Assembly: GCF_020564625.1 (NCBI RefSeq)
Contig: NZ_JAJBZT010000002.1
Location: forward strand, 186,001-250,000
Direction: 5' to 3'
Source: Leeia speluncae
GTDB lineage: Bacteria > Pseudomonadota > Gammaproteobacteria > Burkholderiales > Leeiaceae
DNA length: 64,000 nucleotides
Positions 1-64,000 of the stretch are shown here, piece by piece. The number at the start of each line of letters is the position of its first letter. The stretch's first letter is position 1. The translations under genes were made by a program, and so were the position numbers. Below the pieces are notes generated by a model that saw only the letters and a program-made list of their open reading frames with translations, did no database searches and was not told the DNA's origin.

Positions 1-976
1 CGTGGTAGTCACCTTGTGCAAGTTGCGCATGACTTAGCTGAGCATAATCTAAGGGATGATGATGAAAGGTAAACTGCCCTAGGTCGATGGAGGATGCATA
101 GGCAAACGCAACACGCTCCCAGTCTTCATTGCTTCTAGCCACCGCGCCAAACTGTCGTAGCCGAACAATCATGGCAGGAGACAAATTCAGTGCTTTTTGT
201 AAAAGCGCTTGTGCGCCTAAGGTATCATTTCTTGCGATCATGCAATTGGCTAAGCCATCATAAGCTTCCATTGCAAAGGGATAACTCGCAATCACCTCTT
301 CAAACACGTGCTGTGCCTTTTCTGGCAAGCCTTGCAAGAAAAGTGCCTTACCTAAACCAATCTGCGCCCAAGGCAATGGTTTTTTTGCCAAGATCATGCG
401 GTAAATTTCACCCGCTAATTTGGCGTCGCCCATTTGAAAATATAATCTCGCTTTTAACTTGAGAAACTCGCCGGAAAAAAGATCGCTATCTTTGATTCGG
501 ATATCACATAAAGCGAGCGCTTTGGCATAGTCTTTTTTCGCAATGGCTTCGTCTACGAGACGAAAATGCTGCTTCTTGTAAAAGGCACGCTCAATCCGCA
601 AGCGCAATGCTTCTGCAGAGAAAGGCTTTAATAGATATTCATCTGGGGATAATTCGGCGGCAGAAACCACAAGGCGACTACTCGCCTCTGCAGACACCAT
701 CATAAACACCATCGATGGCTTGATTAATTGCTTCGTTCGAAGTTCATCTAATAGATACAAACCATCATATCGATGATTGATAGTAAGCTCACACAACACG
801 ACATCGTATTGACCATTACTGATGCGCTGCAGTGCATCGTCAGAACGTCCGACATGCTCGACCTTAGTGATGCCAAGCGTAGTTAAGGCATTGACTAGGG
901 TTTGCCTAGCCTCTGGCATACTTTCAACAATGAGGTATTTCGCTTCCGATAGCGAGCGTTTTGCAATAGCCACCAC
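1..976 (-). CDS. Response regulator with N-terminal REC domain and TPR-like repeats (partial)
   Basis: The reading frame is open on the minus strand from a GTG at 976 to the window edge, so the C-terminus is missing. The N-terminal 130 residues form a receiver-like domain (YLIVE near residue 14, VVLCEL near 60, and a K-P-F lysine motif in YLLKPFS). Alanine- and leucine-rich helical pairs typical of TPRs follow (AKALALCDIRI, PWAQIGLGKALF, AMEAYDGLANC). REC-TPR proteins usually act in signalling, with the repeats binding partners. The usual phospho-aspartate position reads CELTIN, so the receiver may be degenerate. No ATG is in frame near the 5' end; AAAGG lies 7 nt before the GTG. Which process it controls cannot be told. 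Confidence 0.75.
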   Translation of the reverse strand, partial: MVAIAKRSLSEAKYLIVESMPEARQTLVNALTTLGITKVEHVGRSDDALQRISNGQYDVVLCELTINHRYDGLYLLDELRTKQLIKPSMVFMMVSAEASSRLVVSAAELSPDEYLLKPFSAEALRLRIERAFYKKQHFRLVDEAIAKKDYAKALALCDIRIKDSDLFSGEFLKLKARLYFQMGDAKLAGEIYRMILAKKPLPWAQIGLGKALFLQGLPEKAQHVFEEVIASYPFAMEAYDGLANCMIARNDTLGAQALLQKALNLSPAMIVRLRQFGAVARSNEDWERVAFAYASSIDLGQFTFHHHPLDYAQLSHAQLAQGDYH

Positions 977-1072
977 AAATACCTTTAGCAATCGATTCTA
1001 AAACTAGACTAGCGCATTCAAATGAGAATTACTAGCAATTCGAACAGATTTACGTTTAAGCGAAGCGGTTGA

Positions 1073-1345
1073 TTACTTTTGCTTACGGCGTGAACGAAGT
1101 TGCTTTTGCAACTCAGCAATCTTATCGTCTTCTAATTGGTGCTGCTCTAAAGAAGCCATATGCTCCCAGTAGCCGAGATTGGTGGTTTTACCTAACTCTC
1201 GGGCTTGGATAGTCACCGCTTTTTCAATTTGCAGTTGAATGTGATTAAAAAAACGTTTCGATGATCGGCGATTTAACACCCAGCGCACACAAACGGTGAG
1301 GAGCAATGCGGCAAAAATGATTGCCAGTAAGTAAGTTCCATCCAT
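1073..1345 (-). CDS. Small membrane-anchored coiled-coil protein of unknown function
   Basis: A 90-residue protein with one N-terminal membrane segment (TYLLAIIFAALLLTVCVRW), then a basic, helical, charged region ending in a lysine/arginine-rich tail (QLRSRRKQK). The layout suggests an inner-membrane anchor with a cytoplasmic coiled coil. The chosen ATG at 1345 has GGTGG 8 nt upstream; an ATG at 1360 would add five residues. It follows the REC-TPR gene's promoter side on the same strand. I do not recognise a family. Confidence 0.6.
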   Translation of the reverse strand: MDGTYLLAIIFAALLLTVCVRWVLNRRSSKRFFNHIQLQIEKAVTIQARELGKTTNLGYWEHMASLEQHQLEDDKIAELQKQLRSRRKQK

Positions 1346-1601
1346 TTCATCACCACCCATGCCGTTGTCAATTCCAAAAGCATATCACGTTATATATCCG
1401 TCATCCTACCCTCTTTACAAATACTTCGATAGCAAAGCTATTTTATTGCGCCAGTTATCCATTTTTATTTAGATAATTTCTTACTATATTGAAAATGAGA
1501 AACATTTTAAAAGCACATATCAAGCAGCTACTTGTATGATTTTCTGAAGTAATCCGAGCTAGCAACTAGCCTAGCCGACACACAGAAAAGAGGACAACAC
1601 C

Positions 1602-2591
1602 ATGAAACTTGCCACCCTAAAAAATGGCGGCCGTGACGGCACGCTGGTTGTCGTCTCGAAAGATCTACAATCTGCAGTGCTCGCCAATAATATTGCCGCC
1701 ACGATGCAATACGCGATGGATCATTGGGATGAAGTTGCCACGCCACTAGCTGATTTATATGAAGCATTAAATAGCGGCAAAGTAGACAACGCCTTTGCTT
1801 TTCATCCTGCCGATTGCCACTCCCCCCTACCAAGAGCTTACCAATGGGCGGATGGCTCTGCGTATGTCAATCATGTCGAACTCGTTCGTAAAGCCCGTGG
1901 CGCCGACATGCCACCAGAGTTCTGGCACGACCCACTGATGTACCAAGGTGGATCGGATAGTTTTGTACCACCAACCGCGTCGATTGATGTATTCAATACC
2001 GAATGGGGTGTGGATCTAGAAGGCGAAGTGGCGGTCATTACTGGCGACGTGCCAATGGGTAGTACCACTGAACAAGCGGCTAGCCATATTCGTTTACTCA
2101 TGCTGGTAAACGACGTCACACTACGTAACCTCATCCCCGCAGAGTTAGCCAAGGGTTTTGGCTTTTTTCAATCGAAACCGGCAACCGCATTCTCGCCTGT
2201 TGCCATTACACCGGATGAACTCGGGACACACTGGCAAGATAGCCGCGTGACCTTACCTCTATCTGTACATGTGCGAAACGAATTATTCGGGCAACCCGAT
2301 TGCGGCACGGACATGGTCTTTAACTTTGCCGACCTGATTGCACACGTAGCGAAAACCCGAGAATTAGAGGCAGGCTCGATTGTGGGCTCTGGCACGATTT
2401 CAAATGTAGACAGAAGCAGCGGTTCAGCCTGTATTGTCGAAAAACGCATGCTAGAAACCATTGAAACGGGCAAACCAGTTACCCCTTATTTGCAAGCCGG
2501 TGACACCATTCGCATTGAAATGTTTGATGAAGATGGTCATAGCCTTTTTGGTGCGATTGAACAGGTGGTTCGTGTTATCCCCCGCCCTTGA
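1602..2591 (+). CDS. Fumarylacetoacetate hydrolase family protein
   Basis: A 329-residue protein of the FAH fold. An N-terminal domain of about 80 residues precedes the hydrolase domain, which shows the metal-ligand pattern E140-x-E142 (DLEGEVAV) with D171 (LVNDVTLRN) and the late signature AGSIVGSGTIS. This long form accompanies tyrosine degradation in Vibrio- and Shewanella-type clusters, where it cleaves fumarylacetoacetate to fumarate and acetoacetate. AGAGGA lies 9 nt before the ATG. Genes for HPPD and maleylacetoacetate isomerase follow on the same strand, supporting the last step of tyrosine/phenylalanine catabolism. FAH-family proteins also cleave other acylpyruvates, so the exact substrate is inferred from context. 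Confidence 0.85.
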   Translation: MKLATLKNGGRDGTLVVVSKDLQSAVLANNIAATMQYAMDHWDEVATPLADLYEALNSGKVDNAFAFHPADCHSPLPRAYQWADGSAYVNHVELVRKARGADMPPEFWHDPLMYQGGSDSFVPPTASIDVFNTEWGVDLEGEVAVITGDVPMGSTTEQAASHIRLLMLVNDVTLRNLIPAELAKGFGFFQSKPATAFSPVAITPDELGTHWQDSRVTLPLSVHVRNELFGQPDCGTDMVFNFADLIAHVAKTRELEAGSIVGSGTISNVDRSSGSACIVEKRMLETIETGKPVTPYLQAGDTIRIEMFDEDGHSLFGAIEQVVRVIPRP

Positions 2592-2657
2592 CCCCCATTG
2601 CAATTTCTATTGAATCAAGGCGCAACATGAACCACCGACCTTACACCACACCGAGTT

Positions 2658-2688
2658 GCCAAGTGCTGATCTTTGGCCAGCACTTGGC
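2658..2688. terminator. Stem-loop between the FAH gene and hpd
   Basis: A perfect 11-bp inverted repeat (GCCAAGTGCTG at 2658-2668 with CAGCACTTGGC at 2678-2688) encloses a 9-nt loop, 67 bp after the hydrolase stop. There is no T-run after it, so it may be a processing or stabilising hairpin rather than an intrinsic terminator. Confidence 0.45.
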
Positions 2689-2813
2689 TGCTAGTAAACG
2701 AGGCATACCTTGCGCACCACCTACCCGGTGAGATGAGAAAACGAAGTAAATCGTTATTGCGCAATCAACATAAAAAACGCCTTTACAAAAGGCAGAGAAA
2801 AGAGGAACACATC

Positions 2814-3890
2814 ATGGCTGATTTATTTGACAACCCAATGAGCCTAATGGGCTTTGAATTTGTTGAGTTTGCCTCGCCTACCCCTGGGGTGATCGAGCCG
2901 ATTCTGGAAACACTCGGCTTTACCAAAGTGGCACACCATCGATCAAAAGACGTAGATTTATACCGTCAAGGCGATATCAACTTTATCGTCAACCGTGAAC
3001 CACGTAGCGTAGCAGGCTACTTTTCTGCAGAACATGGTCCATCTGCTTGTGGCATGGCTTTTCGCGTCAAAGATAGCCACCATGCTTATCAAAGAGCACT
3101 TGAACTAGGTGCGCAGCCGATTGATATCCCGACCGGCCCGATGGAGCTGAAACTACCGGCGATCAAGGGCATTGGCGGGGCGCCACTTTATCTGATTGAC
3201 CGTTTTGAAGATGGTAAGTCTATCTACGATATCGACTTCGAGTTTATCGAAGGCGTTGATCGCCACCCGAAAGGTCATGGTTTCCGGGTAATTGACCACC
3301 TCACCCACAATGTTTACAACGGCCGGATGAAGTTCTGGGGCGATTTCTACGAGCGCATCTTTAATTTTCGTGAGATTCGCTACTTTGATATTAAAGGCGA
3401 ATACACGGGACTCACCTCTCGCGCGATGACGGCACCAGATGGACTGATTCGTATCCCGCTAAACGAAGAAGGCGGCAATGGTAAAGGGCAAATTCAAGAA
3501 TACCTGATGCAATTTAATGGTGAAGGTATTCAGCATATTGCCTTGCTAACAGACGATCTACTCGCTAGTTGGGACAGTATGAAAAAAGCAGGCGTCCCGT
3601 TTATGACCGCCCCCCCTGCTACCTACTATGAAATGCTAGAAGGACGTCTGCCTGGGCATGGCGAAAACCCTGCTGAATTGCAGATGCGCGGCATTTTATT
3701 AGATGGCACAACAGAAAATGGAAGTAAGCGATTATTACTCCAAATTTTCTCTGAAACCTTGCTCGGCCCAGTGTTTTTTGAGTTTATCCAGCGCAAAGGC
3801 GATGAAGGTTTTGGTGAAGGTAACTTTAAAGCCTTGTTTGAATCCATCGAACGCGACCAAGTCCGTCGTGGCGTGTTAGGCGCAGCATAA
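2814..3890 (+). CDS. hpd: 4-hydroxyphenylpyruvate dioxygenase
   Basis: A 358-residue protein, the usual length for bacterial HPPD, which converts 4-hydroxyphenylpyruvate to homogentisate using Fe(II) and O2. The two VOC modules are visible. The iron ligands are in place: H162 in DHLTHNV, H241 in GIQHIAL and E323 in FFEFIQR; the C-terminal helix motif GFGEGNF is also present. The ATG at 2814 has AGAGGAA 7 nt upstream; an open frame extends 47 codons further upstream but lacks a ribosome site and family similarity. It sits between the FAH gene and a small VOC protein 12 nt downstream, the core of a tyrosine-catabolic cluster. Confidence 0.95.
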
Positions 3891-3902
3891 GGAGATCGCA
3901 TC

Positions 3903-4454
3903 ATGAGCACCTTGCAAATTGACCGTATCCATCACGTTGCTTACCGCTGCAAAGATGCCAAGGAAACCGTACTTTGGTATCAGAAAATGCTAAAAATGGA
4001 TTTTGTGTTGGCGATTGCAGAAGACCTTGTACCTTCGACAAAAGAACCAGACCCTTACATGCATATCTTTATGGATGCAGGGAACGGCAATGTACTCGCC
4101 TTTTTCGAACTGCCAACGAAGCCCGAAATGGGCAGAGACCCTAATACGCCAAATTGGGTACAGCATATCGCGTTTAAAGTGAAAGACCGTGAAACCTTGC
4201 TGGCGTATAAAGCACACTTAGAAGCCAACGACGTAAAAGTATTAGGTGTGACCGATCATGGCATTTTCCACTCGATCTATTTTTTCGATCCAAATGGCCA
4301 CCGCTTAGAACTAGCTTGCCCGGATGAGCATGAAGTTGAGCAATTAAAACAATTGAATTCAGTCAAGTGGGCGATGCTGGAAGAATGGTCGCAAACCAAA
4401 CGCGCACCGAAACATGCTGCGTTCTTGCACGAAAAAGAGTTTAAAGACGCTTAA
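3903..4454 (+). CDS. Small VOC-superfamily protein, candidate ring-cleavage dioxygenase
   Basis: A 183-residue protein with one vicinal-oxygen-chelate unit of two beta-alpha-beta-beta-beta modules. Four potential metal ligands sit at the classical positions: H11 (IHHVAY), E69 (FFELP), H88 (VQHIAF) and E136 (HRLELAC). GGAG lies 9 nt before the ATG, and the gap to hpd is 12 nt. VOC proteins include extradiol dioxygenases, glyoxalases and epimerases. In this operon every tyrosine-degradation step is present except homogentisate 1,2-dioxygenase, and this gene occupies that slot, so a homogentisate-cleaving role is an attractive inference. It might instead be a glyoxalase-like protein of unrelated function. 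Confidence 0.8.
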   Translation: MSTLQIDRIHHVAYRCKDAKETVLWYQKMLKMDFVLAIAEDLVPSTKEPDPYMHIFMDAGNGNVLAFFELPTKPEMGRDPNTPNWVQHIAFKVKDRETLLAYKAHLEANDVKVLGVTDHGIFHSIYFFDPNGHRLELACPDEHEVEQLKQLNSVKWAMLEEWSQTKRAPKHAAFLHEKEFKDA

Positions 4455-4554
4455 CTAACAGCTTACCCTCCAATCTTCTTCGTAGATGATGGGATTTACT
4501 AGTACCCTTCTCAAAGGGAGGGCACTAGTTAGGGTTAGTCACAAAGGATCTACT

Positions 4555-5199
4555 GTGGAACTCTATACGTACTTTCGCTCATCTGCCGCTTACCGTGTTC
4601 GCATTGCTTGTGCGCTAAAAGGGGTTTCACCAACGCCCCATTTTGTTCATTTGCTCAATCATGGCGGGGAGCAAAAACAAGCGGAATACAGCAAGATAAA
4701 CCCGAACCAAACTGTCCCGACGCTGGTGACAGAAGAGGGTGCGATTACGCAATCACTCGCTATTTTAGAATACCTAGAAGAGCGCTACCCTAACCCACCA
4801 CTACTGCCTGTCCATAGCCATGATCGCGCATTTGTCAGAAGCATTGCGCTGACCATTGCATGTGACATTCATCCAATTAATAACCTGCGCGTATTGCAGT
4901 ACCTAACAGGCACGCTAGGCATAGCGGAAGACGCAAAAAATACTTGGTATCAACATTGGGTAATGCACGGTTTGAACGCGCTTGAATCACAACTAGCCAA
5001 CCACCCAGCTAGCGGAGATTTTTGCCATGGTGACCAACCAACATTTGCAGATATCTGCCTGATCCCACAGTTATACAACGCAAGACGTTTCAAAGTGGAT
5101 TTATCCGCCTACCCAACGCTAACGCGCATTGAATCGAATTGTTTGGCAATCAGTGCGTTTATCGAGGCATCGCCCGAAAAGCAGCCTGATTATCAGTAA
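4555..5199 (+). CDS. maiA: Maleylacetoacetate isomerase (zeta-class glutathione S-transferase)
   Basis: A 214-residue protein with a thioredoxin-like N-terminal domain carrying the zeta-class motif FRSSAAYRVRIAC near residue 7 and the glutathione-binding QSLAILEYLEE near 62, then an all-helical GST domain. It isomerises maleylacetoacetate to fumarylacetoacetate using glutathione. The start is a GTG at 4555 with AAAGGA about 8 nt upstream; the frame runs 23 codons further back through a palindromic stretch (ACTAGT at 4498 and 4524) that does not resemble family N-termini. It is the last gene of the tyrosine cluster. Confidence 0.9.
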   Translation: MELYTYFRSSAAYRVRIACALKGVSPTPHFVHLLNHGGEQKQAEYSKINPNQTVPTLVTEEGAITQSLAILEYLEERYPNPPLLPVHSHDRAFVRSIALTIACDIHPINNLRVLQYLTGTLGIAEDAKNTWYQHWVMHGLNALESQLANHPASGDFCHGDQPTFADICLIPQLYNARRFKVDLSAYPTLTRIESNCLAISAFIEASPEKQPDYQ

Positions 5200-5208
5200 C
5201 AAATAAAA

Positions 5209-5262
5209 ATACCAAATGCATATCTGTTTGCGTATAATGCGCACTTTTCATGCATTTGGTAT
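5209..5262 (+). promoter_or_regulatory. Inverted-repeat promoter of the first exported-protein copy
   Basis: A perfect 13-bp inverted repeat (ATACCAAATGCAT at 5209-5221, ATGCATTTGGTAT at 5250-5262) flanks a -10-like TATAAT at 5233-5238. The right arm ends 4 nt before the ATG at 5267 and occupies the ribosome-site position; no Shine-Dalgarno is visible. A degenerate version with near-identical spacing precedes the second copy. This suggests a dimeric repressor site or an RNA hairpin controlling translation. Confidence 0.6.
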
Positions 5263-5266
5263 AAAC

Positions 5267-6052
5267 ATGTTTTCTATCTACTCTATTCGCCGAGTATTTA
5301 TTGGCGCCCTATTCGCCTTACACCTTGCACCAGCAATGGCCTGCGAACAAACGGATACGCCTAAAAATCAAATTGGCAGTTTGCCTGCCTCGCTCAAATC
5401 AAAAGTTCCTCAAAACATGGGGGTTGAACAAGTTAGCCTGACCACGCTCGCAAACGGCAGCAAAATGGCCGCGGCTATTTTGACCCCGAAAAAATGGTTT
5501 GTGCCTTGTGGGATGGATGAGTTAGCCGCCAACGACCCACTTGAGCGTGTTTTAGTAGTTTGGCAACAATTAGAAACACAATGGGAACAAGTTGGGCGAA
5601 ATTCACAGATGCTGTATTCGATCGATACGGCTGGCGAAACCAATTTGCAATTAGCTTGGACAAAAGGACAATTGCGAGTCCGTCAAGATATGGCGGCCAA
5701 TAGCGCCCTAACCGCTGACCAATTCATTCTGCAACCTAATCCAGCGAAGAAACAGATCAACATTTCAGCATGGACCTCTACGGCTTTAGATGATCCAGCT
5801 TGTTGTGGCAACGGGGATGAAGCCATGTTCAATAAGCTAGATGCTGCTAAGGCAAAATATGGTGAAGATAAAGTGTGCGAAAAAAATGGTTATGCTGGCA
5901 CCATTAACTATGCCACAGGAAAAGTAGATATTAATCGCTGTGAATATGCAAAACCAAAACGTAGTGTATCCAACCAATCTAGCGTGCAAGTCATTGAACT
6001 AACGCAGTTCAAACCGGTGCCTTTTGATCAGCAAAAAGGATTACCGAAGTAA
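5267..6052 (+). CDS. Exported protein of unknown function, copy 1 of a tandem pair
   Basis: A 261-residue protein with an N-terminal signal sequence (basic IRR, then a hydrophobic core ending LAPAMAC). Cleavage could be by signal peptidase I after AMA, or as a lipoprotein at the cysteine, although the lipobox is poor. The mature part has no recognised domain. It shares KKWF, WTKG, YGxxKxCExxGY, NRCEYAKPKR and a C-terminal FDxQKG-PK with the downstream copy. It has three cysteines beyond the shared set (VPCGM and CCGNG), suggesting extra disulfides. The start at 5267 is preferred over upstream in-frame ATGs at 5216 and 5237 because those fall inside the promoter repeat and the -10 box. Confidence 0.75.
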   Translation: MFSIYSIRRVFIGALFALHLAPAMACEQTDTPKNQIGSLPASLKSKVPQNMGVEQVSLTTLANGSKMAAAILTPKKWFVPCGMDELAANDPLERVLVVWQQLETQWEQVGRNSQMLYSIDTAGETNLQLAWTKGQLRVRQDMAANSALTADQFILQPNPAKKQINISAWTSTALDDPACCGNGDEAMFNKLDAAKAKYGEDKVCEKNGYAGTINYATGKVDINRCEYAKPKRSVSNQSSVQVIELTQFKPVPFDQQKGLPK

Positions 6053-6063
6053 CTTTTTTCGCT

Positions 6064-6096
6064 CGCGAGGGTTAGTAAGTGCCACTAACCCTCGCG
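6064..6096. terminator. Long stem-loop between the two duplicated genes
   Basis: A 13-bp perfect inverted repeat (CGCGAGGGTTAGT at 6064-6076, ACTAACCCTCGCG at 6084-6096) with a 7-nt loop, 11 bp after the first copy's stop codon. A T-run lies before the stem, not after, so it is not a canonical intrinsic terminator on the plus strand. Confidence 0.5.
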
Positions 6097-6141
6097 CGAC
6101 AGCCACCACGTAAGAAAGTGGGCTATTCCCACACACAAAAA

Positions 6142-6193
6142 ATACCAATGGCATAATAATTATGTAAAATGATGCTTTACATGTGCTTGGTAC
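6142..6193 (+). promoter_or_regulatory. Inverted-repeat promoter of the second exported-protein copy
   Basis: This is the imperfect counterpart of the element at 5209. ATACCAATGGCAT (6142-6154) and ATGTGCTTGGTAC (6181-6193) face each other around a -10-like TAAAAT at 6165-6170. The right arm again ends 4 nt before the ATG at 6198. The architecture survived the duplication although the arm sequences drifted, which argues for function. Confidence 0.5.
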
Positions 6194-6197
6194 GAAC

Positions 6198-6980
6198 ATG
6201 CTTTCTTTATCCGCTATCCAACGAGTGCTGATCGGTACTTTGCTAGCCTTACCTCTTGTTCCCGTCGTCGCTTGCGAAACGTTTACACCTCCCAATCAAA
6301 TCGGCGAGCTGCCATCTACGCTACAGCCACTCATCCCAAAAAACATGGGTGTTGAAGCATTTAGTCTCACTACACTCGCCAACGGTAGCAAGTTAGCCGC
6401 TGCGATTCTGACACCTAAAAAATGGTTTGTCCCAGAAGGGAGACACCAACTAACCGCCAAAGACCCACATGAAAGAATTTTAGTATTTTGGCAGCAATTA
6501 AAGACAAAATGGGAGCCAATTGGCAGGAGTTCGAAGATACTCTATGCCATCGACTCTGTAAAAATGACTGGTGTCCAGCTATCATGGACCAAGGGGCTAC
6601 TTCATGTTCGTCAGGACATGTGGACAGAAAGCATACGTGCAGCAGATGAATTCATACTGATGCCTAACACGGCGAAACGGCCGATCAAAGTCGTCGCCTG
6701 GACCTCTACCTATTTAGTTGCCCCTTCCTACTATGGCAATGGTGATACAACCATGCTCAATAAACTAGTTGCCGCCAAGGCAAAATATGGCAAAGACAAA
6801 GCCTGCGAGCAGGATGGCTATTCCGGCACCATCGACTACACTAGCGGCAAAATCCTGCTCAACCGCTGTGAATATGCAAAACCCAAGCGCACGCTGAACC
6901 AACAGATAAGCTCGCAATGGATAGCTCTGAACCAATTCAAACCCACAGCGTTTGATCGGCAGAAAGGGATGCCGAAGTAA
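6198..6980 (+). CDS. Exported protein of unknown function, copy 2 of a tandem pair
   Basis: A 260-residue paralogue of the gene at 5267, homologous along its whole length. The signal sequence ends LVPVVAC, which fits a lipobox (VVAC) better than copy 1 does. The shared cysteines are the mature N-terminal one, the one in KACEQDGY and the one in NRCEYAKPKR. The extra cysteines of copy 1 are replaced (VPEGR, SYYGNG). The family is unknown to me. The ATG at 6198 matches the start chosen for copy 1 by alignment of the promoter repeats and leader peptides; a frame-extending ATG at 6183 is possible. Confidence 0.75.
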   Translation: MLSLSAIQRVLIGTLLALPLVPVVACETFTPPNQIGELPSTLQPLIPKNMGVEAFSLTTLANGSKLAAAILTPKKWFVPEGRHQLTAKDPHERILVFWQQLKTKWEPIGRSSKILYAIDSVKMTGVQLSWTKGLLHVRQDMWTESIRAADEFILMPNTAKRPIKVVAWTSTYLVAPSYYGNGDTTMLNKLVAAKAKYGKDKACEQDGYSGTIDYTSGKILLNRCEYAKPKRTLNQQISSQWIALNQFKPTAFDRQKGMPK

Positions 6981-7261
6981 TCCCCTGGTGAAAACGCCCT
7001 TCCTTTTTGTATATTGGCTGGGCGTACTTCTCTCATCAAGGATCGTCTGCATTCTTCTCTCCACTCACATGATGTAACCCTTTTTTGGCTATTCAAAAAA
7101 TTACATTTGCATAACAGATTGATTCGTAAAGCATTTTCAAATCGCACAGGTGTAATCTCTACGTAATTTTTCCGCCATCTTATCGTCACGTTTTCTTCGT
7201 ATCCTAAGCGCCATTGTTACTGACCGAGTCGTCGGTTGCTTATTTCATCGAAGGAAACACC

Positions 7262-8530
7262 ATGCTGAACATGCAGGCTGTAAAAGAATCTACTGCCGGA
7301 TTAAGTGAAATTGAATCTGAGTACATTGCGCGTAGCCTAATGCGCGATAGTCCAACAGTAACGCCACAACATACCTGCTTTGAAGTATTGGATGTGCTAG
7401 CAAGACACCCTGAAGTGATTGGCTTGCCTGTATTAGAAAATGGCTTTGCGATTGGCCTTATTAACCGTGGCATTTTCAATGATGAAATGGCGAAACCATT
7501 TCGCCGCGATTTATATGGTCGTAAAAGCTGTATTGCCTTTATGGATAAGCAGCCGCTTGTCGTGCCAGAAACCATGAGTATTCAAGACGTTTCTTTCAAG
7601 GTAATTGAAAGTGGCGGCAAAACATTGAACGACGGTTTCATTATTGTGAACCCAGAAAACCAATACCTAGGGATTGGCACCGGCGAAGACCTAGTCAAAG
7701 TAGTGAGTTTCTTGCAAGCGGAGAAAAACCGCTTGGTGATGGAAAGTATTAACTACGCTTCTGTGATTCAGAAATCCTTTATGCGTTCTTCACGTGATGA
7801 TCTAGCTTCTATGTTGAAAGACTATTTCATGCACTGGGAGCCACGGGACAAAGTAGGTGGCGATTACTTCTTCTGCAAGAAATTCAATGATGGCTTTTTC
7901 ATGGCGCTAATGGATTGTACCGGCCACGGCGTGCCGGGTGCATTCATGACCTTGATTATGGCTGCGTTCATGGATCACTTGTTGCAAGACAATAACCGTA
8001 CTGATCCAGCGGGTGCGCTTGGCCTAATTAACCGCAAGGTAAAAACTGCGCTTGGTCAAATTAGTGAAGACAACGTAGTGCCTATTCATCCAGAACAACA
8101 CGAGCGTTCGGATGATGGCATGGACGCCGCATTTATCTGGGTAGATCAAGCCAATAACAAAATGGTATTTGCTGGGGCAAAAACACCGTTGTTCTGCTTG
8201 CCTTCTGGGGAAGCAGACTTTGTAGTGGTGGATGGTGACAAAAAAGGCGTTGGCTACACCGATACCCCACTAGATTACGCATGGACCAATAAAACCGTTG
8301 CGCTTTCTAAAGGCGACATGATCTATCTGACCACTGACGGCATTATCGATCAAATTGGTGGTTTAAAGAAAATTGCATTTGGTAAAAAGCGCTTAATGCA
8401 GTTGCTATTGAAACATCGCGTGAAATCGATGGAAGACCAATGTGAAGCAGTGCTTCGCAATTACTACGAATACCAAGGTAATCAGCGCCGTCGTGATGAC
8501 GTGAGCTTCTTTGGATTCCGTCACAACTGA
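7262..8530 (+). CDS. siaA: SiaA-like PP2C-type (SpoIIE) phosphatase with N-terminal CBS-like region
   Basis: A 422-residue soluble protein. Residues about 20-150 resemble a CBS pair (MRDSPTVTP, VIGLPVLENG, DGFIIVNP). The C-terminal half is a PPM/SpoIIE phosphatase with the metal-binding motifs GGDYFF (199-204), MDCTGHGVPGAF (217-228), LTTDGIID and RRRDDVSFFGF. In Pseudomonas, SiaA dephosphorylates SiaC and has a membrane sensory N-terminus; here the input appears to be a cytoplasmic CBS module that may bind a nucleotide. GAAGGAA precedes the ATG at 7262. It is followed by SiaB- and SiaC-like genes, the opposing kinase and the shared substrate. Confidence 0.85.
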   Translation: MLNMQAVKESTAGLSEIESEYIARSLMRDSPTVTPQHTCFEVLDVLARHPEVIGLPVLENGFAIGLINRGIFNDEMAKPFRRDLYGRKSCIAFMDKQPLVVPETMSIQDVSFKVIESGGKTLNDGFIIVNPENQYLGIGTGEDLVKVVSFLQAEKNRLVMESINYASVIQKSFMRSSRDDLASMLKDYFMHWEPRDKVGGDYFFCKKFNDGFFMALMDCTGHGVPGAFMTLIMAAFMDHLLQDNNRTDPAGALGLINRKVKTALGQISEDNVVPIHPEQHERSDDGMDAAFIWVDQANNKMVFAGAKTPLFCLPSGEADFVVVDGDKKGVGYTDTPLDYAWTNKTVALSKGDMIYLTTDGIIDQIGGLKKIAFGKKRLMQLLLKHRVKSMEDQCEAVLRNYYEYQGNQRRRDDVSFFGFRHN

Positions 8531-8549
8531 TTACGCAGAGAGTGTGGTT

Positions 8550-9104
8550 ATGCAGTTAGATCTATTTAGTGCTTTTCGCAATAACGCCGAATTCAACGGG
8601 GTTTTGTTCTATTACAACGGTGCACTGTCTCAAAACGTGATTAACACAATGAGCGACACCTTAAAACAGCGATTGGCACAAGAAGAAGGCACGCAGACAA
8701 AAGCTAGAAAACTATTTTCTAGCTTTATCGAAATGGTGCAAAACGCGCTGTTTTATTCGCCAAACAATCCTGACGTAGAAGGCGAAAAAATCGGCTCGGT
8801 CGCCGTTGGTAAAGATGGCGATAAGTTCTACGTTGTATGTGGCAACTTGGTAGAAAGTAAATACGCAGACCGTATTCGTGAAAAGGTTGAGCCACTTCGT
8901 TCAATGACCTTAGACGAAATTAAAGCGGCGTATCGCACCCAACTAAAAAATGAAATGCATCACGAAGAAGACAAGGTAAGTAAAGGGGCTGGTCTTGGCT
9001 TTTTGACCGTTGCCCGTGACGCCTCTGAACCAATTGAGTATCGACTAGTAGAAGTGCCGACGCATGAAGAACTAGCTTACTTCTATTTAAAAGCAGTCAT
9101 TTAA
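8550..9104 (+). CDS. siaB: SiaB-like protein kinase
   Basis: A 184-residue protein of the SiaB family, with an N-terminal helical part and a GHKL-like nucleotide site: SFIEMVQNALFYSP near residue 57 resembles an N-box, and KGAGLGFLTVARDA near 146 resembles a G-box. SiaB phosphorylates SiaC and is opposed by SiaA. The start at 8550 lies 19 nt after the siaA stop with GAGAG upstream; an in-frame ATG at 8511 inside siaA would add 13 residues. The gene order siaA-siaB-siaC matches the known partner-switching operon. Confidence 0.8.
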   Translation: MQLDLFSAFRNNAEFNGVLFYYNGALSQNVINTMSDTLKQRLAQEEGTQTKARKLFSSFIEMVQNALFYSPNNPDVEGEKIGSVAVGKDGDKFYVVCGNLVESKYADRIREKVEPLRSMTLDEIKAAYRTQLKNEMHHEEDKVSKGAGLGFLTVARDASEPIEYRLVEVPTHEELAYFYLKAVI

Positions 9105-9162
9105 CCATTAAAGAATGTCAGCAAATTGGGAAGAAACGCCCAGTAAATAAAGGATAATTAAC

Positions 9163-9558
9163 ATGCATGATTATTATTTAGCCCGTACAAGCCATAGCCC
9201 AGAAGTGAATTTTCAATTTAGCCGTCATCATTTATCGATGACTGGTGAAGCATATCCTGAGAATGCGAATGATTTCTTTCTGCCGATTTTGGCGCAATTA
9301 AATCATTACCTAAGCTATACCGATCATCAACATATTATTTTTGATTTCCGCCTAACTTACTTCAATAGTGCGGCCACCAAAATGTTGTACACATTGTTTG
9401 GCATGTTAAATGACTCTGCATCCTCTAGAAACCGCATTACGCTAAATTGGTTTCATGATCCAGAAGACGACACCATTCTTGAGTTTGGCGAAGGCGTGCA
9501 AGATGATTTCTTGTCACTCGACTTCCATGCGATTGCAGAAGATTTAGCGGCAGCATAA
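9163..9558 (+). CDS. siaC: SiaC-like regulatory phosphoprotein
   Basis: A 131-residue protein of the DUF1987/SiaC family, with an anti-anti-sigma-like fold (HIIFDFRLTYFNSAATKMLYTL). T72 in NSAATKML is the likely phospho-acceptor by comparison with the family. In Pseudomonas, unphosphorylated SiaC binds and activates the diguanylate cyclase SiaD. No GGDEF gene follows here, so the target must be encoded elsewhere or differ. AAAGGA lies 9 nt before the ATG. A strong stem-loop follows at 9571. Confidence 0.85.
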   Translation: MHDYYLARTSHSPEVNFQFSRHHLSMTGEAYPENANDFFLPILAQLNHYLSYTDHQHIIFDFRLTYFNSAATKMLYTLFGMLNDSASSRNRITLNWFHDPEDDTILEFGEGVQDDFLSLDFHAIAEDLAAA

Positions 9559-9570
9559 CCAGTATTTTTC

Positions 9571-9606
9571 AGTCGCATTGCAATAGTAAATTGTTGCAAT
9601 GCGACT
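9571..9606 (+). terminator. Stem-loop after siaC
   Basis: A perfect 13-bp inverted repeat (AGTCGCATTGCAA at 9571-9583, TTGCAATGCGACT at 9594-9606) with a 10-nt loop, 12 bp after the siaC stop. No clean T-run follows, so termination efficiency is uncertain. Confidence 0.55.
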
Positions 9607-9731
9607 TGATTATCATTCCCGTTACTTTTAGCATGCTTTGCATTCGATAAAACTGTCGAATGTATACAATTTGGGAACTCTATTTCATTTATAGATTCTC
9701 ATGGATTGTTTGATTTATTAAAGGCAGAGGA

Positions 9732-9956
9732 ATGAAAGTAAAAGTCTTTGAAGACGGGAAAAGTCAGCGAATTGTTTTGTTATTAAGACAGGGCTATTCG
9801 ATGGATATTTTGGATCAACAAGATCAAGCGATTGCCTCAACCTTACAAGCAAGAGATGGTTTTTTATTGGAAGAGCAATTATACCAATACGGTATTGATG
9901 TGGGGCTTGCTATTCCTCAACTGATTACAAATGGTTATTTTATTTGCAATCAGTAG
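9732..9956 (+). CDS. Small protein of unknown function
   Basis: A 74-residue protein, MKVKVFEDGKSQ at the N-terminus, rich in Q, D and L, without membrane segments or cysteines other than one near the C-terminus (YFICNQ). GGCAGAGGA sits just before the ATG, a convincing ribosome site. It is separated from siaC by a stem-loop, so it probably has its own promoter. I do not recognise a family. Confidence 0.55.
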   Translation: MKVKVFEDGKSQRIVLLLRQGYSMDILDQQDQAIASTLQARDGFLLEEQLYQYGIDVGLAIPQLITNGYFICNQ

Positions 9957-10066
9957 TTAAGAAATTGTAAAGCCACTCGCTTTTCATCAACATGCATCAC
10001 ATTTATGTTACTCACAGATTATTAACATGTTAAAATTTAGCCTATTAAATTGATTTCATCCCCCCC

Positions 10067-10330
10067 GTGACCACACCCCTCAGTTTTATATTGTCTCTTC
10101 CCTTTCGTCGCCTGCGCCGATTACTCAATATTTCGAAACGGCGCTGGGAAAACCACCAAAAATATCAGCCCGATGAAGACGCTCGTTACCGAAAGCTAAT
10201 CAAAAAAGCGGGAAGTGATTGGCAGGCAGAAATAGAGATCGCAGAAACCTTACGTCACCATCCTCATCTCAGCCGCATCGGCGCCATTGAAGCAGTATTA
10301 GCAAAGTACAAATCGGCACCAATTCAGTAA
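10067..10330 (+). CDS. Short basic protein of unknown function
   Basis: An 87-residue frame from a GTG at 10067. It has a hydrophobic N-terminus (LSFILSLPF), a strongly basic stretch (RRLRRLLNISKRRW) and an acidic-helical C-terminal half. No Shine-Dalgarno is visible before the GTG (a run of C). The amino-acid composition is protein-like and the frame fills the gap between two genes, but evidence for expression is weak. Confidence 0.4.
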   Translation: MTTPLSFILSLPFRRLRRLLNISKRRWENHQKYQPDEDARYRKLIKKAGSDWQAEIEIAETLRHHPHLSRIGAIEAVLAKYKSAPIQ

Positions 10331-10377
10331 AGACCTGCTAAAGTAATTCGCATGACGACTTGAACAAAGGCCATCCG

Positions 10378-10770
10378 ATGCTTTCCCATGTCTATATTGG
10401 TGTCGCAAATTTTCCTCGGGCACTCCCGTTTTATCGGGCGATCATGCAGGTTTTAGGGGTGACAGAACGGTTTTGTGAAGCGGATAAACCGTGGGCTGGA
10501 TGGCAATCCGCCCCGGACCCACGCCCTTTGTTTATTATTGGTATACCGTTTAATAGTGAGGCACATCAGCCGGGCAATGGACAAATGTTTGCGCTAACCG
10601 CAAAAGACAGAGCCACCGTTGATATGGTCTATCAAACGGCACTAGCAAATGGTGGAAAAGATGAAGGCGCACCGGGTTTACGCCCACACTACCATGCCAA
10701 CTATTATGGTGCTTATGTGAGAGATACCGAAGGAAACAAGCTATGCTTTGTTTGTCATGATCCTGATTAA
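10378..10770 (+). CDS. Glyoxalase/VOC family protein
   Basis: A 130-residue single-unit VOC protein: HVYIGVANFPRALPFYRAIM at the N-terminus is the first module, and HYHANYYGAYVRDTEGNKL is the characteristic second-module D-x-G-N-K ending. Such proteins are usually glyoxalase/bleomycin-resistance-like with no assigned substrate. AAAGG lies 8 nt before the ATG at 10378. The stop overlaps that of the convergent fbpC gene by 3 bp through a palindromic TTAA. Confidence 0.8.
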   Translation: MLSHVYIGVANFPRALPFYRAIMQVLGVTERFCEADKPWAGWQSAPDPRPLFIIGIPFNSEAHQPGNGQMFALTAKDRATVDMVYQTALANGGKDEGAPGLRPHYHANYYGAYVRDTEGNKLCFVCHDPD

Positions 10771-11813
10771 TTGGTCGAATGGGGAAATGCCACGACACTC
10801 GGCGCGATTAGCCGCACACCGATTTTCGTCCCTACCGCATAGCGCTGATAGCTTGGTAGTAATGCCTTGAGCGATGCACCAGAAGCTAACCTTAATTGGT
10901 ACATCCATTCAGCGCCCCTAAACTGAGCCGACTCAATGATTGCTTGTAGTGTGGAGGAAGCGTCTTCAACCACATCATCAGGGCGAATCAAGACATCAAA
11001 AGTAGCTGCATCTACTGGCGAGCAAGGGGAACTCAGCTTCACTTTGCCGGCTTCCGTTTGAAGAACATCCTCGCTTAGCAACGCCCCTTTTAGCCAACTA
11101 CTTTCTCCAATGAAATCGGCAGTAAAGCGATTAGCCGGCTGGTGATAGACCTCATAAGGTGAGGCGAACTGCTGCAATTTCCCTTCATGAAGCACCCCCA
11201 CCTGATCAGAAAAGGCAAACGCCTCAGACTGATCATGCGTGACTAAAATAGCGGTCATGTTTAAAGACTTGATAATCGCCCTAACTTCTTCTGCTAATCG
11301 GCTACGCAATGAAACATCGAGACTAGAAAATGGCTCGTCGAGTAAGAGCATTGCCGGTTGCATCACCAATGCCCTTGCTAATGCGACTCGCTGTTGTTGT
11401 CCGCCAGATAATTCGTGCGGGTAGCGCTTGCCTAAGGTTGGCAGCCCAACTAATTCGAGTATTTCTTGTATTTTGGTGCTTCGATTCCTCTCTTTTTTGG
11501 GAAGACCAAAGCCAATATTTTCAAATACGTTCAAATGGGGAAATAAGGCGTAATCTTGAAACACCATCCCGATATGGCGTTCATGGGCAGGCACACACAC
11601 GCCCTTTGCCAATAAGGGTTGCTGGTTTAAAGAAATTGCCCCCAACTGAGGTGTTTCAAAACCGGCGATACAACGTAGCGCCGTGGTTTTTCCACTACCA
11701 GAAAAGCCAAGTAAGCTGGCAATCTCTCCCTTTTCTAAGGTAAAAGAAAGCGATTGCAATACGCTTTTTGTTTCAAAGGCGTGAGATAAATCATTCACTA
11801 CAAGATAACTCAT
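10767..11813 (-). CDS. fbpC: Ferric iron ABC transporter ATP-binding protein
   Basis: A 348-residue ABC ATPase with Walker A GFSGSGKTT near residue 40, signature LSGGQQQRVALARAL near 139, Walker B LLLDEPFSSLD, H-loop LVTHDQ and a C-terminal TOBE-like extension (DVLIRPDDVV), as in FbpC/PotA-type subunits. Its start overlaps the fbpB stop by 4 bp (ATGA), so translation is coupled. Together with the iron-binding protein and the fused permease it would energise Fe(III) import across the inner membrane. Confidence 0.9.
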   Translation of the reverse strand: MSYLVVNDLSHAFETKSVLQSLSFTLEKGEIASLLGFSGSGKTTALRCIAGFETPQLGAISLNQQPLLAKGVCVPAHERHIGMVFQDYALFPHLNVFENIGFGLPKKERNRSTKIQEILELVGLPTLGKRYPHELSGGQQQRVALARALVMQPAMLLLDEPFSSLDVSLRSRLAEEVRAIIKSLNMTAILVTHDQSEAFAFSDQVGVLHEGKLQQFASPYEVYHQPANRFTADFIGESSWLKGALLSEDVLQTEAGKVKLSSPCSPVDAATFDVLIRPDDVVEDASSTLQAIIESAQFRGAEWMYQLRLASGASLKALLPSYQRYAVGTKIGVRLIAPSVVAFPHSTN

Positions 11814-13423
11814 GTTTCTTTCACCGATGCGTGATGTGGACTAGCTTGTTTGGCAATCAGGATGACGGGAATTAGCCCAACGACGATGAGTAACACTGCA
11901 GATGGGGCGGCCATTTCCCACATACCTTCAGAGGTCATCGCAAATATACGGGTAGATAAGGTGTCCCACCCAAATGGTCTCGTCATCAGGGTGATCGGCA
12001 TTTCCTTCATCACATCGACAAACACCATCAAGATCGCGGTAAAGAAACTCCCTTTTAGCATGGGGAGATAGACCCGAAACAGACGTGAAATCGTCGATAG
12101 TCCAAGCCCTCTTGCTGCTGCATCATGGTTGGGGGATATTCGCCGCATGCCATTACCAATGGCAGTATGAGCAACGCCATAGAAACGCACCAAATACGCC
12201 CACAACATCACCACTAATGTGCCTTTTAATACGCTGGCGTGTGAATCTAGCTGAAATAGGCTCACCATTTGCTGATCAAACCAAGCGATCGGAATAAAAA
12301 CACCAACTGCCAGAATTGAACCCGGCATGGCATAACCCAAAGAGGCCAATTTAGCAAAAAGCGCTTGCCGCTTTAACGGCTGAATCAGCACAGAAAAGAG
12401 CAACGCAAATAAGGCAATTAACACTGCAGCCATGAAAGACAATCCAGCTGATCTCGCAGCGAGCGCAAGGAGTGCTAACGAAACCTCTTCCGCCCAGACA
12501 GACCCACTCCAGACAAGTAATTGCGTAAATGGCACCACAAAGGCGAATCCAAACACCATAGAACAAGCCAGTGTCACTAATCCGCTGTGTGCATGTTTTA
12601 CCCGAATAGACGGCCGCGATTTAGTATGGTGATAGGCTTTGCGTTGGTGCACATATAAATCGAGTAACAACAAGAGAAATACTAGCAAGATTAAGAGGCT
12701 TGCAAGCTGCCGAGCCGTTTCCAAGGAGAAAAAGGAAAACCAAGATTTATAAATGGCGGTAGTGAAGGTATCGATATTAAAAACCGAGACAGAACCAAAG
12801 TCTGCTAAACACTCCATCATCACAAGTAAGACGCCCCCAGCGATCCATGGTCTGGCTAGGGGTAGTGCAATCCGCCAAACACTTTTTTGAGGACTGATTC
12901 CAAGCGACTGACCTATTTCGATCGCTTGCTGCCCCATACTTTCAAAGGCATTTTTTGCTAGCAGAAAGACATAAGGGTAAAAGGCAAATGCCATGGAGAC
13001 AATTAGCCCTTTCATTGACCTTACTTGAGGAATCCAATCGGTTGGCCACTTTAGGAATTGGCACAGTGCGTAGATGGGGCCAGTAAAGTCATACACACCC
13101 ATGAGCGCCATGGCTTGTACATAAGCGGGAATGGCCAAGGGCAACATTAATGCCCAAGCAAAAAAGCGACGCCCGGGAAACTGATACCGAGCCACCCACC
13201 AAGCTAATGGCACGCCAATGAACAACGATAGCCCAGCAACACCCACCACCATCACCACGGTATTTTGCAATAAATCCCAAAGCAAATAGTCAGCAAGATG
13301 CTGCCAAATCTCTGCATTTAGCTGAGAAGGCGATCCGAGGATGATCATCAACGGCAATAAGATGATCAGCAGTAATAAACTCGTTAGGGCGTAGCGAAGG
13401 CGTTGATTCGGCATATTGTTCAT
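11810..13423 (-). CDS. fbpB: Ferric iron ABC transporter permease (fused two-domain)
   Basis: A 537-residue inner-membrane protein with about 12 transmembrane helices in two homologous permease halves. Each has an EAA-type loop (EIGQSLGISPQKSVWRIALP in the first half; AARGLGLSTISRLFRVYLP in the second), the layout of FbpB/AfuB/SfuB. It forms the channel with FbpC and receives Fe(III) from FbpA. Its ATG is preceded directly by the distal arm of an 11-bp stem-loop that includes the Shine-Dalgarno GGAG, which likely lowers permease translation relative to the binding protein. Confidence 0.92.
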   Translation of the reverse strand: MNNMPNQRLRYALTSLLLLIILLPLMIILGSPSQLNAEIWQHLADYLLWDLLQNTVVMVVGVAGLSLFIGVPLAWWVARYQFPGRRFFAWALMLPLAIPAYVQAMALMGVYDFTGPIYALCQFLKWPTDWIPQVRSMKGLIVSMAFAFYPYVFLLAKNAFESMGQQAIEIGQSLGISPQKSVWRIALPLARPWIAGGVLLVMMECLADFGSVSVFNIDTFTTAIYKSWFSFFSLETARQLASLLILLVFLLLLLDLYVHQRKAYHHTKSRPSIRVKHAHSGLVTLACSMVFGFAFVVPFTQLLVWSGSVWAEEVSLALLALAARSAGLSFMAAVLIALFALLFSVLIQPLKRQALFAKLASLGYAMPGSILAVGVFIPIAWFDQQMVSLFQLDSHASVLKGTLVVMLWAYLVRFYGVAHTAIGNGMRRISPNHDAAARGLGLSTISRLFRVYLPMLKGSFFTAILMVFVDVMKEMPITLMTRPFGWDTLSTRIFAMTSEGMWEMAAPSAVLLIVVGLIPVILIAKQASPHHASVKET

Positions 13424-13458
13424 CGTTACTCCGCCTAAAACACGAAAGCGGAGTAACG
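13424..13458 (-). promoter_or_regulatory. SD-sequestering stem-loop before fbpB
   Basis: A perfect 11-bp inverted repeat (GCGGAGTAACG at 13448-13458 and CGTTACTCCGC at 13424-13434 on the plus strand) with a 13-nt loop fills most of the fbpA-fbpB gap. Read on the minus strand, the second arm contains GGAG and ends at the base before the fbpB ATG. It may block translation or protect fbpA mRNA, giving excess binding protein. Confidence 0.65.
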
Positions 13459-13478
13459 CATTTCACTCAATTAGTGGC

Positions 13479-14465
13479 TTATTTGTAGCCCATTCTATCC
13501 ATTAACATCACGGCTTCGGCTTGTTTACGCCCAGCAATGGCTACGTTAATTAAGTTTGGTTTAAATTTGCCCCAAGCACTAACAGCAGCGTTTGGCGCGA
13601 CTTTCGGGTTGGCCGGAAACTCCATATCTATATCGGCAAACATGCGTTGGGCTTTTTCAGAACTTAGCCATTCCAAGAAACGCGTTGCTTCTTTGACATT
13701 TTTGGAATACTTAGTAATGCCAGCGCCAGACACATTCACATGCACGCCTTTACCAGATTGATTCGCCCAGAAAATGCCAATTGGTAGTGTTGGCTTGTCT
13801 TTCATCAAGCGGCCATAGTAGTAGCTATTGGCAATACCGACTTCACATTGCCCTGCAGCAATCGCTTCCAACATTTTGGTATCGTCTGCAAAGACAGGAA
13901 CTGCTAGGTTATTGACCCAACCTTTCACGACGGCTTCGGTTTGCTCTTTGCCAATATCAGAAATTAAGGTGGCCACTAAAGATTGGTTATATACCTTTTT
14001 CGAGGTACGTAAACATAGCTTACCTTTCCATTTCGCCGAAGCTAAGTCTTCATAGCTAGACAGTTGTTCTGGCTTCACTTTGTCTTTATTAAAAAAGATG
14101 GTGCGTGCACGAACCGATAACCCTGTCCATGCATTTTCTGGATCGCGTAAGTTGGCAGGAATATTTTGCGTAATGGTGGCGGACTTAAACGGTTGGAATA
14201 ATCCAGCATTATCGGCTTGCCACAAGTTACCCGCGTCTACTGTCATGAAAATATCGGCTTCTGAATTGCTACCTTCTGCTTTTAGCCTTTCCATTAACGG
14301 GCCTTCTTTATCGGCAACAAAACGAATATTGACGCCTGTTTCTTTGGTATAGGCTTCAAAAATCGGCTTGGTTAGTTGCTCGGCACGTGCGCTATAAACA
14401 ACCAATGAATCAGCGGCAGAAGCGGCCAGTGGCAAGGCGGCAACTAAGAAAGCAATTTTCTTCAT
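13479..14465 (-). CDS. fbpA: Periplasmic ferric iron-binding protein
   Basis: A 328-residue protein with a signal peptide (cleavage after AASA, about residue 18), then a type II periplasmic-binding fold beginning [10 protein letters not shown]. The tyrosine run NSYYYGR at residues 213-219 supplies the Fe(III) ligands of the FbpA/FutA/HitA group. GGAG precedes the ATG, and a Fur-like box lies about 60 bp upstream. It is the first gene of the fbpABC operon and delivers periplasmic Fe(III) to FbpB. Confidence 0.93.
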
Positions 14466-14526
14466 TCAGATCTCCAATTTATTCATTTACAAAAGATTCA
14501 ACAGGATTCACAAACACAAACAGAAG

Positions 14527-14546
14527 CAATAACCATTCTCATATTC
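14527..14546 (-). promoter_or_regulatory. Fur-like box upstream of fbpA
   Basis: The minus-strand sequence GAATATGAGAATGGTTATTG matches the AT-rich repeated-hexamer pattern of Fur operators (GATAAT-like units). It lies 62-81 bp before the fbpA ATG, in the divergent region with the FecCD-type operon. The assignment rests on pattern only. Confidence 0.5.
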
Positions 14547-14622
14547 AGAATTTACATTTCTTAACAAAGAGTAGATGAGCATCGCTTAGACTTGCTTCTG
14601 TTCGTATAAGTTCAAATTTGAA

Positions 14623-14639
14623 ATGAAAATTATTTTCTT
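14623..14639 (+). promoter_or_regulatory. Fur-like palindrome in the divergent iron promoter region
   Basis: GAAAAT-T-ATTTTC (14625-14637) is a perfect palindrome inside an AT-rich stretch, close to the 7-1-7 Fur half-site arrangement. The 300-bp gap 14466-14765 also holds the fbpA-side box and a TATAAT at 14712-14717 that could be the -10 of the permease gene; no clear -35 matches it. Confidence 0.4.
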
Positions 14640-14765
14640 TTATCAAACTAAGAGTTCCTCTTCTTGACTTCCCCCCTTGCTCATCAGGATAATCACCTCA
14701 ATGTAAATGCGTATAATTATTATTTAGCTAATTTCGCTTCAAAATCACCTTTTCGAACTGTCTTT

Positions 14766-15818
14766 ATGTCTGATTCATTGGCTTTAAAAGCCGCGCTCAC
14801 CCAACATCGGCTACGTGAAAAACGTCGCTGGATTTTTTTGGCTCTCGTTGTTGTACTAATTGGTATTAGCTTTTTGTTTGATGTGGCAACAGGACCTTCG
14901 TTGCTACCATTAAAGGAAGTCATACAGACGCTGTGGTCGCCAGAAGCCGCTGATCCCATGAATAAAGCGATTGTGCTAGACATGCGTTTACCAATCGCCC
15001 TCATGGCGCTGGTCGTTGGTGCAGCACTGGGGTTAGGTGGCGTGCAAATGCAAACGCTATTAGATAATCCACTTGCCAGCCCATTTACACTTGGCCTCGC
15101 CGCTGCCGCGGGATTAGGGGCTGGGCTTGCCTTAGTAAGTGGCGGGTTTGGGTTATCACCACTCATTGCCATTCCCGTTGGTGCCTTTGTTTGCTGTATG
15201 TTGGCGGCGTTTTTACTGTTTGGATTAGCGCTCTTAAAGCATGTCAGTAGCCAGACGATTATCTTGGCCGGCATTGCTTTGCTATTTTTATTTCAGTCCC
15301 TGCTTTCCTTATTGCAGTTTTTATCTTCCCCAGAAGTAAATCAGCAAATTGTGTTTTGGCTATTTGGTAGCTTAATGCGTACCAACTGGGACTCGTTACT
15401 GATCACGAGTATCGTAACGATTGTATGCGCCATTTTTTCTTATACCGATGCATGGAAACTCACCTGCTTAAGACTAGGTGAAGCAAGAGCAAAAAGTCTG
15501 GGCGTGAATGTCACGCGTTTACGTCTTAAAACCTTGATTCTAGTGGCGCTCATGACCGCAACGGCAATTAGCTTTGTCGGCATTATTGGCTTTATTGGCC
15601 TTGTCGCACCACATATTGCCAGAATGCTAATTGGCGAAGATCAGCGTTTTTTGATTCCTTTATCAGCACTTTGTGGGTCGTGCATGCTGTCGATTTCCTC
15701 AGTAATTTCGAAGTCGATCATCCCCGGCGCACTCTTCCCGATCGGGATCGTGACAGCAATTATTGGCGTGCCATTCTTTATTTGGCTGATTCTAGGGAAA
15801 GGTCGCAAACGTGTTTGA
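14766..15818 (+). CDS. FecCD/BtuC-family iron-chelate ABC permease
   Basis: A 350-residue inner-membrane protein with about nine to ten helices. It carries the conserved loop GFIGLVAPHIARML, which contacts the ATPase, and the early motif RLPIALMALVVGAALGLGGVQMQ typical of the family. It would pass ferric siderophores, haem or cobalamin. The ATG at 14766 gives a normal N-terminus; the frame extends to a TTG at 14664, but that lies upstream of a TATAAT. The ATPase gene overlaps its end by 8 bp. Confidence 0.9.
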   Translation: MSDSLALKAALTQHRLREKRRWIFLALVVVLIGISFLFDVATGPSLLPLKEVIQTLWSPEAADPMNKAIVLDMRLPIALMALVVGAALGLGGVQMQTLLDNPLASPFTLGLAAAAGLGAGLALVSGGFGLSPLIAIPVGAFVCCMLAAFLLFGLALLKHVSSQTIILAGIALLFLFQSLLSLLQFLSSPEVNQQIVFWLFGSLMRTNWDSLLITSIVTIVCAIFSYTDAWKLTCLRLGEARAKSLGVNVTRLRLKTLILVALMTATAISFVGIIGFIGLVAPHIARMLIGEDQRFLIPLSALCGSCMLSISSVISKSIIPGALFPIGIVTAIIGVPFFIWLILGKGRKRV

Positions 15819-16605
15819 AATTGAACAACTTCAGTTATCGATTGGCAAACAGGCCATTGTCAAAGACCTTTCGCTATCGCTATTTCCTGGTGAACTCAAT
15901 GTGATCATTGGGCCAAATGGCACCGGTAAAACCACCCTATTACGATCTCTATTTGGTGAACTCAGTAGCGATAAAGGCGAGATTCGCTTCCAAGGCAAAC
16001 GCCTTTCTGACCAGCGCCTAACACATTGGCAACAACACTTCGGCTATATGCCGCAAAATACGCAGTTAGATTTAGACCTCACCGTACTAGAAGTGGTGGT
16101 GCTTGGCCGACTTGCAAGCCTAGGAATGCGGCTTCATGATGAAGATCTAACCGCTGCTTTATCTGCTTTAGCTGACTTGGGCATTGTTCACCTTGCCGAT
16201 CGCCCCGTGTATTCGTTAAGTGGCGGTCAGCGACAACTAGTGCTCTTTGCCCAAGTGTTACTGCGCACCCCAAAAATTATGCTGTTAGATGAGCCAGTCA
16301 GTGCGCTCGATTTACAGCACCAAATGCAACTGATGGAACACCTGCACCAGCAAACCAAGGCGAATAATTGGATTAGCATTGTGGTTTTGCATGATTTAAA
16401 TCTGGCCGCACAATTTGCAGATAAATTAATCGTCTTAGCCAATCAAACACTCCAAGCATTTGGCACACCTTCTGAAGTGCTCAATAGCGAATTGATTCAT
16501 ACCCTCTACAATGTACCAGTAGATATTCACCACGGTAGTGACGGCACGCCCTTTATCCGCACCATTCGTAGCAATGCTGGTCAGCTGGCATCAGTGCCTC
16601 ACTAA
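15811..16605 (+). CDS. FecE/FhuC-type iron-chelate ABC ATPase
   Basis: A 264-residue ABC ATPase with Walker A GPNGTGKTT, Q-loop YMPQNTQ, signature LSGGQRQLV, Walker B IMLLDEPVSALD and H-loop VLHDLN, the set seen in FecE/FhuC/BtuD. The start is a GTG at 15811 overlapping the permease stop, implying translational coupling. It works with the upstream permease and probably with the binding protein at 17969. Confidence 0.9.
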   Translation: MFEIEQLQLSIGKQAIVKDLSLSLFPGELNVIIGPNGTGKTTLLRSLFGELSSDKGEIRFQGKRLSDQRLTHWQQHFGYMPQNTQLDLDLTVLEVVVLGRLASLGMRLHDEDLTAALSALADLGIVHLADRPVYSLSGGQRQLVLFAQVLLRTPKIMLLDEPVSALDLQHQMQLMEHLHQQTKANNWISIVVLHDLNLAAQFADKLIVLANQTLQAFGTPSEVLNSELIHTLYNVPVDIHHGSDGTPFIRTIRSNAGQLASVPH

Positions 16606-16629
16606 ATACCGCAGGTATCACGTTTCTTT

Positions 16630-17847
16630 ATGCGCTTGAAAGCAACTGTAGTGCGCGATTGGCAGCAGCTTAGCCCTGCGGCCAAATTGCTTATCTTAAA
16701 TGGTCTGGCATTTAACACCGGCTTTTATATGCTGATGCCGTTTCTCGCCAACCATTTAGGGGGCACGCTCGGGCTTGCTGGCTGGGCAAGCGGGCTAATT
16801 ATTGGGATGCGTGTATTTAGCCAGCAGGGGCTGTTTTTAGTAGGTGGCATGCTAGGCGACCGTATTGGCTACCGACCGGCAATTATTCTGGGTTGCCTGG
16901 TTAGAAGCATGGGGTTTTCTTTGTTGGGCTGGGCAAACAACCTGCCGTTACTCCTCCTTGCTGCGTGCTTAACAGGGTTTGCCGGTGCCTTATTCACCCC
17001 ATGTGCGCAGGCGTACCTAGCGGCAGAATGCAAAGACAACGGTCAAAGGCAAGCCGCTTTTTCTTTACATAATTTGGCCAGTACCGCAGGGATGTTACTT
17101 GGACCATTGATTGGACTCGCCTTACTATCGACTAGCTTTATGCTCACAGGGCTAGTTGCTGGTGTGGTGTTTTTTCTGCTGACTTGGGCGCAGTGGAAAA
17201 TCCTACCCGCCGATAGTGTGGTTGAAAAAAAAGCCCAGCCGAGTATTCGTGCGCAATGGTCAACCCTAATAAGCAATCGCCCTTTCTTAATTTTTTGCAG
17301 CTTTGCGACGGCCTACCAGCTGTTGTTTCATCAACTTTACTTAGCGGTTCCTGCTTTTATTCATGGGAATCACTTAGATAAAAGTTGGCTCAGCGTGTTA
17401 TTCACCATCAATGCGCTTATCGGTGTGTTACTGCAATTACCGGCCAGTGCCTTAGTGAATAAGCGCTTAGGCACGCCAGTAGGAATGGGGATTGGGCTAG
17501 CAATGATGGGGGCTAGCTACCTGCCGTTTATTCTTTTCCCTTCCTTCCCCATTGCAGCCATCATCAGCCAGATTGTGTTGTTTTCAGTCGGCTCGATTCT
17601 CTGCTATCCGCTCTTTTCAGCCTTCCTACCAAAGTATGCTAGCCAAACTGCGTTGGGTGCTTACTACGGTTTTTACTCTAGCTTTGGCGGTTGCATTGCC
17701 TTATTCAGTAATTTACTGGTGGGTGCCTTATTGGGAAGCCATTTTCTAGCGCCGCCCATGTTTGTCTGGTTACTCCTATCGGCTTGGGGAATATTGGCGG
17801 GGTTTGGGCTTTACCATCATACAAAAGCGCACGCGACCTCAGCTTAA
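16630..17847 (+). CDS. Major facilitator superfamily transporter
   Basis: A 405-residue protein with about 12 transmembrane helices. The MFS signature between helices 2 and 3 reads GDRIGYRPAIILG. It resembles the MdtH/EntS group of drug or siderophore exporters. It starts 24 nt after the ATPase gene and precedes a Fur-boxed binding-protein gene, so a role in siderophore export or in import of a siderophore across the inner membrane is plausible but unproven. Confidence 0.85.
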   Translation: MRLKATVVRDWQQLSPAAKLLILNGLAFNTGFYMLMPFLANHLGGTLGLAGWASGLIIGMRVFSQQGLFLVGGMLGDRIGYRPAIILGCLVRSMGFSLLGWANNLPLLLLAACLTGFAGALFTPCAQAYLAAECKDNGQRQAAFSLHNLASTAGMLLGPLIGLALLSTSFMLTGLVAGVVFFLLTWAQWKILPADSVVEKKAQPSIRAQWSTLISNRPFLIFCSFATAYQLLFHQLYLAVPAFIHGNHLDKSWLSVLFTINALIGVLLQLPASALVNKRLGTPVGMGIGLAMMGASYLPFILFPSFPIAAIISQIVLFSVGSILCYPLFSAFLPKYASQTALGAYYGFYSSFGGCIALFSNLLVGALLGSHFLAPPMFVWLLLSAWGILAGFGLYHHTKAHATSA

Positions 17848-17874
17848 TCGAATAATTTACGCACATTTATATTG

Positions 17875-17893
17875 AATGATAACGGTTATCATT
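17875..17893 (+). promoter_or_regulatory. Fur-type operator of the binding-protein gene
   Basis: AATGATAACGGTTATCATT is a perfect 19-bp palindrome around a central G, containing the 7-1-7 arrangement TGATAAC-G-GTTATCA. It lies 75-93 bp before the ATG at 17969 and is the best Fur-type site in the window. The binding protein therefore has an iron-controlled promoter of its own. Confidence 0.7.
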
Positions 17894-17968
17894 TATAATA
17901 ACCGTCATTGTTTTTGCAGCGCGTTAGCGCCCGCACCCTACCTTCTTTTTAGAATAGATCGAGTTTGT

Positions 17969-19072
17969 ATGTCACATTGGAAGTTCATCAAAACCGCCCT
18001 TGCCACCTTGTCTCTAACCCTGTGCAGCTTAACTAGCCACGCAGCCATCACGACCATTAAAGATGTGAATGGCCGTAGTGTCACCCTAGATTTACCCGCC
18101 AAACGCGTCTTGCTAGGTTTTTATATTGAAGATTATTTTGCCGTTGGCGGAAATGCATCGTTTGATAAATTGGCAGGCATGTCTCGCGGCTGGTTTGTTA
18201 GCTCCCGCCCTGCGACTTGGGCACAGTATGTAGCTAGCAAGCCACAACTTCAAAAAGTACCAGATGTGGGCAACGTGCAAGACCAAACTTTCTCGATTGA
18301 AAAGGTATTAGCCAGCCGCCCAGACGTAGTTGTATTGGCCGATTGGCAATACAAAGCACTCGGCCCGGATTTAGCCAGACTAGAAGCCGCTAAAATCCCA
18401 GTGGTCGTGATTGACTACAATGCGCAAACCCTAGAGCGCCATTTGGCGAGCACCCGCATTTTGGGCGAAATTACCGGCGAAAAAGCCCGTGCTGCAAAAA
18501 TCGCCGGTGAATATCAGAAAATTGTAACGGATATTCAACAACGTATCGCCAAAGCCAAACTCCCGAAACCGCGTGCCTATATTGAACTGGGCGATAAAGG
18601 CCCCTCTGAATACAGCTACACCTACGGCAAAAACATGTGGGGGGCAATGGCTTCCTTAGCCGGCGGCGAAAACGTCGCCGCCCCTTTTGTCGAAAACTGG
18701 GGGCCAATTAACCCTGAGCAACTATTGGCAAGCAAACCAGAAGTCATCTTGATTGCAGGTTATGAGAACGTAAAAAGCCCAACCGCAATGCAGATTGGCT
18801 TTGGCATTGATCAAAAAGAATCGATCCAGCGCTTAAAAGGCTTTACCCAACGAAATGGCTGGAGCGAATTGCCGGCAGTCAAGAATAAGCGCGTGTTTGG
18901 TGTTTACCATGGCGCGACACGTAGTATTCTAGATGCCGCCCTGCTGCAATTCTTGGCGAAATCTTTTTACCCAACGGTGTTTAAAGACTACAACCCAGAA
19001 GCCACGTATTTAGGCTTTTACAAACGCTACCTTCCGATTCAGCCAAAGGGCACGTTTGAAGTAAGTTTGTAA
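17969..19072 (+). CDS. Iron-chelate ABC transporter substrate-binding protein
   Basis: A 367-residue periplasmic protein with a signal peptide (cleavage near SHA-AITTI) and a class III (BtuF/FepB-like) binding fold: VTLDLPAKRVLL, then PDVVVLADWQY, KIPVVVIDYNAQ and a C-terminal lobe with PEVILIAGYEN. It would capture a ferric siderophore or haem for the permease/ATPase pair upstream. The ATG at 17969 directly begins the signal peptide; the 93 nt before it in the same frame overlap the Fur box. No TonB-dependent receptor gene is nearby. Confidence 0.88.
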   Translation: MSHWKFIKTALATLSLTLCSLTSHAAITTIKDVNGRSVTLDLPAKRVLLGFYIEDYFAVGGNASFDKLAGMSRGWFVSSRPATWAQYVASKPQLQKVPDVGNVQDQTFSIEKVLASRPDVVVLADWQYKALGPDLARLEAAKIPVVVIDYNAQTLERHLASTRILGEITGEKARAAKIAGEYQKIVTDIQQRIAKAKLPKPRAYIELGDKGPSEYSYTYGKNMWGAMASLAGGENVAAPFVENWGPINPEQLLASKPEVILIAGYENVKSPTAMQIGFGIDQKESIQRLKGFTQRNGWSELPAVKNKRVFGVYHGATRSILDAALLQFLAKSFYPTVFKDYNPEATYLGFYKRYLPIQPKGTFEVSL

Positions 19073-19081
19073 TTGTTATTT

Positions 19082-19127
19082 CCGGTAGATCATCACAGAT
19101 TCAATCAACAGGGTGATGATCTACCGG
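19082..19127. terminator. Convergent stem-loop between the binding protein and dgoA
   Basis: A perfect 15-bp inverted repeat (CCGGTAGATCATCAC at 19082-19096, GTGATGATCTACCGG at 19113-19127) with a 16-nt loop lies between convergent genes. Its right arm contains the dgoA stop codon. It probably ends both transcripts although no U-tract is present. Confidence 0.65.
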
Positions 19128-19774
19128 CAAATATCCTTTAACTGCTTGCCCATACTTTCTGCTGTCATCTGAACATCTACTGGTGTATAGCTTGGTTTAT
19201 ACAACGCACCGCCCACGCCAAACCCATCCGCCCCAGCCGACATAAAACCCGCCATATTCTCTACCGTCACGCCACCAACCGGGATCAGTTTTGTTTCTTT
19301 TGGTAGTACTGTTTTTAGGGCTTTGATCACAGATGGGGAAACAGCTTCACCGGGGAATAACTTAAGACCATTCGCTCCCGCTTTTAATGCTTGGAAACAT
19401 TCGCTGGCCGTTTGCACGCCGGGTAAAGAGACCATGCCTTTTAATTTGGTATAGCGCACAACCTCTACGTCTAGATTGGGCGATACAATCAGTTGCCCAC
19501 CTGCGGCATAGACTTGGTCGACATCCTCAACCGTGAGTACCGTCCCTGCGCCAATCAGCATACGGTCGCCAAATGCTTCAACTAAGCGAGCAATACTTGC
19601 AAATGGCGAAGGGGAGTTCAGCGGCACTTCTACGATGCGCCAGCCTGCTTCGTATAGCACTTGGGCAATAGGCACAACATCATCTGGCGTGACGCCACGC
19701 AAAATAGCGATTAACGGCATTTGTTGGAACAGTGTTTCAAATTGCTGATCGGCGATCGTCTTTTCTGCATTCAT
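19121..19774 (-). CDS. dgoA: 2-dehydro-3-deoxy-6-phosphogalactonate aldolase
   Basis: A 217-residue class I aldolase of the KDPG/KDPGal family: PLIAILRGV near residue 20, ACTIVE-site-like IVEVPLNSP, then GAGTVL and ANGLKLFPGE, where the lysine forms the Schiff base. It splits KDPGal into pyruvate and glyceraldehyde 3-phosphate, the last step of De Ley-Doudoroff galactose catabolism. The ATG at 19774 lies 11 nt after the dgoK stop with AAGGT upstream. It could also accept KDPG, but the adjacent kinase points to galactonate chemistry. Confidence 0.9.
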   Translation of the reverse strand: MNAEKTIADQQFETLFQQMPLIAILRGVTPDDVVPIAQVLYEAGWRIVEVPLNSPSPFASIARLVEAFGDRMLIGAGTVLTVEDVDQVYAAGGQLIVSPNLDVEVVRYTKLKGMVSLPGVQTASECFQALKAGANGLKLFPGEAVSPSVIKALKTVLPKETKLIPVGGVTVENMAGFMSAGADGFGVGGALYKPSYTPVDVQMTAESMGKQLKDICR

Positions 19775-19785
19775 TGCTAATGACC

Positions 19786-20748
19786 TTATGAATTCATGAT
19801 GAGTGGCTGGTGGCTTACAAGTTGGGCAGACAAGGCGATTTCCCATAAGCCGCGTGCGGCAAACGCATCGCCATCTAAGCAAACCGATTGGATAGATAAG
19901 GCAGAAAGTGCGCATTGGTAACGCTGGCAGAGCGATTGGCTTCCCAGTAGCCCCACCGTTTTGATTGTATTGTGACGATGCGCATTGAGTGCGGCATGCA
20001 CTTCATAGCCAATTAATAAGCCGGATAGCCAGTGCGTTAAGGCGTCTCCGCTCATTTGCTTGCTCACCCCTCTGGCTCTTACCCCAAATAACTGATGCAA
20101 CCAGTCGGGATGTTTTGTTGCTGTGTTTACCCCGTCGATAAATGCGCTTTCATCCCATGGGCTATCGACTAACACGGCCCCCACTAAACTATGTTGCTTG
20201 AGTAGTGCGAACATTTCTCCGGTCATATAGGTAGCGAGATAAGCAATTTCCTCCCCGTCTAGGCGAATCCATTTATTGTGCGTGCCCGGGGTAAGAATAA
20301 GATCCAATGCGTGAGAGGCGGGTTGACTAGCGATGAGCCCGACCAACTGCGTTTCTTCTCCGCGCATGACATCAGTAAACCCATCTTGGGCTGAAAAGTG
20401 GCTAACGCCAGGGACAATCGCCCATTCTCGCCCACCTTCTTGCCAGCGAAGCAAACCGTTAGCTAATGCAGACGTGGGCGCGGGTGTACTCACATAAGGG
20501 GCGACCTTCCAGCCAGAAGCACTCCCCACCATGCCACACGCAATCACCGGAATAGCTGGGGATGCTTGCAACCAACTAGCTAGCCATTCCTTCACCTTAG
20601 TGACGCCAGCAAGCCCTGCGTAATGGCTAACACCAAGGGCGGCGTCTTGCTGTGCAATCACCTCCCCGCTTTTAGCAAATGCAAATGCGCGAATATGGGT
20701 AGAGCCCCAATCTAATCCAAACAATACGGGCGGTGTAGACCACGGCAT
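19786..20748 (-). CDS. dgoK: 2-dehydro-3-deoxygalactonokinase
   Basis: A 320-residue protein of the DgoK family (sugar-kinase/actin-like fold): N-terminal GLDWGSTHIRAFAF phosphate loop, GMVGSASGW, GEETQLVG and LTPGTHNKWI. It phosphorylates 2-keto-3-deoxygalactonate at C6. AAAAAGGA precedes the ATG at 20748; the open frame extends 39 codons upstream into the gap after the permease gene without a good site. Paired with dgoA it handles six-carbon acids, whereas the rest of the cluster can also process five-carbon ones. Confidence 0.9.
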   Translation of the reverse strand: MPWSTPPVLFGLDWGSTHIRAFAFAKSGEVIAQQDAALGVSHYAGLAGVTKVKEWLASWLQASPAIPVIACGMVGSASGWKVAPYVSTPAPTSALANGLLRWQEGGREWAIVPGVSHFSAQDGFTDVMRGEETQLVGLIASQPASHALDLILTPGTHNKWIRLDGEEIAYLATYMTGEMFALLKQHSLVGAVLVDSPWDESAFIDGVNTATKHPDWLHQLFGVRARGVSKQMSGDALTHWLSGLLIGYEVHAALNAHRHNTIKTVGLLGSQSLCQRYQCALSALSIQSVCLDGDAFAARGLWEIALSAQLVSHQPLIMNS

Positions 20749-20842
20749 GGTTTGTCCTTTTTGGTAGGTTTCACTTGGCAAAAAAATGCCACGCAGGTCA
20801 TGGAAAGCCATACGTGGCGGGGAGCAAGTAAACGTGTTCGGT

Positions 20843-22039
20843 TTATTTATTTTTGTAGTACACATCCACCCAGACTGCGGCGAGCAGCACTAGCCCTTTA
20901 ATTACCTGCTGATAATCAATACCGATCCCCAGAATGGACATACCATTGTTCATCACCCCCATAATGAAAGCGCCAATCACCGCCCCCATTACTTTACCCA
21001 CGCCACCAGATGCCGACGCGCCACCGATAAAGCACGCGGCAATCACATCGAGTTCCATCCCTAGGCCCGCTTTTGGCGTTGCCGAATTAAGACGTGCCGC
21101 AAACACTAGCCCAGCTAGCGCAGCCAATACGCCCATATTGACGAAGGTGTAGAAAGTAAGCCGATTCGTATTAATGCCAGATAACCGAGTTGCTTTTTCA
21201 TTGCCGCCTAAAGCATAGACGCGACGGCCAACGGTGGTTCTGGCGGTAACGAACTGATAAATCACGATCAACAGGCTCATGATGATGAGTACGTTAGGCA
21301 GCCCTTTGTATGCAGCGAGTTTGTAGCTGAAGTAGATAAAGATGCCGGCAAATACAATCTGTTTTAGCCAGAAGAAAGTGGCTGGCTCTTCCTCCATCTC
21401 TTGACGGGTTTGCGCAATACGTTGACGGACAGCCAAGGTAAATAATACCGCTGCCACCACAGTGCCAATGATCAAAGAGCTCCAATGAATACCGTCTTGC
21501 TCTAGCGCTTCAGGAATAAAGCCCGAGCTAAGTTTTTGGAAGACTTCTGGGAATGGGCCAATCGATTGACCATCGAGCAATGCTAGCGTTAATCCTTTAA
21601 ACACCAGCATGCCGGCAAGCGTCACAATAAAAGAGGGGATTTTGGTATACGCCACAAAGTAGCCCTGCGCAGCCCCAATGATAGCCCCCGCAATCAAGCA
21701 GGCAATCGTCGCCCAGATGACAGGGATATTGTGGTCCACCATCAGCACCGCCGCTAAGGCGCCAACAAAACCGGCGACCGACCCCACTGACAAATCAATA
21801 TGCCCCGCCACAATCACCAGCAGCATGGCCAGTGCCATGATGACAATGTAACTGTTTTGCAAGACAAGGTTGGTCAGGTTCAAAGGCATCATCAAGGTGC
21901 CTTCGGTCTTGATCTGGAAAAACACCATGATCACGATTAGCGACAGGAACATCGCGTATTCGCGCATGTTACGACGCAAAAAACCGGTATATTTTTTCTT
22001 TTCGGCCACCGGTGGCATTACTGCGGTTTCATTACTCAT
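20843..22039 (-). CDS. gguB: Multiple-sugar ABC transporter permease (GguB/XylH type)
   Basis: A 398-residue inner-membrane protein with about ten helices. The BPD_transp_2 hallmarks are [20 protein letters not shown] and the late [21 protein letters not shown], with a cytoplasmic insertion ([15 protein letters not shown]) seen in XylH/GguB proteins. It is the channel for monosaccharides brought by the ChvE-like protein. Its start overlaps the gguA stop by 4 bp (ATGA). Confidence 0.9.
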
Positions 22040-23571
22040 TTTGTACTCCCGGCACGAACAATCGCGCCCATAATGTTCTCCTGGGAAGCTTCTGCGGCGG
22101 CAAACTCGCCCACCAAGCTACCTTCATTCATCACATAAATGCGGTCACACATACCGAGTAACTCGGGCATTTCAGATGAAATCATCAGTACACATTTACC
22201 CTCGTTGGCTAACTGACTAATGATGGTGTAAATCTCGTATTTGGCCCCCACATCCACGCCACGGGTCGGCTCATCCAGGATCAGCACTTCCGGCTCGGAA
22301 AATAGCCATTTGCTCAGGACTACCTTTTGCTGGTTACCACCAGACAGGTTCATGGTGGCCTGTCCGACGCCAGACGAGCGGATTTTTAGCTTTTGCCGGT
22401 AATCGCGGGCGACGCGTACTTCTTTGCCTTCATCAATCACAGACCGTTTGGATACGCGTCCAAGGTTAGGGAGGCTGATATTCTGTTTGATGTCATCGTG
22501 CAGGATCAGACCAAGTGCTTTACGGTCTTCTGTCACATAGGCAATCCCTTGGCGGATCGCTTTACGTACCGTTTTTACATCCACCGGCGCACCGTGAAGT
22601 TTCACTTCGCCGCTAATGTGCTTACCGTAAGATTGGCCAAAAATACTCATTGCCAACTCGGTTCGCCCAGCCCCCATCAACCCCGCAATGCCAACGATCT
22701 CGCCTTTACGCACATGCAAATCAATCCCTTTGATGATTCGACGCTCAGGGTGAATCGGGTGATAGACCTGCCAGTTTTTCACTTCGAACACCGTTTCACC
22801 GATCTGCGGTGTACGGCGCGGATAGCGATCCGACATTTCACGACCAACCATCTTCTGAATGACCCGTTCTTCCGGGATCGGGCCATCGCTACAATCCATG
22901 GTTTCGATGGTCGCGCCATCACGAATCACGGTGATCCGGTCGGCTACTTTGGAAATTTCATTGAGTTTGTGAGAGATGATGATCGAGCTAATCCCTTCCT
23001 CTCTTTGAAGCCCGAGCAGGAGTTCTAGCAGCGCATCACTATCTGTTTCATTCAAACTGGCCGTTGGCTCGTCCAGAATCAGTAATTTGACGTTCTTCGA
23101 TAGCGCTTTGGCGATTTCCACTAACTGCTGTTTGCCCACACCAATGTCGGTAACTAGCGTAGAAGGAGATTCCTTTAGCCCCACTTTTTTGAGTAAGTCG
23201 CGCGTGCGCTGGTGAACCGCCACCCAATCAATTACCCCACGGCGAGCAGGTTCATTCCCCAAAAAGATGTTTTCTGCAATCGATAACTGCGGCACCAAGG
23301 CGAGTTCTTGGTGAATAATGATGATGCCTAGCTCTTCCGAATCCCGAATATCTCGGAAGGCTTGTGGCTTGCCTTGAAAGACAATTTCACCTTTGTAGGA
23401 ATCATGCGGATAGACACCACTCAACACTTTCATCAGTGTTGATTTGCCCGCCCCATTTTCGCCCACAATGGCATGTATTTCACCTGCCCGAACAGACAAG
23501 TTGACTTGGTTTAGCGCGATCACACCGGGAAATTCCTTGGTGATCTGGCGCATTTCCAGAATTGTTTCCAC
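22036..23571 (-). CDS. gguA: Multiple-sugar ABC transporter ATPase (GguA/XylG type)
   Basis: A 511-residue protein with two ABC domains. The first has Walker [10 protein letters not shown], a degenerate signature [16 protein letters not shown] and Walker [12 protein letters not shown]. The second has [10 protein letters not shown] as a degenerate Walker A, signature [15 protein letters not shown] and [11 protein letters not shown]. This is the standard layout of GguA/MglA/XylG. The GTG at 23571 has AGGAAA upstream; a longer frame exists without a site. It powers GguB and lies one stem-loop downstream of the binding-protein gene. Confidence 0.9.
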
Positions 23572-23643
23572 CGTATTTTCCTGTCGTGTTATTACTCTGG
23601 TGCCGCGTTCCGGCAGCACCAGCTTGCTGTGTAAAAGCAGCAG

Positions 23644-23678
23644 GCTTATTCCTCGGTCTGCAACACCAAGGAATAAGC
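23644..23678 (-). terminator. Stem-loop between chvE-like and gguA genes
   Basis: GCTTATTCC (23644-23652) pairs with GGAATAAGC (23670-23678) just after the binding-protein stop codon. Such intercistronic hairpins stabilise or partly terminate the transcript and raise binding-protein levels over the ATPase and permease. Confidence 0.5.
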
Positions 23679-23688
23679 AGCGTCACAA

Positions 23689-24747
23689 TCAGTGAACTTG
23701 GCTTTCTGAATAATAGCCGCTATCCACCAGCACTTTTTTCCAGTTGCTCAGATCTACATTCACTGGCTTGAGCAAGTAAGAAGGAACGACTTTCACCCCG
23801 TTGTTATAGGTTTTAGTATCGTTGACTGGGACTGCTTTACCCGCCATCATCGCGTCGATCATGCCAACAGTGACTTTAGCTAGTTCTCGGGTATCTTTAA
23901 ACACGGTTTGCGCTTGCTCTTTCGCAAGGATGGATTTCACAGAAGGCAGTTCGGCATCTTGGCCGGTCACCACAGGCATCCGCAAATTACCAGAACCATA
24001 GCCCACACCTTTTAGCGAAGAAATAATGCCGCGGCTTAGACCGTCATACGGAGACAATACCGCATCGACTTTGGCGCTAGTGTAGTTGGCACTCAATAGG
24101 TTATCCATCCGCGCTTGGGCCACTGCACCGTCCCAACGTAGGGTAGATACTTTATCCATCCCTAATTGTTTACTACGAACAACCAACTTGCCTTTGTCGA
24201 TGTAAGGTTTTAGTACCGACATCGCGCCGTTATAGAAGAAGAACGCATTATTATCATCTGGTGAGCCACCAAATAATTCAACGTTAAATGGGCCTTTGCC
24301 TTCTTTTAGATGAAGCGCTTTCTCGATATAGCCGCCTTGCATCACCCCCACTTGGAAGTTATCAAAGGTCGCGTAGTAATCGACGTTTTTCGAGCCTTTA
24401 ATCAAGCGATCATACGCAATCACTTTCACGCCTTTCGCCGCTGCTTTGCCAAGCACATCAGACAGCGTGGTGCCATCAATCGCTGCAATCACCAGCACTT
24501 TTGGTCCTTTGGTGACCATGTTTTCAATCTGGGCCAGTTGGTTAGGAATATCGTCATCCGCGTATTGCAAATCGGCTTTGTAGCCTTTTTCTTGTAGGTA
24601 TTTCACCATATTGCTGCCGTCTGCAATCCAGCGTGCAGATGATTTCGTCGGCATAGAAATTGCAACCAATCCCTTGTCCGCCGCACTGGCAAACAATGGG
24701 GCAGCAAAGGCAGCACCTACGACTAGGGCAATAACGTGCTTTTTCAT
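23689..24747 (-). CDS. chvE: ChvE-like periplasmic sugar-binding protein
   Basis: A 352-residue protein with a signal peptide ending FASA-ADKG and a type I periplasmic-binding fold: [15 protein letters not shown], then [28 protein letters not shown] and [15 protein letters not shown], all close to Agrobacterium ChvE. ChvE binds L-arabinose, D-galactose, D-xylose, D-fucose and related monosaccharides. AGGAGA lies before the ATG. It heads the chvE-gguA-gguB uptake unit, 162 bp after the dehydrogenase gene. Confidence 0.92.
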
Positions 24748-24909
24748 GAAATCTCCTCTTTTTCATCTATTTTTTGTGTGGCCAATCTGCTTAAGACTTA
24801 CACCCCAAACTAGTCGGCCGATATCTGCTACGTTGCCCGGTAGCAGAGCGGGGGTACGACAAATTCAAACTTCTAAACAACAAACTTCGATCTATTTACC
24901 GCAGTGCGC

Positions 24910-26352
24910 TTAACCAGCAGCGGTATAAGCCGTTTTTACCGTGGTATAGAATTCAGCCGCATAACGTCCCTGTTCACGAGGGCCATAACTAGAACCTTTT
25001 CTACCGCCAAACGGGACGTGGTAATCCACCCCCGCCGTGGGCAAATTCACCATCACCATACCGACCGCCGCTTTACGTTTAAAACGCGTTGCGTATTTAA
25101 GCGATTGGGTACAGATACCCGCACATAGACCAAACTCGGTGTCATTCGCTAACTGCAAGGCATGCTCAAACGAATCTGCCGCCTGTACAACGGCAACCGG
25201 GCCAAATACTTCTTCGCGAGAAATCCGTAGATGAGGGCTGGCTTCAAAGAGGGTTGGCTGCAAGAAATGGCCTCTGGTTGGTTGCGACAATAATTCGCCG
25301 CCAAAGAGCAAACTCGCCCCTTCTTGCTTTGCTAATTGGATGTAGCCAAGATCTGTTTCTAACTGCTTCGCATCCACCACCGGGCCAATATCTACCCCTT
25401 GTTGAATCGCATTACCGATAGTTAGCTTGGATAACCGTGTTTGCATTGCTTGCACAAACCGGTCATAAATTCCTTTTTCGACGATGAGCCGGCTTGATGC
25501 AGTACAGCGTTGGCCGGTTGAAAAATACGCCCCATTTACTGCGGCATTCACCGCGACGTCCAGATCCGCATCTGCCATCACGACGAGCGGGTTCTTGCCG
25601 CCCATCTCCAACTGAACTTTGGCGCCGCGCTTCGCAGCAACGTCTAGAATTTGCTTACCCACCCCAACCGAACCGGTAAAGCTAATCGCATTGACTTGCG
25701 GATGCTGGACAATGGTATTGCCCACTAATCTGCCGCTACCCATCACCATATTAAAGACACCGGCAGGAATCCCTGCCCGATGCAGCATATCGGCCAATAC
25801 CCACGCACAACCAGGCACTAATTCGGCAGGCTTGAACACCACTGTATTGCCATACGCCAAGGCTGGTGCAATCTTCCAGGCAGGGATCGCAATCGGGAAA
25901 TTCCAAGGCGCAATAATCCCCACCACGCCCACTGGCTCGCGGGTGATATCGACCTCTACCCCAGCCCTAATTGACGCTAAATGTTCGCCGCCAATCCGCA
26001 CCGCTTCCGCAGCAAAAAAACGGAAAATCTGCGCCGCACGGGTTACCTCGCCAATCGCTTCTGGCAAGGTTTTGCCTTCTTCTCTGGCTAATAAAAGCCC
26101 AATTTCTTCCTTACGCGCTTGTAGCTCTTGCCCAACGGCATCCAAAATATCGGCACGGCGCTGCACACTACTTTCCGACCAATCATTAAAGGCAGCAGTA
26201 GCAGCCTCAATCGCTTCGGTCGTGTCAGAAACACTTCCTCGCACATACTCGCCCACTGGGTTATCTAGATCCGAAGGGTTTTCGTTCACCCCCATGGTGG
26301 AACCATTCACCCAACGGCCATTAATGTAGTTGCGATAAACAGGTAGGCTCAT
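24910..26352 (-). CDS. 2,5-dioxovalerate (alpha-ketoglutaric semialdehyde) dehydrogenase
   Basis: A 480-residue NAD(P)-dependent aldehyde dehydrogenase with N151 in PWNFP, E249 in LEMGGKN and the catalytic C283 in GQRCTAS. The length and N-terminus (MSLPVYRNYINGRWVNG) fit alpha-ketoglutaric semialdehyde dehydrogenases of pentose and sugar-acid pathways. It oxidises the semialdehyde to 2-oxoglutarate. Its ATG overlaps the GguC stop by 4 bp, so the two consecutive pathway steps are translationally coupled. Confidence 0.88.
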   Translation of the reverse strand: MSLPVYRNYINGRWVNGSTMGVNENPSDLDNPVGEYVRGSVSDTTEAIEAATAAFNDWSESSVQRRADILDAVGQELQARKEEIGLLLAREEGKTLPEAIGEVTRAAQIFRFFAAEAVRIGGEHLASIRAGVEVDITREPVGVVGIIAPWNFPIAIPAWKIAPALAYGNTVVFKPAELVPGCAWVLADMLHRAGIPAGVFNMVMGSGRLVGNTIVQHPQVNAISFTGSVGVGKQILDVAAKRGAKVQLEMGGKNPLVVMADADLDVAVNAAVNGAYFSTGQRCTASSRLIVEKGIYDRFVQAMQTRLSKLTIGNAIQQGVDIGPVVDAKQLETDLGYIQLAKQEGASLLFGGELLSQPTRGHFLQPTLFEASPHLRISREEVFGPVAVVQAADSFEHALQLANDTEFGLCAGICTQSLKYATRFKRKAAVGMVMVNLPTAGVDYHVPFGGRKGSSYGPREQGRYAAEFYTTVKTAYTAAG

Positions 26353-27350
26353 AATGCCACCACGCTTTCTACCGTATAGACAGGTTCGGCCACTTTTACT
26401 GGGTTGCGTAATTCAGGGCCAAATCCTGGGAGAGATAAAACAAATTCATCCCCTTCAGCTACTGAAATCCCATCGGCAAAACTCAATGTCGCCGTGCCAA
26501 AGAAATGAAGGTGCACGTCACCTGCACGTAAGAACTGTGCGTACTTGAATTGGTGATACTCCAAATTCGCGAGTGAATGGCACATATTGGCTTCACCGGT
26601 TAAAAACGGCTTCGACCAGCGGGTTTCCCCATTACGTTCAATCCGGCTTTCACCCGTTAACGCGGCAGGTAACTCGCCTACCCGCAATGCAGGGCCAATG
26701 GAACAAGGACGCAATTTAGAATGCGCTAAATAGAGATAATTTTGGCGCTCTGTCACATGGTCAGAAAACTCGTTCCCCACCGCAAACCCCAAGCGATACG
26801 GCACACCGTTTTCCCCAATCACATACAAGCCTACTAGCTCCGGTTCTTCACCATGATCCAGCGCAAAATCAGGTGATGGCAAAGGTTGCCCTGGTGCCAT
26901 CACAATGCTGCCGTCTCCTTTATAAAACCATTCCGGCTGCACGCCCGCTTTTCCTGCCTGATGCTTGCCACCTTCCACCCCTAGGCGGAACATTTTCATG
27001 CTATCGGTCAGCTGGTCATCAGCTGCATTTAGTTTCTGGTGCATGGCATCACGGGTAGCTGCACTACCGAAGTGGGTCAACCCTGTGCCTGTAACATAGC
27101 AATGCGCAGGATCAGGATGGGTTAAGGGTGGTAATACCGCGCCACGAGAGACAAGGTCCGCATACACAGCAGGTGCGGCCAATGTGTAAGTAGCCACACA
27201 ACTTGCCAAATCAATGCCTGCAGCAATCGCGGTTTTAGCTAATTCATAGGTAGACGTTGCGCCTTCAATCTTTTGATAAGAGACACCGTCTTCTGACAAC
27301 ACCCCAACGCACGTCTTTTGGTTGGTAGCGGTAAACTGAATCAGCAACAT
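26349..27350 (-). CDS. gguC: GguC/AraD1-family 2-keto-3-deoxy sugar-acid dehydratase
   Basis: A 333-residue protein of the FAH superfamily, AraD1/GguC branch: TGLTHFGSAATRDAMHQKLN, then GDGSIVMAPGQPL and EEPELVGLYVIGENG, which carries the E-x-E metal pattern. The family dehydrates L-2-keto-3-deoxyarabonate to alpha-ketoglutaric semialdehyde. It is the first gene of the minus-strand operon gguC-KGSADH, divergent from the LysR regulator; the composite operator at 27407 is 57 bp upstream. The superfamily also includes hydrolases, but the neighbour supports the dehydratase role. Confidence 0.85.
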   Translation of the reverse strand: MLLIQFTATNQKTCVGVLSEDGVSYQKIEGATSTYELAKTAIAAGIDLASCVATYTLAAPAVYADLVSRGAVLPPLTHPDPAHCYVTGTGLTHFGSAATRDAMHQKLNAADDQLTDSMKMFRLGVEGGKHQAGKAGVQPEWFYKGDGSIVMAPGQPLPSPDFALDHGEEPELVGLYVIGENGVPYRLGFAVGNEFSDHVTERQNYLYLAHSKLRPCSIGPALRVGELPAALTGESRIERNGETRWSKPFLTGEANMCHSLANLEYHQFKYAQFLRAGDVHLHFFGTATLSFADGISVAEGDEFVLSLPGFGPELRNPVKVAEPVYTVESVVAL

Positions 27351-27406
27351 GGCAAACTTCCGTCAATGAGAATGGTTTGCAGCATACTATCGCCAGAAAA
27401 GATATA

Positions 27407-27439
27407 TTTCTAATGAAAAAAATGAGAATATAGATATCG
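27407..27439 (-). promoter_or_regulatory. Composite operator upstream of gguC
   Basis: Read on the minus strand, CGATATC is followed after 9 nt by a T-run ending in TTTCATTAGAAA. An ungapped 33-bp match (26 of 33 positions by my count) lies upstream of the dehydratase gene at 28451-28483 in the same orientation to its gene. The adjacent LysR gene is the obvious candidate binder. Confidence 0.6.
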
Positions 27440-27468
27440 ATTTGGTTATCAGTCTTCAGGAGGGCAAG

Positions 27469-28422
27469 ATGGCGGGCAATTATTCCAACTGGTTTATTCG
27501 GGCAAGATTAAAGACACGCCAGCTATTGCTGCTGGTTGCTTTAGACGAAGAAAGAAACATTCATCGCACCGCCGAAGTCTTGTTAATGACCCAACCTGCC
27601 GTCTCCAAATTACTTAAAGAATTGGAAGATATGCTGGAAGTGCCATTGTTCGATCGGCTGCCGCGCGGCATGAAACCCACGTGGTACGGTGAAATCATGA
27701 TTCGCCACGCACGCATGGTGTTATCTAGCCTCAACCAAGCGCACGAAGAAATTAACGCCTTAAAAGCAGGCATGGTGGGGCAAGTACGCATTGGCGCCAT
27801 TACGGACCCTGGCACGACCCTCGTCCCGCAAGCCATTGCCAGAATCAAACAAAAATATCCCCTATTAGATATTCATGTCAGCATCGATACGAGTGACATG
27901 CTGCAACCGAAACTCATGTCTGGCCAACTCGATATTATGATTGGCCGCATTTTTCAGCAGCACGATAAAGCCAATATGGTGTACGAACGGGTAGCAGAAG
28001 AACCCATTAGTATTGTTTGCCGCCCGGGTCACCCGCTACTGAATATTCAAGGCTTAGGATTACGGGATGTTTTTTCTAGCGCGTGGGTACTTACCCCAAC
28101 GGGTAGCGTGTTACGTCACCGAATCGATATGGCGTTCCGCCAACAGAATATCGATCCACCGATGAATGTGGTCGAAACCGTCTCGCAACTCGTCATCACC
28201 ACCCTGCTGGAGTCTACCGACATGCTCTCTGCCATTGCCACCCGTGTTGCTAAACACTATGAGCGCTACGGCATGATCAAAGTCTTACCGATTAACTTTC
28301 CCTGCAAAATGGATGAGTTTGGCTTTATTACGCGGCGCGATCAGCAACTCTCACCCGGTGCCACGCTGATGATGCACGCGCTCAAAGAAGTATCAAACGA
28401 GCTTTACCAGACCGATTTCTAA
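27469..28422 (+). CDS. gbpR: GbpR-like LysR-family transcriptional regulator
   Basis: A 317-residue LysR protein. The winged helix-turn-helix is at about residues 12-75 (LLVALDEERNIHRTAEVLLMTQPAVSKLLKELEDML in segments, with PLFDRLPRGM), then an effector-binding domain (VRIGAITDPG, LDIMIGRIF). It resembles GbpR, which controls the galactose/arabinose-binding protein in Agrobacterium. AGGAGG lies 5 nt before the ATG at 27469. It is transcribed divergently from gguC and lies between two operons that share the composite operator, so it probably controls both in response to a sugar or sugar acid. Confidence 0.88.
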   Translation: MAGNYSNWFIRARLKTRQLLLLVALDEERNIHRTAEVLLMTQPAVSKLLKELEDMLEVPLFDRLPRGMKPTWYGEIMIRHARMVLSSLNQAHEEINALKAGMVGQVRIGAITDPGTTLVPQAIARIKQKYPLLDIHVSIDTSDMLQPKLMSGQLDIMIGRIFQQHDKANMVYERVAEEPISIVCRPGHPLLNIQGLGLRDVFSSAWVLTPTGSVLRHRIDMAFRQQNIDPPMNVVETVSQLVITTLLESTDMLSAIATRVAKHYERYGMIKVLPINFPCKMDEFGFITRRDQQLSPGATLMMHALKEVSNELYQTDF

Positions 28423-28450
28423 GCACACTAACTACATGTGATATATTTTT

Positions 28451-28483
28451 CGATATCATTTATCGCTATTTTTTCATTAGAAA
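28451..28483 (+). promoter_or_regulatory. Composite operator upstream of the sugar-acid dehydratase
   Basis: CGATATC at 28451-28457, then 10 nt, then ATTTTTTCATTAGAAA at 28468-28483. It ends 69 bp before the dehydratase ATG and is the partner of the element at 27407. A second GATATA half-site lies just upstream at 28439. Confidence 0.6.
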
Positions 28484-28552
28484 AGCATCATTCTATGTTG
28501 CTAAGATGCGTTCCATCTTGCACGGCCATGTGCATTGCCTCAGGAACACATC

Positions 28553-30274
28553 ATGACAAAAGAAAAGAAGACACTTCGTAGCCAAGGCTGGTTCGGTAAA
28601 CAAGACCGCGATGGATTTATGCACCGTAGCTGGGTAAAGAACCAAGGATATCCAGATGATCTCTTTGATGGTCGCCCCGTCATCGGCATCTGTAATACCT
28701 GGTCAGAACTCACCCCGTGTAACGGCCATTTCCGCGAATTAGCCGAGTTTGTGAAACGCGGTGTATATGAGGCTGGCGGCTTTCCGCTAGAGTTTCCGGT
28801 AATGTCATTGGGTGAAACCCAGTTACGACCAACGGCCATGCTATTTCGCAATCTGGCCAGTATGGATGTAGAAGAATCTATCCGTGGCAATCCGATTGAT
28901 GGCGTAGTGCTACTGATGGGCTGCGATAAAACCACGCCTTCCCTACTGATGGGCGCAGCGAGTTGTAACTTACCAACGATTGGCCTTTCTGGCGGCCCGA
29001 TGCTCAATGGCAAGTTTCAAGGTAAAGATGTCGGTTCGGGCACCGGTGTATGGATGATGTCCGAGATGGTTCGTGGCGGACAAATGAGCATGGAAGAGTT
29101 TGTCGCCTCGGAATCTTGCATGCATCGCTCCAAAGGTAGCTGCATGACGATGGGTACCGCCTCTACGATGGCGAGCATGGTCGAAGCACTTGGCATGTCA
29201 CTGCCAGAAAATGCGGCGATCCCAGCGGTGGACTCTCGCCGCAATCGCCTTGCCCAACTCACCGGCCGCCGCATTGTGGAAATGGTGAAAGAAGACCTCA
29301 CCATGGATAAAATCCTGACCCGCGAAGCCTTCGAGAACGCCATCAAAGTCAATGCTGCGATTGGTGGCAGTACCAATGCAGTAATTCACCTACTCGCAAT
29401 TGCTGGGCGTATGGGCGTGCCTTTAACCCTCGAAGACTGGGATCAACTCGGCCGTGAAATGGATTGCCTGGTCAACCTGCAACCATCGGGCAAATTCCTG
29501 ATGGAAGACTTCTACTACGCAGGCGGCCTACCTGCCGTCATTAAAGAAATCCGGGGCGTCCTGCATGCCAATACTGTTTCTGCCAACGGCAAAAGCATTG
29601 TCGAAAACTCGCTTAACGCCCCGAACTACAACGAGGAAGTCATCACTCCTGCCGCCACGCCTTTCAAGAAAGATTCTGGTATCGCCGTTGTGAAAGGGAA
29701 TCTGGCACCCAACGGAGCCGTCATCAAACCATCGGCAGCCACACCATCACTGATGACCCACACCGGTCGCGCGGTGGTGTTTGAAGATATTGATGATTAC
29801 CACGCCAGAATTGATGACCCGGATCTGGATGTAGACGAAACCTGCGTACTGGTGCTGAAAAACTGTGGTCCACAAGGTTATCCGGGCATGGCAGAAGTAG
29901 GCAACATGCAGTTACCGCCAAAAGTATTGCAAAAAGGCATTACCGACATGGTTCGCATTTCGGATGCACGCATGAGCGGCACCGCCTACGGCACCGTGGT
30001 TCTACATACCTCACCAGAAGCGGCTGTCGGCGGCCCATTGGCGTTGGTCCAAAATGGTGACATGATTGAGCTAGATGTACCAAATCGCAAATTGCATCTG
30101 CATGTGAGTGATGAAGCGCTAGCCAAACGCAAAGAGGCTTGGGTTGCACCAGAAAAACCAAGCCGTGGCTGGTATCACCTCTACGTTAAACACGTTCAGC
30201 AAGCGCATTTGGGAGCGGATTTAGACTTCTTGGTCGGTAGCAGCGGCGCCGCTGTACCAAGAGAATCACACTAA
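28553..30274 (+). CDS. L-arabonate (sugar-acid) dehydratase, IlvD/Edd family
   Basis: A 573-residue Fe-S dehydratase. Likely cluster cysteines occur in CNTWSELTPCNG (near residue 47) and MGCDKTTPS (near 123); GGSTNAVIHL and the C-terminal ARMSGTAYGTVVLH are family hallmarks. Its length matches L-arabinonate and D-galactonate-type dehydratases rather than biosynthetic IlvD (about 615). It converts L-arabonate to L-2-keto-3-deoxyarabonate. AGGAA lies 8 nt before the ATG at 28553. It leads the plus-strand operon with SDR, lactonase and mutarotase genes. Activity on D-galactonate or D-fuconate is also likely for this group. Confidence 0.9.
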   Translation: MTKEKKTLRSQGWFGKQDRDGFMHRSWVKNQGYPDDLFDGRPVIGICNTWSELTPCNGHFRELAEFVKRGVYEAGGFPLEFPVMSLGETQLRPTAMLFRNLASMDVEESIRGNPIDGVVLLMGCDKTTPSLLMGAASCNLPTIGLSGGPMLNGKFQGKDVGSGTGVWMMSEMVRGGQMSMEEFVASESCMHRSKGSCMTMGTASTMASMVEALGMSLPENAAIPAVDSRRNRLAQLTGRRIVEMVKEDLTMDKILTREAFENAIKVNAAIGGSTNAVIHLLAIAGRMGVPLTLEDWDQLGREMDCLVNLQPSGKFLMEDFYYAGGLPAVIKEIRGVLHANTVSANGKSIVENSLNAPNYNEEVITPAATPFKKDSGIAVVKGNLAPNGAVIKPSAATPSLMTHTGRAVVFEDIDDYHARIDDPDLDVDETCVLVLKNCGPQGYPGMAEVGNMQLPPKVLQKGITDMVRISDARMSGTAYGTVVLHTSPEAAVGGPLALVQNGDMIELDVPNRKLHLHVSDEALAKRKEAWVAPEKPSRGWYHLYVKHVQQAHLGADLDFLVGSSGAAVPRESH

Positions 30275-30305
30275 TCCAGTCGTCACATCACGTAATAAAA
30301 CCGGA

Positions 30306-30328
30306 GGTAACAGACGTGAGCTGTTACC
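30306..30328 (+). promoter_or_regulatory. Stem-loop enclosing a strong ribosome site before the SDR gene
   Basis: GGTAACAG (30306-30313) pairs with CTGTTACC (30321-30328). The 5' arm overlaps the strong Shine-Dalgarno GGAGG (30303-30307) and the 7-nt loop holds an in-frame GTG (30316). It could regulate which start is used, or could restrict translation of the SDR. Confidence 0.5.
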
Positions 30329-30348
30329 CCATCCAAAAGAGAATCGGC

Positions 30349-31113
30349 ATGACACAATTCGCAACCTACCCCAGCTTAGCTGGCAAGGTAGTCTTTATCA
30401 CGGGTGGTAGTTCCGGCATTGGTGCCGATATCGTCACGGCCTTTGCCAGACAAGGCGCATTAGTTGCCTTTACCGGCAGAAATGCTGCATCCGCAGAAAG
30501 CGTTATCACCGCAGCGAGTAGCAAAGGCCCTACGCCTCTCTTCTTACCCTGCGACATGACAGACGTCAACGCGATCCGTGCCGCTTTTGATACCGCCCGC
30601 CAACAGCTTGGCAGTATCGATATCTTAATCAATAACGCCGCCAACGATGATCGCCATCAGTTAGAGGATGTGACACTCGAGTATTTCGACAATATGGTAG
30701 CCATCAACCTGCGTGCCGGTTTCTTTGCCGCCCAATGCGCTGCAAGCGATATGGCAAAGTCAGGCAACGGGGTGATTGTTAACCTGAGCTCAGTGAGTTG
30801 GAAAATCAAAGGGGCTGGCTATCCGGTATACGAAACCTGCAAATCCGCCGCGATTGGCCTAACCCGTGCCTTGGCCAAAGACCTTGGCAAACAAGGGATT
30901 CGCGTGAATACCCTTACCCCAGGCTGGGTAATGACCGAAAAGCAATTGCGCCTTTGGGTAGATGCTGCCGGTGAAAAAATGCTGGATGACAACCAGTGCC
31001 TAAATGGGCGGCTAGTGGGTGAAGATATTGCGAATATGGCGTTATTTCTGGCAGCAGAAGATAGCCGAATGATCACCGCGCAAGAGTTTGTTGTCGATGC
31101 TGGGTGGACATAA
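30349..31113 (+). CDS. Short-chain dehydrogenase, probable L-arabinose/D-galactose 1-dehydrogenase
   Basis: A 254-residue SDR with the cofactor motif TGGSSGIG (18-25), NNAA (95-98), the catalytic serine near 147-148 (NLSSVS) and Y161-x3-K165. It likely oxidises the aldose to its 1,4-lactone, since lactonase, mutarotase and dehydratase genes are adjacent. The start is ambiguous: ATG 30349 gives the family-like N-terminus (MTQFATYPSLAGK), while GTG 30316 has the better Shine-Dalgarno and would add 11 residues. Its stop overlaps the lactonase ATG (TAATG). Confidence 0.85.
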   Translation: MTQFATYPSLAGKVVFITGGSSGIGADIVTAFARQGALVAFTGRNAASAESVITAASSKGPTPLFLPCDMTDVNAIRAAFDTARQQLGSIDILINNAANDDRHQLEDVTLEYFDNMVAINLRAGFFAAQCAASDMAKSGNGVIVNLSSVSWKIKGAGYPVYETCKSAAIGLTRALAKDLGKQGIRVNTLTPGWVMTEKQLRLWVDAAGEKMLDDNQCLNGRLVGEDIANMALFLAAEDSRMITAQEFVVDAGWT

Positions 31114-31988
31114 TGGAAGCCCGCCTGCTGTTAGATCTCCAGGCCACACTAGGGGAAGGACTGATGTGGTCTCCTTCCCTACAACGACTTTATTTTACCG
31201 ACATCAAAGCCCCCGCCCTGTTTGAACTAGATCTGGGTACGCTAGCCTACCAGCGCTGGTCGATGCCTACCCTCACCGGTTGGCTAATCGAGCGTCAACA
31301 AGGGGGGTTTATCGCCGGCCTGCAAACCGGCTTTGCAGAGGTCACACTCACCCCTTCGTTTAGCGTCCACCCCTTTCTCAACCCGCATCCAGCCAACCCA
31401 GACATGCGGCTCAACGATGCAAAAGCTAACCAGTTAGGGCAAATCTATGCGGGGTCGATGCATAATCTACAGCCAGAAAACGCCATTGGTAGGCTTTACC
31501 GGCTAGATCCAGACCGTACGCTATATACCCTCGATACCGACTACCATATCTGTAACGGCCCCGCGCTGAGTGTCGATCTACGCACGCTCTACCATACCGA
31601 TACCTTAAAAAAGACGATTTATCGGTACCAGATAGATGCAGATGGCAATCTTTCTAACCGCCAAATCTGGAAAGTATTTACAGAAGCAGAAGGCTATCCA
31701 GATGGAATGACGATCGACAGCGAAAATTGCCTCTGGGTAGCACACTGGGGGGGCGGCTGCGTATCCCGTTTGGCACCAACGGGAGACCTACTTGCTCGCG
31801 TTCAATTACCCGCATCACAAATCACCAATGTCACCTTTGCTGGCCCCAATTTAGACCGCTTAGTGGTCACCTCTGCACGAGAAGGATTAAGCGCAGCAAC
31901 ACTCACCAAAGAACCACTCGCTGGTGGCTTATTTGAGGTTCTCAACACCGGCTGCAAGGGCCTACCCGCAGGAAAGTTTGGAGGGTAA
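31113..31988 (+). CDS. SMP-30/gluconolactonase family sugar lactonase
   Basis: A 291-residue six-bladed beta-propeller protein. Metal ligands are likely E15 (LGEGLMW), the asparagine in CNGPALSVD and the aspartate in YPDGMTID. It opens L-arabino-1,4-lactone (or galactonolactone) to the free acid. Its ATG overlaps the SDR stop codon by one base, so the product of one enzyme is the substrate of the next in a coupled pair. The name is by family; substrate is from context. Confidence 0.88.
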   Translation: MEARLLLDLQATLGEGLMWSPSLQRLYFTDIKAPALFELDLGTLAYQRWSMPTLTGWLIERQQGGFIAGLQTGFAEVTLTPSFSVHPFLNPHPANPDMRLNDAKANQLGQIYAGSMHNLQPENAIGRLYRLDPDRTLYTLDTDYHICNGPALSVDLRTLYHTDTLKKTIYRYQIDADGNLSNRQIWKVFTEAEGYPDGMTIDSENCLWVAHWGGGCVSRLAPTGDLLARVQLPASQITNVTFAGPNLDRLVVTSAREGLSAATLTKEPLAGGLFEVLNTGCKGLPAGKFGG

Positions 31989-31993
31989 CAGCC

Positions 31994-32884
31994 GTGACAC
32001 ACTTATTAACGCTAACGGATGGCCCCTTACGGGTACAACTTGCCCCTGAAATTGGCGGCAGTATTGCGCGTTGCGACTGGGTAACCGACGCAGGTATCAC
32101 TCCTTGGTTAAGACCGGCATCCGAACCAAGTATCGAAGTTAATCAAATCGGAGAAATGGCTTGCTTCCCGATGGTCCCTTTTTGCGGCAGAACAAAAGAC
32201 GGACGCTTCACCACCCAAGAGGGAGACCTCATTCAGCTACCGGCAATCGAAGGTCACGCGCATGCCTTGCATGGAATTGGTTGGTTGCGCCCTTGGGAGG
32301 TGTTATCTCCCACCTCCTCTGCGGCAAGACTCGTGCTAGAGATGAGCAAAGGGGAATGGCCGTATCCCTTTATTGCGAGGCAGTGGATTAGCCTACAAGA
32401 TCAACAGTTGCACATCCATTTATCTGTACAAAACCTGAGTGATCACACCCTGCCATTTGGTGCCGGATTGCACCCCTATTTTCCACGCGACACAAAGACA
32501 CGACTCACCACGCAAGCGAACGGACACTGGGCCGTTACACCAGAAATCCTTGCCGTTACCCCTGTGGAAGACCCCGCCTTGCTGAAACAATTGGCAGAAG
32601 GCTGCTCACCCGACAGTGTGGTGTTGGATCATACGTTCTTTGGATGGGAACAAAAGGTGTTGATTGATCAACCATCGACGCATTTAACGCTGACAGCCAG
32701 CCATTGCGCCACCCATTTGGCCATCTACACACCGAAAAACGAAGACTATTTCTGCCTGGAGCCTTGCTCCCAAGTACCTGGCTTTCCGAATCTGACACAA
32801 TTTTCACAGAACGAAACCGGTGGACATTGGTTATCGCCAGGAGAAACACTATCTGTTTCAATGGCGTTGTCATCCATCAACTGA
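31994..32884 (+). CDS. Aldose 1-epimerase (mutarotase) family protein
   Basis: A 296-residue galactose-mutarotase-fold protein. The catalytic histidine is likely in GLHPYF and the glutamate in CLEPCSQVPGFPN; an HALHG motif near residue 94 is also present. It interconverts aldose anomers so that the 1-dehydrogenase always has substrate. The start is a GTG at 31994 with GGAGG 8 nt upstream, 5 nt after the lactonase stop. Last gene of the plus-strand sugar operon; it ends 10 bp from the convergent ABC gene. Confidence 0.85.
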   Translation: MTHLLTLTDGPLRVQLAPEIGGSIARCDWVTDAGITPWLRPASEPSIEVNQIGEMACFPMVPFCGRTKDGRFTTQEGDLIQLPAIEGHAHALHGIGWLRPWEVLSPTSSAARLVLEMSKGEWPYPFIARQWISLQDQQLHIHLSVQNLSDHTLPFGAGLHPYFPRDTKTRLTTQANGHWAVTPEILAVTPVEDPALLKQLAEGCSPDSVVLDHTFFGWEQKVLIDQPSTHLTLTASHCATHLAIYTPKNEDYFCLEPCSQVPGFPNLTQFSQNETGGHWLSPGETLSVSMALSSIN

Positions 32885-32894
32885 CCACTCAATT

Positions 32895-34277
32895 TCAAGC
32901 AGCCGTCATGTCCCTTAAGTGTATTTGCCTGTGCGTAACGCGACTAGCCAAGACTTGATCGTGTGTCACCAATAACAAACTGGCGCCTTTGGCAGTGATT
33001 TGCTGCAGCAATTGTTGCATAGTTTGCTGCTGCGTCAGCAAATCAAGTCTGGAGGTAGGTTCATCGGCAAAAAGTATCTGCGGTTGGGTAAGTAACGCAC
33101 GGATAATCGACAATCGTTGTAGCTCTCCTCCAGATACCGCCCCAGGCAAACGATCGAGTAACCGAGGCGATAAACCGAGCGACTCCATTTGTTGAATGAC
33201 CGACTGCCACGCAACCCCAAATCGCTTCGCCACATCTCGCATCGCTAGTTTTAAAGTCACCAGCGGCGGAAATGCTAACGCAGGATCTTGATATAACTTT
33301 TGAACTTGCCCCACAGCCGTCCGCAAGTAATGAATGACCTCTCCTTCCGCGGGGCGCTCCATGCCAATCAACAAATTCCCTAATGTCGTTTTACCGACAC
33401 CACTCGGCGCGCAAATGGCCAATCGTTCCCGCTGATGCAACCGAAGGTCTAGTGGTGCAAATAATCGTCGCTCCCCATAACGATGAGACACCGACTTCGC
33501 TTCCAGTTGTAAAGCCCCCCTATCAGGAAGCGAGGTTGCTGGCCAGTTCTCAGGATCTGCAGCGATTAATTGGCGGGTGAATGCTGCTTTTGGTGTTGCG
33601 ATGACAGCGGTGGTATCACCCTGTTCGCAGAGAGACCCTTGATGAAAAACCATTAACTCACCAGACAAGGCCTTTGCAACCTGCAAATCATGGGTAATGA
33701 CCAACAAGTAGCCGCCTGCCGCTAAGTGTCGCCGAAAACAGGACAACACCTCATCACGGGCAGCGGCATCCAGGCCTTTGGTGGGTTCATCGGCAATTAG
33801 ACAAGCGCCACCAGCAGCGAGACTAGCCGCAAATGCTACCCGTTGCGCCATACCACCCGAGAGCATATGCGGGTAATATTTTGCGGTATGGGCAACAGCA
33901 AAATTATCTAGTAGCTGCAATGCTGCCGGTACCTTAGATGAATGCCTCATGCCTTCTGCAACCTGAGGCAATACACGCATGGTCGGATCAAGCGCCAGCA
34001 TGGGCTCTTGTGGCAACATGACTAATTGACGCCCCCATAAATGGCGACGATTTTGCATGTCATGGAGTGGATAAATCTGCCCATCCACCTGCATCTCGCC
34101 ATCCGCAACCAATGCCTTTGGAAGCGTCCCCATCAGCGTTTGGGCAAGCAAGGACTTACCCGAACCACTTTCCCCCAGCAACACTAAGGCATGACCTGGC
34201 TGCAAAGCAAAGTCTAACGGTGCTAACAGGCTGCCTTCAGGTCCTTTCACCGACAATCCACGTACCTGAATGGTCAT
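32895..34277 (-). CDS. Fused double ABC ATPase of a peptide/nickel/opine-class importer
   Basis: A 460-residue protein joining two ABC domains that are separate subunits (DppD/DppF, NikD/NikE) in most relatives. Domain 1 has GESGSGKS, LSGGMAQRVA and CLIADEPTKGLD. Domain 2 has APSGVGKTT, VSGGELQRLS and ILFADEPTSRLD. The ATG at 34277 overlaps the upstream permease stop by 4 bp; an in-frame ATG at 34298 is possible. It is the last gene of a four-gene unit behind a Zur-like operator, so metal or metallophore uptake is more likely than general peptide uptake. Confidence 0.88.
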   Translation of the reverse strand: MTIQVRGLSVKGPEGSLLAPLDFALQPGHALVLLGESGSGKSLLAQTLMGTLPKALVADGEMQVDGQIYPLHDMQNRRHLWGRQLVMLPQEPMLALDPTMRVLPQVAEGMRHSSKVPAALQLLDNFAVAHTAKYYPHMLSGGMAQRVAFAASLAAGGACLIADEPTKGLDAAARDEVLSCFRRHLAAGGYLLVITHDLQVAKALSGELMVFHQGSLCEQGDTTAVIATPKAAFTRQLIAADPENWPATSLPDRGALQLEAKSVSHRYGERRLFAPLDLRLHQRERLAICAPSGVGKTTLGNLLIGMERPAEGEVIHYLRTAVGQVQKLYQDPALAFPPLVTLKLAMRDVAKRFGVAWQSVIQQMESLGLSPRLLDRLPGAVSGGELQRLSIIRALLTQPQILFADEPTSRLDLLTQQQTMQQLLQQITAKGASLLLVTHDQVLASRVTHRQIHLRDMTAA

Positions 34278-35074
34278 TCGATGTGCCTGCCTTTCCATAA
34301 CAAACAACTCAACAACAAGATGGCTAAAATTGCCATAGGGCCGATAATCATCCATGGCGCTTGCGCATAGTGAGGCAATGCCTCGGTTAACATTTGACCA
34401 AGTTCCGGGGTGGGCGGCTGAACCCCAACACCGACAAACCCCAAGGTTGCCAACGCCACCACATTACTCGCCAAGCCAAACATCATCATCGGCAAGATAG
34501 TCGGTACTATCGCCGGCCATAAGTGTCGACGCACCAGATAAGGCAAACCAAACCCAAGTAGTCGTGAGGCCTCGACATGCTGGCTGGCGACAACAACAGC
34601 GGCCGTCGAACGGCTCATCCGGAAATACTCAACCCATCCAGAAAACGCGAGCCCAATAAACATCATGCTAATACCACCCTGCGCAATCGCGGCAAATAAC
34701 AACACCAGCAATAATGGCGGCAAAGTAAGCACCGCATCGGCAATGCTGCGCAATATCGCATCTAGCCATTTACCGTAATAAGCGGCGAGCAAACCAAGGC
34801 AACACCCTAAGATGGCACTGATCAGGACGGCCAATAGGGATAGCCCCAACGATAACCGGGTTGCCGCTGCCAACCGAGCTAACACACTTCGCCCGTAATG
34901 ATCTCGGCCTAGCCAATCCACCACATCAGGCGCAGACAAGTAGCGCATCAGATCCTGCGCTGTTGGATCTGGCAAAAAAGCAGGTGCTACCACAGCAAAG
35001 GAAATCAGCAGTAGAAATAAGCCACCGGCAACGAGTTGGCCGATGGAAGAAAACCGACCGAAGATTCGCATCAC
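34274..35074 (-). CDS. ABC permease, DppC/NikC type
   Basis: A 266-residue inner-membrane protein with about six helices. It has the family N-terminal region and the cytoplasmic loop EASRLLGFGLPYLVRRHLWPAI, where the ATPase docks. It starts by 4-bp overlap with the preceding permease stop and ends by 4-bp overlap with the ATPase start. It forms the translocation channel together with the DppB-like partner. Confidence 0.88.
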   Translation of the reverse strand: MMRIFGRFSSIGQLVAGGLFLLLISFAVVAPAFLPDPTAQDLMRYLSAPDVVDWLGRDHYGRSVLARLAAATRLSLGLSLLAVLISAILGCCLGLLAAYYGKWLDAILRSIADAVLTLPPLLLVLLFAAIAQGGISMMFIGLAFSGWVEYFRMSRSTAAVVVASQHVEASRLLGFGLPYLVRRHLWPAIVPTILPMMMFGLASNVVALATLGFVGVGVQPPTPELGQMLTEALPHYAQAPWMIIGPMAILAILLLSCLLWKGRHIE

Positions 35075-36030
35075 GCCCCCCGTCCTAGCCGATGCCGGGT
35101 ACGAGGATCAAGATAGCAACACAGCCAATCGACCATACTATTCATCACCACAAATCCAAGCGCCAGCACAAGCACTACGCCTTGCACGACCGGCACATCG
35201 CGCCAGAAAATCGCATGTACTAGCGCATGCCCTAATCCTGGCCAAGCAAATAAACTTTCAACCACCACCACCCCTTCAATCAGCAAGAGCAGTTGCATCG
35301 CGGCATAGGAAAGTAAAATAACACCACTGTTGCGTAGCCCGTGTCGTATAAATACTCGCTGGGGTGACAAGCCTTTTGTCAGGGCAAATTGGTAATAGTC
35401 CGATTGCACGACGGATAACAGGGTTTGCTTGACGATCAGCGCGAGCGCCCCCGATACCGAAACGCCCAACGTAAGCGAGGGTAATAACAAGTGTTGCCAA
35501 CTACCATTCCCTGCCACCGGCAGCCAACCCCACTGCACAGAGATCACTAACATCAGTAACAAGCCCAAGAAGAATGCAGGCATTGCTCTCGTCATGGCAA
35601 CCCATGCTTGCAAGCAACGATCCACCCTCCCGCCGGGGCTCATGGCGGCAGGTACACCAAACAACATGGCGATGACAAATGCAGCCAATAGCCCACACAC
35701 AGCCAGCCCTAGGCTATTTGCCAAATGGCTAACCACCTCGTGCATTACCGGCTCATTGGTCACTAATGAATAACCCAGATCCCCTCTGAATAATTGCGAC
35801 AACCAAGCCATGAGCCTAAGCAATGGCGGCTCATCTAACCCGAGCTGCAGCCTTACATGTTCAGCTGCGGCCACGCTGACTTGATCATAACCATAACGAC
35901 CGGCGGCAATTCGGTAAGCAATGTCACCCGGCAGAGCCAATAACATCGCAAACGCAAGGCACCCGACCAACAAAGCGACCAATAGCGCCTGAAGCAACCT
36001 CACCAGCAAGAAACGACTTACTTCCGCCAT
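35071..36030 (-). CDS. ABC permease, DppB/NikB type
   Basis: A 319-residue membrane protein with about six helices. The N-terminus (FLLVRLLQALLVALLVGCLAF, in the usual single-helix-plus-periplasmic-loop layout) and the motif GVVVVESLFAWPGLGHALVHAI are typical of DppB/NikB/OppB. The start lies 13 bp inside the binding-protein gene's end, so all four genes overlap. It pairs with the DppC-type permease. Confidence 0.88.
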   Translation of the reverse strand: MAEVSRFLLVRLLQALLVALLVGCLAFAMLLALPGDIAYRIAAGRYGYDQVSVAAAEHVRLQLGLDEPPLLRLMAWLSQLFRGDLGYSLVTNEPVMHEVVSHLANSLGLAVCGLLAAFVIAMLFGVPAAMSPGGRVDRCLQAWVAMTRAMPAFFLGLLLMLVISVQWGWLPVAGNGSWQHLLLPSLTLGVSVSGALALIVKQTLLSVVQSDYYQFALTKGLSPQRVFIRHGLRNSGVILLSYAAMQLLLLIEGVVVVESLFAWPGLGHALVHAIFWRDVPVVQGVVLVLALGFVVMNSMVDWLCCYLDPRTRHRLGRGA

Positions 36031-37535
36031 GACATCCCCGTCAGCCCATAGTTACGTTCTAGCGGATCTAACACCACACCCGCCAAACGATGATTCACCA
36101 CCGCACTTTGGCGATACCAGGCGACAGGAATCATCGGTAATTCTGACTGGATAATGGAAGAAACTTGCAAGCGAGCCTTGGCGTTAGCCACTGCATCCAG
36201 TTTGCCACTGGTTAATTGCTGCAACGCCTTATCAAAAGTCTCACTATGCCAACGCATCGCCCCCCATTCGCCACCATCACCGGCAAAATCCGTCATCAAG
36301 GTGACAATCGGATCCGGCGCCATCGCATAATTGCGGGCATACAAGGCTAATTCCAGTGAGCCCTCTTTATGGGCAGCCGGAATCTCGCTCGAATTGCCAA
36401 CTTTGACTTCCACCTGAATCCCCACTTGCTTCAGTTGATCCTGAATCGCGGTTGCTAAAGTCGGCAACTCTGGACGATCGGGGTAAGTACGCAAGGTTAG
36501 CTTAAAGGGCTTCCCTTGCCGGCTCAGATAGCCATCGCTCCCTTTTACCCAGCCTGACGCTTTAAACGTCGCCATCGCCATCGCCGGTTGGTAGGTAAGA
36601 GCAGGCAAACCTTTTTGGTGCCATGCAGTCATACTAGGCGGGAATAACTGCGTCGCTGCCATCTCTGGGTCGCGTAGCAAGGCCGTCGCCATCGCCGCAC
36701 GATTCAGCGACTGACTCAGTGCCAAGCGCAATTTCGGGCTTAGCATGGCAGGATGCGAGGCATTTAGTTTTAGCTGAATACTGCGGGGTAACGTGACAGA
36801 ACTGATTTGCAATGCGGGATTGTTCTTCAGTCGCTGCAAGCTCACGGGATCTAGCCCAAACACCAGATCAGCTTGACCAGACTCCGCCATTAGGGCACGA
36901 CTTTCCCCCCTCCCTACCGACAAATATTCTGCCTCTTTAATGACAGGTACTTTACCCCCCCATTTGACGAAGTAACTAACGCTCACCCGCTGAGGTTGTG
37001 CCAACTGCTGTATTTTGTATGGGCCAGATCCAATCACAGCCGTCACGCCGCCATCCGCACCATAAGCAGCAGGAGCCAAGATAATTAGCGAAGGATGGGC
37101 CAGCATGGCGGCTAATGGGGTAAATGGTTTACTTAATTCAATCACCACGGTGTTGGCATCACTCGCACGGATAGTCTGGATGGGTGCCTGCTCGATTACC
37201 CCTGGCTTTTTACGAGCTTTCTCCAATGCCGCCGCCACCGCCGCTGCCGCCACAGCCGTGCCATCATGAAAAAAAGCGTTTGGACGCAACTGAAACGTCC
37301 AGCTAAGTCCATCAGGGGAAACGCTCCATTTACTAGCCAGACCAGGGCGTACCTGACCTTTTGTATCTGCATCTACCAACGTCTCAGCCACCTGCAGACG
37401 CGTAAACATCACACCATTACTAGCAGGATCGAGGCTATGAATCTCCCAAGGGCCAACTAGTTGTAATGGTTTTGCTGATAACGGCAACGTAGCTAAAGTG
37501 GCAAAAATAGTAACAAACGACATGGCAACACGCAT
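36018..37535 (-). CDS. Family 5 extracellular solute-binding protein (peptide/nickel/opine class)
   Basis: A 505-residue periplasmic protein with a signal peptide (cleavage near LSAKP) and the SBP_bac_5 fold: EIHSLDPASNG, VAETLVDADTKGQ, WTFQLRPNAFFHDGT and the lobe-2 segment NRAAMATALLRDP. Family members carry peptides, nickel complexes or opine-type metallophores such as CntA. The Zur-like box 33 bp before the ATG argues for a zinc-linked cargo. No metallophore-synthesis genes are adjacent, so the ligand may be taken from other organisms or encoded elsewhere. Confidence 0.88.
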   Translation of the reverse strand: MRVAMSFVTIFATLATLPLSAKPLQLVGPWEIHSLDPASNGVMFTRLQVAETLVDADTKGQVRPGLASKWSVSPDGLSWTFQLRPNAFFHDGTAVAAAAVAAALEKARKKPGVIEQAPIQTIRASDANTVVIELSKPFTPLAAMLAHPSLIILAPAAYGADGGVTAVIGSGPYKIQQLAQPQRVSVSYFVKWGGKVPVIKEAEYLSVGRGESRALMAESGQADLVFGLDPVSLQRLKNNPALQISSVTLPRSIQLKLNASHPAMLSPKLRLALSQSLNRAAMATALLRDPEMAATQLFPPSMTAWHQKGLPALTYQPAMAMATFKASGWVKGSDGYLSRQGKPFKLTLRTYPDRPELPTLATAIQDQLKQVGIQVEVKVGNSSEIPAAHKEGSLELALYARNYAMAPDPIVTLMTDFAGDGGEWGAMRWHSETFDKALQQLTSGKLDAVANAKARLQVSSIIQSELPMIPVAWYRQSAVVNHRLAGVVLDPLERNYGLTGMSWRK

Positions 37536-37567
37536 ATTTAATCAACCTAAGAAACCCAGTAATTAAT

Positions 37568-37586
37568 ATGTTATAACATAACACTT
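37568..37586 (-). promoter_or_regulatory. Zur-like operator of the solute-binding-protein operon
   Basis: ATGTTATAACATAACACTT contains the palindrome TGTTAT-AAC-ATAACA and matches the proteobacterial Zur consensus (GTTATANTATAAC core) at nearly every position. It lies 33 bp upstream of the binding-protein ATG. The rest of the 251-bp gap up to chrA shows no gene. Confidence 0.65.
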
Positions 37587-37786
37587 AATAAAAAGGCAAA
37601 TGATATCCATTATCAACTCATGAGCCCGTTCGGCGTAGAGTCCCTTTTTACGCCCACATACAGGAACGTAATGTAGTGCAATTGACGCGCGAACTAATAC
37701 ACCTCAATCCGATCTGCTATTACGGAAAAATAGGAGTAGATCCAACTAATTTGTAGCAACAGATGATTGGACGACTGCTTCTGTGT

Positions 37787-39151
37787 TCAGAACAAAAATG
37801 CGCGAATTACTCCAACGACACAACAAGCCAGCACCAATTGGATAATTGAGCATCGGTTGCTTAACAAAGCAACCATGGAAGCCGCAAACACAAAGATAGC
37901 CCACCAATCCAACGTGGCGAACCCGTTTACAGGCCAAAGCACATGCTCAGCAAAGAAGATCGCTAGATTGAGCATCACGCCCACGACTGCCGCCGTAATC
38001 ACCGCCAACGGACCTGCAAAAAAAGAAGATTGCCTGCTAGCCTCAATCAACGGCCCGCCTGCAAAAATAAAGATAAACGAAGGTAGGAAAGTAAACCAAG
38101 TCACCACAACGGCAGCGATAATGCCAGCCCAAATGGCGGTAGGCTCACCCAAGAATTGGGTATGGAAACCACCCAAAAATCCAACAAACGTCACCACCAT
38201 AATCAGCGGCCCAGGCGTGGTTTCTCCCAAGGCCAAGCCATCCATCATCTGAGAAGATGAAAGCCAAGCAAACTGATTCACCGCCCCTTGGAACACATAG
38301 GGTAAAACGGCATAGGCGCCACCAAAGGTCAGTAGCGCGGCCTTGGTAAAAAACCATCCCATTGAAGTGAGCGGATGATGCCAACCGCCCATCCCGGCGA
38401 TGAGCAACAAGGGAACCAACCAAAGTAGCAAGCCAACCGTAATCACCCATCCTAATCGCCGCCAAGCAAATTGCGTATGTGCCAGATGCACTTGATGATC
38501 AATCACACACGGTAAGTCAGGAGAAAGTGTTTTCGCGTGATGTCCGGTTGCAATCACCCAATCTGGCCGCCACTTCATGAGTAGCCAACCAATTAACGCG
38601 GCACCCGCAACAATCATCGGAAAAGGCACATGCAAGAAAGCAATTAAACATAACGCCAAGGCCGCCACCACCCACATTACAGGGTGTTTTAAGGATCGCT
38701 TTGCAATGCGATACACTGCCAGCAAAACAATGGCGACCACCGCCGGTTTAATCGCCAATAGCACAGAGGCAATCACGGGTAACTGTCCATAACTCACATA
38801 AAGAATGGATAAGCCAATCAACAACAATAGAGAAGGAAAGATAAACAACACACCAGCAACAATCCCACCCCATGTGCGGTGCATTAACCAGCCAAGATAG
38901 GTTGCTAACTGCTGAGCTTCAGGCCCCGGCAATACCATGCAAAAATTCAGTGCATGTAAGAAACGGGCTTCAGAAATCCAACGCCGACGAGTCACCAACT
39001 CATCATGCATGATGGCAATTTGCCCCGCCGGACCACCGAAGCTAATAAAGCCCAATTTAAGCCAAAAACAAAACGCCTGCCAAAAGGAGATCTCCATTTG
39101 CGCAGGCGGTGTAGCGGTGTGATTAGTTTGGCTTGACGCTTCGTTGCTCAT
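37787..39151 (-). CDS. chrA: ChrA-family chromate/anion transporter
   Basis: A 454-residue inner-membrane protein of the two-domain ChrA type. Each half begins with a conserved GG motif: FISFGGPAGQIA near residue 36 and LLTFGGAYAVLP in the second half; PGPEAQQLATYLG and GETTPGPLIMVV are also family signatures. ChrA exports chromate, though many members have unknown anion substrates. The ATG at 39151 lies 29 bp inside the upstream radical SAM gene; ATG 39097 is an alternative. Being third in an operon with lipid-linked enzymes is unusual for a resistance gene. Confidence 0.88.
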   Translation of the reverse strand: MSNEASSQTNHTATPPAQMEISFWQAFCFWLKLGFISFGGPAGQIAIMHDELVTRRRWISEARFLHALNFCMVLPGPEAQQLATYLGWLMHRTWGGIVAGVLFIFPSLLLLIGLSILYVSYGQLPVIASVLLAIKPAVVAIVLLAVYRIAKRSLKHPVMWVVAALALCLIAFLHVPFPMIVAGAALIGWLLMKWRPDWVIATGHHAKTLSPDLPCVIDHQVHLAHTQFAWRRLGWVITVGLLLWLVPLLLIAGMGGWHHPLTSMGWFFTKAALLTFGGAYAVLPYVFQGAVNQFAWLSSSQMMDGLALGETTPGPLIMVVTFVGFLGGFHTQFLGEPTAIWAGIIAAVVVTWFTFLPSFIFIFAGGPLIEASRQSSFFAGPLAVITAAVVGVMLNLAIFFAEHVLWPVNGFATLDWWAIFVFAASMVALLSNRCSIIQLVLACCVVGVIRAFLF

Positions 39152-40559
39152 AAAACCGCATCACTTCTTGTTGAATAGTTGCTAATGTTTCTCGTTGCGC
39201 GGGCGTTCGGTAAAACAGGTTATATGCTTCAAAGGGGATCATTTTGTCTTCTGTCGCAAAATGAATGCACGATTTCTTCAGCGCCCGAATGTCCATCGTC
39301 GCTGCATCCATAAAGTTGACAATCAGCACACGAAACACATTTTCATAACTTAGATTGGTATGTTGAACAGCAGGTAAGCAACACATCAATTCAGACAAAC
39401 AATTTGCTTGTTCTGTCGCATCTAAGTTGGTTGAAAACGTCTTAAAAAGTTGTGCTTTTAAGTCTGGCTGAGTCTCGAAAACAATCGTGTTTTTTGAGGC
39501 ATCGATTAACACAGCAGGATCAATCAAACCCGTCAGTGGTGTCACATCACCTGCCAGTTTTAATGCGTAAGCCATCGCCAGATTATCAGGGTTACATGGC
39601 ACAGGAATGACATCGGCCAGCTGAAATACACCACTTTGCTCGGCAATTTTGCGGCGAATCTCAGAAATCGTTAGCTTATGATCTGTTAATTGGTAATTTT
39701 CCACCCTACCCGCATTTTGAATCGGCTGTAGCGTCACCCCTCTGACGCATGGTTGGGATAACCCATAGCGAATCACCTCGCCTATTTCATCATCATTCAA
39801 CCCTTTTTTGACCGTCATCACCAAGGTGGTAGAAATCCCATATTGGTTTAGTTTCGCAATCGCCGCTTCGCGAATTCGCCACAAGGATGCGCCCCGCAAG
39901 ACTTGCAAACGCTCGTCTTGCAAGGAATCAAACTGCAAATAAATCTCTAACCCTTTTTGATAGTTCGCCAATCGCTCAACAAAGACATCGTCACTAGCTA
40001 TCCGCAAACCATTGGTATTAATCATGACATGGCGAAATGGGCGCTTTTTGACTTCGTCTAGTATGTCAAAAAACTGCGGATGGATAGTCGGCTCTCCACC
40101 CGAGATTTGTAGCACATCCGGCTCTTTTTCATTTTTGACCACCACATCTAACATGCGGCAGATTCGCGCTAAATCATAGTGTATCTGCTTTTTTGGGCCA
40201 GAATCCGCATAGCAAACCGGGCATTCCAAATTACAGGCCTCATTAATATCGATGATCGACAAACAGGAATGCTGCATGTGATCAGGGCACAGCCCACAAT
40301 CATACGGGCACCCAAACTGCATCTTGGTATTAAAATAAAACGGCATTTCTGGCTGCTTAACGTAGACCTCTCTGCATAGTTTGTAATAGTCCACATCGTC
40401 AGAAATCATCACCCGCTCATCGCCATGCACTGGGCACCATTTATCCAAAAAGACTTTTTCATCCCGAAAAATCACATGCGCCTGAATCGTGCGCAGACAA
40501 TGGCTACATAAGGCCTGAGTCGTATCGTAAAAGAGATAAGGACGAACTTTTCTATCCAC
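39123..40559 (-). CDS. Radical SAM protein of the MJ0619/tetraether-synthase type
   Basis: A 478-residue radical SAM enzyme rich in cysteine at the N-terminus: C18/C21, C42, C62, then C84-x3-C88-x2-C91 (GCPYDCGLCPDH), C99 and the SAM-cluster motif C109-x3-C113-x2-C116 (CNLECPVCYADSG). SGGEPTIHP at 153-161 is the SAM-binding GGE. This double-cluster N-terminus is that of the MJ0619 family, which includes archaeal Tes, which joins lipid tails, and members reported as pterin methylases. The GTG start overlaps the Lgt-like gene by 8 bp. Partnering with a lipid-transferase homologue favours a lipid substrate, but this is inference. Confidence 0.85.
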   Translation of the reverse strand: MDRKVRPYLFYDTTQALCSHCLRTIQAHVIFRDEKVFLDKWCPVHGDERVMISDDVDYYKLCREVYVKQPEMPFYFNTKMQFGCPYDCGLCPDHMQHSCLSIIDINEACNLECPVCYADSGPKKQIHYDLARICRMLDVVVKNEKEPDVLQISGGEPTIHPQFFDILDEVKKRPFRHVMINTNGLRIASDDVFVERLANYQKGLEIYLQFDSLQDERLQVLRGASLWRIREAAIAKLNQYGISTTLVMTVKKGLNDDEIGEVIRYGLSQPCVRGVTLQPIQNAGRVENYQLTDHKLTISEIRRKIAEQSGVFQLADVIPVPCNPDNLAMAYALKLAGDVTPLTGLIDPAVLIDASKNTIVFETQPDLKAQLFKTFSTNLDATEQANCLSELMCCLPAVQHTNLSYENVFRVLIVNFMDAATMDIRALKKSCIHFATEDKMIPFEAYNLFYRTPAQRETLATIQQEVMRFYEQRSVKPN

Positions 40560-41310
40560 GCGATAGCGCCTTGTAATCTAGGTATAGGAGATAAAAGAAC
40601 CAAACCAATGCCAAGCAGCACACCAATTGAATACCGCTCATCGACACCCCAGCCACTTTATATACAAAGGGGATGGGTTTTAGGCCATCAATACATAATC
40701 GCCAAGCCATATATAGGAACACAAAAAGCCGAAATAGCATGCCATTTTGTGACACGATTTTCACCTCAAGCTTGTTAAGAAGAATATACACGCACATCAG
40801 AAACGCAATTTCATACAACTGTGTCGGGTGACGGCCAATGCCATCCCCAAAGTCTACCGCCCAAGGTAAACTCGTCGGCATGCCATAGGTCGCATCGTAC
40901 CTACCAGCAAGAAAACATCCTACTCGTCCAATAACGATGCCAATCATCAACCCAAACACCAACACATCGCCGCTCGAACGCCGAATGCCAAACCATTTTT
41001 TATAGGCTTCAATAAATAAGTAAGCCCCTAAAATTGCCCCAACAATGGTTCCACCTTGCCGAATTAATTGAATCCAAGACGTGCCCTGCCAATAAGCATG
41101 CGGTTCTTCAATCACCGAGACAAACTTAAGCCCAAATGAAGCGCCAGCTAAAGCAACAAAGACTAGCAACCATGAATGCTGACGAATCAACTCATTACCG
41201 GCGAGATGCTTACGGCGATGAAAACAATAAGAGCCAACAGCAATGCCAAGCCATTGGCAAAAGACATGCAGTTGTAGCGAGAGAGAAGGAGGCAAATCAA
41301 TGGTCAACAT
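40552..41310 (-). CDS. Lgt-like (prolipoprotein diacylglyceryl transferase family) membrane protein
   Basis: A 252-residue inner-membrane protein with about seven helices. Lgt landmarks are IVIGRVGCFLAGRYD near residue 127 and GRHPTQLYEIAF near 158. It is shorter than housekeeping Lgt (about 270-290), and the Lgt active-site stretch with GNF-N-E is replaced by GCFLAGRYDATYG. It is therefore probably a paralogue with another substrate. The first gene of the operon with the radical SAM and ChrA genes. No obvious strong ribosome site was found; the ATG at 41310 is the only good in-frame start. Confidence 0.8.
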   Translation of the reverse strand: MLTIDLPPSLSLQLHVFCQWLGIAVGSYCFHRRKHLAGNELIRQHSWLLVFVALAGASFGLKFVSVIEEPHAYWQGTSWIQLIRQGGTIVGAILGAYLFIEAYKKWFGIRRSSGDVLVFGLMIGIVIGRVGCFLAGRYDATYGMPTSLPWAVDFGDGIGRHPTQLYEIAFLMCVYILLNKLEVKIVSQNGMLFRLFVFLYMAWRLCIDGLKPIPFVYKVAGVSMSGIQLVCCLALVWFFYLLYLDYKALSRG

Positions 41311-41406
41311 ACTGCCATCATACGGTATTTACAACTATCAACCCAACCAAAGCACATGATATGCTCATAAATATCAAACACTCGCCTCTACAATAAAGCA
41401 TTTCAA

Positions 41407-41832
41407 ATGGACAATCCGATCGACAATTTATTACAAGCCGCCAATGAAGGAGATGCCAACGCACAGTTTGCGCTAGCAAAAGCTTTTGGTAATGGCAATG
41501 AAGTCGAGAAGAACCTAACGACTGCTTTTAACTGGTGTGAAAAGGCAGCCCAACAGGGGCATGCAGAGGCCATGTTTATTCTGTCGGAAACTTACCGAAT
41601 CGGTTTAGGTATTCCTAAAAATTTACGTTTGGCGAGACAGTGGCGGCAAGCCGCCGTCAAGGCAGGATGGAAGCGCAATGCGACAAAAGCAGATCAAGCG
41701 CCGGTAGCGACTTGGAAGGTGGTATTAAAATTTATTTTACTCATGCTTGCCGCAGGCGTAGGCATTTTGTTGTTAGTGGTACTCGTGATCTTTGCCATTT
41801 GCGCAATGTCAGCACCAATGAATTTTCACTAA
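41407..41832 (+). CDS. Sel1-repeat membrane protein
   Basis: A 141-residue protein with two Sel1-like repeats (GDANAQFALAKAFGNGNEVEKN and GHAEAMFILSETYRIGLGIPKN in pieces) followed by a C-terminal membrane segment (VVLKFILLMLAAGVGILLLVV). The Sel1 region would be on the cytoplasmic side and may bind partners. Transcribed divergently from the Lgt-like gene; the stop is 5 bp from the convergent membrane-protein gene. Confidence 0.7.
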   Translation: MDNPIDNLLQAANEGDANAQFALAKAFGNGNEVEKNLTTAFNWCEKAAQQGHAEAMFILSETYRIGLGIPKNLRLARQWRQAAVKAGWKRNATKADQAPVATWKVVLKFILLMLAAGVGILLLVVLVIFAICAMSAPMNFH

Positions 41833-41837
41833 GTGAG

Positions 41838-42305
41838 TTAACCGAAAGCACTTATTGCACCACACACCACAAAGCCTGCTAGCAACATCAGAAGCATAAA
41901 CATTGCACCGTGAATTAGCGAAATTAACGTTGTCCGAAACCAAAACACGCCAACTGGTTTAGACAGTTCTGCATACGGTCCTCTAGAAACTACCCACCAT
42001 GTCACCAACGGTGTGAGTAGCCACGCAAATAAATTAGATAGCCAAATCAGTTGAACAGCGAATAAGAAAGACCAAATCAGCACTGCAAATAGAATAACGC
42101 TTCGGCTGATGTGGCTCGGCTTTGGCAGTAACACCCCGACCAGTAAGCCGAGCGACAAACAGATACCCACCATGACTAATTGATTAATCAATAAATCAGA
42201 CGTGGCGTCAATAAAAAGGTACCACCCTGACCACACCCAAGCCCATGTAAAGAAGGAATGCGCACGATAGACTTTAGCGGGTAACTGCATGAGTTTTATA
42301 GACAA
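41838..42305 (-). CDS. Four- to five-helix membrane protein of unknown function
   Basis: A 155-residue hydrophobic protein with tryptophan-rich helices (FFTWAWVWSGWYLF, LIWSFLFAVQLIWL, LLTPLVTWWVV, HGAMFMLLMLLAGFVVCG). No family is recognised. A second ATG at 42290 could be the true start. It lies downstream of thiD on the same strand with a 62-bp gap. Confidence 0.6.
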   Translation of the reverse strand: MSIKLMQLPAKVYRAHSFFTWAWVWSGWYLFIDATSDLLINQLVMVGICLSLGLLVGVLLPKPSHISRSVILFAVLIWSFLFAVQLIWLSNLFAWLLTPLVTWWVVSRGPYAELSKPVGVFWFRTTLISLIHGAMFMLLMLLAGFVVCGAISAFG

Positions 42306-42367
42306 AAACTATCCATTCCCAATATTCATAGCTGGCGGAGAATGTTGTGCTACCGCCGATGAGTCAC

Positions 42368-43276
42368 TTACTGCAATGTACTCGACTCATCCCGTGAGTC
42401 ATCCATCACTTCAGAAGACGCTTCCGCCTCATCATCTTGCATTGCCCAATATAGACGATCAGGGACATGGCTTCCCATCCCTAAGCGGTATGCTTCACTC
42501 AGCGCTTGCCAGGTATAGTCTTGTGCATCTAACACTGCCTCACGCATCATCATGCCATTCGCTAGCCCTGTCGCAATACCGGCAGACAAGGTGGCACTTG
42601 CTCCATGGTAGGTATGCGGCAAGCGCTGCCAAGCGGTTTCTAGCACTTTACCTTCTTGATCTTGGTAAAGGCGGTTAATCACTTCGTTGGTTGGGTCCAT
42701 CGTACCCGTAATCAAGACGTACTCAGCGCCCATGCTCAATAAGCCAGCAGCCAAATCATCAATGCTCATGGTTTCTAATGCGTCTTCATCGTCCTCGTCG
42801 TCAGACTCTTCTTCGTCTAGACGATCCCGCAATAGTCTGCGCGCCTCGAGCAAATTCACTACCACTAAGGTCGCCTGTGGAATTAGCATTTCGTTAATGG
42901 CATCCACCACTTCATCGTCCGCCAACTCGTCTCCACGACGAGACGCCAAACAAGGATCGATAATTAACGGTACATCAGGGTAATCCGCCACGATTTCAGC
43001 AATCGCCGCTACCCCTTCCACGCTACCAACCATGCCAATTTTAAACGCCGTAACAGCCATATCTTCTAACAAAGTACGGGCCTGATCAGCAATCCATTCG
43101 GCTTCTAGCTTATAAACGGATTCAACACCTACGGTGTCTTGGACAGTAATACACGTCACAACCGAGAGTGGATGACCACCTAGGCTAGCAATAGTTAATG
43201 TATCAGCCTGAATACCATTACCACCGGTAGGGTCTGATGCGGCGAAAGAAAGTACAATTGGAGGTGTATCCGACAT
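42368..43276 (-). CDS. thiD: Hydroxymethylpyrimidine/phosphomethylpyrimidine kinase with acidic insertions
   Basis: A 302-residue ribokinase-fold protein: SFAASDPTGGNGIQADTLTIAS at the N-terminus, KIGMVGS near residue 79, IDPCLAS near 106 and the C-terminal GASATLSAGIATGLANG, where family members have G-T/D-G-D around the catalytic base. It makes HMP-PP for thiamine. Two oddities: a run of acidic residues at 152-166 (DRLDEEESDDEDDED) and an acidic tail of about 28 residues. The usual G-x-G-C/D catalytic context reads YHGASATLSA, so the aspartate appears replaced by an alanine or serine; activity should not be assumed. No TPP riboswitch is visible upstream. Confidence 0.85.
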   Translation of the reverse strand: MSDTPPIVLSFAASDPTGGNGIQADTLTIASLGGHPLSVVTCITVQDTVGVESVYKLEAEWIADQARTLLEDMAVTAFKIGMVGSVEGVAAIAEIVADYPDVPLIIDPCLASRRGDELADDEVVDAINEMLIPQATLVVVNLLEARRLLRDRLDEEESDDEDDEDALETMSIDDLAAGLLSMGAEYVLITGTMDPTNEVINRLYQDQEGKVLETAWQRLPHTYHGASATLSAGIATGLANGMMMREAVLDAQDYTWQALSEAYRLGMGSHVPDRLYWAMQDDEAEASSEVMDDSRDESSTLQ

Positions 43277-43375
43277 GGTGGGCGCTTAACGAACGTTCGA
43301 GTAGAATAGTAAAAAGTAGGCATTCAACTTATTTTTGATTGCCATGACCATGAATGTAGCAGTAAGAGGAACAAA

Positions 43376-43540
43376 ATGAAATCCTATATGTGCCTGATTT
43401 GCGGTTTTATCTATGATGAAGAGGCCGGACGCCCTGAAGACAACATAGCCCCGGGAACCCGCTGGGAAGATGTACCCATGAATTGGACGTGCCCAGATTG
43501 TGGCGCGCGCAAAGATGATTTCGAAATGGTGGAGATCTAA
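43376..43540 (+). CDS. Rubredoxin
   Basis: A 54-residue rubredoxin. It has the two iron-binding knuckles C6-x2-C9-G ([10 protein letters not shown]) and C39-x2-C42-G ([13 protein letters not shown]), with aromatic residues Y4, Y13 and W37 at family positions. It is a small one-electron carrier. AGAGGAAC lies 4 nt before the ATG. Only one base separates its stop from the M48 protease ATG, so the two are translated together. It is divergent from thiD; rubredoxin next to thiD is common in betaproteobacteria. Confidence 0.95.
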
Positions 43541-43541
43541 G

Positions 43542-44378
43542 ATGAAGCCGATTACTTGGGGTAAAAAAGCACTTGTCGTGTGTATCGCCGCAGTGGTCGG
43601 CCTTACTGCATGTAAGCAAGTTAATACCACATCTAGTGGCGCGATCGGTATTAACCGCAAGCAATACATGATGGTTTCTGCACAAGAAACCGACCAAATG
43701 GCGGCGACGTCTTACCGCCAAACGCTTCAAGAAGCAACCAATGCGCGCACTCTCAATACAGACAAACGGCTTACCACCCGCGTGCGCAATATTGCCAATC
43801 GACTCATTCCGCAAGTCGCAACCTTCCGCCAAGATGCTTTGAAATGGCAGTGGGAAGTCAACGTCATGCAAAGCGATGAGCTCAACGCCTATTGCATGTC
43901 GGGCGGAAAAATTATGTTCTACTCTGGCATCATTACCCGTTTAAAACTAACGGATGATGAAATTGCAGCAGTGATGGGCCATGAAATTTCTCATGCACTG
44001 CGGGAACATTCGCGCGAGCGTTTGTCTCAAGCCTATGGTTCCTCAATGGCACTGAATATTTTGGGGAAGGCCGCCAAACTAGATACCGGCAGCCAAGATC
44101 TGTTAGAAAAAGCGTTTACCGTGGCTTACACCCTACCGCACAGCCGTGATCATGAAACAGAAGCGGATTTAATGGGTGTGGAGTTAGCCGCCCGTGCAGG
44201 TTACGATCCTCGCGCAGCGATATCTCTCTGGCAAAAAATGGGTAGTACAGGTGGCAGCAAACCCGCAGAAATTTTGTCGACCCACCCATCAGATCAAACA
44301 CGGATGAACACCTTAAATAATGCCATGCCCAAAGTAGTGCCTATTTACGAGGCAGCTCGCGGCACCCGCAAAGGATAA
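43542..44378 (+). CDS. M48-family metalloprotease lipoprotein
   Basis: A 278-residue protein with a lipoprotein signal (lipobox LTAC, C24) and the zinc motif H147-E148-I-S-H151 in MGHEISHALREHSRER. A downstream HETEAD supplies the third ligand. It is related to the periplasmic proteases LoiP and YfgC/BepA, which act in envelope quality control. The ATG at 43542 follows the rubredoxin stop by one base, with GGAG in the rubredoxin tail as ribosome site. Confidence 0.9.
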   Translation: MKPITWGKKALVVCIAAVVGLTACKQVNTTSSGAIGINRKQYMMVSAQETDQMAATSYRQTLQEATNARTLNTDKRLTTRVRNIANRLIPQVATFRQDALKWQWEVNVMQSDELNAYCMSGGKIMFYSGIITRLKLTDDEIAAVMGHEISHALREHSRERLSQAYGSSMALNILGKAAKLDTGSQDLLEKAFTVAYTLPHSRDHETEADLMGVELAARAGYDPRAAISLWQKMGSTGGSKPAEILSTHPSDQTRMNTLNNAMPKVVPIYEAARGTRKG

Positions 44379-44387
44379 GCATTTCAT

Positions 44388-44804
44388 ATGAGTTACGCCG
44401 TCGTAAAATCGCTCCACATCATTTTCGTCACCAGCTGGTTTGCTGGCCTGTTCTACTTGCCTAGAATCTTCGTCAATATGGCGATGGTGACCGATGACAA
44501 CACCCAAAAACATCTTCAATTAATGGCAACGAAGTTGTTTCGTTTCATGATGCCACTCTCCACGCTCACTATCGTTTTTGGTGCATGGCTATGGTTTGGC
44601 TTTCATATTCAAGGCGGCTGGCTACACGCCAAGCTCCTCTTGGTTTTGGGGCTAATTGGCTATCATCACTGGTGTGGGCGCATTTTGCGACAGTTCATCG
44701 ATGGTAAAAATACCCGCAGCCATAACTGGTACCGCTTCTTTAACGAAGTACCCGTCATCGCATTAGTCATCATCGTGTTATTAGTGGTGGTTAAACCCTT
44801 CTAA
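44388..44804 (+). CDS. HemJ-like/CopD-family membrane protein
   Basis: A 138-residue protein with four helices. LHIIFVTSWFAGLFYLPRIFV at the N-terminus, a conserved early histidine and the final basic residue near the C-terminus resemble HemJ, the oxygen-independent-type protoporphyrinogen oxidase of many proteobacteria. The presence of hemL 2.2 kb downstream is compatible but not adjacent. A generic CopD-family role cannot be excluded. Confidence 0.75.
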   Translation: MSYAVVKSLHIIFVTSWFAGLFYLPRIFVNMAMVTDDNTQKHLQLMATKLFRFMMPLSTLTIVFGAWLWFGFHIQGGWLHAKLLLVLGLIGYHHWCGRILRQFIDGKNTRSHNWYRFFNEVPVIALVIIVLLVVVKPF

Positions 44805-44832
44805 TTCGCCAGTTGCTGGAAAGGAACCCATT

Positions 44833-45309
44833 GTGGGAATGGAAATTGAACGTCGCTTTAAAGTGAATGGCGACGCATGGAAAGCACTCGCAGAAGGTGT
44901 TTGGTACAAACAGGGCTATTTGTCGGTCGAAGCAGAACGCACCGTGCGCGTACGCGTCGTTGGCGATCAAGCCTGGCTCACTTTGAAAAGCCAAATTTCT
45001 TCCGTCAGCCGACATGAATTTGAATACGCCATTCCATTGGCTGACGCAAACACCATGCTATCGGTCATGTGCCCAATGCTGGTAGAAAAAAAGCGTTACC
45101 GCATTGAGTTTGGTGGCTATATTTGGGAAGTAGATGAATTTTTTGGCGAGAACAGCGGGCTTGTTTTAGCCGAGATCGAACTACCCGATGAAAACACCCC
45201 GTTTGAAAAACCGGAGTGGATCGCTAAAGAAGTGACCGAAGATGGCCGATATACCAATGCATACCTGTCTAAAAACTCGTATAACAGTTGGCCGGAAAAC
45301 GAACGCTAA
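44833..45309 (+). CDS. CYTH-domain protein (triphosphatase-type)
   Basis: A 158-residue single CYTH domain. The N-terminal EIERRFKV is the E-x-E-x-K-like signature (lysine moved one place), then RTVRVRVVGDQAWLTLKS and a C-terminal EVDEFFGENSGLVLAEIELP. CYTH proteins hydrolyse triphosphates or bind nucleotides in a tunnel fold. AAAGGAA precedes a GTG at 44833 with good spacing; the ATG at 44839 is the alternative. Confidence 0.85.
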   Translation: MGMEIERRFKVNGDAWKALAEGVWYKQGYLSVEAERTVRVRVVGDQAWLTLKSQISSVSRHEFEYAIPLADANTMLSVMCPMLVEKKRYRIEFGGYIWEVDEFFGENSGLVLAEIELPDENTPFEKPEWIAKEVTEDGRYTNAYLSKNSYNSWPENER

Positions 45310-45346
45310 GCCATTTATCGCACTTCATTAAATGGACAACAACATA

Positions 45347-45380
45347 GTGCGTTTTCCAAAGAGCAGTTTGGAGAACGCAC
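45347..45380 (+). promoter_or_regulatory. SD-sequestering stem-loop abutting a start codon
   Basis: GTGCGTTTTCCAAA (45347-45360) pairs with TTTGGAGAACGCAC (45367-45380), a 14-bp stem with one U-G wobble and a 6-nt loop. The second arm contains GGAG and ends at the base before the ATG at 45381. Confidence 0.65.
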
Positions 45381-46193
45381 ATGAGCACCAAAATACCTTC
45401 TGGTAACACCTTAAATCAACTATTTAGCTATATTCAGCAGCAAAGTTCATCGAACACAGCGCTGAGTAATGCAAGCCGTTTACAAATCACCCAACAAGAA
45501 GTGGTGTTCTTATCTAATCTGCCCGCAGATACCTCAACCACGAAAACATCCGCCTTAGAGCAATCGCTTTCTCGCTTTAGTTTGCTGAAAAACTCACTCA
45601 CGCAGATTCAACAATTTAGTCAGTCTTTGTCTGCAAATAACCCGCTGAGTAGTTTGTCTAGTTCGGACAAAGACGCAGCAAGGCAGCAAGTCTCGCAAAT
45701 CAAACAACGTATTGATGCATTAAAAAAACTTTTAACCTTCGCTGATCCACAAACCGCCAAGACAATTCAACAACAACTCAAACAAATGGCGAGCCAATTA
45801 AAATCAGCGGCAAAAACACTAGGAGACACCAGCACTAGTACGGCAACAACCAGCACTAGCAATACGCAAGCCGCTACAGATAACACCCAAAGTTTAACGA
45901 AGAGCGCACTTGGCCAATCCATCCTAGCGGCACTGAGTAGCAATACATCGACTAGCAGCAGCACAAAGGATGATGCCACCCAAATTAAAGAGACCGCTCA
46001 GCAACTAAGTAGTTTAAATAACAGCATCAAATATTTATTACGTCGATCTCCGAATGCTAAGCAAATGTCTTCTGATACAGAAAAAATGCTAAAAGAAGTC
46101 AATAACATCGCCAAAGAAATGAGTACATCTAGTACCGCCAACACGCTGAGTAATTTGACGATCAGCACAGGAAATATAGATACCAGTGCCTAA
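45381..46193 (+). CDS. Ser/Thr/Gln-rich coiled-coil protein of unknown function
   Basis: A 270-residue protein without membrane segments, cysteine or a signal peptide. About half is S, T, N, Q or A. Helical heptad-like regions (residues about 60-145 and 195-255) flank a low-complexity linker rich in serine and threonine near 150-200 (TSTSTATTSTSNTQ). This composition resembles type III-secreted, flagellar-hook-length or rod-type proteins, but no family is recognised. A strong hairpin abuts its start. Confidence 0.65.
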   Translation: MSTKIPSGNTLNQLFSYIQQQSSSNTALSNASRLQITQQEVVFLSNLPADTSTTKTSALEQSLSRFSLLKNSLTQIQQFSQSLSANNPLSSLSSSDKDAARQQVSQIKQRIDALKKLLTFADPQTAKTIQQQLKQMASQLKSAAKTLGDTSTSTATTSTSNTQAATDNTQSLTKSALGQSILAALSSNTSTSSSTKDDATQIKETAQQLSSLNNSIKYLLRRSPNAKQMSSDTEKMLKEVNNIAKEMSTSSTANTLSNLTISTGNIDTSA

Positions 46194-46232
46194 TAAGGCG
46201 CCCTTAGTCTGCCATACGATACAGGACTGCGA

Positions 46233-46261
46233 TTGAATAATTAATTCATTTGACATATAAT
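46233..46261 (+). promoter_or_regulatory. Sigma70-type promoter of the 46294 gene
   Basis: TTGAAT at 46233-46238 and TATAAT at 46256-46261 are separated by 17 bp. Transcription would start near 46268, leaving a leader of about 26 nt before the ATG. Confidence 0.55.
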
Positions 46262-46293
46262 TACTCGTGCAGATTTTCATACCAGAATAGAAG

Positions 46294-46806
46294 ATGCCAT
46301 TCACTCCATTTCATATGGGCCCCGGCCTATTCGTCAAAGCGCTACTTCAAGGTAGTTTTTCGCTCATGGTATTTGGTTGGACACAAATCGTGATGGATCT
46401 GCAACCACTACTCGTGATGCTGCATGGCAATGGGCACGTACATGGCTTTACTCACACCTTGATTGGCGCCACCTTAGTCGGCGTGGTATCAGCCTTTACC
46501 GGAAAATACGCTTCAGAATATGGGCTTCGACTAATCGGACAAACAATATTTTTGCCAATCAGTTGGACGGTGACAATTACGAGTGCATTAACCGGCGTAT
46601 ATAGCCATGTCCTGCTAGATGGAATAATGCATGATGATGTAGAACCATTCGCTCCATTTAGCTTAAACAACCCTTTACTGGGTTTAATTTCTATTCATTC
46701 ACTTCATCAGGTGTGCCTCTATACTGGCCTATTCGGCTCTGCTATCTATATAGCTATTTCTTTGTGGCAAAACAAAACAAAGCGTGGAGCCAAGCCGAAA
46801 AGCTAG
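46294..46806 (+). CDS. YdjM/DUF457-like membrane metal-dependent hydrolase family protein
   Basis: A 170-residue membrane protein with four helices. The N-terminus MPFTPFHMGPGL and the histidine-rich segment GNGHVHGFTHTLIGA, with a later YSHVLLDGIMHDD, fit the LexA-regulated membrane-bound hydrolase family (YdjM-like). AGAATAGAAG precedes the ATG. Function unknown for the family. Confidence 0.65.
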   Translation: MPFTPFHMGPGLFVKALLQGSFSLMVFGWTQIVMDLQPLLVMLHGNGHVHGFTHTLIGATLVGVVSAFTGKYASEYGLRLIGQTIFLPISWTVTITSALTGVYSHVLLDGIMHDDVEPFAPFSLNNPLLGLISIHSLHQVCLYTGLFGSAIYIAISLWQNKTKRGAKPKS

Positions 46807-47021
46807 CCATACCAAACAGTTGATTTCACTGTCATTGGCATCCTGCACAAGTCATTAGCCTCCCCCTTATCTTCATTGCGCCAAATCAGCCACAAGCACC
46901 TCAAAACCAAGTAAAATTCCCCCTGATTATGTGATGGTCAAAGTAAGTGCCATTACTACCTTAACTAATTCCATGTGATCTGCGCCCACGACGCAGGCGG
47001 TAAACCAATCAGGAACCCCTC

Positions 47022-48299
47022 ATGAGCCGTAACCAGCAATTATTCGATCGCGCCCAACTAACTATTCCTGGCGGCGTGAACTCTCCCGTTCGTGCATTTA
47101 AATCAGTAGGTGGTACACCTAGATTTATTGATCGTGCAGATGGCCCGTACATGTGGGATGCCGATGGCAAACAATATATTGATTACATCCAATCTTGGGG
47201 CCCAATGATTCTGGGTCATGGCGATAAAGACGTGATCGAAGCCGTGCAAAAAGCGGCTACCCGTGGTTTTTCTTTTGGCGCACCAACCGAAGGCGAAATC
47301 GAACTTGCCGAACTGATCTGCGAATTGATCCCAAGCATCGAACAAGTCCGTTTGGTATCTAGCGGCACTGAAGCGACCATGTCGGCGATTCGTTTAGCAC
47401 GTGGTTTTACCGGCCGTAGCTTATTGGTGAAATTTGAAGGCTGCTACCACGGTCATAGTGATTCATTGTTGGTAAAAGCTGGTTCTGGCTTGCTGACTTT
47501 TGGTCAAACCAGCTCTGCTGGCGTTCCAGAAGACATCGCGAAACACACACTGGTTTTGCCATTTAACGATATTGAAGCACTTGAAACCGTCTTTGCCGAA
47601 AAAGGGAACGAAATTGCGGCGGTGATCATCGAACCATTTGCCGGCAATATGAACCTGATTGCCCCAGGACAAGCCTATCATCAGCGCCTGCGTGAACTGT
47701 GTACCAATGCGGGTTCTGTGCTGATTTTTGATGAAGTGATGACGGGCTTCCGTGTCGGCCTCACCGGTGTACAAGGCCGCTACGGCATTACCCCAGATTT
47801 AACCACACTAGGCAAAGTGATTGGCGGCGGCATGCCCGTTGGCGCGTTTGGTGGTCGCAAAGATATCATGGCACACATCGCTCCATTAGGTGGCGTGTAT
47901 CAAGCAGGTACATTATCAGGTAACCCATTAGCGGTGACCGCCGGCTTGGTTACCCTAAACAAAATTCGCCAACCAGGTTTTTACGATACCCTAACCGCAC
48001 GCGCAGCACGCTTGGCGGCTGGCTTTCAAGCCGAAGCGGTAAAAGCAGGGGTTCCTTGCACGGCTCAAAGCATGGGTAGTATGTTTGGCGTGTATTTCAC
48101 CCCCACTATTCCGCAAAACTTTGCAGAAGTCACCAAGAGCGATATCGCCCGTTTCAATGCATTCTTCCACGCCATGCTAGATGAAGGTGTCTATCTAGCA
48201 CCGAGCGCATACGAAGCAGGCTTTGTCTCTATCGTTCACGATGATGCCATCATCGACGAAACTATCGCTGCAGCAGGACGTGCATTTAGTAAAGTGTAA
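47022..48299 (+). CDS. hemL: Glutamate-1-semialdehyde 2,1-aminomutase
   Basis: A 425-residue PLP enzyme of the class III aminotransferase fold. The PLP lysine is K265 ([11 protein letters not shown]), with [15 protein letters not shown] near 113 and DEVMTGFR near 237. It makes 5-aminolevulinate from glutamate-1-semialdehyde in the C5 haem pathway. Length and motifs are standard. AGGAA precedes the ATG at 47022. A terminator-like hairpin follows. Confidence 0.97.
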
Positions 48300-48326
48300 G
48301 CACGTTTACCAGCCTGTTTGACTAAC

Positions 48327-48349
48327 AAAGCCCGGTTCTCCCGGGCTTT
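48327..48349 (+). terminator. Terminator after hemL
   Basis: AAAGCCCGG (48327-48335) pairs with CCGGGCTTT (48341-48349) around a 5-nt loop, 28 bp after the hemL stop. The U-tract is only three bases. Confidence 0.7.
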
Positions 48350-48378
48350 GTAACATATGCAAAGGATCTCCAACCATC

Positions 48379-49173
48379 ATGATCACGCTCAACGAAGCAC
48401 AACTCGCTTTTGCCCATCAACTCGCCACCCTTCGCAGCCAACATGAGCGAATCACTAGCGCATCCTTAGCGGTTGAGATTCCTGATGCACCAACCGCAGA
48501 AGCGATTCAGCAAGCCGTATTAGCGGCCTTACAAACGACGACTGGCGGCTGGAAATGCGGCGTACCGGCTGGCGATAAAACCATTATCGCCCCCATCCCC
48601 GCCAATCAAGTGGTCAACCTTGTTAATCAGCCTTCGGCAACCACCGTCAACACCACTAGTTTCGAGGGAACAGTGCGAATTGAACCAGAATTCGCCTTTA
48701 TTTTTAAAGAGGATTTACCTCCAAAAGATACTGCCTATTCAGAAGCAGAGATCCATGCAGCCATTGGTGATATTCGCTTAGCCATCGAGATCATTGGTTA
48801 CCGGGTAACCGATCCTAGCAGCCTACCCTTTTTGCACAAATTAGCAGATGGCTTATCTAATCTTGGTTTAATTCTCGGCCAAAGCATTCTTGCTCACAAA
48901 GATAATCTGCCCGGCACTGTTGTGCTAACACTGAGAGAAGGCGATCAAACCAGAACCTTCGATGGCAAGCACCCCAACCAACAACCTTGGCTACCGCTTT
49001 ATTGGCTGGTGAATCACCTGACTAGCACAGGTAGAACCATCATGGCTGGGCAACCGATTATTACCGGTTCGTTTGCTGGCGCTATCGAAGTTAACCCTTC
49101 GGTAAACTGCCAATTGCATTATCAAGATCTGGGGACAATTGTAGTTAACTGGCAATGCATCGCAGCAAAATGA
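48379..49173 (+). CDS. 2-keto-4-pentenoate hydratase-like protein (hydratase/decarboxylase family)
   Basis: A 264-residue protein of the MhpD/FAH-like hydratase fold: WKCGVPAGDK near residue 57, RIEPEFAFIF with the E-x-E-type metal ligand near 102, and the C-terminal GSFAGAIEVNP. It would hydrate a 2-oxopent-4-enoate-type product of aromatic ring cleavage or decarboxylate a related acid. No meta-cleavage genes are adjacent, so the pathway is unknown. Confidence 0.8.
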   Translation: MITLNEAQLAFAHQLATLRSQHERITSASLAVEIPDAPTAEAIQQAVLAALQTTTGGWKCGVPAGDKTIIAPIPANQVVNLVNQPSATTVNTTSFEGTVRIEPEFAFIFKEDLPPKDTAYSEAEIHAAIGDIRLAIEIIGYRVTDPSSLPFLHKLADGLSNLGLILGQSILAHKDNLPGTVVLTLREGDQTRTFDGKHPNQQPWLPLYWLVNHLTSTGRTIMAGQPIITGSFAGAIEVNPSVNCQLHYQDLGTIVVNWQCIAAK

Positions 49174-49338
49174 ACGAAAAACTTAAATAATTACAACAAC
49201 ATAAATGCAAAGCATATAAAATCATACAAATTGCTTTTGTTAACTACGCCCCTATCGAGACGCGGTTAAAGTATGGTTTTTACTACTTAGCACTAACCAC
49301 CTATTTAGCCGTGATGACTTACGATGTACATGAAATGA

Positions 49339-49827
49339 TTGGACGATAACCCGGTGTTATTTACAGCACTCGCCTCATTGCTCATCTTAATTGGTTTCGC
49401 CGGTACGGTACTACCAGCGCTGCCCGGTCCACCATTGGTGTTTGGTGGTTTATGGATATTAGCGTGGCAAGATCATTACACGCGGGTTCCTACCTGGGTT
49501 GTCATGCTACTTGGCGCGCTCACCGTACTTGCCTTGGTGATTGATTTACTCGCGAGTCTGTTTGGCGCAAAAAAAGTAGGCGCCAGTAAATTTGCGCTAA
49601 TCGGCTCCGCACTAGGCACCTTGATTGGCCTTTCTGCTGGCTTGGTGGGCGTCTTAATTGGCCCATTTATTGGTGCCTTTTTAGGGGAATATCTTTACCG
49701 AAGAGATGCCGGACAAGCAGGTAAAGTTGGTATCGCTAGCTGGTTGGGATTCATTATTGGCACCGCACTTAAACTCGCCATTTTATTCATGATGCTAGGC
49801 ATTTTTGCAGTTAGCTGGTGGTGGTAA
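49339..49827 (+). CDS. DUF456 membrane protein
   Basis: A 162-residue small membrane protein with about four helices and the glycine-rich DUF456 pattern: FAGTVLPALPGPPLVFGGLW, then KKVGASKFALIGSALGTLIG and FIGAFLGEYLYRR. Function is unknown. The start is uncertain: a TTG at 49339 or a GTG at 49354 (then MLFTALASLL); neither has a clear ribosome site. Confidence 0.75.
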   Translation: MDDNPVLFTALASLLILIGFAGTVLPALPGPPLVFGGLWILAWQDHYTRVPTWVVMLLGALTVLALVIDLLASLFGAKKVGASKFALIGSALGTLIGLSAGLVGVLIGPFIGAFLGEYLYRRDAGQAGKVGIASWLGFIIGTALKLAILFMMLGIFAVSWWW

Positions 49828-49845
49828 GCCCTCCATAAGAAAACA

Positions 49846-49872
49846 AAAGGCCGCTTCTTTGAAGTGGCCTTT
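49846..49872. terminator. Bidirectional terminator between DUF456 and M14 genes
   Basis: A 12-bp stem (AAAGGCCGCTTC with GAAGTGGCCTTT, one G-U pair) with a TTT loop lies between convergent genes; A-rich on the left and T-rich on the right, as expected for termination in both directions. Confidence 0.8.
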
Positions 49873-49897
49873 GCATAAGTCATCAATACAACGTTTC

Positions 49898-51037
49898 TTA
49901 GGCTTTTTTTCCCAACCGCCTCAGTACAGCCGCGACAGGGAAAAGCACCGACGCACCAAACTGGCGACTACGCTCTCCATCCCAGCCGGTTTCTTCATCA
50001 GGCCAGTCAAAGTTATCTTTAAATGGCATCTCGATGGTGTAAGCTAAGCAATCAAAATAATCCGCGACATGGTTCGTTGATAGTGTCATGTTCGCTTCAC
50101 CAAACTGATCAGGCGTATATCCATGCTTCACTTGGAAATCTGGATTAGTCGCTAACCACACTTGCTTAAATAGCGTTTCTAATTCGGCACGCCCTGCATG
50201 GTAGCCAGGATTTCCCTCGCTGCCAGCCACAAAGTTAAACGGAATGCTCTCGTCGCCATGTGCATCTAAATAGAGATCTACACCTGTTTCACGCATCGCT
50301 TCGCGTACTAAGTACACTTCTGGGCTACGCTCCATGGTTGGGTTGGCCCATTCACGGTTCAAGTTCACACCAGCCGCATTGGTTCTTAAATGACCGCGGC
50401 AACTGCCGTCAGGGTTCATATTCGGTACGATGTAGAAAACGGCCCATTCCAACAACTCACGCGCTAATGTATCTGCTGGGTCTAACAGGCGCTGAACCGC
50501 CCCTTCGACAAACCATTCCGCCATGGTTTCACCCGGATGTTGGCGCGCAGTTAGCCACACAACACGTTTATGATCGGCATCTTCGCCAATCTGCAAGACA
50601 TCTAGATCACGGCCATCCAATGTTTCACCCAAATGATGCACGCGGCAATCCGGGTGCATTTGTGCCGTTGAGATTAAATTCAGGTGGCGTTCCCAAGGGT
50701 AAGGCTCAAAGTACGCAAAGTACATGAGATCGTGCTCTGGCGTCACCGAAAGTGACATCACCTTACCGTCGTATTCAGTTGGCAGGCGGAACCAGTTTTC
50801 ACGGTCATAACTCGCCACCACGCGGTAATCCACCCAACCTTCCGGGTATGCACAGCTTGCTGCGTTATCAAAATGCAGCTCGCAGGTTTCTCCTGCGGCG
50901 CCTTCTAAACGAAAGTAAAACCATTGTGCGAATTCAGACTGATGATCATTTGGAATTTCTAAATGAATCACACCACTTTCTTCATCTAATGACACAACTC
51001 GGATACTACCCGCATCAAATGATGCACTGATTCTCAT
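49898..51037 (-). CDS. M14-family zinc carboxypeptidase
   Basis: A 378-residue M14 peptidase (cytosolic carboxypeptidase-like) with an N-terminal beta-sandwich (about 110 residues), then the zinc motif H-P-G-E in TARQHPGETMAEW, VPNMNPDG, NLNREW and a second histidine in YLDAHGDE. The catalytic glutamate is likely in YTIEMPFK. No signal peptide, so it acts in the cytoplasm. AGGAC precedes the ATG at 51037; a longer frame from 51067 lacks a site. Substrate unknown. Confidence 0.88.
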   Translation of the reverse strand: MRISASFDAGSIRVVSLDEESGVIHLEIPNDHQSEFAQWFYFRLEGAAGETCELHFDNAASCAYPEGWVDYRVVASYDRENWFRLPTEYDGKVMSLSVTPEHDLMYFAYFEPYPWERHLNLISTAQMHPDCRVHHLGETLDGRDLDVLQIGEDADHKRVVWLTARQHPGETMAEWFVEGAVQRLLDPADTLARELLEWAVFYIVPNMNPDGSCRGHLRTNAAGVNLNREWANPTMERSPEVYLVREAMRETGVDLYLDAHGDESIPFNFVAGSEGNPGYHAGRAELETLFKQVWLATNPDFQVKHGYTPDQFGEANMTLSTNHVADYFDCLAYTIEMPFKDNFDWPDEETGWDGERSRQFGASVLFPVAAVLRRLGKKA

Positions 51038-51069
51038 ATGGATTGTCCTATTTTGATTGATCAGCAAAA

Positions 51070-51501
51070 TTACTTTTGCTCACCTTCTGTCGCTTGTTTA
51101 GCTAAATAATCTTGAATAATCGGCTGTGCCGCACGAAAAGCATCAATGCACAAAGGCATTCCGCAATATACGGCGGCATGAATAAAGACTTCGCGAATTT
51201 CATCTACTGTCGCGCCATTATTTAGCGCGCCACGAACATGACCTTGTAACTCTTGCGCGCGCCCCATGGCAGTTAACATCGAAAGCGTCATGAGACTTCG
51301 GGTTTTCAGATCCAGCCCATCCCGATTCCATACCGTTCCCCATGCTTGTCTAGTGACAAACTCTTGCAAAGGCGCGGTGAAATCATCCACATTGGCAAAG
51401 GCTTTTTCTACGAAGGCATCGCCCATGACCTGTCGACGTTTCGCCAAACCATTCTGAAACAATTCATCATCCGGCAATTGATCTGACAACAAAGAAGACA
51501 T
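51070..51501 (-). CDS. Carboxymuconolactone decarboxylase family protein (PcaC-like)
   Basis: A 143-residue all-helical CMD protein. It shows the motif GRAQELQGHVRGALNNG near 83 and the E-x2-E-x2-H block EIREVFIHAAVYCGMPLCIDAF. It resembles PcaC, which converts 4-carboxymuconolactone to the enol-lactone, but no other protocatechuate genes are here. AAGGG has better spacing to the ATG at 51501 than to the one at 51507. Confidence 0.8.
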   Translation of the reverse strand: MSSLLSDQLPDDELFQNGLAKRRQVMGDAFVEKAFANVDDFTAPLQEFVTRQAWGTVWNRDGLDLKTRSLMTLSMLTAMGRAQELQGHVRGALNNGATVDEIREVFIHAAVYCGMPLCIDAFRAAQPIIQDYLAKQATEGEQK

Positions 51502-51583
51502 GGCCATTTCCCTTCGTGTAAAAACTTTATTCTACCCCTGATAAATCAAATGATGCCAAGTCCTTCTTTGTATAAGGTATGCG

Positions 51584-52123
51584 CTATTGTTTGACGGGGC
51601 GTTTACCTAGTTTGCGTTGCAAGGTGCGTCGATGCATATTCAACGCCCGTGCAGTCGCAGAAATATTGCCATCATGTTCGGCCAGTACACGTTGAATATG
51701 CTCCCACTCCAATCGATCAACAGACATCGGTTGCACATCGTCCGCTGCGTCTAAATCACCGTCTAAGCGATCAAATGCAGCGATAATTTCATCCATGCCA
51801 GCAGGCTTTGGCAGGTAATGTGTCGCCCCTAGTTTAATAGCCTCTACAGCAGTCGTGATACTAGCATAACCCGTTAACATCACGATTCGGCAAAGGGGGG
51901 CAACCGCCAGTACGTCGGGAATTAATGAGAGACCACTTGCCCCCGACATTTTCAAATCCAGCAATGCATAATCCGGGAGGATTGTCGGTAAAATGACTTT
52001 TGCCTCTTCTGCAGAGGTGCAGACAGTAACAGCGAACCCACGCTTTGATAAGCCTCGCGCTGCCACCCGTCGAAATGCTTCATCATCGTCAACCAATAAC
52101 AGTTGCGGTAAATCTTCATGCAT
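51584..52123 (-). CDS. regA: RegA/PrrA/ActR-type response regulator
   Basis: A 179-residue response regulator. The receiver has LLLVDDDEAF and the phospho-aspartate in ALLDLKMSG (near residue 55), and a C-terminal Fis-type helix-turn-helix GNISATARALNMHRRTLQRKL. RegA controls genes for respiration and redox balance. Its ATG overlaps the regB stop by 8 bp (AATGCATGA). Confidence 0.9.
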   Translation of the reverse strand: MHEDLPQLLLVDDDEAFRRVAARGLSKRGFAVTVCTSAEEAKVILPTILPDYALLDLKMSGASGLSLIPDVLAVAPLCRIVMLTGYASITTAVEAIKLGATHYLPKPAGMDEIIAAFDRLDGDLDAADDVQPMSVDRLEWEHIQRVLAEHDGNISATARALNMHRRTLQRKLGKRPVKQ

Positions 52124-53417
52124 TGTCAACAAGTCCTTTGATTAACGGGAGGGTCACCACCAACTGAGTGCCACCCTCTTCTCTTGGCAGTTGGCGAATC
52201 TCACCACCATGTTGCGAAATAGCGGTATTACTAAGTAATAAACCAATCCCCATGCCACCTTTTGTACTAGCCAACTTATCTGTTCCCCATACGGCTATTT
52301 GATCTGTGGGCATGCCAGGGCCCCGGTCGAGGATAGAGAACTGCACGAAGTCATCGTTCACGACACAATCCAAAGCAACAGCTGCGGGAGATACATCGGC
52401 TGCATTATTGAGTAAATTCATCATTGCTTGTGTTAACCAATCAGACCAAGCTAGTTGATAGCGCACCAACAGCGCAGGTTGAAATACCTTTTCAATCGGC
52501 ACGCTCGGTCTTAACAAATCCCATCGATTGAGTAATAAATCCAGTACGTCCGTCACCAACATAGGGGGAGACTGTTGCGCCCCCGCTTCTGGAATAGCGC
52601 GAGCAGACAATGAAGACAAGATAGATTTACAGACCCCAATTTGTTGCTTCATCAACAAAATATCTTCTCGATCTAAAGACCCGGAACTGTCCATTTCATC
52701 GACTAACAACTGCAAGGTATTGAGTGGCGTACCTAATTCATGCGCGGCACCCGCTGCTTGCGCACCCAATGCGATCACTCGCTCATGTTGAAGCGTTTTT
52801 TCACGCGCTTGAGCTAATGCCGCATCACCCAAGCGTAGCGCCTGATTCATCCGCGTTAGCAAATAGATTAAGATCGCCAAACTAAATGTAAACGTGACTC
52901 CCATACCCAGTCGATGGAGTAACCATGCCCTAGCAGGATTATCTGCCGCCTGCATCAAGGGCACCTGAAAATTCATCAGCAGCACATAAAGAATGAGCGT
53001 ATAGCTGCCAAATACCCAAGGTACCCACTGCGTTCTTAGCATCGTAGTAAAAACAACCGGCAACAACATTAACGCAGCCAACGGGTTACTGGCGCCATCG
53101 GAGAAAAACATCAACAGCGCAAATGCCGTCACGTCGATAATCAGTTGCTTAAAGACATCTACATCACTTAATCGCACATCTTTTTTTAAGTGAATCAATT
53201 GCACATGCCATAGGGTGTTATGCAGAACCAGAAAACAACCAATCACAAGAATAGGCAATGCAGGCAGATCAAAATGCCAAACCCATTTCACCCAGAGCGC
53301 AACAAGTAGCAATAACAAGATATTTGCCCAGCGAATAGCAATCAGTTTCGATAGGCTAATCGAAGCAATACCATTTGATAACTGGCGGTAAGCAGAGACA
53401 ACATCGGCGATTTTCAT
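52116..53417 (-). CDS. regB: RegB/PrrB-type redox sensor histidine kinase
   Basis: A 433-residue kinase with six N-terminal membrane helices. The quinone-sensing loop reads SDGASNPLAAL (family GGASNP). The H-box is AAGAAHELGTPL (phospho-histidine near residue 229), followed by a cysteine in IGVCKSILSSL at the position of the redox-active RegB cysteine. The ATP-binding region has NLLNNAADVS, DRGPGMP and GGMGIGLLL. With RegA it would adjust expression to the ubiquinone pool redox state. It is the upstream gene of the coupled pair. Confidence 0.92.
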   Translation of the reverse strand: MKIADVVSAYRQLSNGIASISLSKLIAIRWANILLLLLVALWVKWVWHFDLPALPILVIGCFLVLHNTLWHVQLIHLKKDVRLSDVDVFKQLIIDVTAFALLMFFSDGASNPLAALMLLPVVFTTMLRTQWVPWVFGSYTLILYVLLMNFQVPLMQAADNPARAWLLHRLGMGVTFTFSLAILIYLLTRMNQALRLGDAALAQAREKTLQHERVIALGAQAAGAAHELGTPLNTLQLLVDEMDSSGSLDREDILLMKQQIGVCKSILSSLSARAIPEAGAQQSPPMLVTDVLDLLLNRWDLLRPSVPIEKVFQPALLVRYQLAWSDWLTQAMMNLLNNAADVSPAAVALDCVVNDDFVQFSILDRGPGMPTDQIAVWGTDKLASTKGGMGIGLLLSNTAISQHGGEIRQLPREEGGTQLVVTLPLIKGLVDNA

Positions 53418-53543
53418 TCTTAATATTCTACCCTCTTCCTATCACCCAAATCGCGGCATATTGTCACATCCTTAGTCAAAAAGAATCCCATATAGAAAAA
53501 CAATACGCTATGATTTCAACTTAATCACAGCCCTTTTTCATTC

Positions 53544-54299
53544 ATGTCTTCTGCTGCAACCTCCTATCGCCTCTGTATTGCTTTAGCGATCGCAGTGTTG
53601 CTGCATGCCCTGTTGTTTATCTGGTTGAAGCAACCGAAAACAATTTACAACCCTCCGCCGTTACAAGTTCAACTGCAAAAATCGGAAACGCTTCCGTTAG
53701 CACCGACATCGAAAGAGAAACCACCAACAGAACCAACCAAACCAGCCACACCTCATAAGAAAAAGAACACGACGACAACGTCGTCTATAGATGCTAAGCA
53801 TCCGGTAGCACAAGCAATCGTCACAAACACGATAGAAAAACCATCTACATTGCCAACGGTAGCTAATATGAAAGTGGCTAATCAAGCAATGGACAACGTC
53901 TCGGCAGACACTTCAAAGGCTAAAACTGAGGCATCCAATATAGCGACTACAGGGACGCCCAAAGCATCAGGAGAACCTAACAGTAATCAGACAGCGAAAA
54001 TCAGCTTTAGTCAGCATGCCTCCGTGCGCCAACGGGTTGAGCCACTCTACCCAGAAGAAGCTAGACGCCAAAATAAAGAGGGACTGGTGAAAGTGCGAGT
54101 TCGAGTCAATAAAGAAGGCATCATCACCCAATCCATGATTGCATTCAGCAGCGGTAATTTAATGTTGGATGAAACCATCGAGAATGCCATTAAAAAGTGG
54201 AAATTTAACCCCGCACTAAATGAAAATGGCCAAGCGGTTGAAGAAGAATTACTCATTCCCTACCGATTTAAACTTAGAAAAGAAGATGAAAATGACTAG
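53544..54299 (+). CDS. tonB: TonB-family energy transducer
   Basis: A 251-residue protein with one N-terminal membrane helix ([17 protein letters not shown]), a Pro/Thr/Lys-rich periplasmic linker (residues about 35-150) and a C-terminal TonB domain beginning [23 protein letters not shown]. It couples the proton motive force to outer-membrane receptors. No exbBD genes are adjacent. Its stop overlaps the following YkgJ-like ATG by 8 bp. Confidence 0.88.
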
Positions 54300-54558
54300 T
54301 ACACATGCATGCCGTCCCGCATGTGCAGCCTGCTGTATTGCGCCCTCTATTTCAAGCCCTATCCCAGGCATGCCAAATGGCAAACCAGCAGGGATTCCCT
54401 GTATTCAGCTAGACGACGCACTACAGTGCAAAATATTTGGAAAGCCAGAGCGACCCGGCTGTTGTAGCGGGTTGCAACCATCGTTAGAAATGTGTGGTAA
54501 TCATCGAGAAGAAGCACTTATTTGGCTCAGCCAGCTAGAAGACTTAACAAAGCCATAA
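54292..54558 (+). CDS. YkgJ-family cysteine-cluster protein
   Basis: An 88-residue protein with eight cysteines. The N-terminal CRPACAACC block and later [14 protein letters not shown] and GCCSG are typical of the short YkgJ family, which probably binds zinc or an iron-sulfur cluster. The ATG at 54292 overlaps tonB; ATG 54286 is an alternative. A strong terminator follows directly. Coupling with tonB suggests a shared iron-related role, which is inference. Confidence 0.8.
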
Positions 54559-54584
54559 AAAAAGCTGGGTTTCCCCAGCTTTTT
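54559..54584. terminator. Bidirectional intrinsic terminator
   Basis: GCTGGG (54564-54569) and CCCAGC (54574-54579) form a GC stem flanked by A-run and T-run (extending to 11 bp), with loop TTTC. It lies between convergent YkgJ and chpA genes. Confidence 0.9.
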
Positions 54585-54599
54585 GTTTCTTCATCTCGC

Positions 54600-57500
54600 T
54601 TAAGCAAGCGCTTCCGCTTTTAAGTTAAGGTAGTGCTGGATCTCAGCCAATAACTCATCTTCCTGATAAGGTTTACCCAAGAATCGATTTACCCCTAAAT
54701 CTTCAGCCACCTTACGGTGTTTTTCCGCTGTACGCGAAGAGATGATAATAATTGGGATATCTTTGGTTAATGCATTGCCACGCACATTTCGTGTCAATTC
54801 AAAGCCATCCATCCTTGGCATTTCGATATCCACCAGCATTACATCTGGTTGATGATCTTCAATTTGCTGTAAGGCATCCACACCATCTTTTGCTGTCATC
54901 ACGGCAAAGCCCTGACGCTCCAAGAAACGGCTCGTAATCTTACGCACAGTGAGTGAATCATCCACCACCAAAATATGCGGCTGTTGCTGAATGACTGGCT
55001 GTGGCGCATAAGTTTCTACCACTGCATCCACTTTAGACAAGCGATCTGCGTGAACCATCAATTCCACAGGGTTAATGATCAACACAATTTGACCAGAACC
55101 CAGCACAGTTGCGCCAGAAACCCCTATCACACGCGCTAATTGCGGCCCAATATTCTTCACCACAACCTCTTGGTTACGGGTCAGACTATCTACATGGATT
55201 GCCACACGGCGGTTGGCACTCTTTAACAACACAACGGTGTTATAGCGAGCCAACTCAGGCATAGTTGCTTCATCACCAAGTAGGCGTGGCAAATACCAGA
55301 ACGGATACATCTGACCTTGCCATTCAATGCCTTTTTCAGCATAGCAACGGTTTAGCGCATCCACCTTCAATTCTTGTACCTGTTCAACTAAGCCTGATGG
55401 AATAGCATACTGGTGCGCGCCGACATTCACTAACACGGTTTGCGTTACCGCTAAAGTGAGCGGTAGACGCATCGTGAAAGCAGTACCCTGTCCACGGTTG
55501 GAAGCCACGTTAACGCGACCACCCAAACTTTCGATCTCGCTCTTCACCACATCCATACCAATACCACGACCAGAAACCTGGGTCAGCGCATCGGCTGTAG
55601 ACAGCCCTGCACGGAAGATCAATTCTAGTAACTCATGGTCAGGGCGTACGTCATCCGCCTGAATCCAGCCTTGATCAATCGCTTTCGCTTTAACTTTAGC
55701 AACATCAATTCCGGCCCCATCATCTGATAGGGTAAGAATCATCTCGTTACCTTCTTGGCGAGCTTCAATCAGAATTTCACCAATGTCCGGCTTCCCTGCC
55801 GCCAAACGGTCTTCGCGCTTTTCTAGCCCGTGGTCAACCGCATTGCGTAAAAGATGCTCAAACGGACTTGTCATCTTTTCAAGCACAGAACGGTCAATCT
55901 CCATCCGTGCGCCACGAATTTCCAAGTTAACCTTTTTACCTAGATCTTTCGCCGTTTGACGAACAATACGATACATACGATCCGTTAGCGTCGATAACGG
56001 TACGGTACGAATACGCATGAGCGATTGTTGTAGGTCACGTGTCTGACGAGATTGCGCGATCAACGCGGCTTCACTATCCGCCACGTTTTTCAATAAGTTG
56101 TGCTGAACGGTTGCCACGTCATTAACAGACTCGGCTAGTAAGCGAGTCAACTCTTGCAGACGCGTAAATCGGTCAAACTCTAACGGATCAAACGCCTCAT
56201 CACCTTCACTCAGAATCGATAGACGAGACTGCATCTGGCTTTCTGCTTGAATCTCCAACTCACGTAATTGGCTACGCAGACGGTTCACGTTATCGGTTAA
56301 TTCGAACAAGGATTGTTTCAAGCCGCGCACTTCAGAATCAATGCGCGCGCGCGCAATACTCACCTCACCCGCCTCGTTAACTAAGCGGTCAATCAAGTCA
56401 GCTCTTACGCGAAGCGTAGCTTGTGCATCAGCTTCCGCGCTAGACAACTCTTGTTTTTCCTTTTGAAGCTTCGCACCACCCACAGGGGCAGCCTCACCGC
56501 CCACCGCATTGGTGGTTACGACCTCAGGAGCCGCAACCACTTGTTCAGGATTCGCTAGCACATCGCGATACTGGTTGAGTAAATCTAGCTCATTCTCAAA
56601 ACCATCAAAGAGCGCATCATCTAGCAATGCAATCTGAGCCGCTTGCTGTACACGCGTTTCAAACGAGTGCGTTAGCTCACCAAGGCGCATTGCACCTGCC
56701 ATACGTGCACTACCTTTTAAGGTGTGCAGATCACGGAGCAACTGTCTTACCTGCGCATCGTCGTTAGGAGAATCTCGCCAAGCGCGTAGCGTCTCTTCAA
56801 TCTGCGGCAACAGTTCATCCGCTTCTTCTAAGAAGACCGGTAATAACTGCTCATCAATCTCATCTTGTGCTTCTGGTTCAAGCACCGCGCTTGCAGGCAT
56901 TTGCACTTGTATCGTACTTGCTGGCGCAGCCGGTGCACTAGTTGCAACCAACTCCTCTTGCTGAACCGCCAATACATTTTCCATCGCTTGGTGCAACATA
57001 TCCTCAATCGGCATGTCGACCAAATCGTCCTCTTCAAATGCATACTCAACCGGCGCTTCCGATGCAAGAGGCGCTAGTTCAGATAGGCCATTAAATGCAT
57101 CCAACTCTTCTAGCGCGACATCGTCAGTTGCCACCTCATCAGATGCAACTTCTTCATCTAAAACGATTTCGTCTGCTAATGCCATCAACTCATTAGCATC
57201 ATCGATAGAAAGGACTTCTTCATTACCTTCTAAAAGCGCCAGTGCTTCTGTCGTACCGTCGACTTCATCACTGTCTTCATCCAGCAAAGTAACGGTTGAT
57301 TCAACAGGCTCGGCAATTTCCTGAATATCTGAAACAAAATCAGAAGAAACCTCTGGTGTAAACTCTGCTGCTTGCAGTAACAAATCATTTACTGGCAATG
57401 CAAGAGCGTCATCATCCTCTTCAGTCTCTTCGTCAGAAAGATCAAATGACAACGCTTCTTCACTTGCGGTGAATGCCTCTTCGCTGCTGGATTCGTCAGG

Positions 57501-60470
57501 GAATGTGACAGGTGCTTCAAGTGTTGGAACTTCATCAATCAACTCGATGTCACCTAGATCCAATGAAACTTCCTCTGAATGAGAAATTTCTTCAATTGGT
57601 TCCTCTACATCCATTGCCTCTAACTGCTGCTCCAGAGAAATCGCATCGGTTACTGGCGGCGTTGCTTTTAGGCGTGCGATCAATTCATCTGCGGCAACAG
57701 GCGGTTCGAATTGTTCAATCGCCTCAACCATGCCATGTAAGACAGCAATCGTCTCAGAGACCAATGCAAAAACCTGATCATCTAGCGAATGTGCGCTAAC
57801 TTGTTTGGCTAATAGATATTGCTCTAAAGCATCTGCCAAGTGGCCAACGGTAACAAACCCGGTAGTATTTCCAATACCACGCAAAGTATGTGCTGCGTGG
57901 GTAAATTCAGATTGAATGTTGCCACCATTGGCAACCGCTTCTAATTCGTTATTGAGTGTCGCTAGATGTTTATTTGCTTCTGCAACAAAAATGCCATATA
58001 GCACAGCAGAAATGGTGACATCTCCAATCGTGTATTCTGATGGAGGCTCCGCAATTTCTTCAATGACCTCGATATCTGCTGCCTCAATATCCAATACAGG
58101 TAGTTCGTCTGTTAACGCAGGGGGCGCAGAGTCTTCTACTGCGGGGGTATCAGAAACCGTGATCTCTTCATCTAATAACAAGTCATCTTCAAAGGACAAA
58201 TCAAGAGATGGTAAATCGTTAAAGACAGCATCTAACGGGCTATCTGCATCTTCTGCTGGCGCAGCTTCACTGACGACTACATTCGGTAATGGTCCATCTT
58301 GCCAAGCTTTAAATGCATCAATCAGTGCATTCAATTCATCTGAGTCAACAACGGCTTTGCCATCATCTGCCAATGCGGAAACCCATGCACTAAATTTTTG
58401 ACGAGCAAAAGCAATTAGATTTAATAATTCTGGGTACGCTGGTCGATCTTCTTGCAACCAGCGATTCATGACTTGCTCGACGCCCCAGGCCGCTTCACCT
58501 AAATGGGTCAAGCCAACCATACGACCACTACCTTTTAAGGTATGGAAGCTACGTCGGATTGTCGTCAAGCTATCTTGGTCATGCGGGTTAGCACGGCAAG
58601 CAAGCACGTGCTCTGACAAGCCGCTTAAGATTTCACCCGCTTCTTCAAGGTAAATATCTAGCAGATCTAGATCACTTGGCTCATCAAGCTCACCAACAGA
58701 TGCAGCAACTGATACTGTCTGTTCCTGAACGACAGGAATTTCTTCCTCCGTTTCTAGATGAACAACCTGCTTTTCAACAGGGAGTTCAACAGGTGCAAGC
58801 GGCGCATCGACAATATGTGCTGGCGCAGCTTCCCCGAGGAAACTCTCTAACAGCTTATCTGCGTCAGCGCGTTGATTTTGCAAGGCTTCTACATAGAACC
58901 CAACGGCTGATAACATTTCAGCCACATGTTCCATGTCATCTTGCACTGGCGAGGCTTCGGCACGCCACAGGTTCACTTTTTCCGCTGCCAGACGGACAAC
59001 CTGGCTACCTTTTTCTGCACCAAGCATCATGAATGCACCATCAACTTGGTGCATTAAGTTTGAAACCGGCAGCAATGTCGATTTTTGATTTAAATCGCGG
59101 AAGTACGTATCTAGATGTTGTTCAATCTGTTGCAAACTGCCAGCAATTTCGTGCGCCACTTGAGATAACAGCAGCTTTTCTTGCGCACGTTGAGAAATTT
59201 CATCTAAGAGGCTATTAGTTGAAAGTTCTCCATGAAGTTTAGCTAGCACATGTTTGATTTGCTCGGGCAGTGAAGCATCCCAATGCGGATATTGCTCTAA
59301 TGCGGTTTCACCCAGCAATAATGCAGTCGCCACACCCATTGCATCCGTTTCCGAAGGCATTTTCCCTGCTGGCAAACCGTCTGCGAATATTTGCAAGCCA
59401 TCAAATAATGGGCTTAACACTTCTAGCTCATCTGACTTTAACTGGCCCGACAGTTGTTTTAGCAAAGCAACAAAATGCGGTAGTTTGTCAGATTGTAGGG
59501 TTGTTACTCTCGTCCAAGTATCTTTGATCTGCTCTAATAAAGATTTTAGCTCTCGAACCTCAGAGGCCGACACCAATGGTACTTGATAAGAGTCCGTTTG
59601 TTGGGGCAGTAAGTCCGATAACCCGTAAACAGATCTGACTTCTTCAATCTCTGAATTAGTAACTTCAGCAATCGCAACAAAGTACAGCATTTGTCGCAGT
59701 AAAATCTCAGGCGCCTTAGGTGTTCCATCAACCAATCGGCGCATTTGCTGATCAAGTCGAGATAACAAACCTTTACCAGCACCTTGCAAGCGTGCATTCA
59801 AAGATAAAGACGCAATAAAGCTAGCCGCAACCCACCAGAAGGCTCGCAAGGCGCTTGTGTTTTGATACTTAGCTAATTCCGCGACCGGTTGAATCATCTT
59901 CGTCAGGCTATCCGAAGTGCCAGAACGAATAAATGAAATTAATCCCTGCTGGTAAGCCACACGCAAACGTCGGTTAGCCTCTTTAGCATCGCCAACAAAC
60001 ATCTGCGCAGATTTCAATCGCTCTGGCAGCTCAATAAGCAGATCGGGGAAAAAAAGATCGCTCTCGGAGTACTGATGGCTACCACGAATCTCAAACAATG
60101 CTTGATAGGTAGCAAACAGATTTAATGTGGTATTAGGTGCTCCATCAATCAATGCGGCAATATACTCGGTAATCTGCCCAAGTGCTTTATCTAATAAATT
60201 AAGCGCCTCAACTTGATTTGCCGTTGCCCCATTAGAAACAGAAGCGATTAATCCCTCGATGGCTTGCGCAAAAGCCGTTAGACCTGGCAAACCAACCATC
60301 TCGATCGCACCGGTTGCTTGGTGCAAATGAGTAGAGGCAAACTTTAATTGCGTGGTATCGGTAGGGTTGGCAGAAAACTGTGCAACTTGCTGTCTAGCAA
60401 GTCCAATTGCACTATCAATTTCCGCTTTTACCCAAATTAATGAACCCACGTCAAAGTCTATTGTACTCAT
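54600..60470 (-). CDS. chpA: ChpA-type hybrid histidine kinase of the type IV pilus chemosensory system
   Basis: A 1956-residue CheA-like protein. Phosphotransfer (Hpt) domains are seen at about residues 1-130 (HLHQATG), 610-730 (HTLKGSG near 647), 830-940 (HTLRGIG near 863) and 1215-1330 (HTLKGSA near 1252), joined by long acidic linkers at about 740-830 and 960-1200. The catalytic core follows: dimerisation region near 1370-1480, HATPase near 1500-1660 (LLRNAVDHG, DDGAGID, GRGIGMDVV), CheW-like domain near 1680-1805 and a C-terminal REC domain (VVDDSLTVRK; D in MLVDIEMPRMDG near 1880). It receives signals from PilJ and phosphorylates PilG/PilH to control twitching and surface responses. Confidence 0.93.
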   Translation of the reverse strand: MSTIDFDVGSLIWVKAEIDSAIGLARQQVAQFSANPTDTTQLKFASTHLHQATGAIEMVGLPGLTAFAQAIEGLIASVSNGATANQVEALNLLDKALGQITEYIAALIDGAPNTTLNLFATYQALFEIRGSHQYSESDLFFPDLLIELPERLKSAQMFVGDAKEANRRLRVAYQQGLISFIRSGTSDSLTKMIQPVAELAKYQNTSALRAFWWVAASFIASLSLNARLQGAGKGLLSRLDQQMRRLVDGTPKAPEILLRQMLYFVAIAEVTNSEIEEVRSVYGLSDLLPQQTDSYQVPLVSASEVRELKSLLEQIKDTWTRVTTLQSDKLPHFVALLKQLSGQLKSDELEVLSPLFDGLQIFADGLPAGKMPSETDAMGVATALLLGETALEQYPHWDASLPEQIKHVLAKLHGELSTNSLLDEISQRAQEKLLLSQVAHEIAGSLQQIEQHLDTYFRDLNQKSTLLPVSNLMHQVDGAFMMLGAEKGSQVVRLAAEKVNLWRAEASPVQDDMEHVAEMLSAVGFYVEALQNQRADADKLLESFLGEAAPAHIVDAPLAPVELPVEKQVVHLETEEEIPVVQEQTVSVAASVGELDEPSDLDLLDIYLEEAGEILSGLSEHVLACRANPHDQDSLTTIRRSFHTLKGSGRMVGLTHLGEAAWGVEQVMNRWLQEDRPAYPELLNLIAFARQKFSAWVSALADDGKAVVDSDELNALIDAFKAWQDGPLPNVVVSEAAPAEDADSPLDAVFNDLPSLDLSFEDDLLLDEEITVSDTPAVEDSAPPALTDELPVLDIEAADIEVIEEIAEPPSEYTIGDVTISAVLYGIFVAEANKHLATLNNELEAVANGGNIQSEFTHAAHTLRGIGNTTGFVTVGHLADALEQYLLAKQVSAHSLDDQVFALVSETIAVLHGMVEAIEQFEPPVAADELIARLKATPPVTDAISLEQQLEAMDVEEPIEEISHSEEVSLDLGDIELIDEVPTLEAPVTFPDESSSEEAFTASEEALSFDLSDEETEEDDDALALPVNDLLLQAAEFTPEVSSDFVSDIQEIAEPVESTVTLLDEDSDEVDGTTEALALLEGNEEVLSIDDANELMALADEIVLDEEVASDEVATDDVALEELDAFNGLSELAPLASEAPVEYAFEEDDLVDMPIEDMLHQAMENVLAVQQEELVATSAPAAPASTIQVQMPASAVLEPEAQDEIDEQLLPVFLEEADELLPQIEETLRAWRDSPNDDAQVRQLLRDLHTLKGSARMAGAMRLGELTHSFETRVQQAAQIALLDDALFDGFENELDLLNQYRDVLANPEQVVAAPEVVTTNAVGGEAAPVGGAKLQKEKQELSSAEADAQATLRVRADLIDRLVNEAGEVSIARARIDSEVRGLKQSLFELTDNVNRLRSQLRELEIQAESQMQSRLSILSEGDEAFDPLEFDRFTRLQELTRLLAESVNDVATVQHNLLKNVADSEAALIAQSRQTRDLQQSLMRIRTVPLSTLTDRMYRIVRQTAKDLGKKVNLEIRGARMEIDRSVLEKMTSPFEHLLRNAVDHGLEKREDRLAAGKPDIGEILIEARQEGNEMILTLSDDGAGIDVAKVKAKAIDQGWIQADDVRPDHELLELIFRAGLSTADALTQVSGRGIGMDVVKSEIESLGGRVNVASNRGQGTAFTMRLPLTLAVTQTVLVNVGAHQYAIPSGLVEQVQELKVDALNRCYAEKGIEWQGQMYPFWYLPRLLGDEATMPELARYNTVVLLKSANRRVAIHVDSLTRNQEVVVKNIGPQLARVIGVSGATVLGSGQIVLIINPVELMVHADRLSKVDAVVETYAPQPVIQQQPHILVVDDSLTVRKITSRFLERQGFAVMTAKDGVDALQQIEDHQPDVMLVDIEMPRMDGFELTRNVRGNALTKDIPIIIISSRTAEKHRKVAEDLGVNRFLGKPYQEDELLAEIQHYLNLKAEALA

Positions 60471-60559
60471 ATTATTTTCCGGCTTTGGGTCGAGAGCTCA
60501 CCGATATTTCTAATTAAAGATGGGCAATATCGGTGAGTTACTTGGTCTTAATCTGTCAA

Positions 60560-62740
60560 TTAAGCGAGTTTAAAGCCCGCAACAGAACCTTTCAGTTCAC
60601 GAGCAAGTGTAGTTAGCTGACCAATAGACTCAGCGGTTTGCTTAGTACCTTCAGTGGTCTGATCCGTCACCGTCAAGATATGCTGCATGTTACTTGCCAC
60701 TTGTTCAGCCATCTGTGTTTGCTCTTTCGTTGAACTAGAGATCGAGTCAATCAAGTTAGCTAGGCTCTTCGAAACCTGTCCAATTTCTAGCAGTGCTTGA
60801 CCTGCCGCATCAGATAGTCGGGCACCTTCTACCACACCCTGAGTAGACACCTCCATCGCTGCAACCGCATCTTGTGTATCGGTCTGAATCGTCTTCACAA
60901 TGGCTGCAATCTGCTTGGTCGCTTCCGCAGAACGTTCCGCTAGACGCTGAACCTCTTCCGCCACCACGGTAAACCCTCGTCCCGCCTCACCAGCAGACGC
61001 AGCCTGAATCGCGGCATTCAACGCCAATACGTTCGTTTGCTCGGTAATGTCTGAAATCAATTCAACGATTTCACCAATCTCTTGCGAACTTTCACCCAGA
61101 CGCTTAATACGTTTTGAGGTTTCTTGAATCTGCTCGCGGATCTCATTCATACCTTTGATTGAGTTTTCTACTGCCTCAGTCCCTTTTTCAGCAGCATCTA
61201 GAGACATCTGCGCAACGCGTGCAGATTCGGCAGCGTTTTCCGCCACGTTCTGAATAGATTCCGCCATGTAACGAACAGAAACGTTCGTATCCATAATTTC
61301 ATCCGCTTGCGATTCTGTCGCTTCGAGTAGACGCTCAGAAATTGAGCGTGCATCTTGCGATGCGGTGGCCACCTGGTCAGTTGCGCGGTTAATACCAGTA
61401 ATCAGGCTTCGCAATTCATCAATCGTATAGTTCATAGAGTCAGCGATCGCACCGGTCAAGTCTTCGGTCACCGATGCACGTACGGTCAAATCGCCATCCG
61501 CCAAGTCAGACATTTCGTTCAGCAAGCGTAAAATCGCTTCTTGGTTACGTTTGTTTTCTGCTTCTGTTTGAAGCGCACGACGTTGAATTTCACGGCTATA
61601 TGAAATACCAAAGAAAATCAGACCAAGTAGCGCAATACCCACAGTCGCAAACTTAATGACGGTCAAAATGACATTAGATGTATTTACACGATACGCTTCA
61701 GTCAAATCACCTAGTTTCTTCAGCAGCGCTTCAGAATCAATGAACACCCCCTGAGAGGCTTGTTTAGCATCTCTTAGGTTTTTCATGTTTTTAGAGAAAA
61801 GAGAAACTGATGACTCAAACGGTTGGAAAACACGTTTCACATCATTTAATTTTTCAATGACGTCAGTGTTCGTAGCTGCAGGAATTTGCAAATCGGCATT
61901 ACCTGCAATCAATCCTTCCATCGTGTCACGGAAGGTATTGGTATCTTTACCCAACATAAACACAATTTCTGGGCTAATGGTCGCCTCAGCCAACATCGCG
62001 TTCGCGTTTTTTGACATACGCTGAGTTAACATCACTTGCTGGTTGGCCAAGTTCAAGATACGGTTATCTGCACCATTTTGCTGCAGTAAGGCAACCAATT
62101 GCTGAGACAACTCTAAAAGTTCGGTATCAGAGGTGTTGATGTATGACACCGATTGGGTCATCTGGCGCAATACCTTTTTCTCACTAATAATCGTCGACAC
62201 GTTTGGACGATTAGAAGGAGCAAAAGAGCGACTCCAAATATCCTTAATTTCGGTTAATGTCTGCTGAGCAAATTCCGGGGAGGCAGGCACTTCATCACTT
62301 TGATCGGCCAAACAGGCGCCACCATCGGCTAGTTTTTTAAGTTGGCATTCAAAGCTTTTGTAAGCAGTATCTAACTGCTCAAAGGCCATCGGGTTACCTT
62401 TGGTAGATTCTGATGCCGACATCGCAAGACGCTGAGATAACATCTGCAATTCTGTAGAAGTCGTTAGATAGTTCGCATATCGAGTTGCTCGCACACCATC
62501 ATATGCAGCAGTTCCGACAAATGCGGCCAGACCGATAATCATGAGCAGTAGTGCACTACCCTGTGCTCCGCCCGGTAAACGAGAAACAAATCCACTACCC
62601 GCATCACCCGATTTAGTCTTAATCAAGTTATCCATAATGGACGTTGTGCTCATTGGCTCGAAACGGACTTTACCATTGTCTTTCGGCTCTTTATTTGCGC
62701 TCCGAAATAGTTTCGATAATTTGTCTAACTTGAGTTTCAT
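60560..62740 (-). CDS. pilJ: PilJ-type methyl-accepting chemotaxis protein
   Basis: A 726-residue transmembrane chemoreceptor. A first helix near residues 60-80 ([18 protein letters not shown]) and a second near 365-390 ([18 protein letters not shown]) bound a periplasmic region with PilJ-type repeats ([24 protein letters not shown]). A HAMP-like segment precedes the signalling hairpin with [24 protein letters not shown]. It senses surface contact or pilus retraction and signals to ChpA through PilI. It lies between pilI and chpA on the same strand. Confidence 0.93.
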
Positions 62741-62848
62741 ATCGGTCCCTTACACTGCTACTCGTGCCCTAAACTTAAATGGCAAGATTGCTTTTATTAT
62801 CTATTAACCTAAAAAGAAATTAGATAGGTTAAGGCGGTCAATGCTAAT

Positions 62849-63373
62849 TTACTGCTCGCGATTCACTTGAAGAAAACTAGGTTGTTTGACTAGTTTTTCT
62901 AAATCTAACTGATGCCAAATTGCACCCGTCTCGTCTGTAAAGCTTTGACCAACACATTCGCCAACCAATCCGGTTAACGAAGCGATGTCTTGATTTAACA
63001 AATCTAACTGGCGTAAACCGACGATTTGTTCGACCAACAAGGCCGAGTTATCTAACAATTTGTGCTGCAATAAAAGCAATCGGTTTCCAGGGCGAATCAT
63101 TGCTGGCTCCCCTAGCAAAAAGAGGGACAAGTCCGAAACGCTGTACAACGTTCCGCGAATATTTGTCACGCCTTTATACCAATCATGCGTCATTGTTACT
63201 GGCAAAACTGGCGGCACACTAATCACCTCACTCACCTGAGTAAGGTCAATCAGAAAATGATGGCCACCGACTTTCACCCCAAGGCTAGAAAGTTTTACTT
63301 GGCCACTGGTCGCTGATTGAAGTCGTTGTGATACCCGTTCTTGGAACTCACGAAGACTGACGCGTTTTGCCAT
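62849..63373 (-). CDS. pilI: PilI, CheW-like adaptor
   Basis: A 174-residue single CheW-domain protein: FLIDLTQVSEVISVPPVLPVT near residue 56 and WYKGVTNIRGTLYSVSDLSLF near 85 are the hallmark blocks. It links PilJ to ChpA. Its ATG directly follows the pilH stop codon. Confidence 0.9.
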   Translation of the reverse strand: MAKRVSLREFQERVSQRLQSATSGQVKLSSLGVKVGGHHFLIDLTQVSEVISVPPVLPVTMTHDWYKGVTNIRGTLYSVSDLSLFLLGEPAMIRPGNRLLLLQHKLLDNSALLVEQIVGLRQLDLLNQDIASLTGLVGECVGQSFTDETGAIWHQLDLEKLVKQPSFLQVNREQ

Positions 63374-63739
63374 TTAGTTTAACGCCGAAATTTTTGACAG
63401 AAGCTCAGCTTGATCAACTGGTTTTACCAAGTAATCCCTCGCGCCTTGGCGTAGCCCCCAAATTTTGTCGGTTTCTTGGCCCTTGCTGGTGCACATAAAA
63501 ATAGGAATGTGCTTTGTCGCTTCGTCACGACTAATTTGACGCGTCGCTTGAAAGCCATTTAATCCAGGCATCACCACATCCATCAAAATCAAATCTGGCA
63601 TGATATCTTTTGCCTGTTGCACAGCTTGCTCACCACTTTCAAGCATCACAACCTGATACCCATTACGGGTTAGAATCTCACCAAGGAAGTGCCGTTCTGT
63701 CGGCGAGTCGTCTACAACTAGAATTTTCTTGATCGGCAT
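63374..63739 (-). CDS. pilH: PilH response regulator
   Basis: A 121-residue single-domain receiver: ILVVDDSPTERHFL at the N-terminus, phospho-acceptor D54 in LILMDVVMPGLNG, and K in DYLVKPVDQ. In Pseudomonas PilH acts as an output or phosphate sink countering PilG. AAGGG lies 9 nt before the ATG at 63739; a longer frame overlapping pilG lacks support. Confidence 0.9.
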   Translation of the reverse strand: MPIKKILVVDDSPTERHFLGEILTRNGYQVVMLESGEQAVQQAKDIMPDLILMDVVMPGLNGFQATRQISRDEATKHIPIFMCTSKGQETDKIWGLRQGARDYLVKPVDQAELLSKISALN

Positions 63740-63768
63740 AATTTCAAACACCCTTACGCAAGACTTTT

Positions 63769-64000
63769 TCAAACAGCCCGTTTAACACGGTCTGCCACAA
63801 CATTTAATAAGCTATCTTTAGTGAATGGCTTGGTTAAGTATTCATCAGACCCAACCATTCGGCCTCTTGCCCGGTCAAACAAGCCATCTTTGGAAGACAG
63901 CATGACAACTGGCGTAACTTGATAACGTGGATTTTTTTTGATCAGTGAGCAAGTTTGATAACCGTCCAGACGTGGCATCATTACATCTACAAAAATGATA
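63769..64000 (-). CDS. pilG: PilG response regulator (partial, 5' end outside the window)
   Basis: The C-terminal 76 residues of a receiver domain are present: the phospho-aspartate in IFVDVMMPRLDGYQ, VVMLSSKDG, the K-P lysine in EYLTKPF. Position first in the pilGHIJ-chpA order identifies it as PilG, which drives pilus extension and cAMP signalling. The N-terminus lies beyond the right edge. Confidence 0.88.
   Translation of the reverse strand, partial: IIFVDVMMPRLDGYQTCSLIKKNPRYQVTPVVMLSSKDGLFDRARGRMVGSDEYLTKPFTKDSLLNVVADRVKRAV

Follow-up and report, generated by a model that had tools for sequence, protein, structure and literature searches.

A lineage-restricted tandem pair of exported-protein genes in Leeia speluncae with conserved inverted arms around each promoter

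In a 64,000-nucleotide stretch of the Leeia speluncae genome (3.78 Mb in 48 contigs), hereafter the window, two adjacent genes encode related proteins with export-signal-like N termini, and each gene is preceded by a pair of inverted arms that encloses a -10-like box (Table 1). The locus raises the question of what kind of protein is encoded here, and of whether the arms act as DNA or as a structured RNA leader.

Table 1 Features of the tandem pair, with positions counted within the window.
Feature	Position	Strand	Remark
Left arm, copy 1, ATACCAAATGCAT	5209..5221	+	-35 position of promoter
-10-like box TATAAT, copy 1	5233..5238	+	sequence
Right arm, copy 1, ATGCATTTGGTAT	5250..5262	+	place where Shine-Dalgarno expected
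Copy 1 gene	5267..6052	+	exported 261-aa protein, six cysteines
Inverted repeat CGCGAGGGTTAGT / ACTAACCCTCGCG	6064..6096	+	intergenic, after copy 1
Left arm, copy 2, ATACCAATGGCAT	6142..6154	+	
-10-like box TAAAAT, copy 2	6165..6170	+	
Right arm, copy 2, ATGTGCTTGGTAC	6181..6193	+	
Copy 2 gene	6198..6980	+	exported 260-aa protein, three cysteines

The two proteins are 62% identical and 77% similar over their whole length, and a hydrophobic N-terminal signal sequence can be read from both translations, in agreement with the sequence-only reading, which had described two homologous exported proteins in tandem. The promoter region was duplicated together with the gene, as that reading had also proposed: the alignment score of the two upstream regions was reached by 0 of 1000 shuffles, and the arms have been conserved despite saturated synonymous sites (dS about 2.6, dN/dS about 0.10). 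On the evidence of these sequences the duplication is old, and the proteins are under purifying selection. The inverted repeat between the genes would probably form a terminator-like hairpin. By names taken from the reading of open reading frames, the pair is flanked by a maleylacetoacetate-isomerase-like gene and a SpoIIE-phosphatase-like gene. The latter is followed by two small genes (window 7262-9558), a cluster that we take to resemble a SiaABC-type stress-signalling cluster.

The arms of copy 1 are complementary at 13/13 positions across a 28-nt spacer, and those of copy 2 at 9/13, with the ACCAA/TTGGT and CAT cores kept. From the start of the left arm it is 58 bp to the ATG in copy 1 and 56 bp in copy 2. 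Because the -10-like boxes follow 24 and 23 bp after that start, the left arm sits where a -35 box would be expected, and the right arm where a Shine-Dalgarno sequence would. The right arm stops 4 nt short of the ATG in both copies, and no Shine-Dalgarno-like sequence precedes either ATG, while such sequences are present at the starts at 3903 and 7262. Re-measurement thus reproduced the layout first described, namely arms with these cores around a -10 box and close to an ATG that lacks a Shine-Dalgarno sequence, perfect in copy 1 and degenerate in copy 2 with nearly the same spacing.

Such arms exceed chance expectation. Perfect 13-nt inverted repeats with spacers of 15-60 nt were counted at two positions in the window, whereas 30 simulated windows had 0.0 on average; the second position, at window 19082-19127 (15-nt arms, 16-nt spacer), lies just after a gene ending at 19072. 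Exact TACCAANNGCAT sites number three in the 64 kb, all of them arms of the pair, and the fourth arm matches with one mismatch. Between the copies, 20 of the 26 arm positions (77%) are identical versus 29 of 71 fourfold sites (Fisher p=0.0025). Given the saturation of synonymous sites, the arms thus look to have been kept by selection and not by recency of the duplication. A whole-genome search with a loose arm pattern gave 14 exact matches; three of them fall on the two sites described here, counted on one or both strands, and none of the others combines the arms with a -10 box and a start codon. A wider regulon built on this arrangement was looked for genome-wide and did not emerge.

How the arms might work is best judged by comparing the two copies. 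If they paired as RNA within a long leader, in a hairpin governing translation or premature termination, the strong folding of copy 1 would be accounted for (RNA spanning both arms, -22.8 kcal/mol, z -4.8 versus shuffles), as would a right arm that lies over the ribosome-binding region where the Shine-Dalgarno sequence is absent. However, the corresponding RNA of copy 2 folds no better than shuffles (z -0.3), and three of the four arm pairs changed in copy 2 are broken (A-T to A-C, A-T to T-C and T-A to G-G), the fourth being G-T. Compensatory changes preserving a hairpin, the hallmark of a cis-regulatory RNA, were not found between the two copies, and there was no Rfam match. Moreover, with the -10 box enclosed by the arms, a transcript from that box would lack the left arm; RNAs beginning at the expected start, inside the arms, showed no folding advantage over shuffles for copy 1 or copy 2. 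We consider an RNA hairpin quite unlikely, and the leader part of the sequence-only reading, taken as RNA structure, is not supported. A DNA operator fits better: the changes in the arms are non-compensatory, copy 2 does not keep the hairpin, and transcription is predicted to begin downstream of the left arm. Each arm retains the half-site TACCAA...CAT, and two such half-sites about 40 bp apart are what one expects of a DNA site bound by a protein.

An ordinary promoter shared by descent, with residual homology and promoter constraint but no dedicated regulator, would also leave homologous upstream regions after a duplication, with a promoter inside them. We regard this as doubtful. Synonymous sites have reached saturation, yet the arms are still 77% identical; a perfect 13-nt inverted repeat such as that of copy 1 far exceeds what chance would give; and the conserved bases lie in the arms and not only in the -10 box. 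It is very improbable that a dispersed repeat or small mobile element was inserted before each gene: the inverted repeats of copy 1 are perfect and terminal-like, but the genome holds only two copies, which can be aligned with each other and both precede paralogous genes. Dispersed-repeat and terminator readings of the arms were rejected. Operators of FadR-type GntR regulators have the form TTGGT-N3-ACCAA; the arms share the same five-base half-site, but here the half-sites are oppositely oriented and about 40 bp apart.

Under the operator reading, each copy of the old pair would have its own promoter, with a pair of inverted half-sites (consensus TACCAAnnnCAT, their centres about 40 bp apart) at the -35 position and in the ribosome-binding region. 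Most likely, one sequence-specific DNA-binding regulator would bind the half-sites of both copies and would either repress both alike or, given the absent -35 box, activate them. A point against a shared operator is that the arm spacing differs by 2 bp between the copies.

Turning to the proteins, the signal ends in AMA in copy 1 and VVA in copy 2 and is followed by a conserved cysteine, so that type I cleavage fits both copies and lipidation at this first shared cysteine is weakly supported at best; a lipobox in copy 2 is at best marginal. C26, C204 and C225 are common to both copies, and C81, C179 and C180 of copy 1 are replaced by E, Y and Y in copy 2, which are the three extra cysteines first described. 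AlphaFold models of the proteins were poor (mean pLDDT 42 and 40), and a PDB fold search with the first of them returned only unspecific matches, many to beta-propellers, which we set aside.

The distribution of the pair is narrow. It is absent from both congeners searched (G001 and G002). In G002 the two flanking genes stand side by side, about 450 bp apart, and the pair is missing; in G001 the first of them, the maleylacetoacetate-isomerase-like gene, has different neighbours. Protein and profile searches covering roughly 840 other genomes from the same order, class and phylum (a count taken from handle numbers) found no relatives, nor did searches of genome contigs, viral contigs, phages and plasmids. 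Weak matches in relatives (E 0.04-0.8) did not resemble family members in those reading frames that were inspected. By these searches the pair has so far been found in a single species, and it could have been gained by the Leeia speluncae lineage or lost by others.

The family had first been called unknown. This stands for curated libraries: Pfam, NCBIfam, PHROG, PADLOC and PDB sequence searches with the window proteins gave no match, and a PDB profile match to the SnoaL-like 6x1i (E 0.25) was set aside. Among uncurated proteins, a full-length profile match with moderate support makes a distant family probable. The sequence suggested a resemblance to an exported family in which R-L-L-V and R-N-D motifs come after a DxNxDG loop. 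A hand-written consensus was used only to find real members, and 18 natural ones were collected from relatives and plasmid records. The family has a single FG-GAP/VCBS-like domain and occurs, for example, in Burkholderia, Vitreoscilla, Fusobacterium and Leptospira and twice elsewhere in this genome, at C3:146413-147018 (L033/L052) and C2:326821-327216 (L058); no inverted arm pair lies upstream of these two.

The hhalign match between the window pair and this family is full-length and co-linear, and its score of 25.3 was reached neither by 300 column shuffles (maximum 22.1) nor by 200 block shuffles (maximum 22.3), although shuffle p-values are optimistic here because the family was picked by a motif recognised in the same sequence. 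In an hmmsearch with the family HMM, copy 1 scored above 2000/2000 shuffles and the score of copy 2 was reached by 30/2000. The window pair and the family have in common, all in the same order, the export signal, an LPxx..PxG start, an R-(L/V)-L-V strand, a GRN-like motif, a G-x-L-x-V strand and an INYxTGK-like C-terminal hairpin. They differ in that the window pair has its own cysteine pattern, carries a helix-containing insertion before the C-terminal hairpin and has no acidic DxNxDG loop, the corresponding stretch being degenerate (TLANGSKMA / TLANGSKLA). Since Burkholderia members L046-L048 also have a degenerate loop, it is not a feature by which every member can be recognised.

It is conceivable that the proteins instead form an orphan family in the strict sense, with no relation to the DxNxDG proteins, and we treat this as a tentative alternative. 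Consistent with it, nothing was found in curated libraries or in the other genomes searched, the probability given by hhalign itself is weak (9%), and the match is unstable when single members are left out (scores 18.8 to 28.1, the low end within the shuffle range). Against it stand the full-length co-linear match beyond shuffles with the order of strands kept, and the C-terminal hairpin, which is found in several DxNxDG members. On the sequences compared, we judge relatedness to be fairly probable.

Relatives in the DxNxDG family offer a lead to function. In L043 (frame starting at 913) an N-terminal LprI lysozyme-inhibitor domain (PF07007, E 3.7e-11) is fused to the DxNxDG domain, and L050 directly adjoins an annotated LprI-family gene. 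The L043 fusion ties this uncurated family to lysozyme inhibitors; the window proteins themselves are without an LprI domain. One member of the family matches the XAC2610 model NF047539 weakly (E 0.024). XAC2610 (X-Tfi) of Xanthomonas is an immunity protein that inhibits XAC2609, a lysozyme-like effector of a T4SS (PMC10933484), and a putative orphan immunity protein of Salmonella Typhi has also been linked to it (PMC7400221). XAC2610 and the window proteins are alike in being exported single-domain proteins, but the latter have no NF047539 match at E<=5, and the Ca-binding acidic loop of XAC2610 (PMC10933484) is not evident in them. No gene for a peptidoglycan-degrading effector lies beside the pair, whose neighbours, by reading of open reading frames, are those named above. 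From the ties to LprI and the weak match to XAC2610, a periplasmic inhibitor or orphan-immunity role is a reasonable lead and, by analogy, plausible for the window pair.

Taken together, the explanation that we slightly favour joins three parts: an old, lineage-restricted tandem pair of exported proteins, a shared operator, and descent within a branch of the DxNxDG family. This uncurated exported beta family of single-domain proteins would probably include the mature proteins as a diverged branch, and in the periplasm these may act as inhibitor-like proteins. A bolder version, in which they are species-specific paralogous periplasmic inhibitors or orphan immunity proteins under a private operator whose two half-sites enclose the -10 box, stand in for the -35 box as well as the Shine-Dalgarno sequence and are read by an undescribed regulator, seems unlikely to us. 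The finding is of an ordinary kind, lineage-specific tandem paralogs with a probable shared operator, and not a new kind of system. It is a clean example of paralogs that have conserved a regulatory site while their synonymous sites have become saturated. The pair also points to an uncurated, widespread exported family tied to lysozyme inhibitors and, if the relationship is confirmed, would extend the DxNxDG family to a branch that lost the acidic loop.
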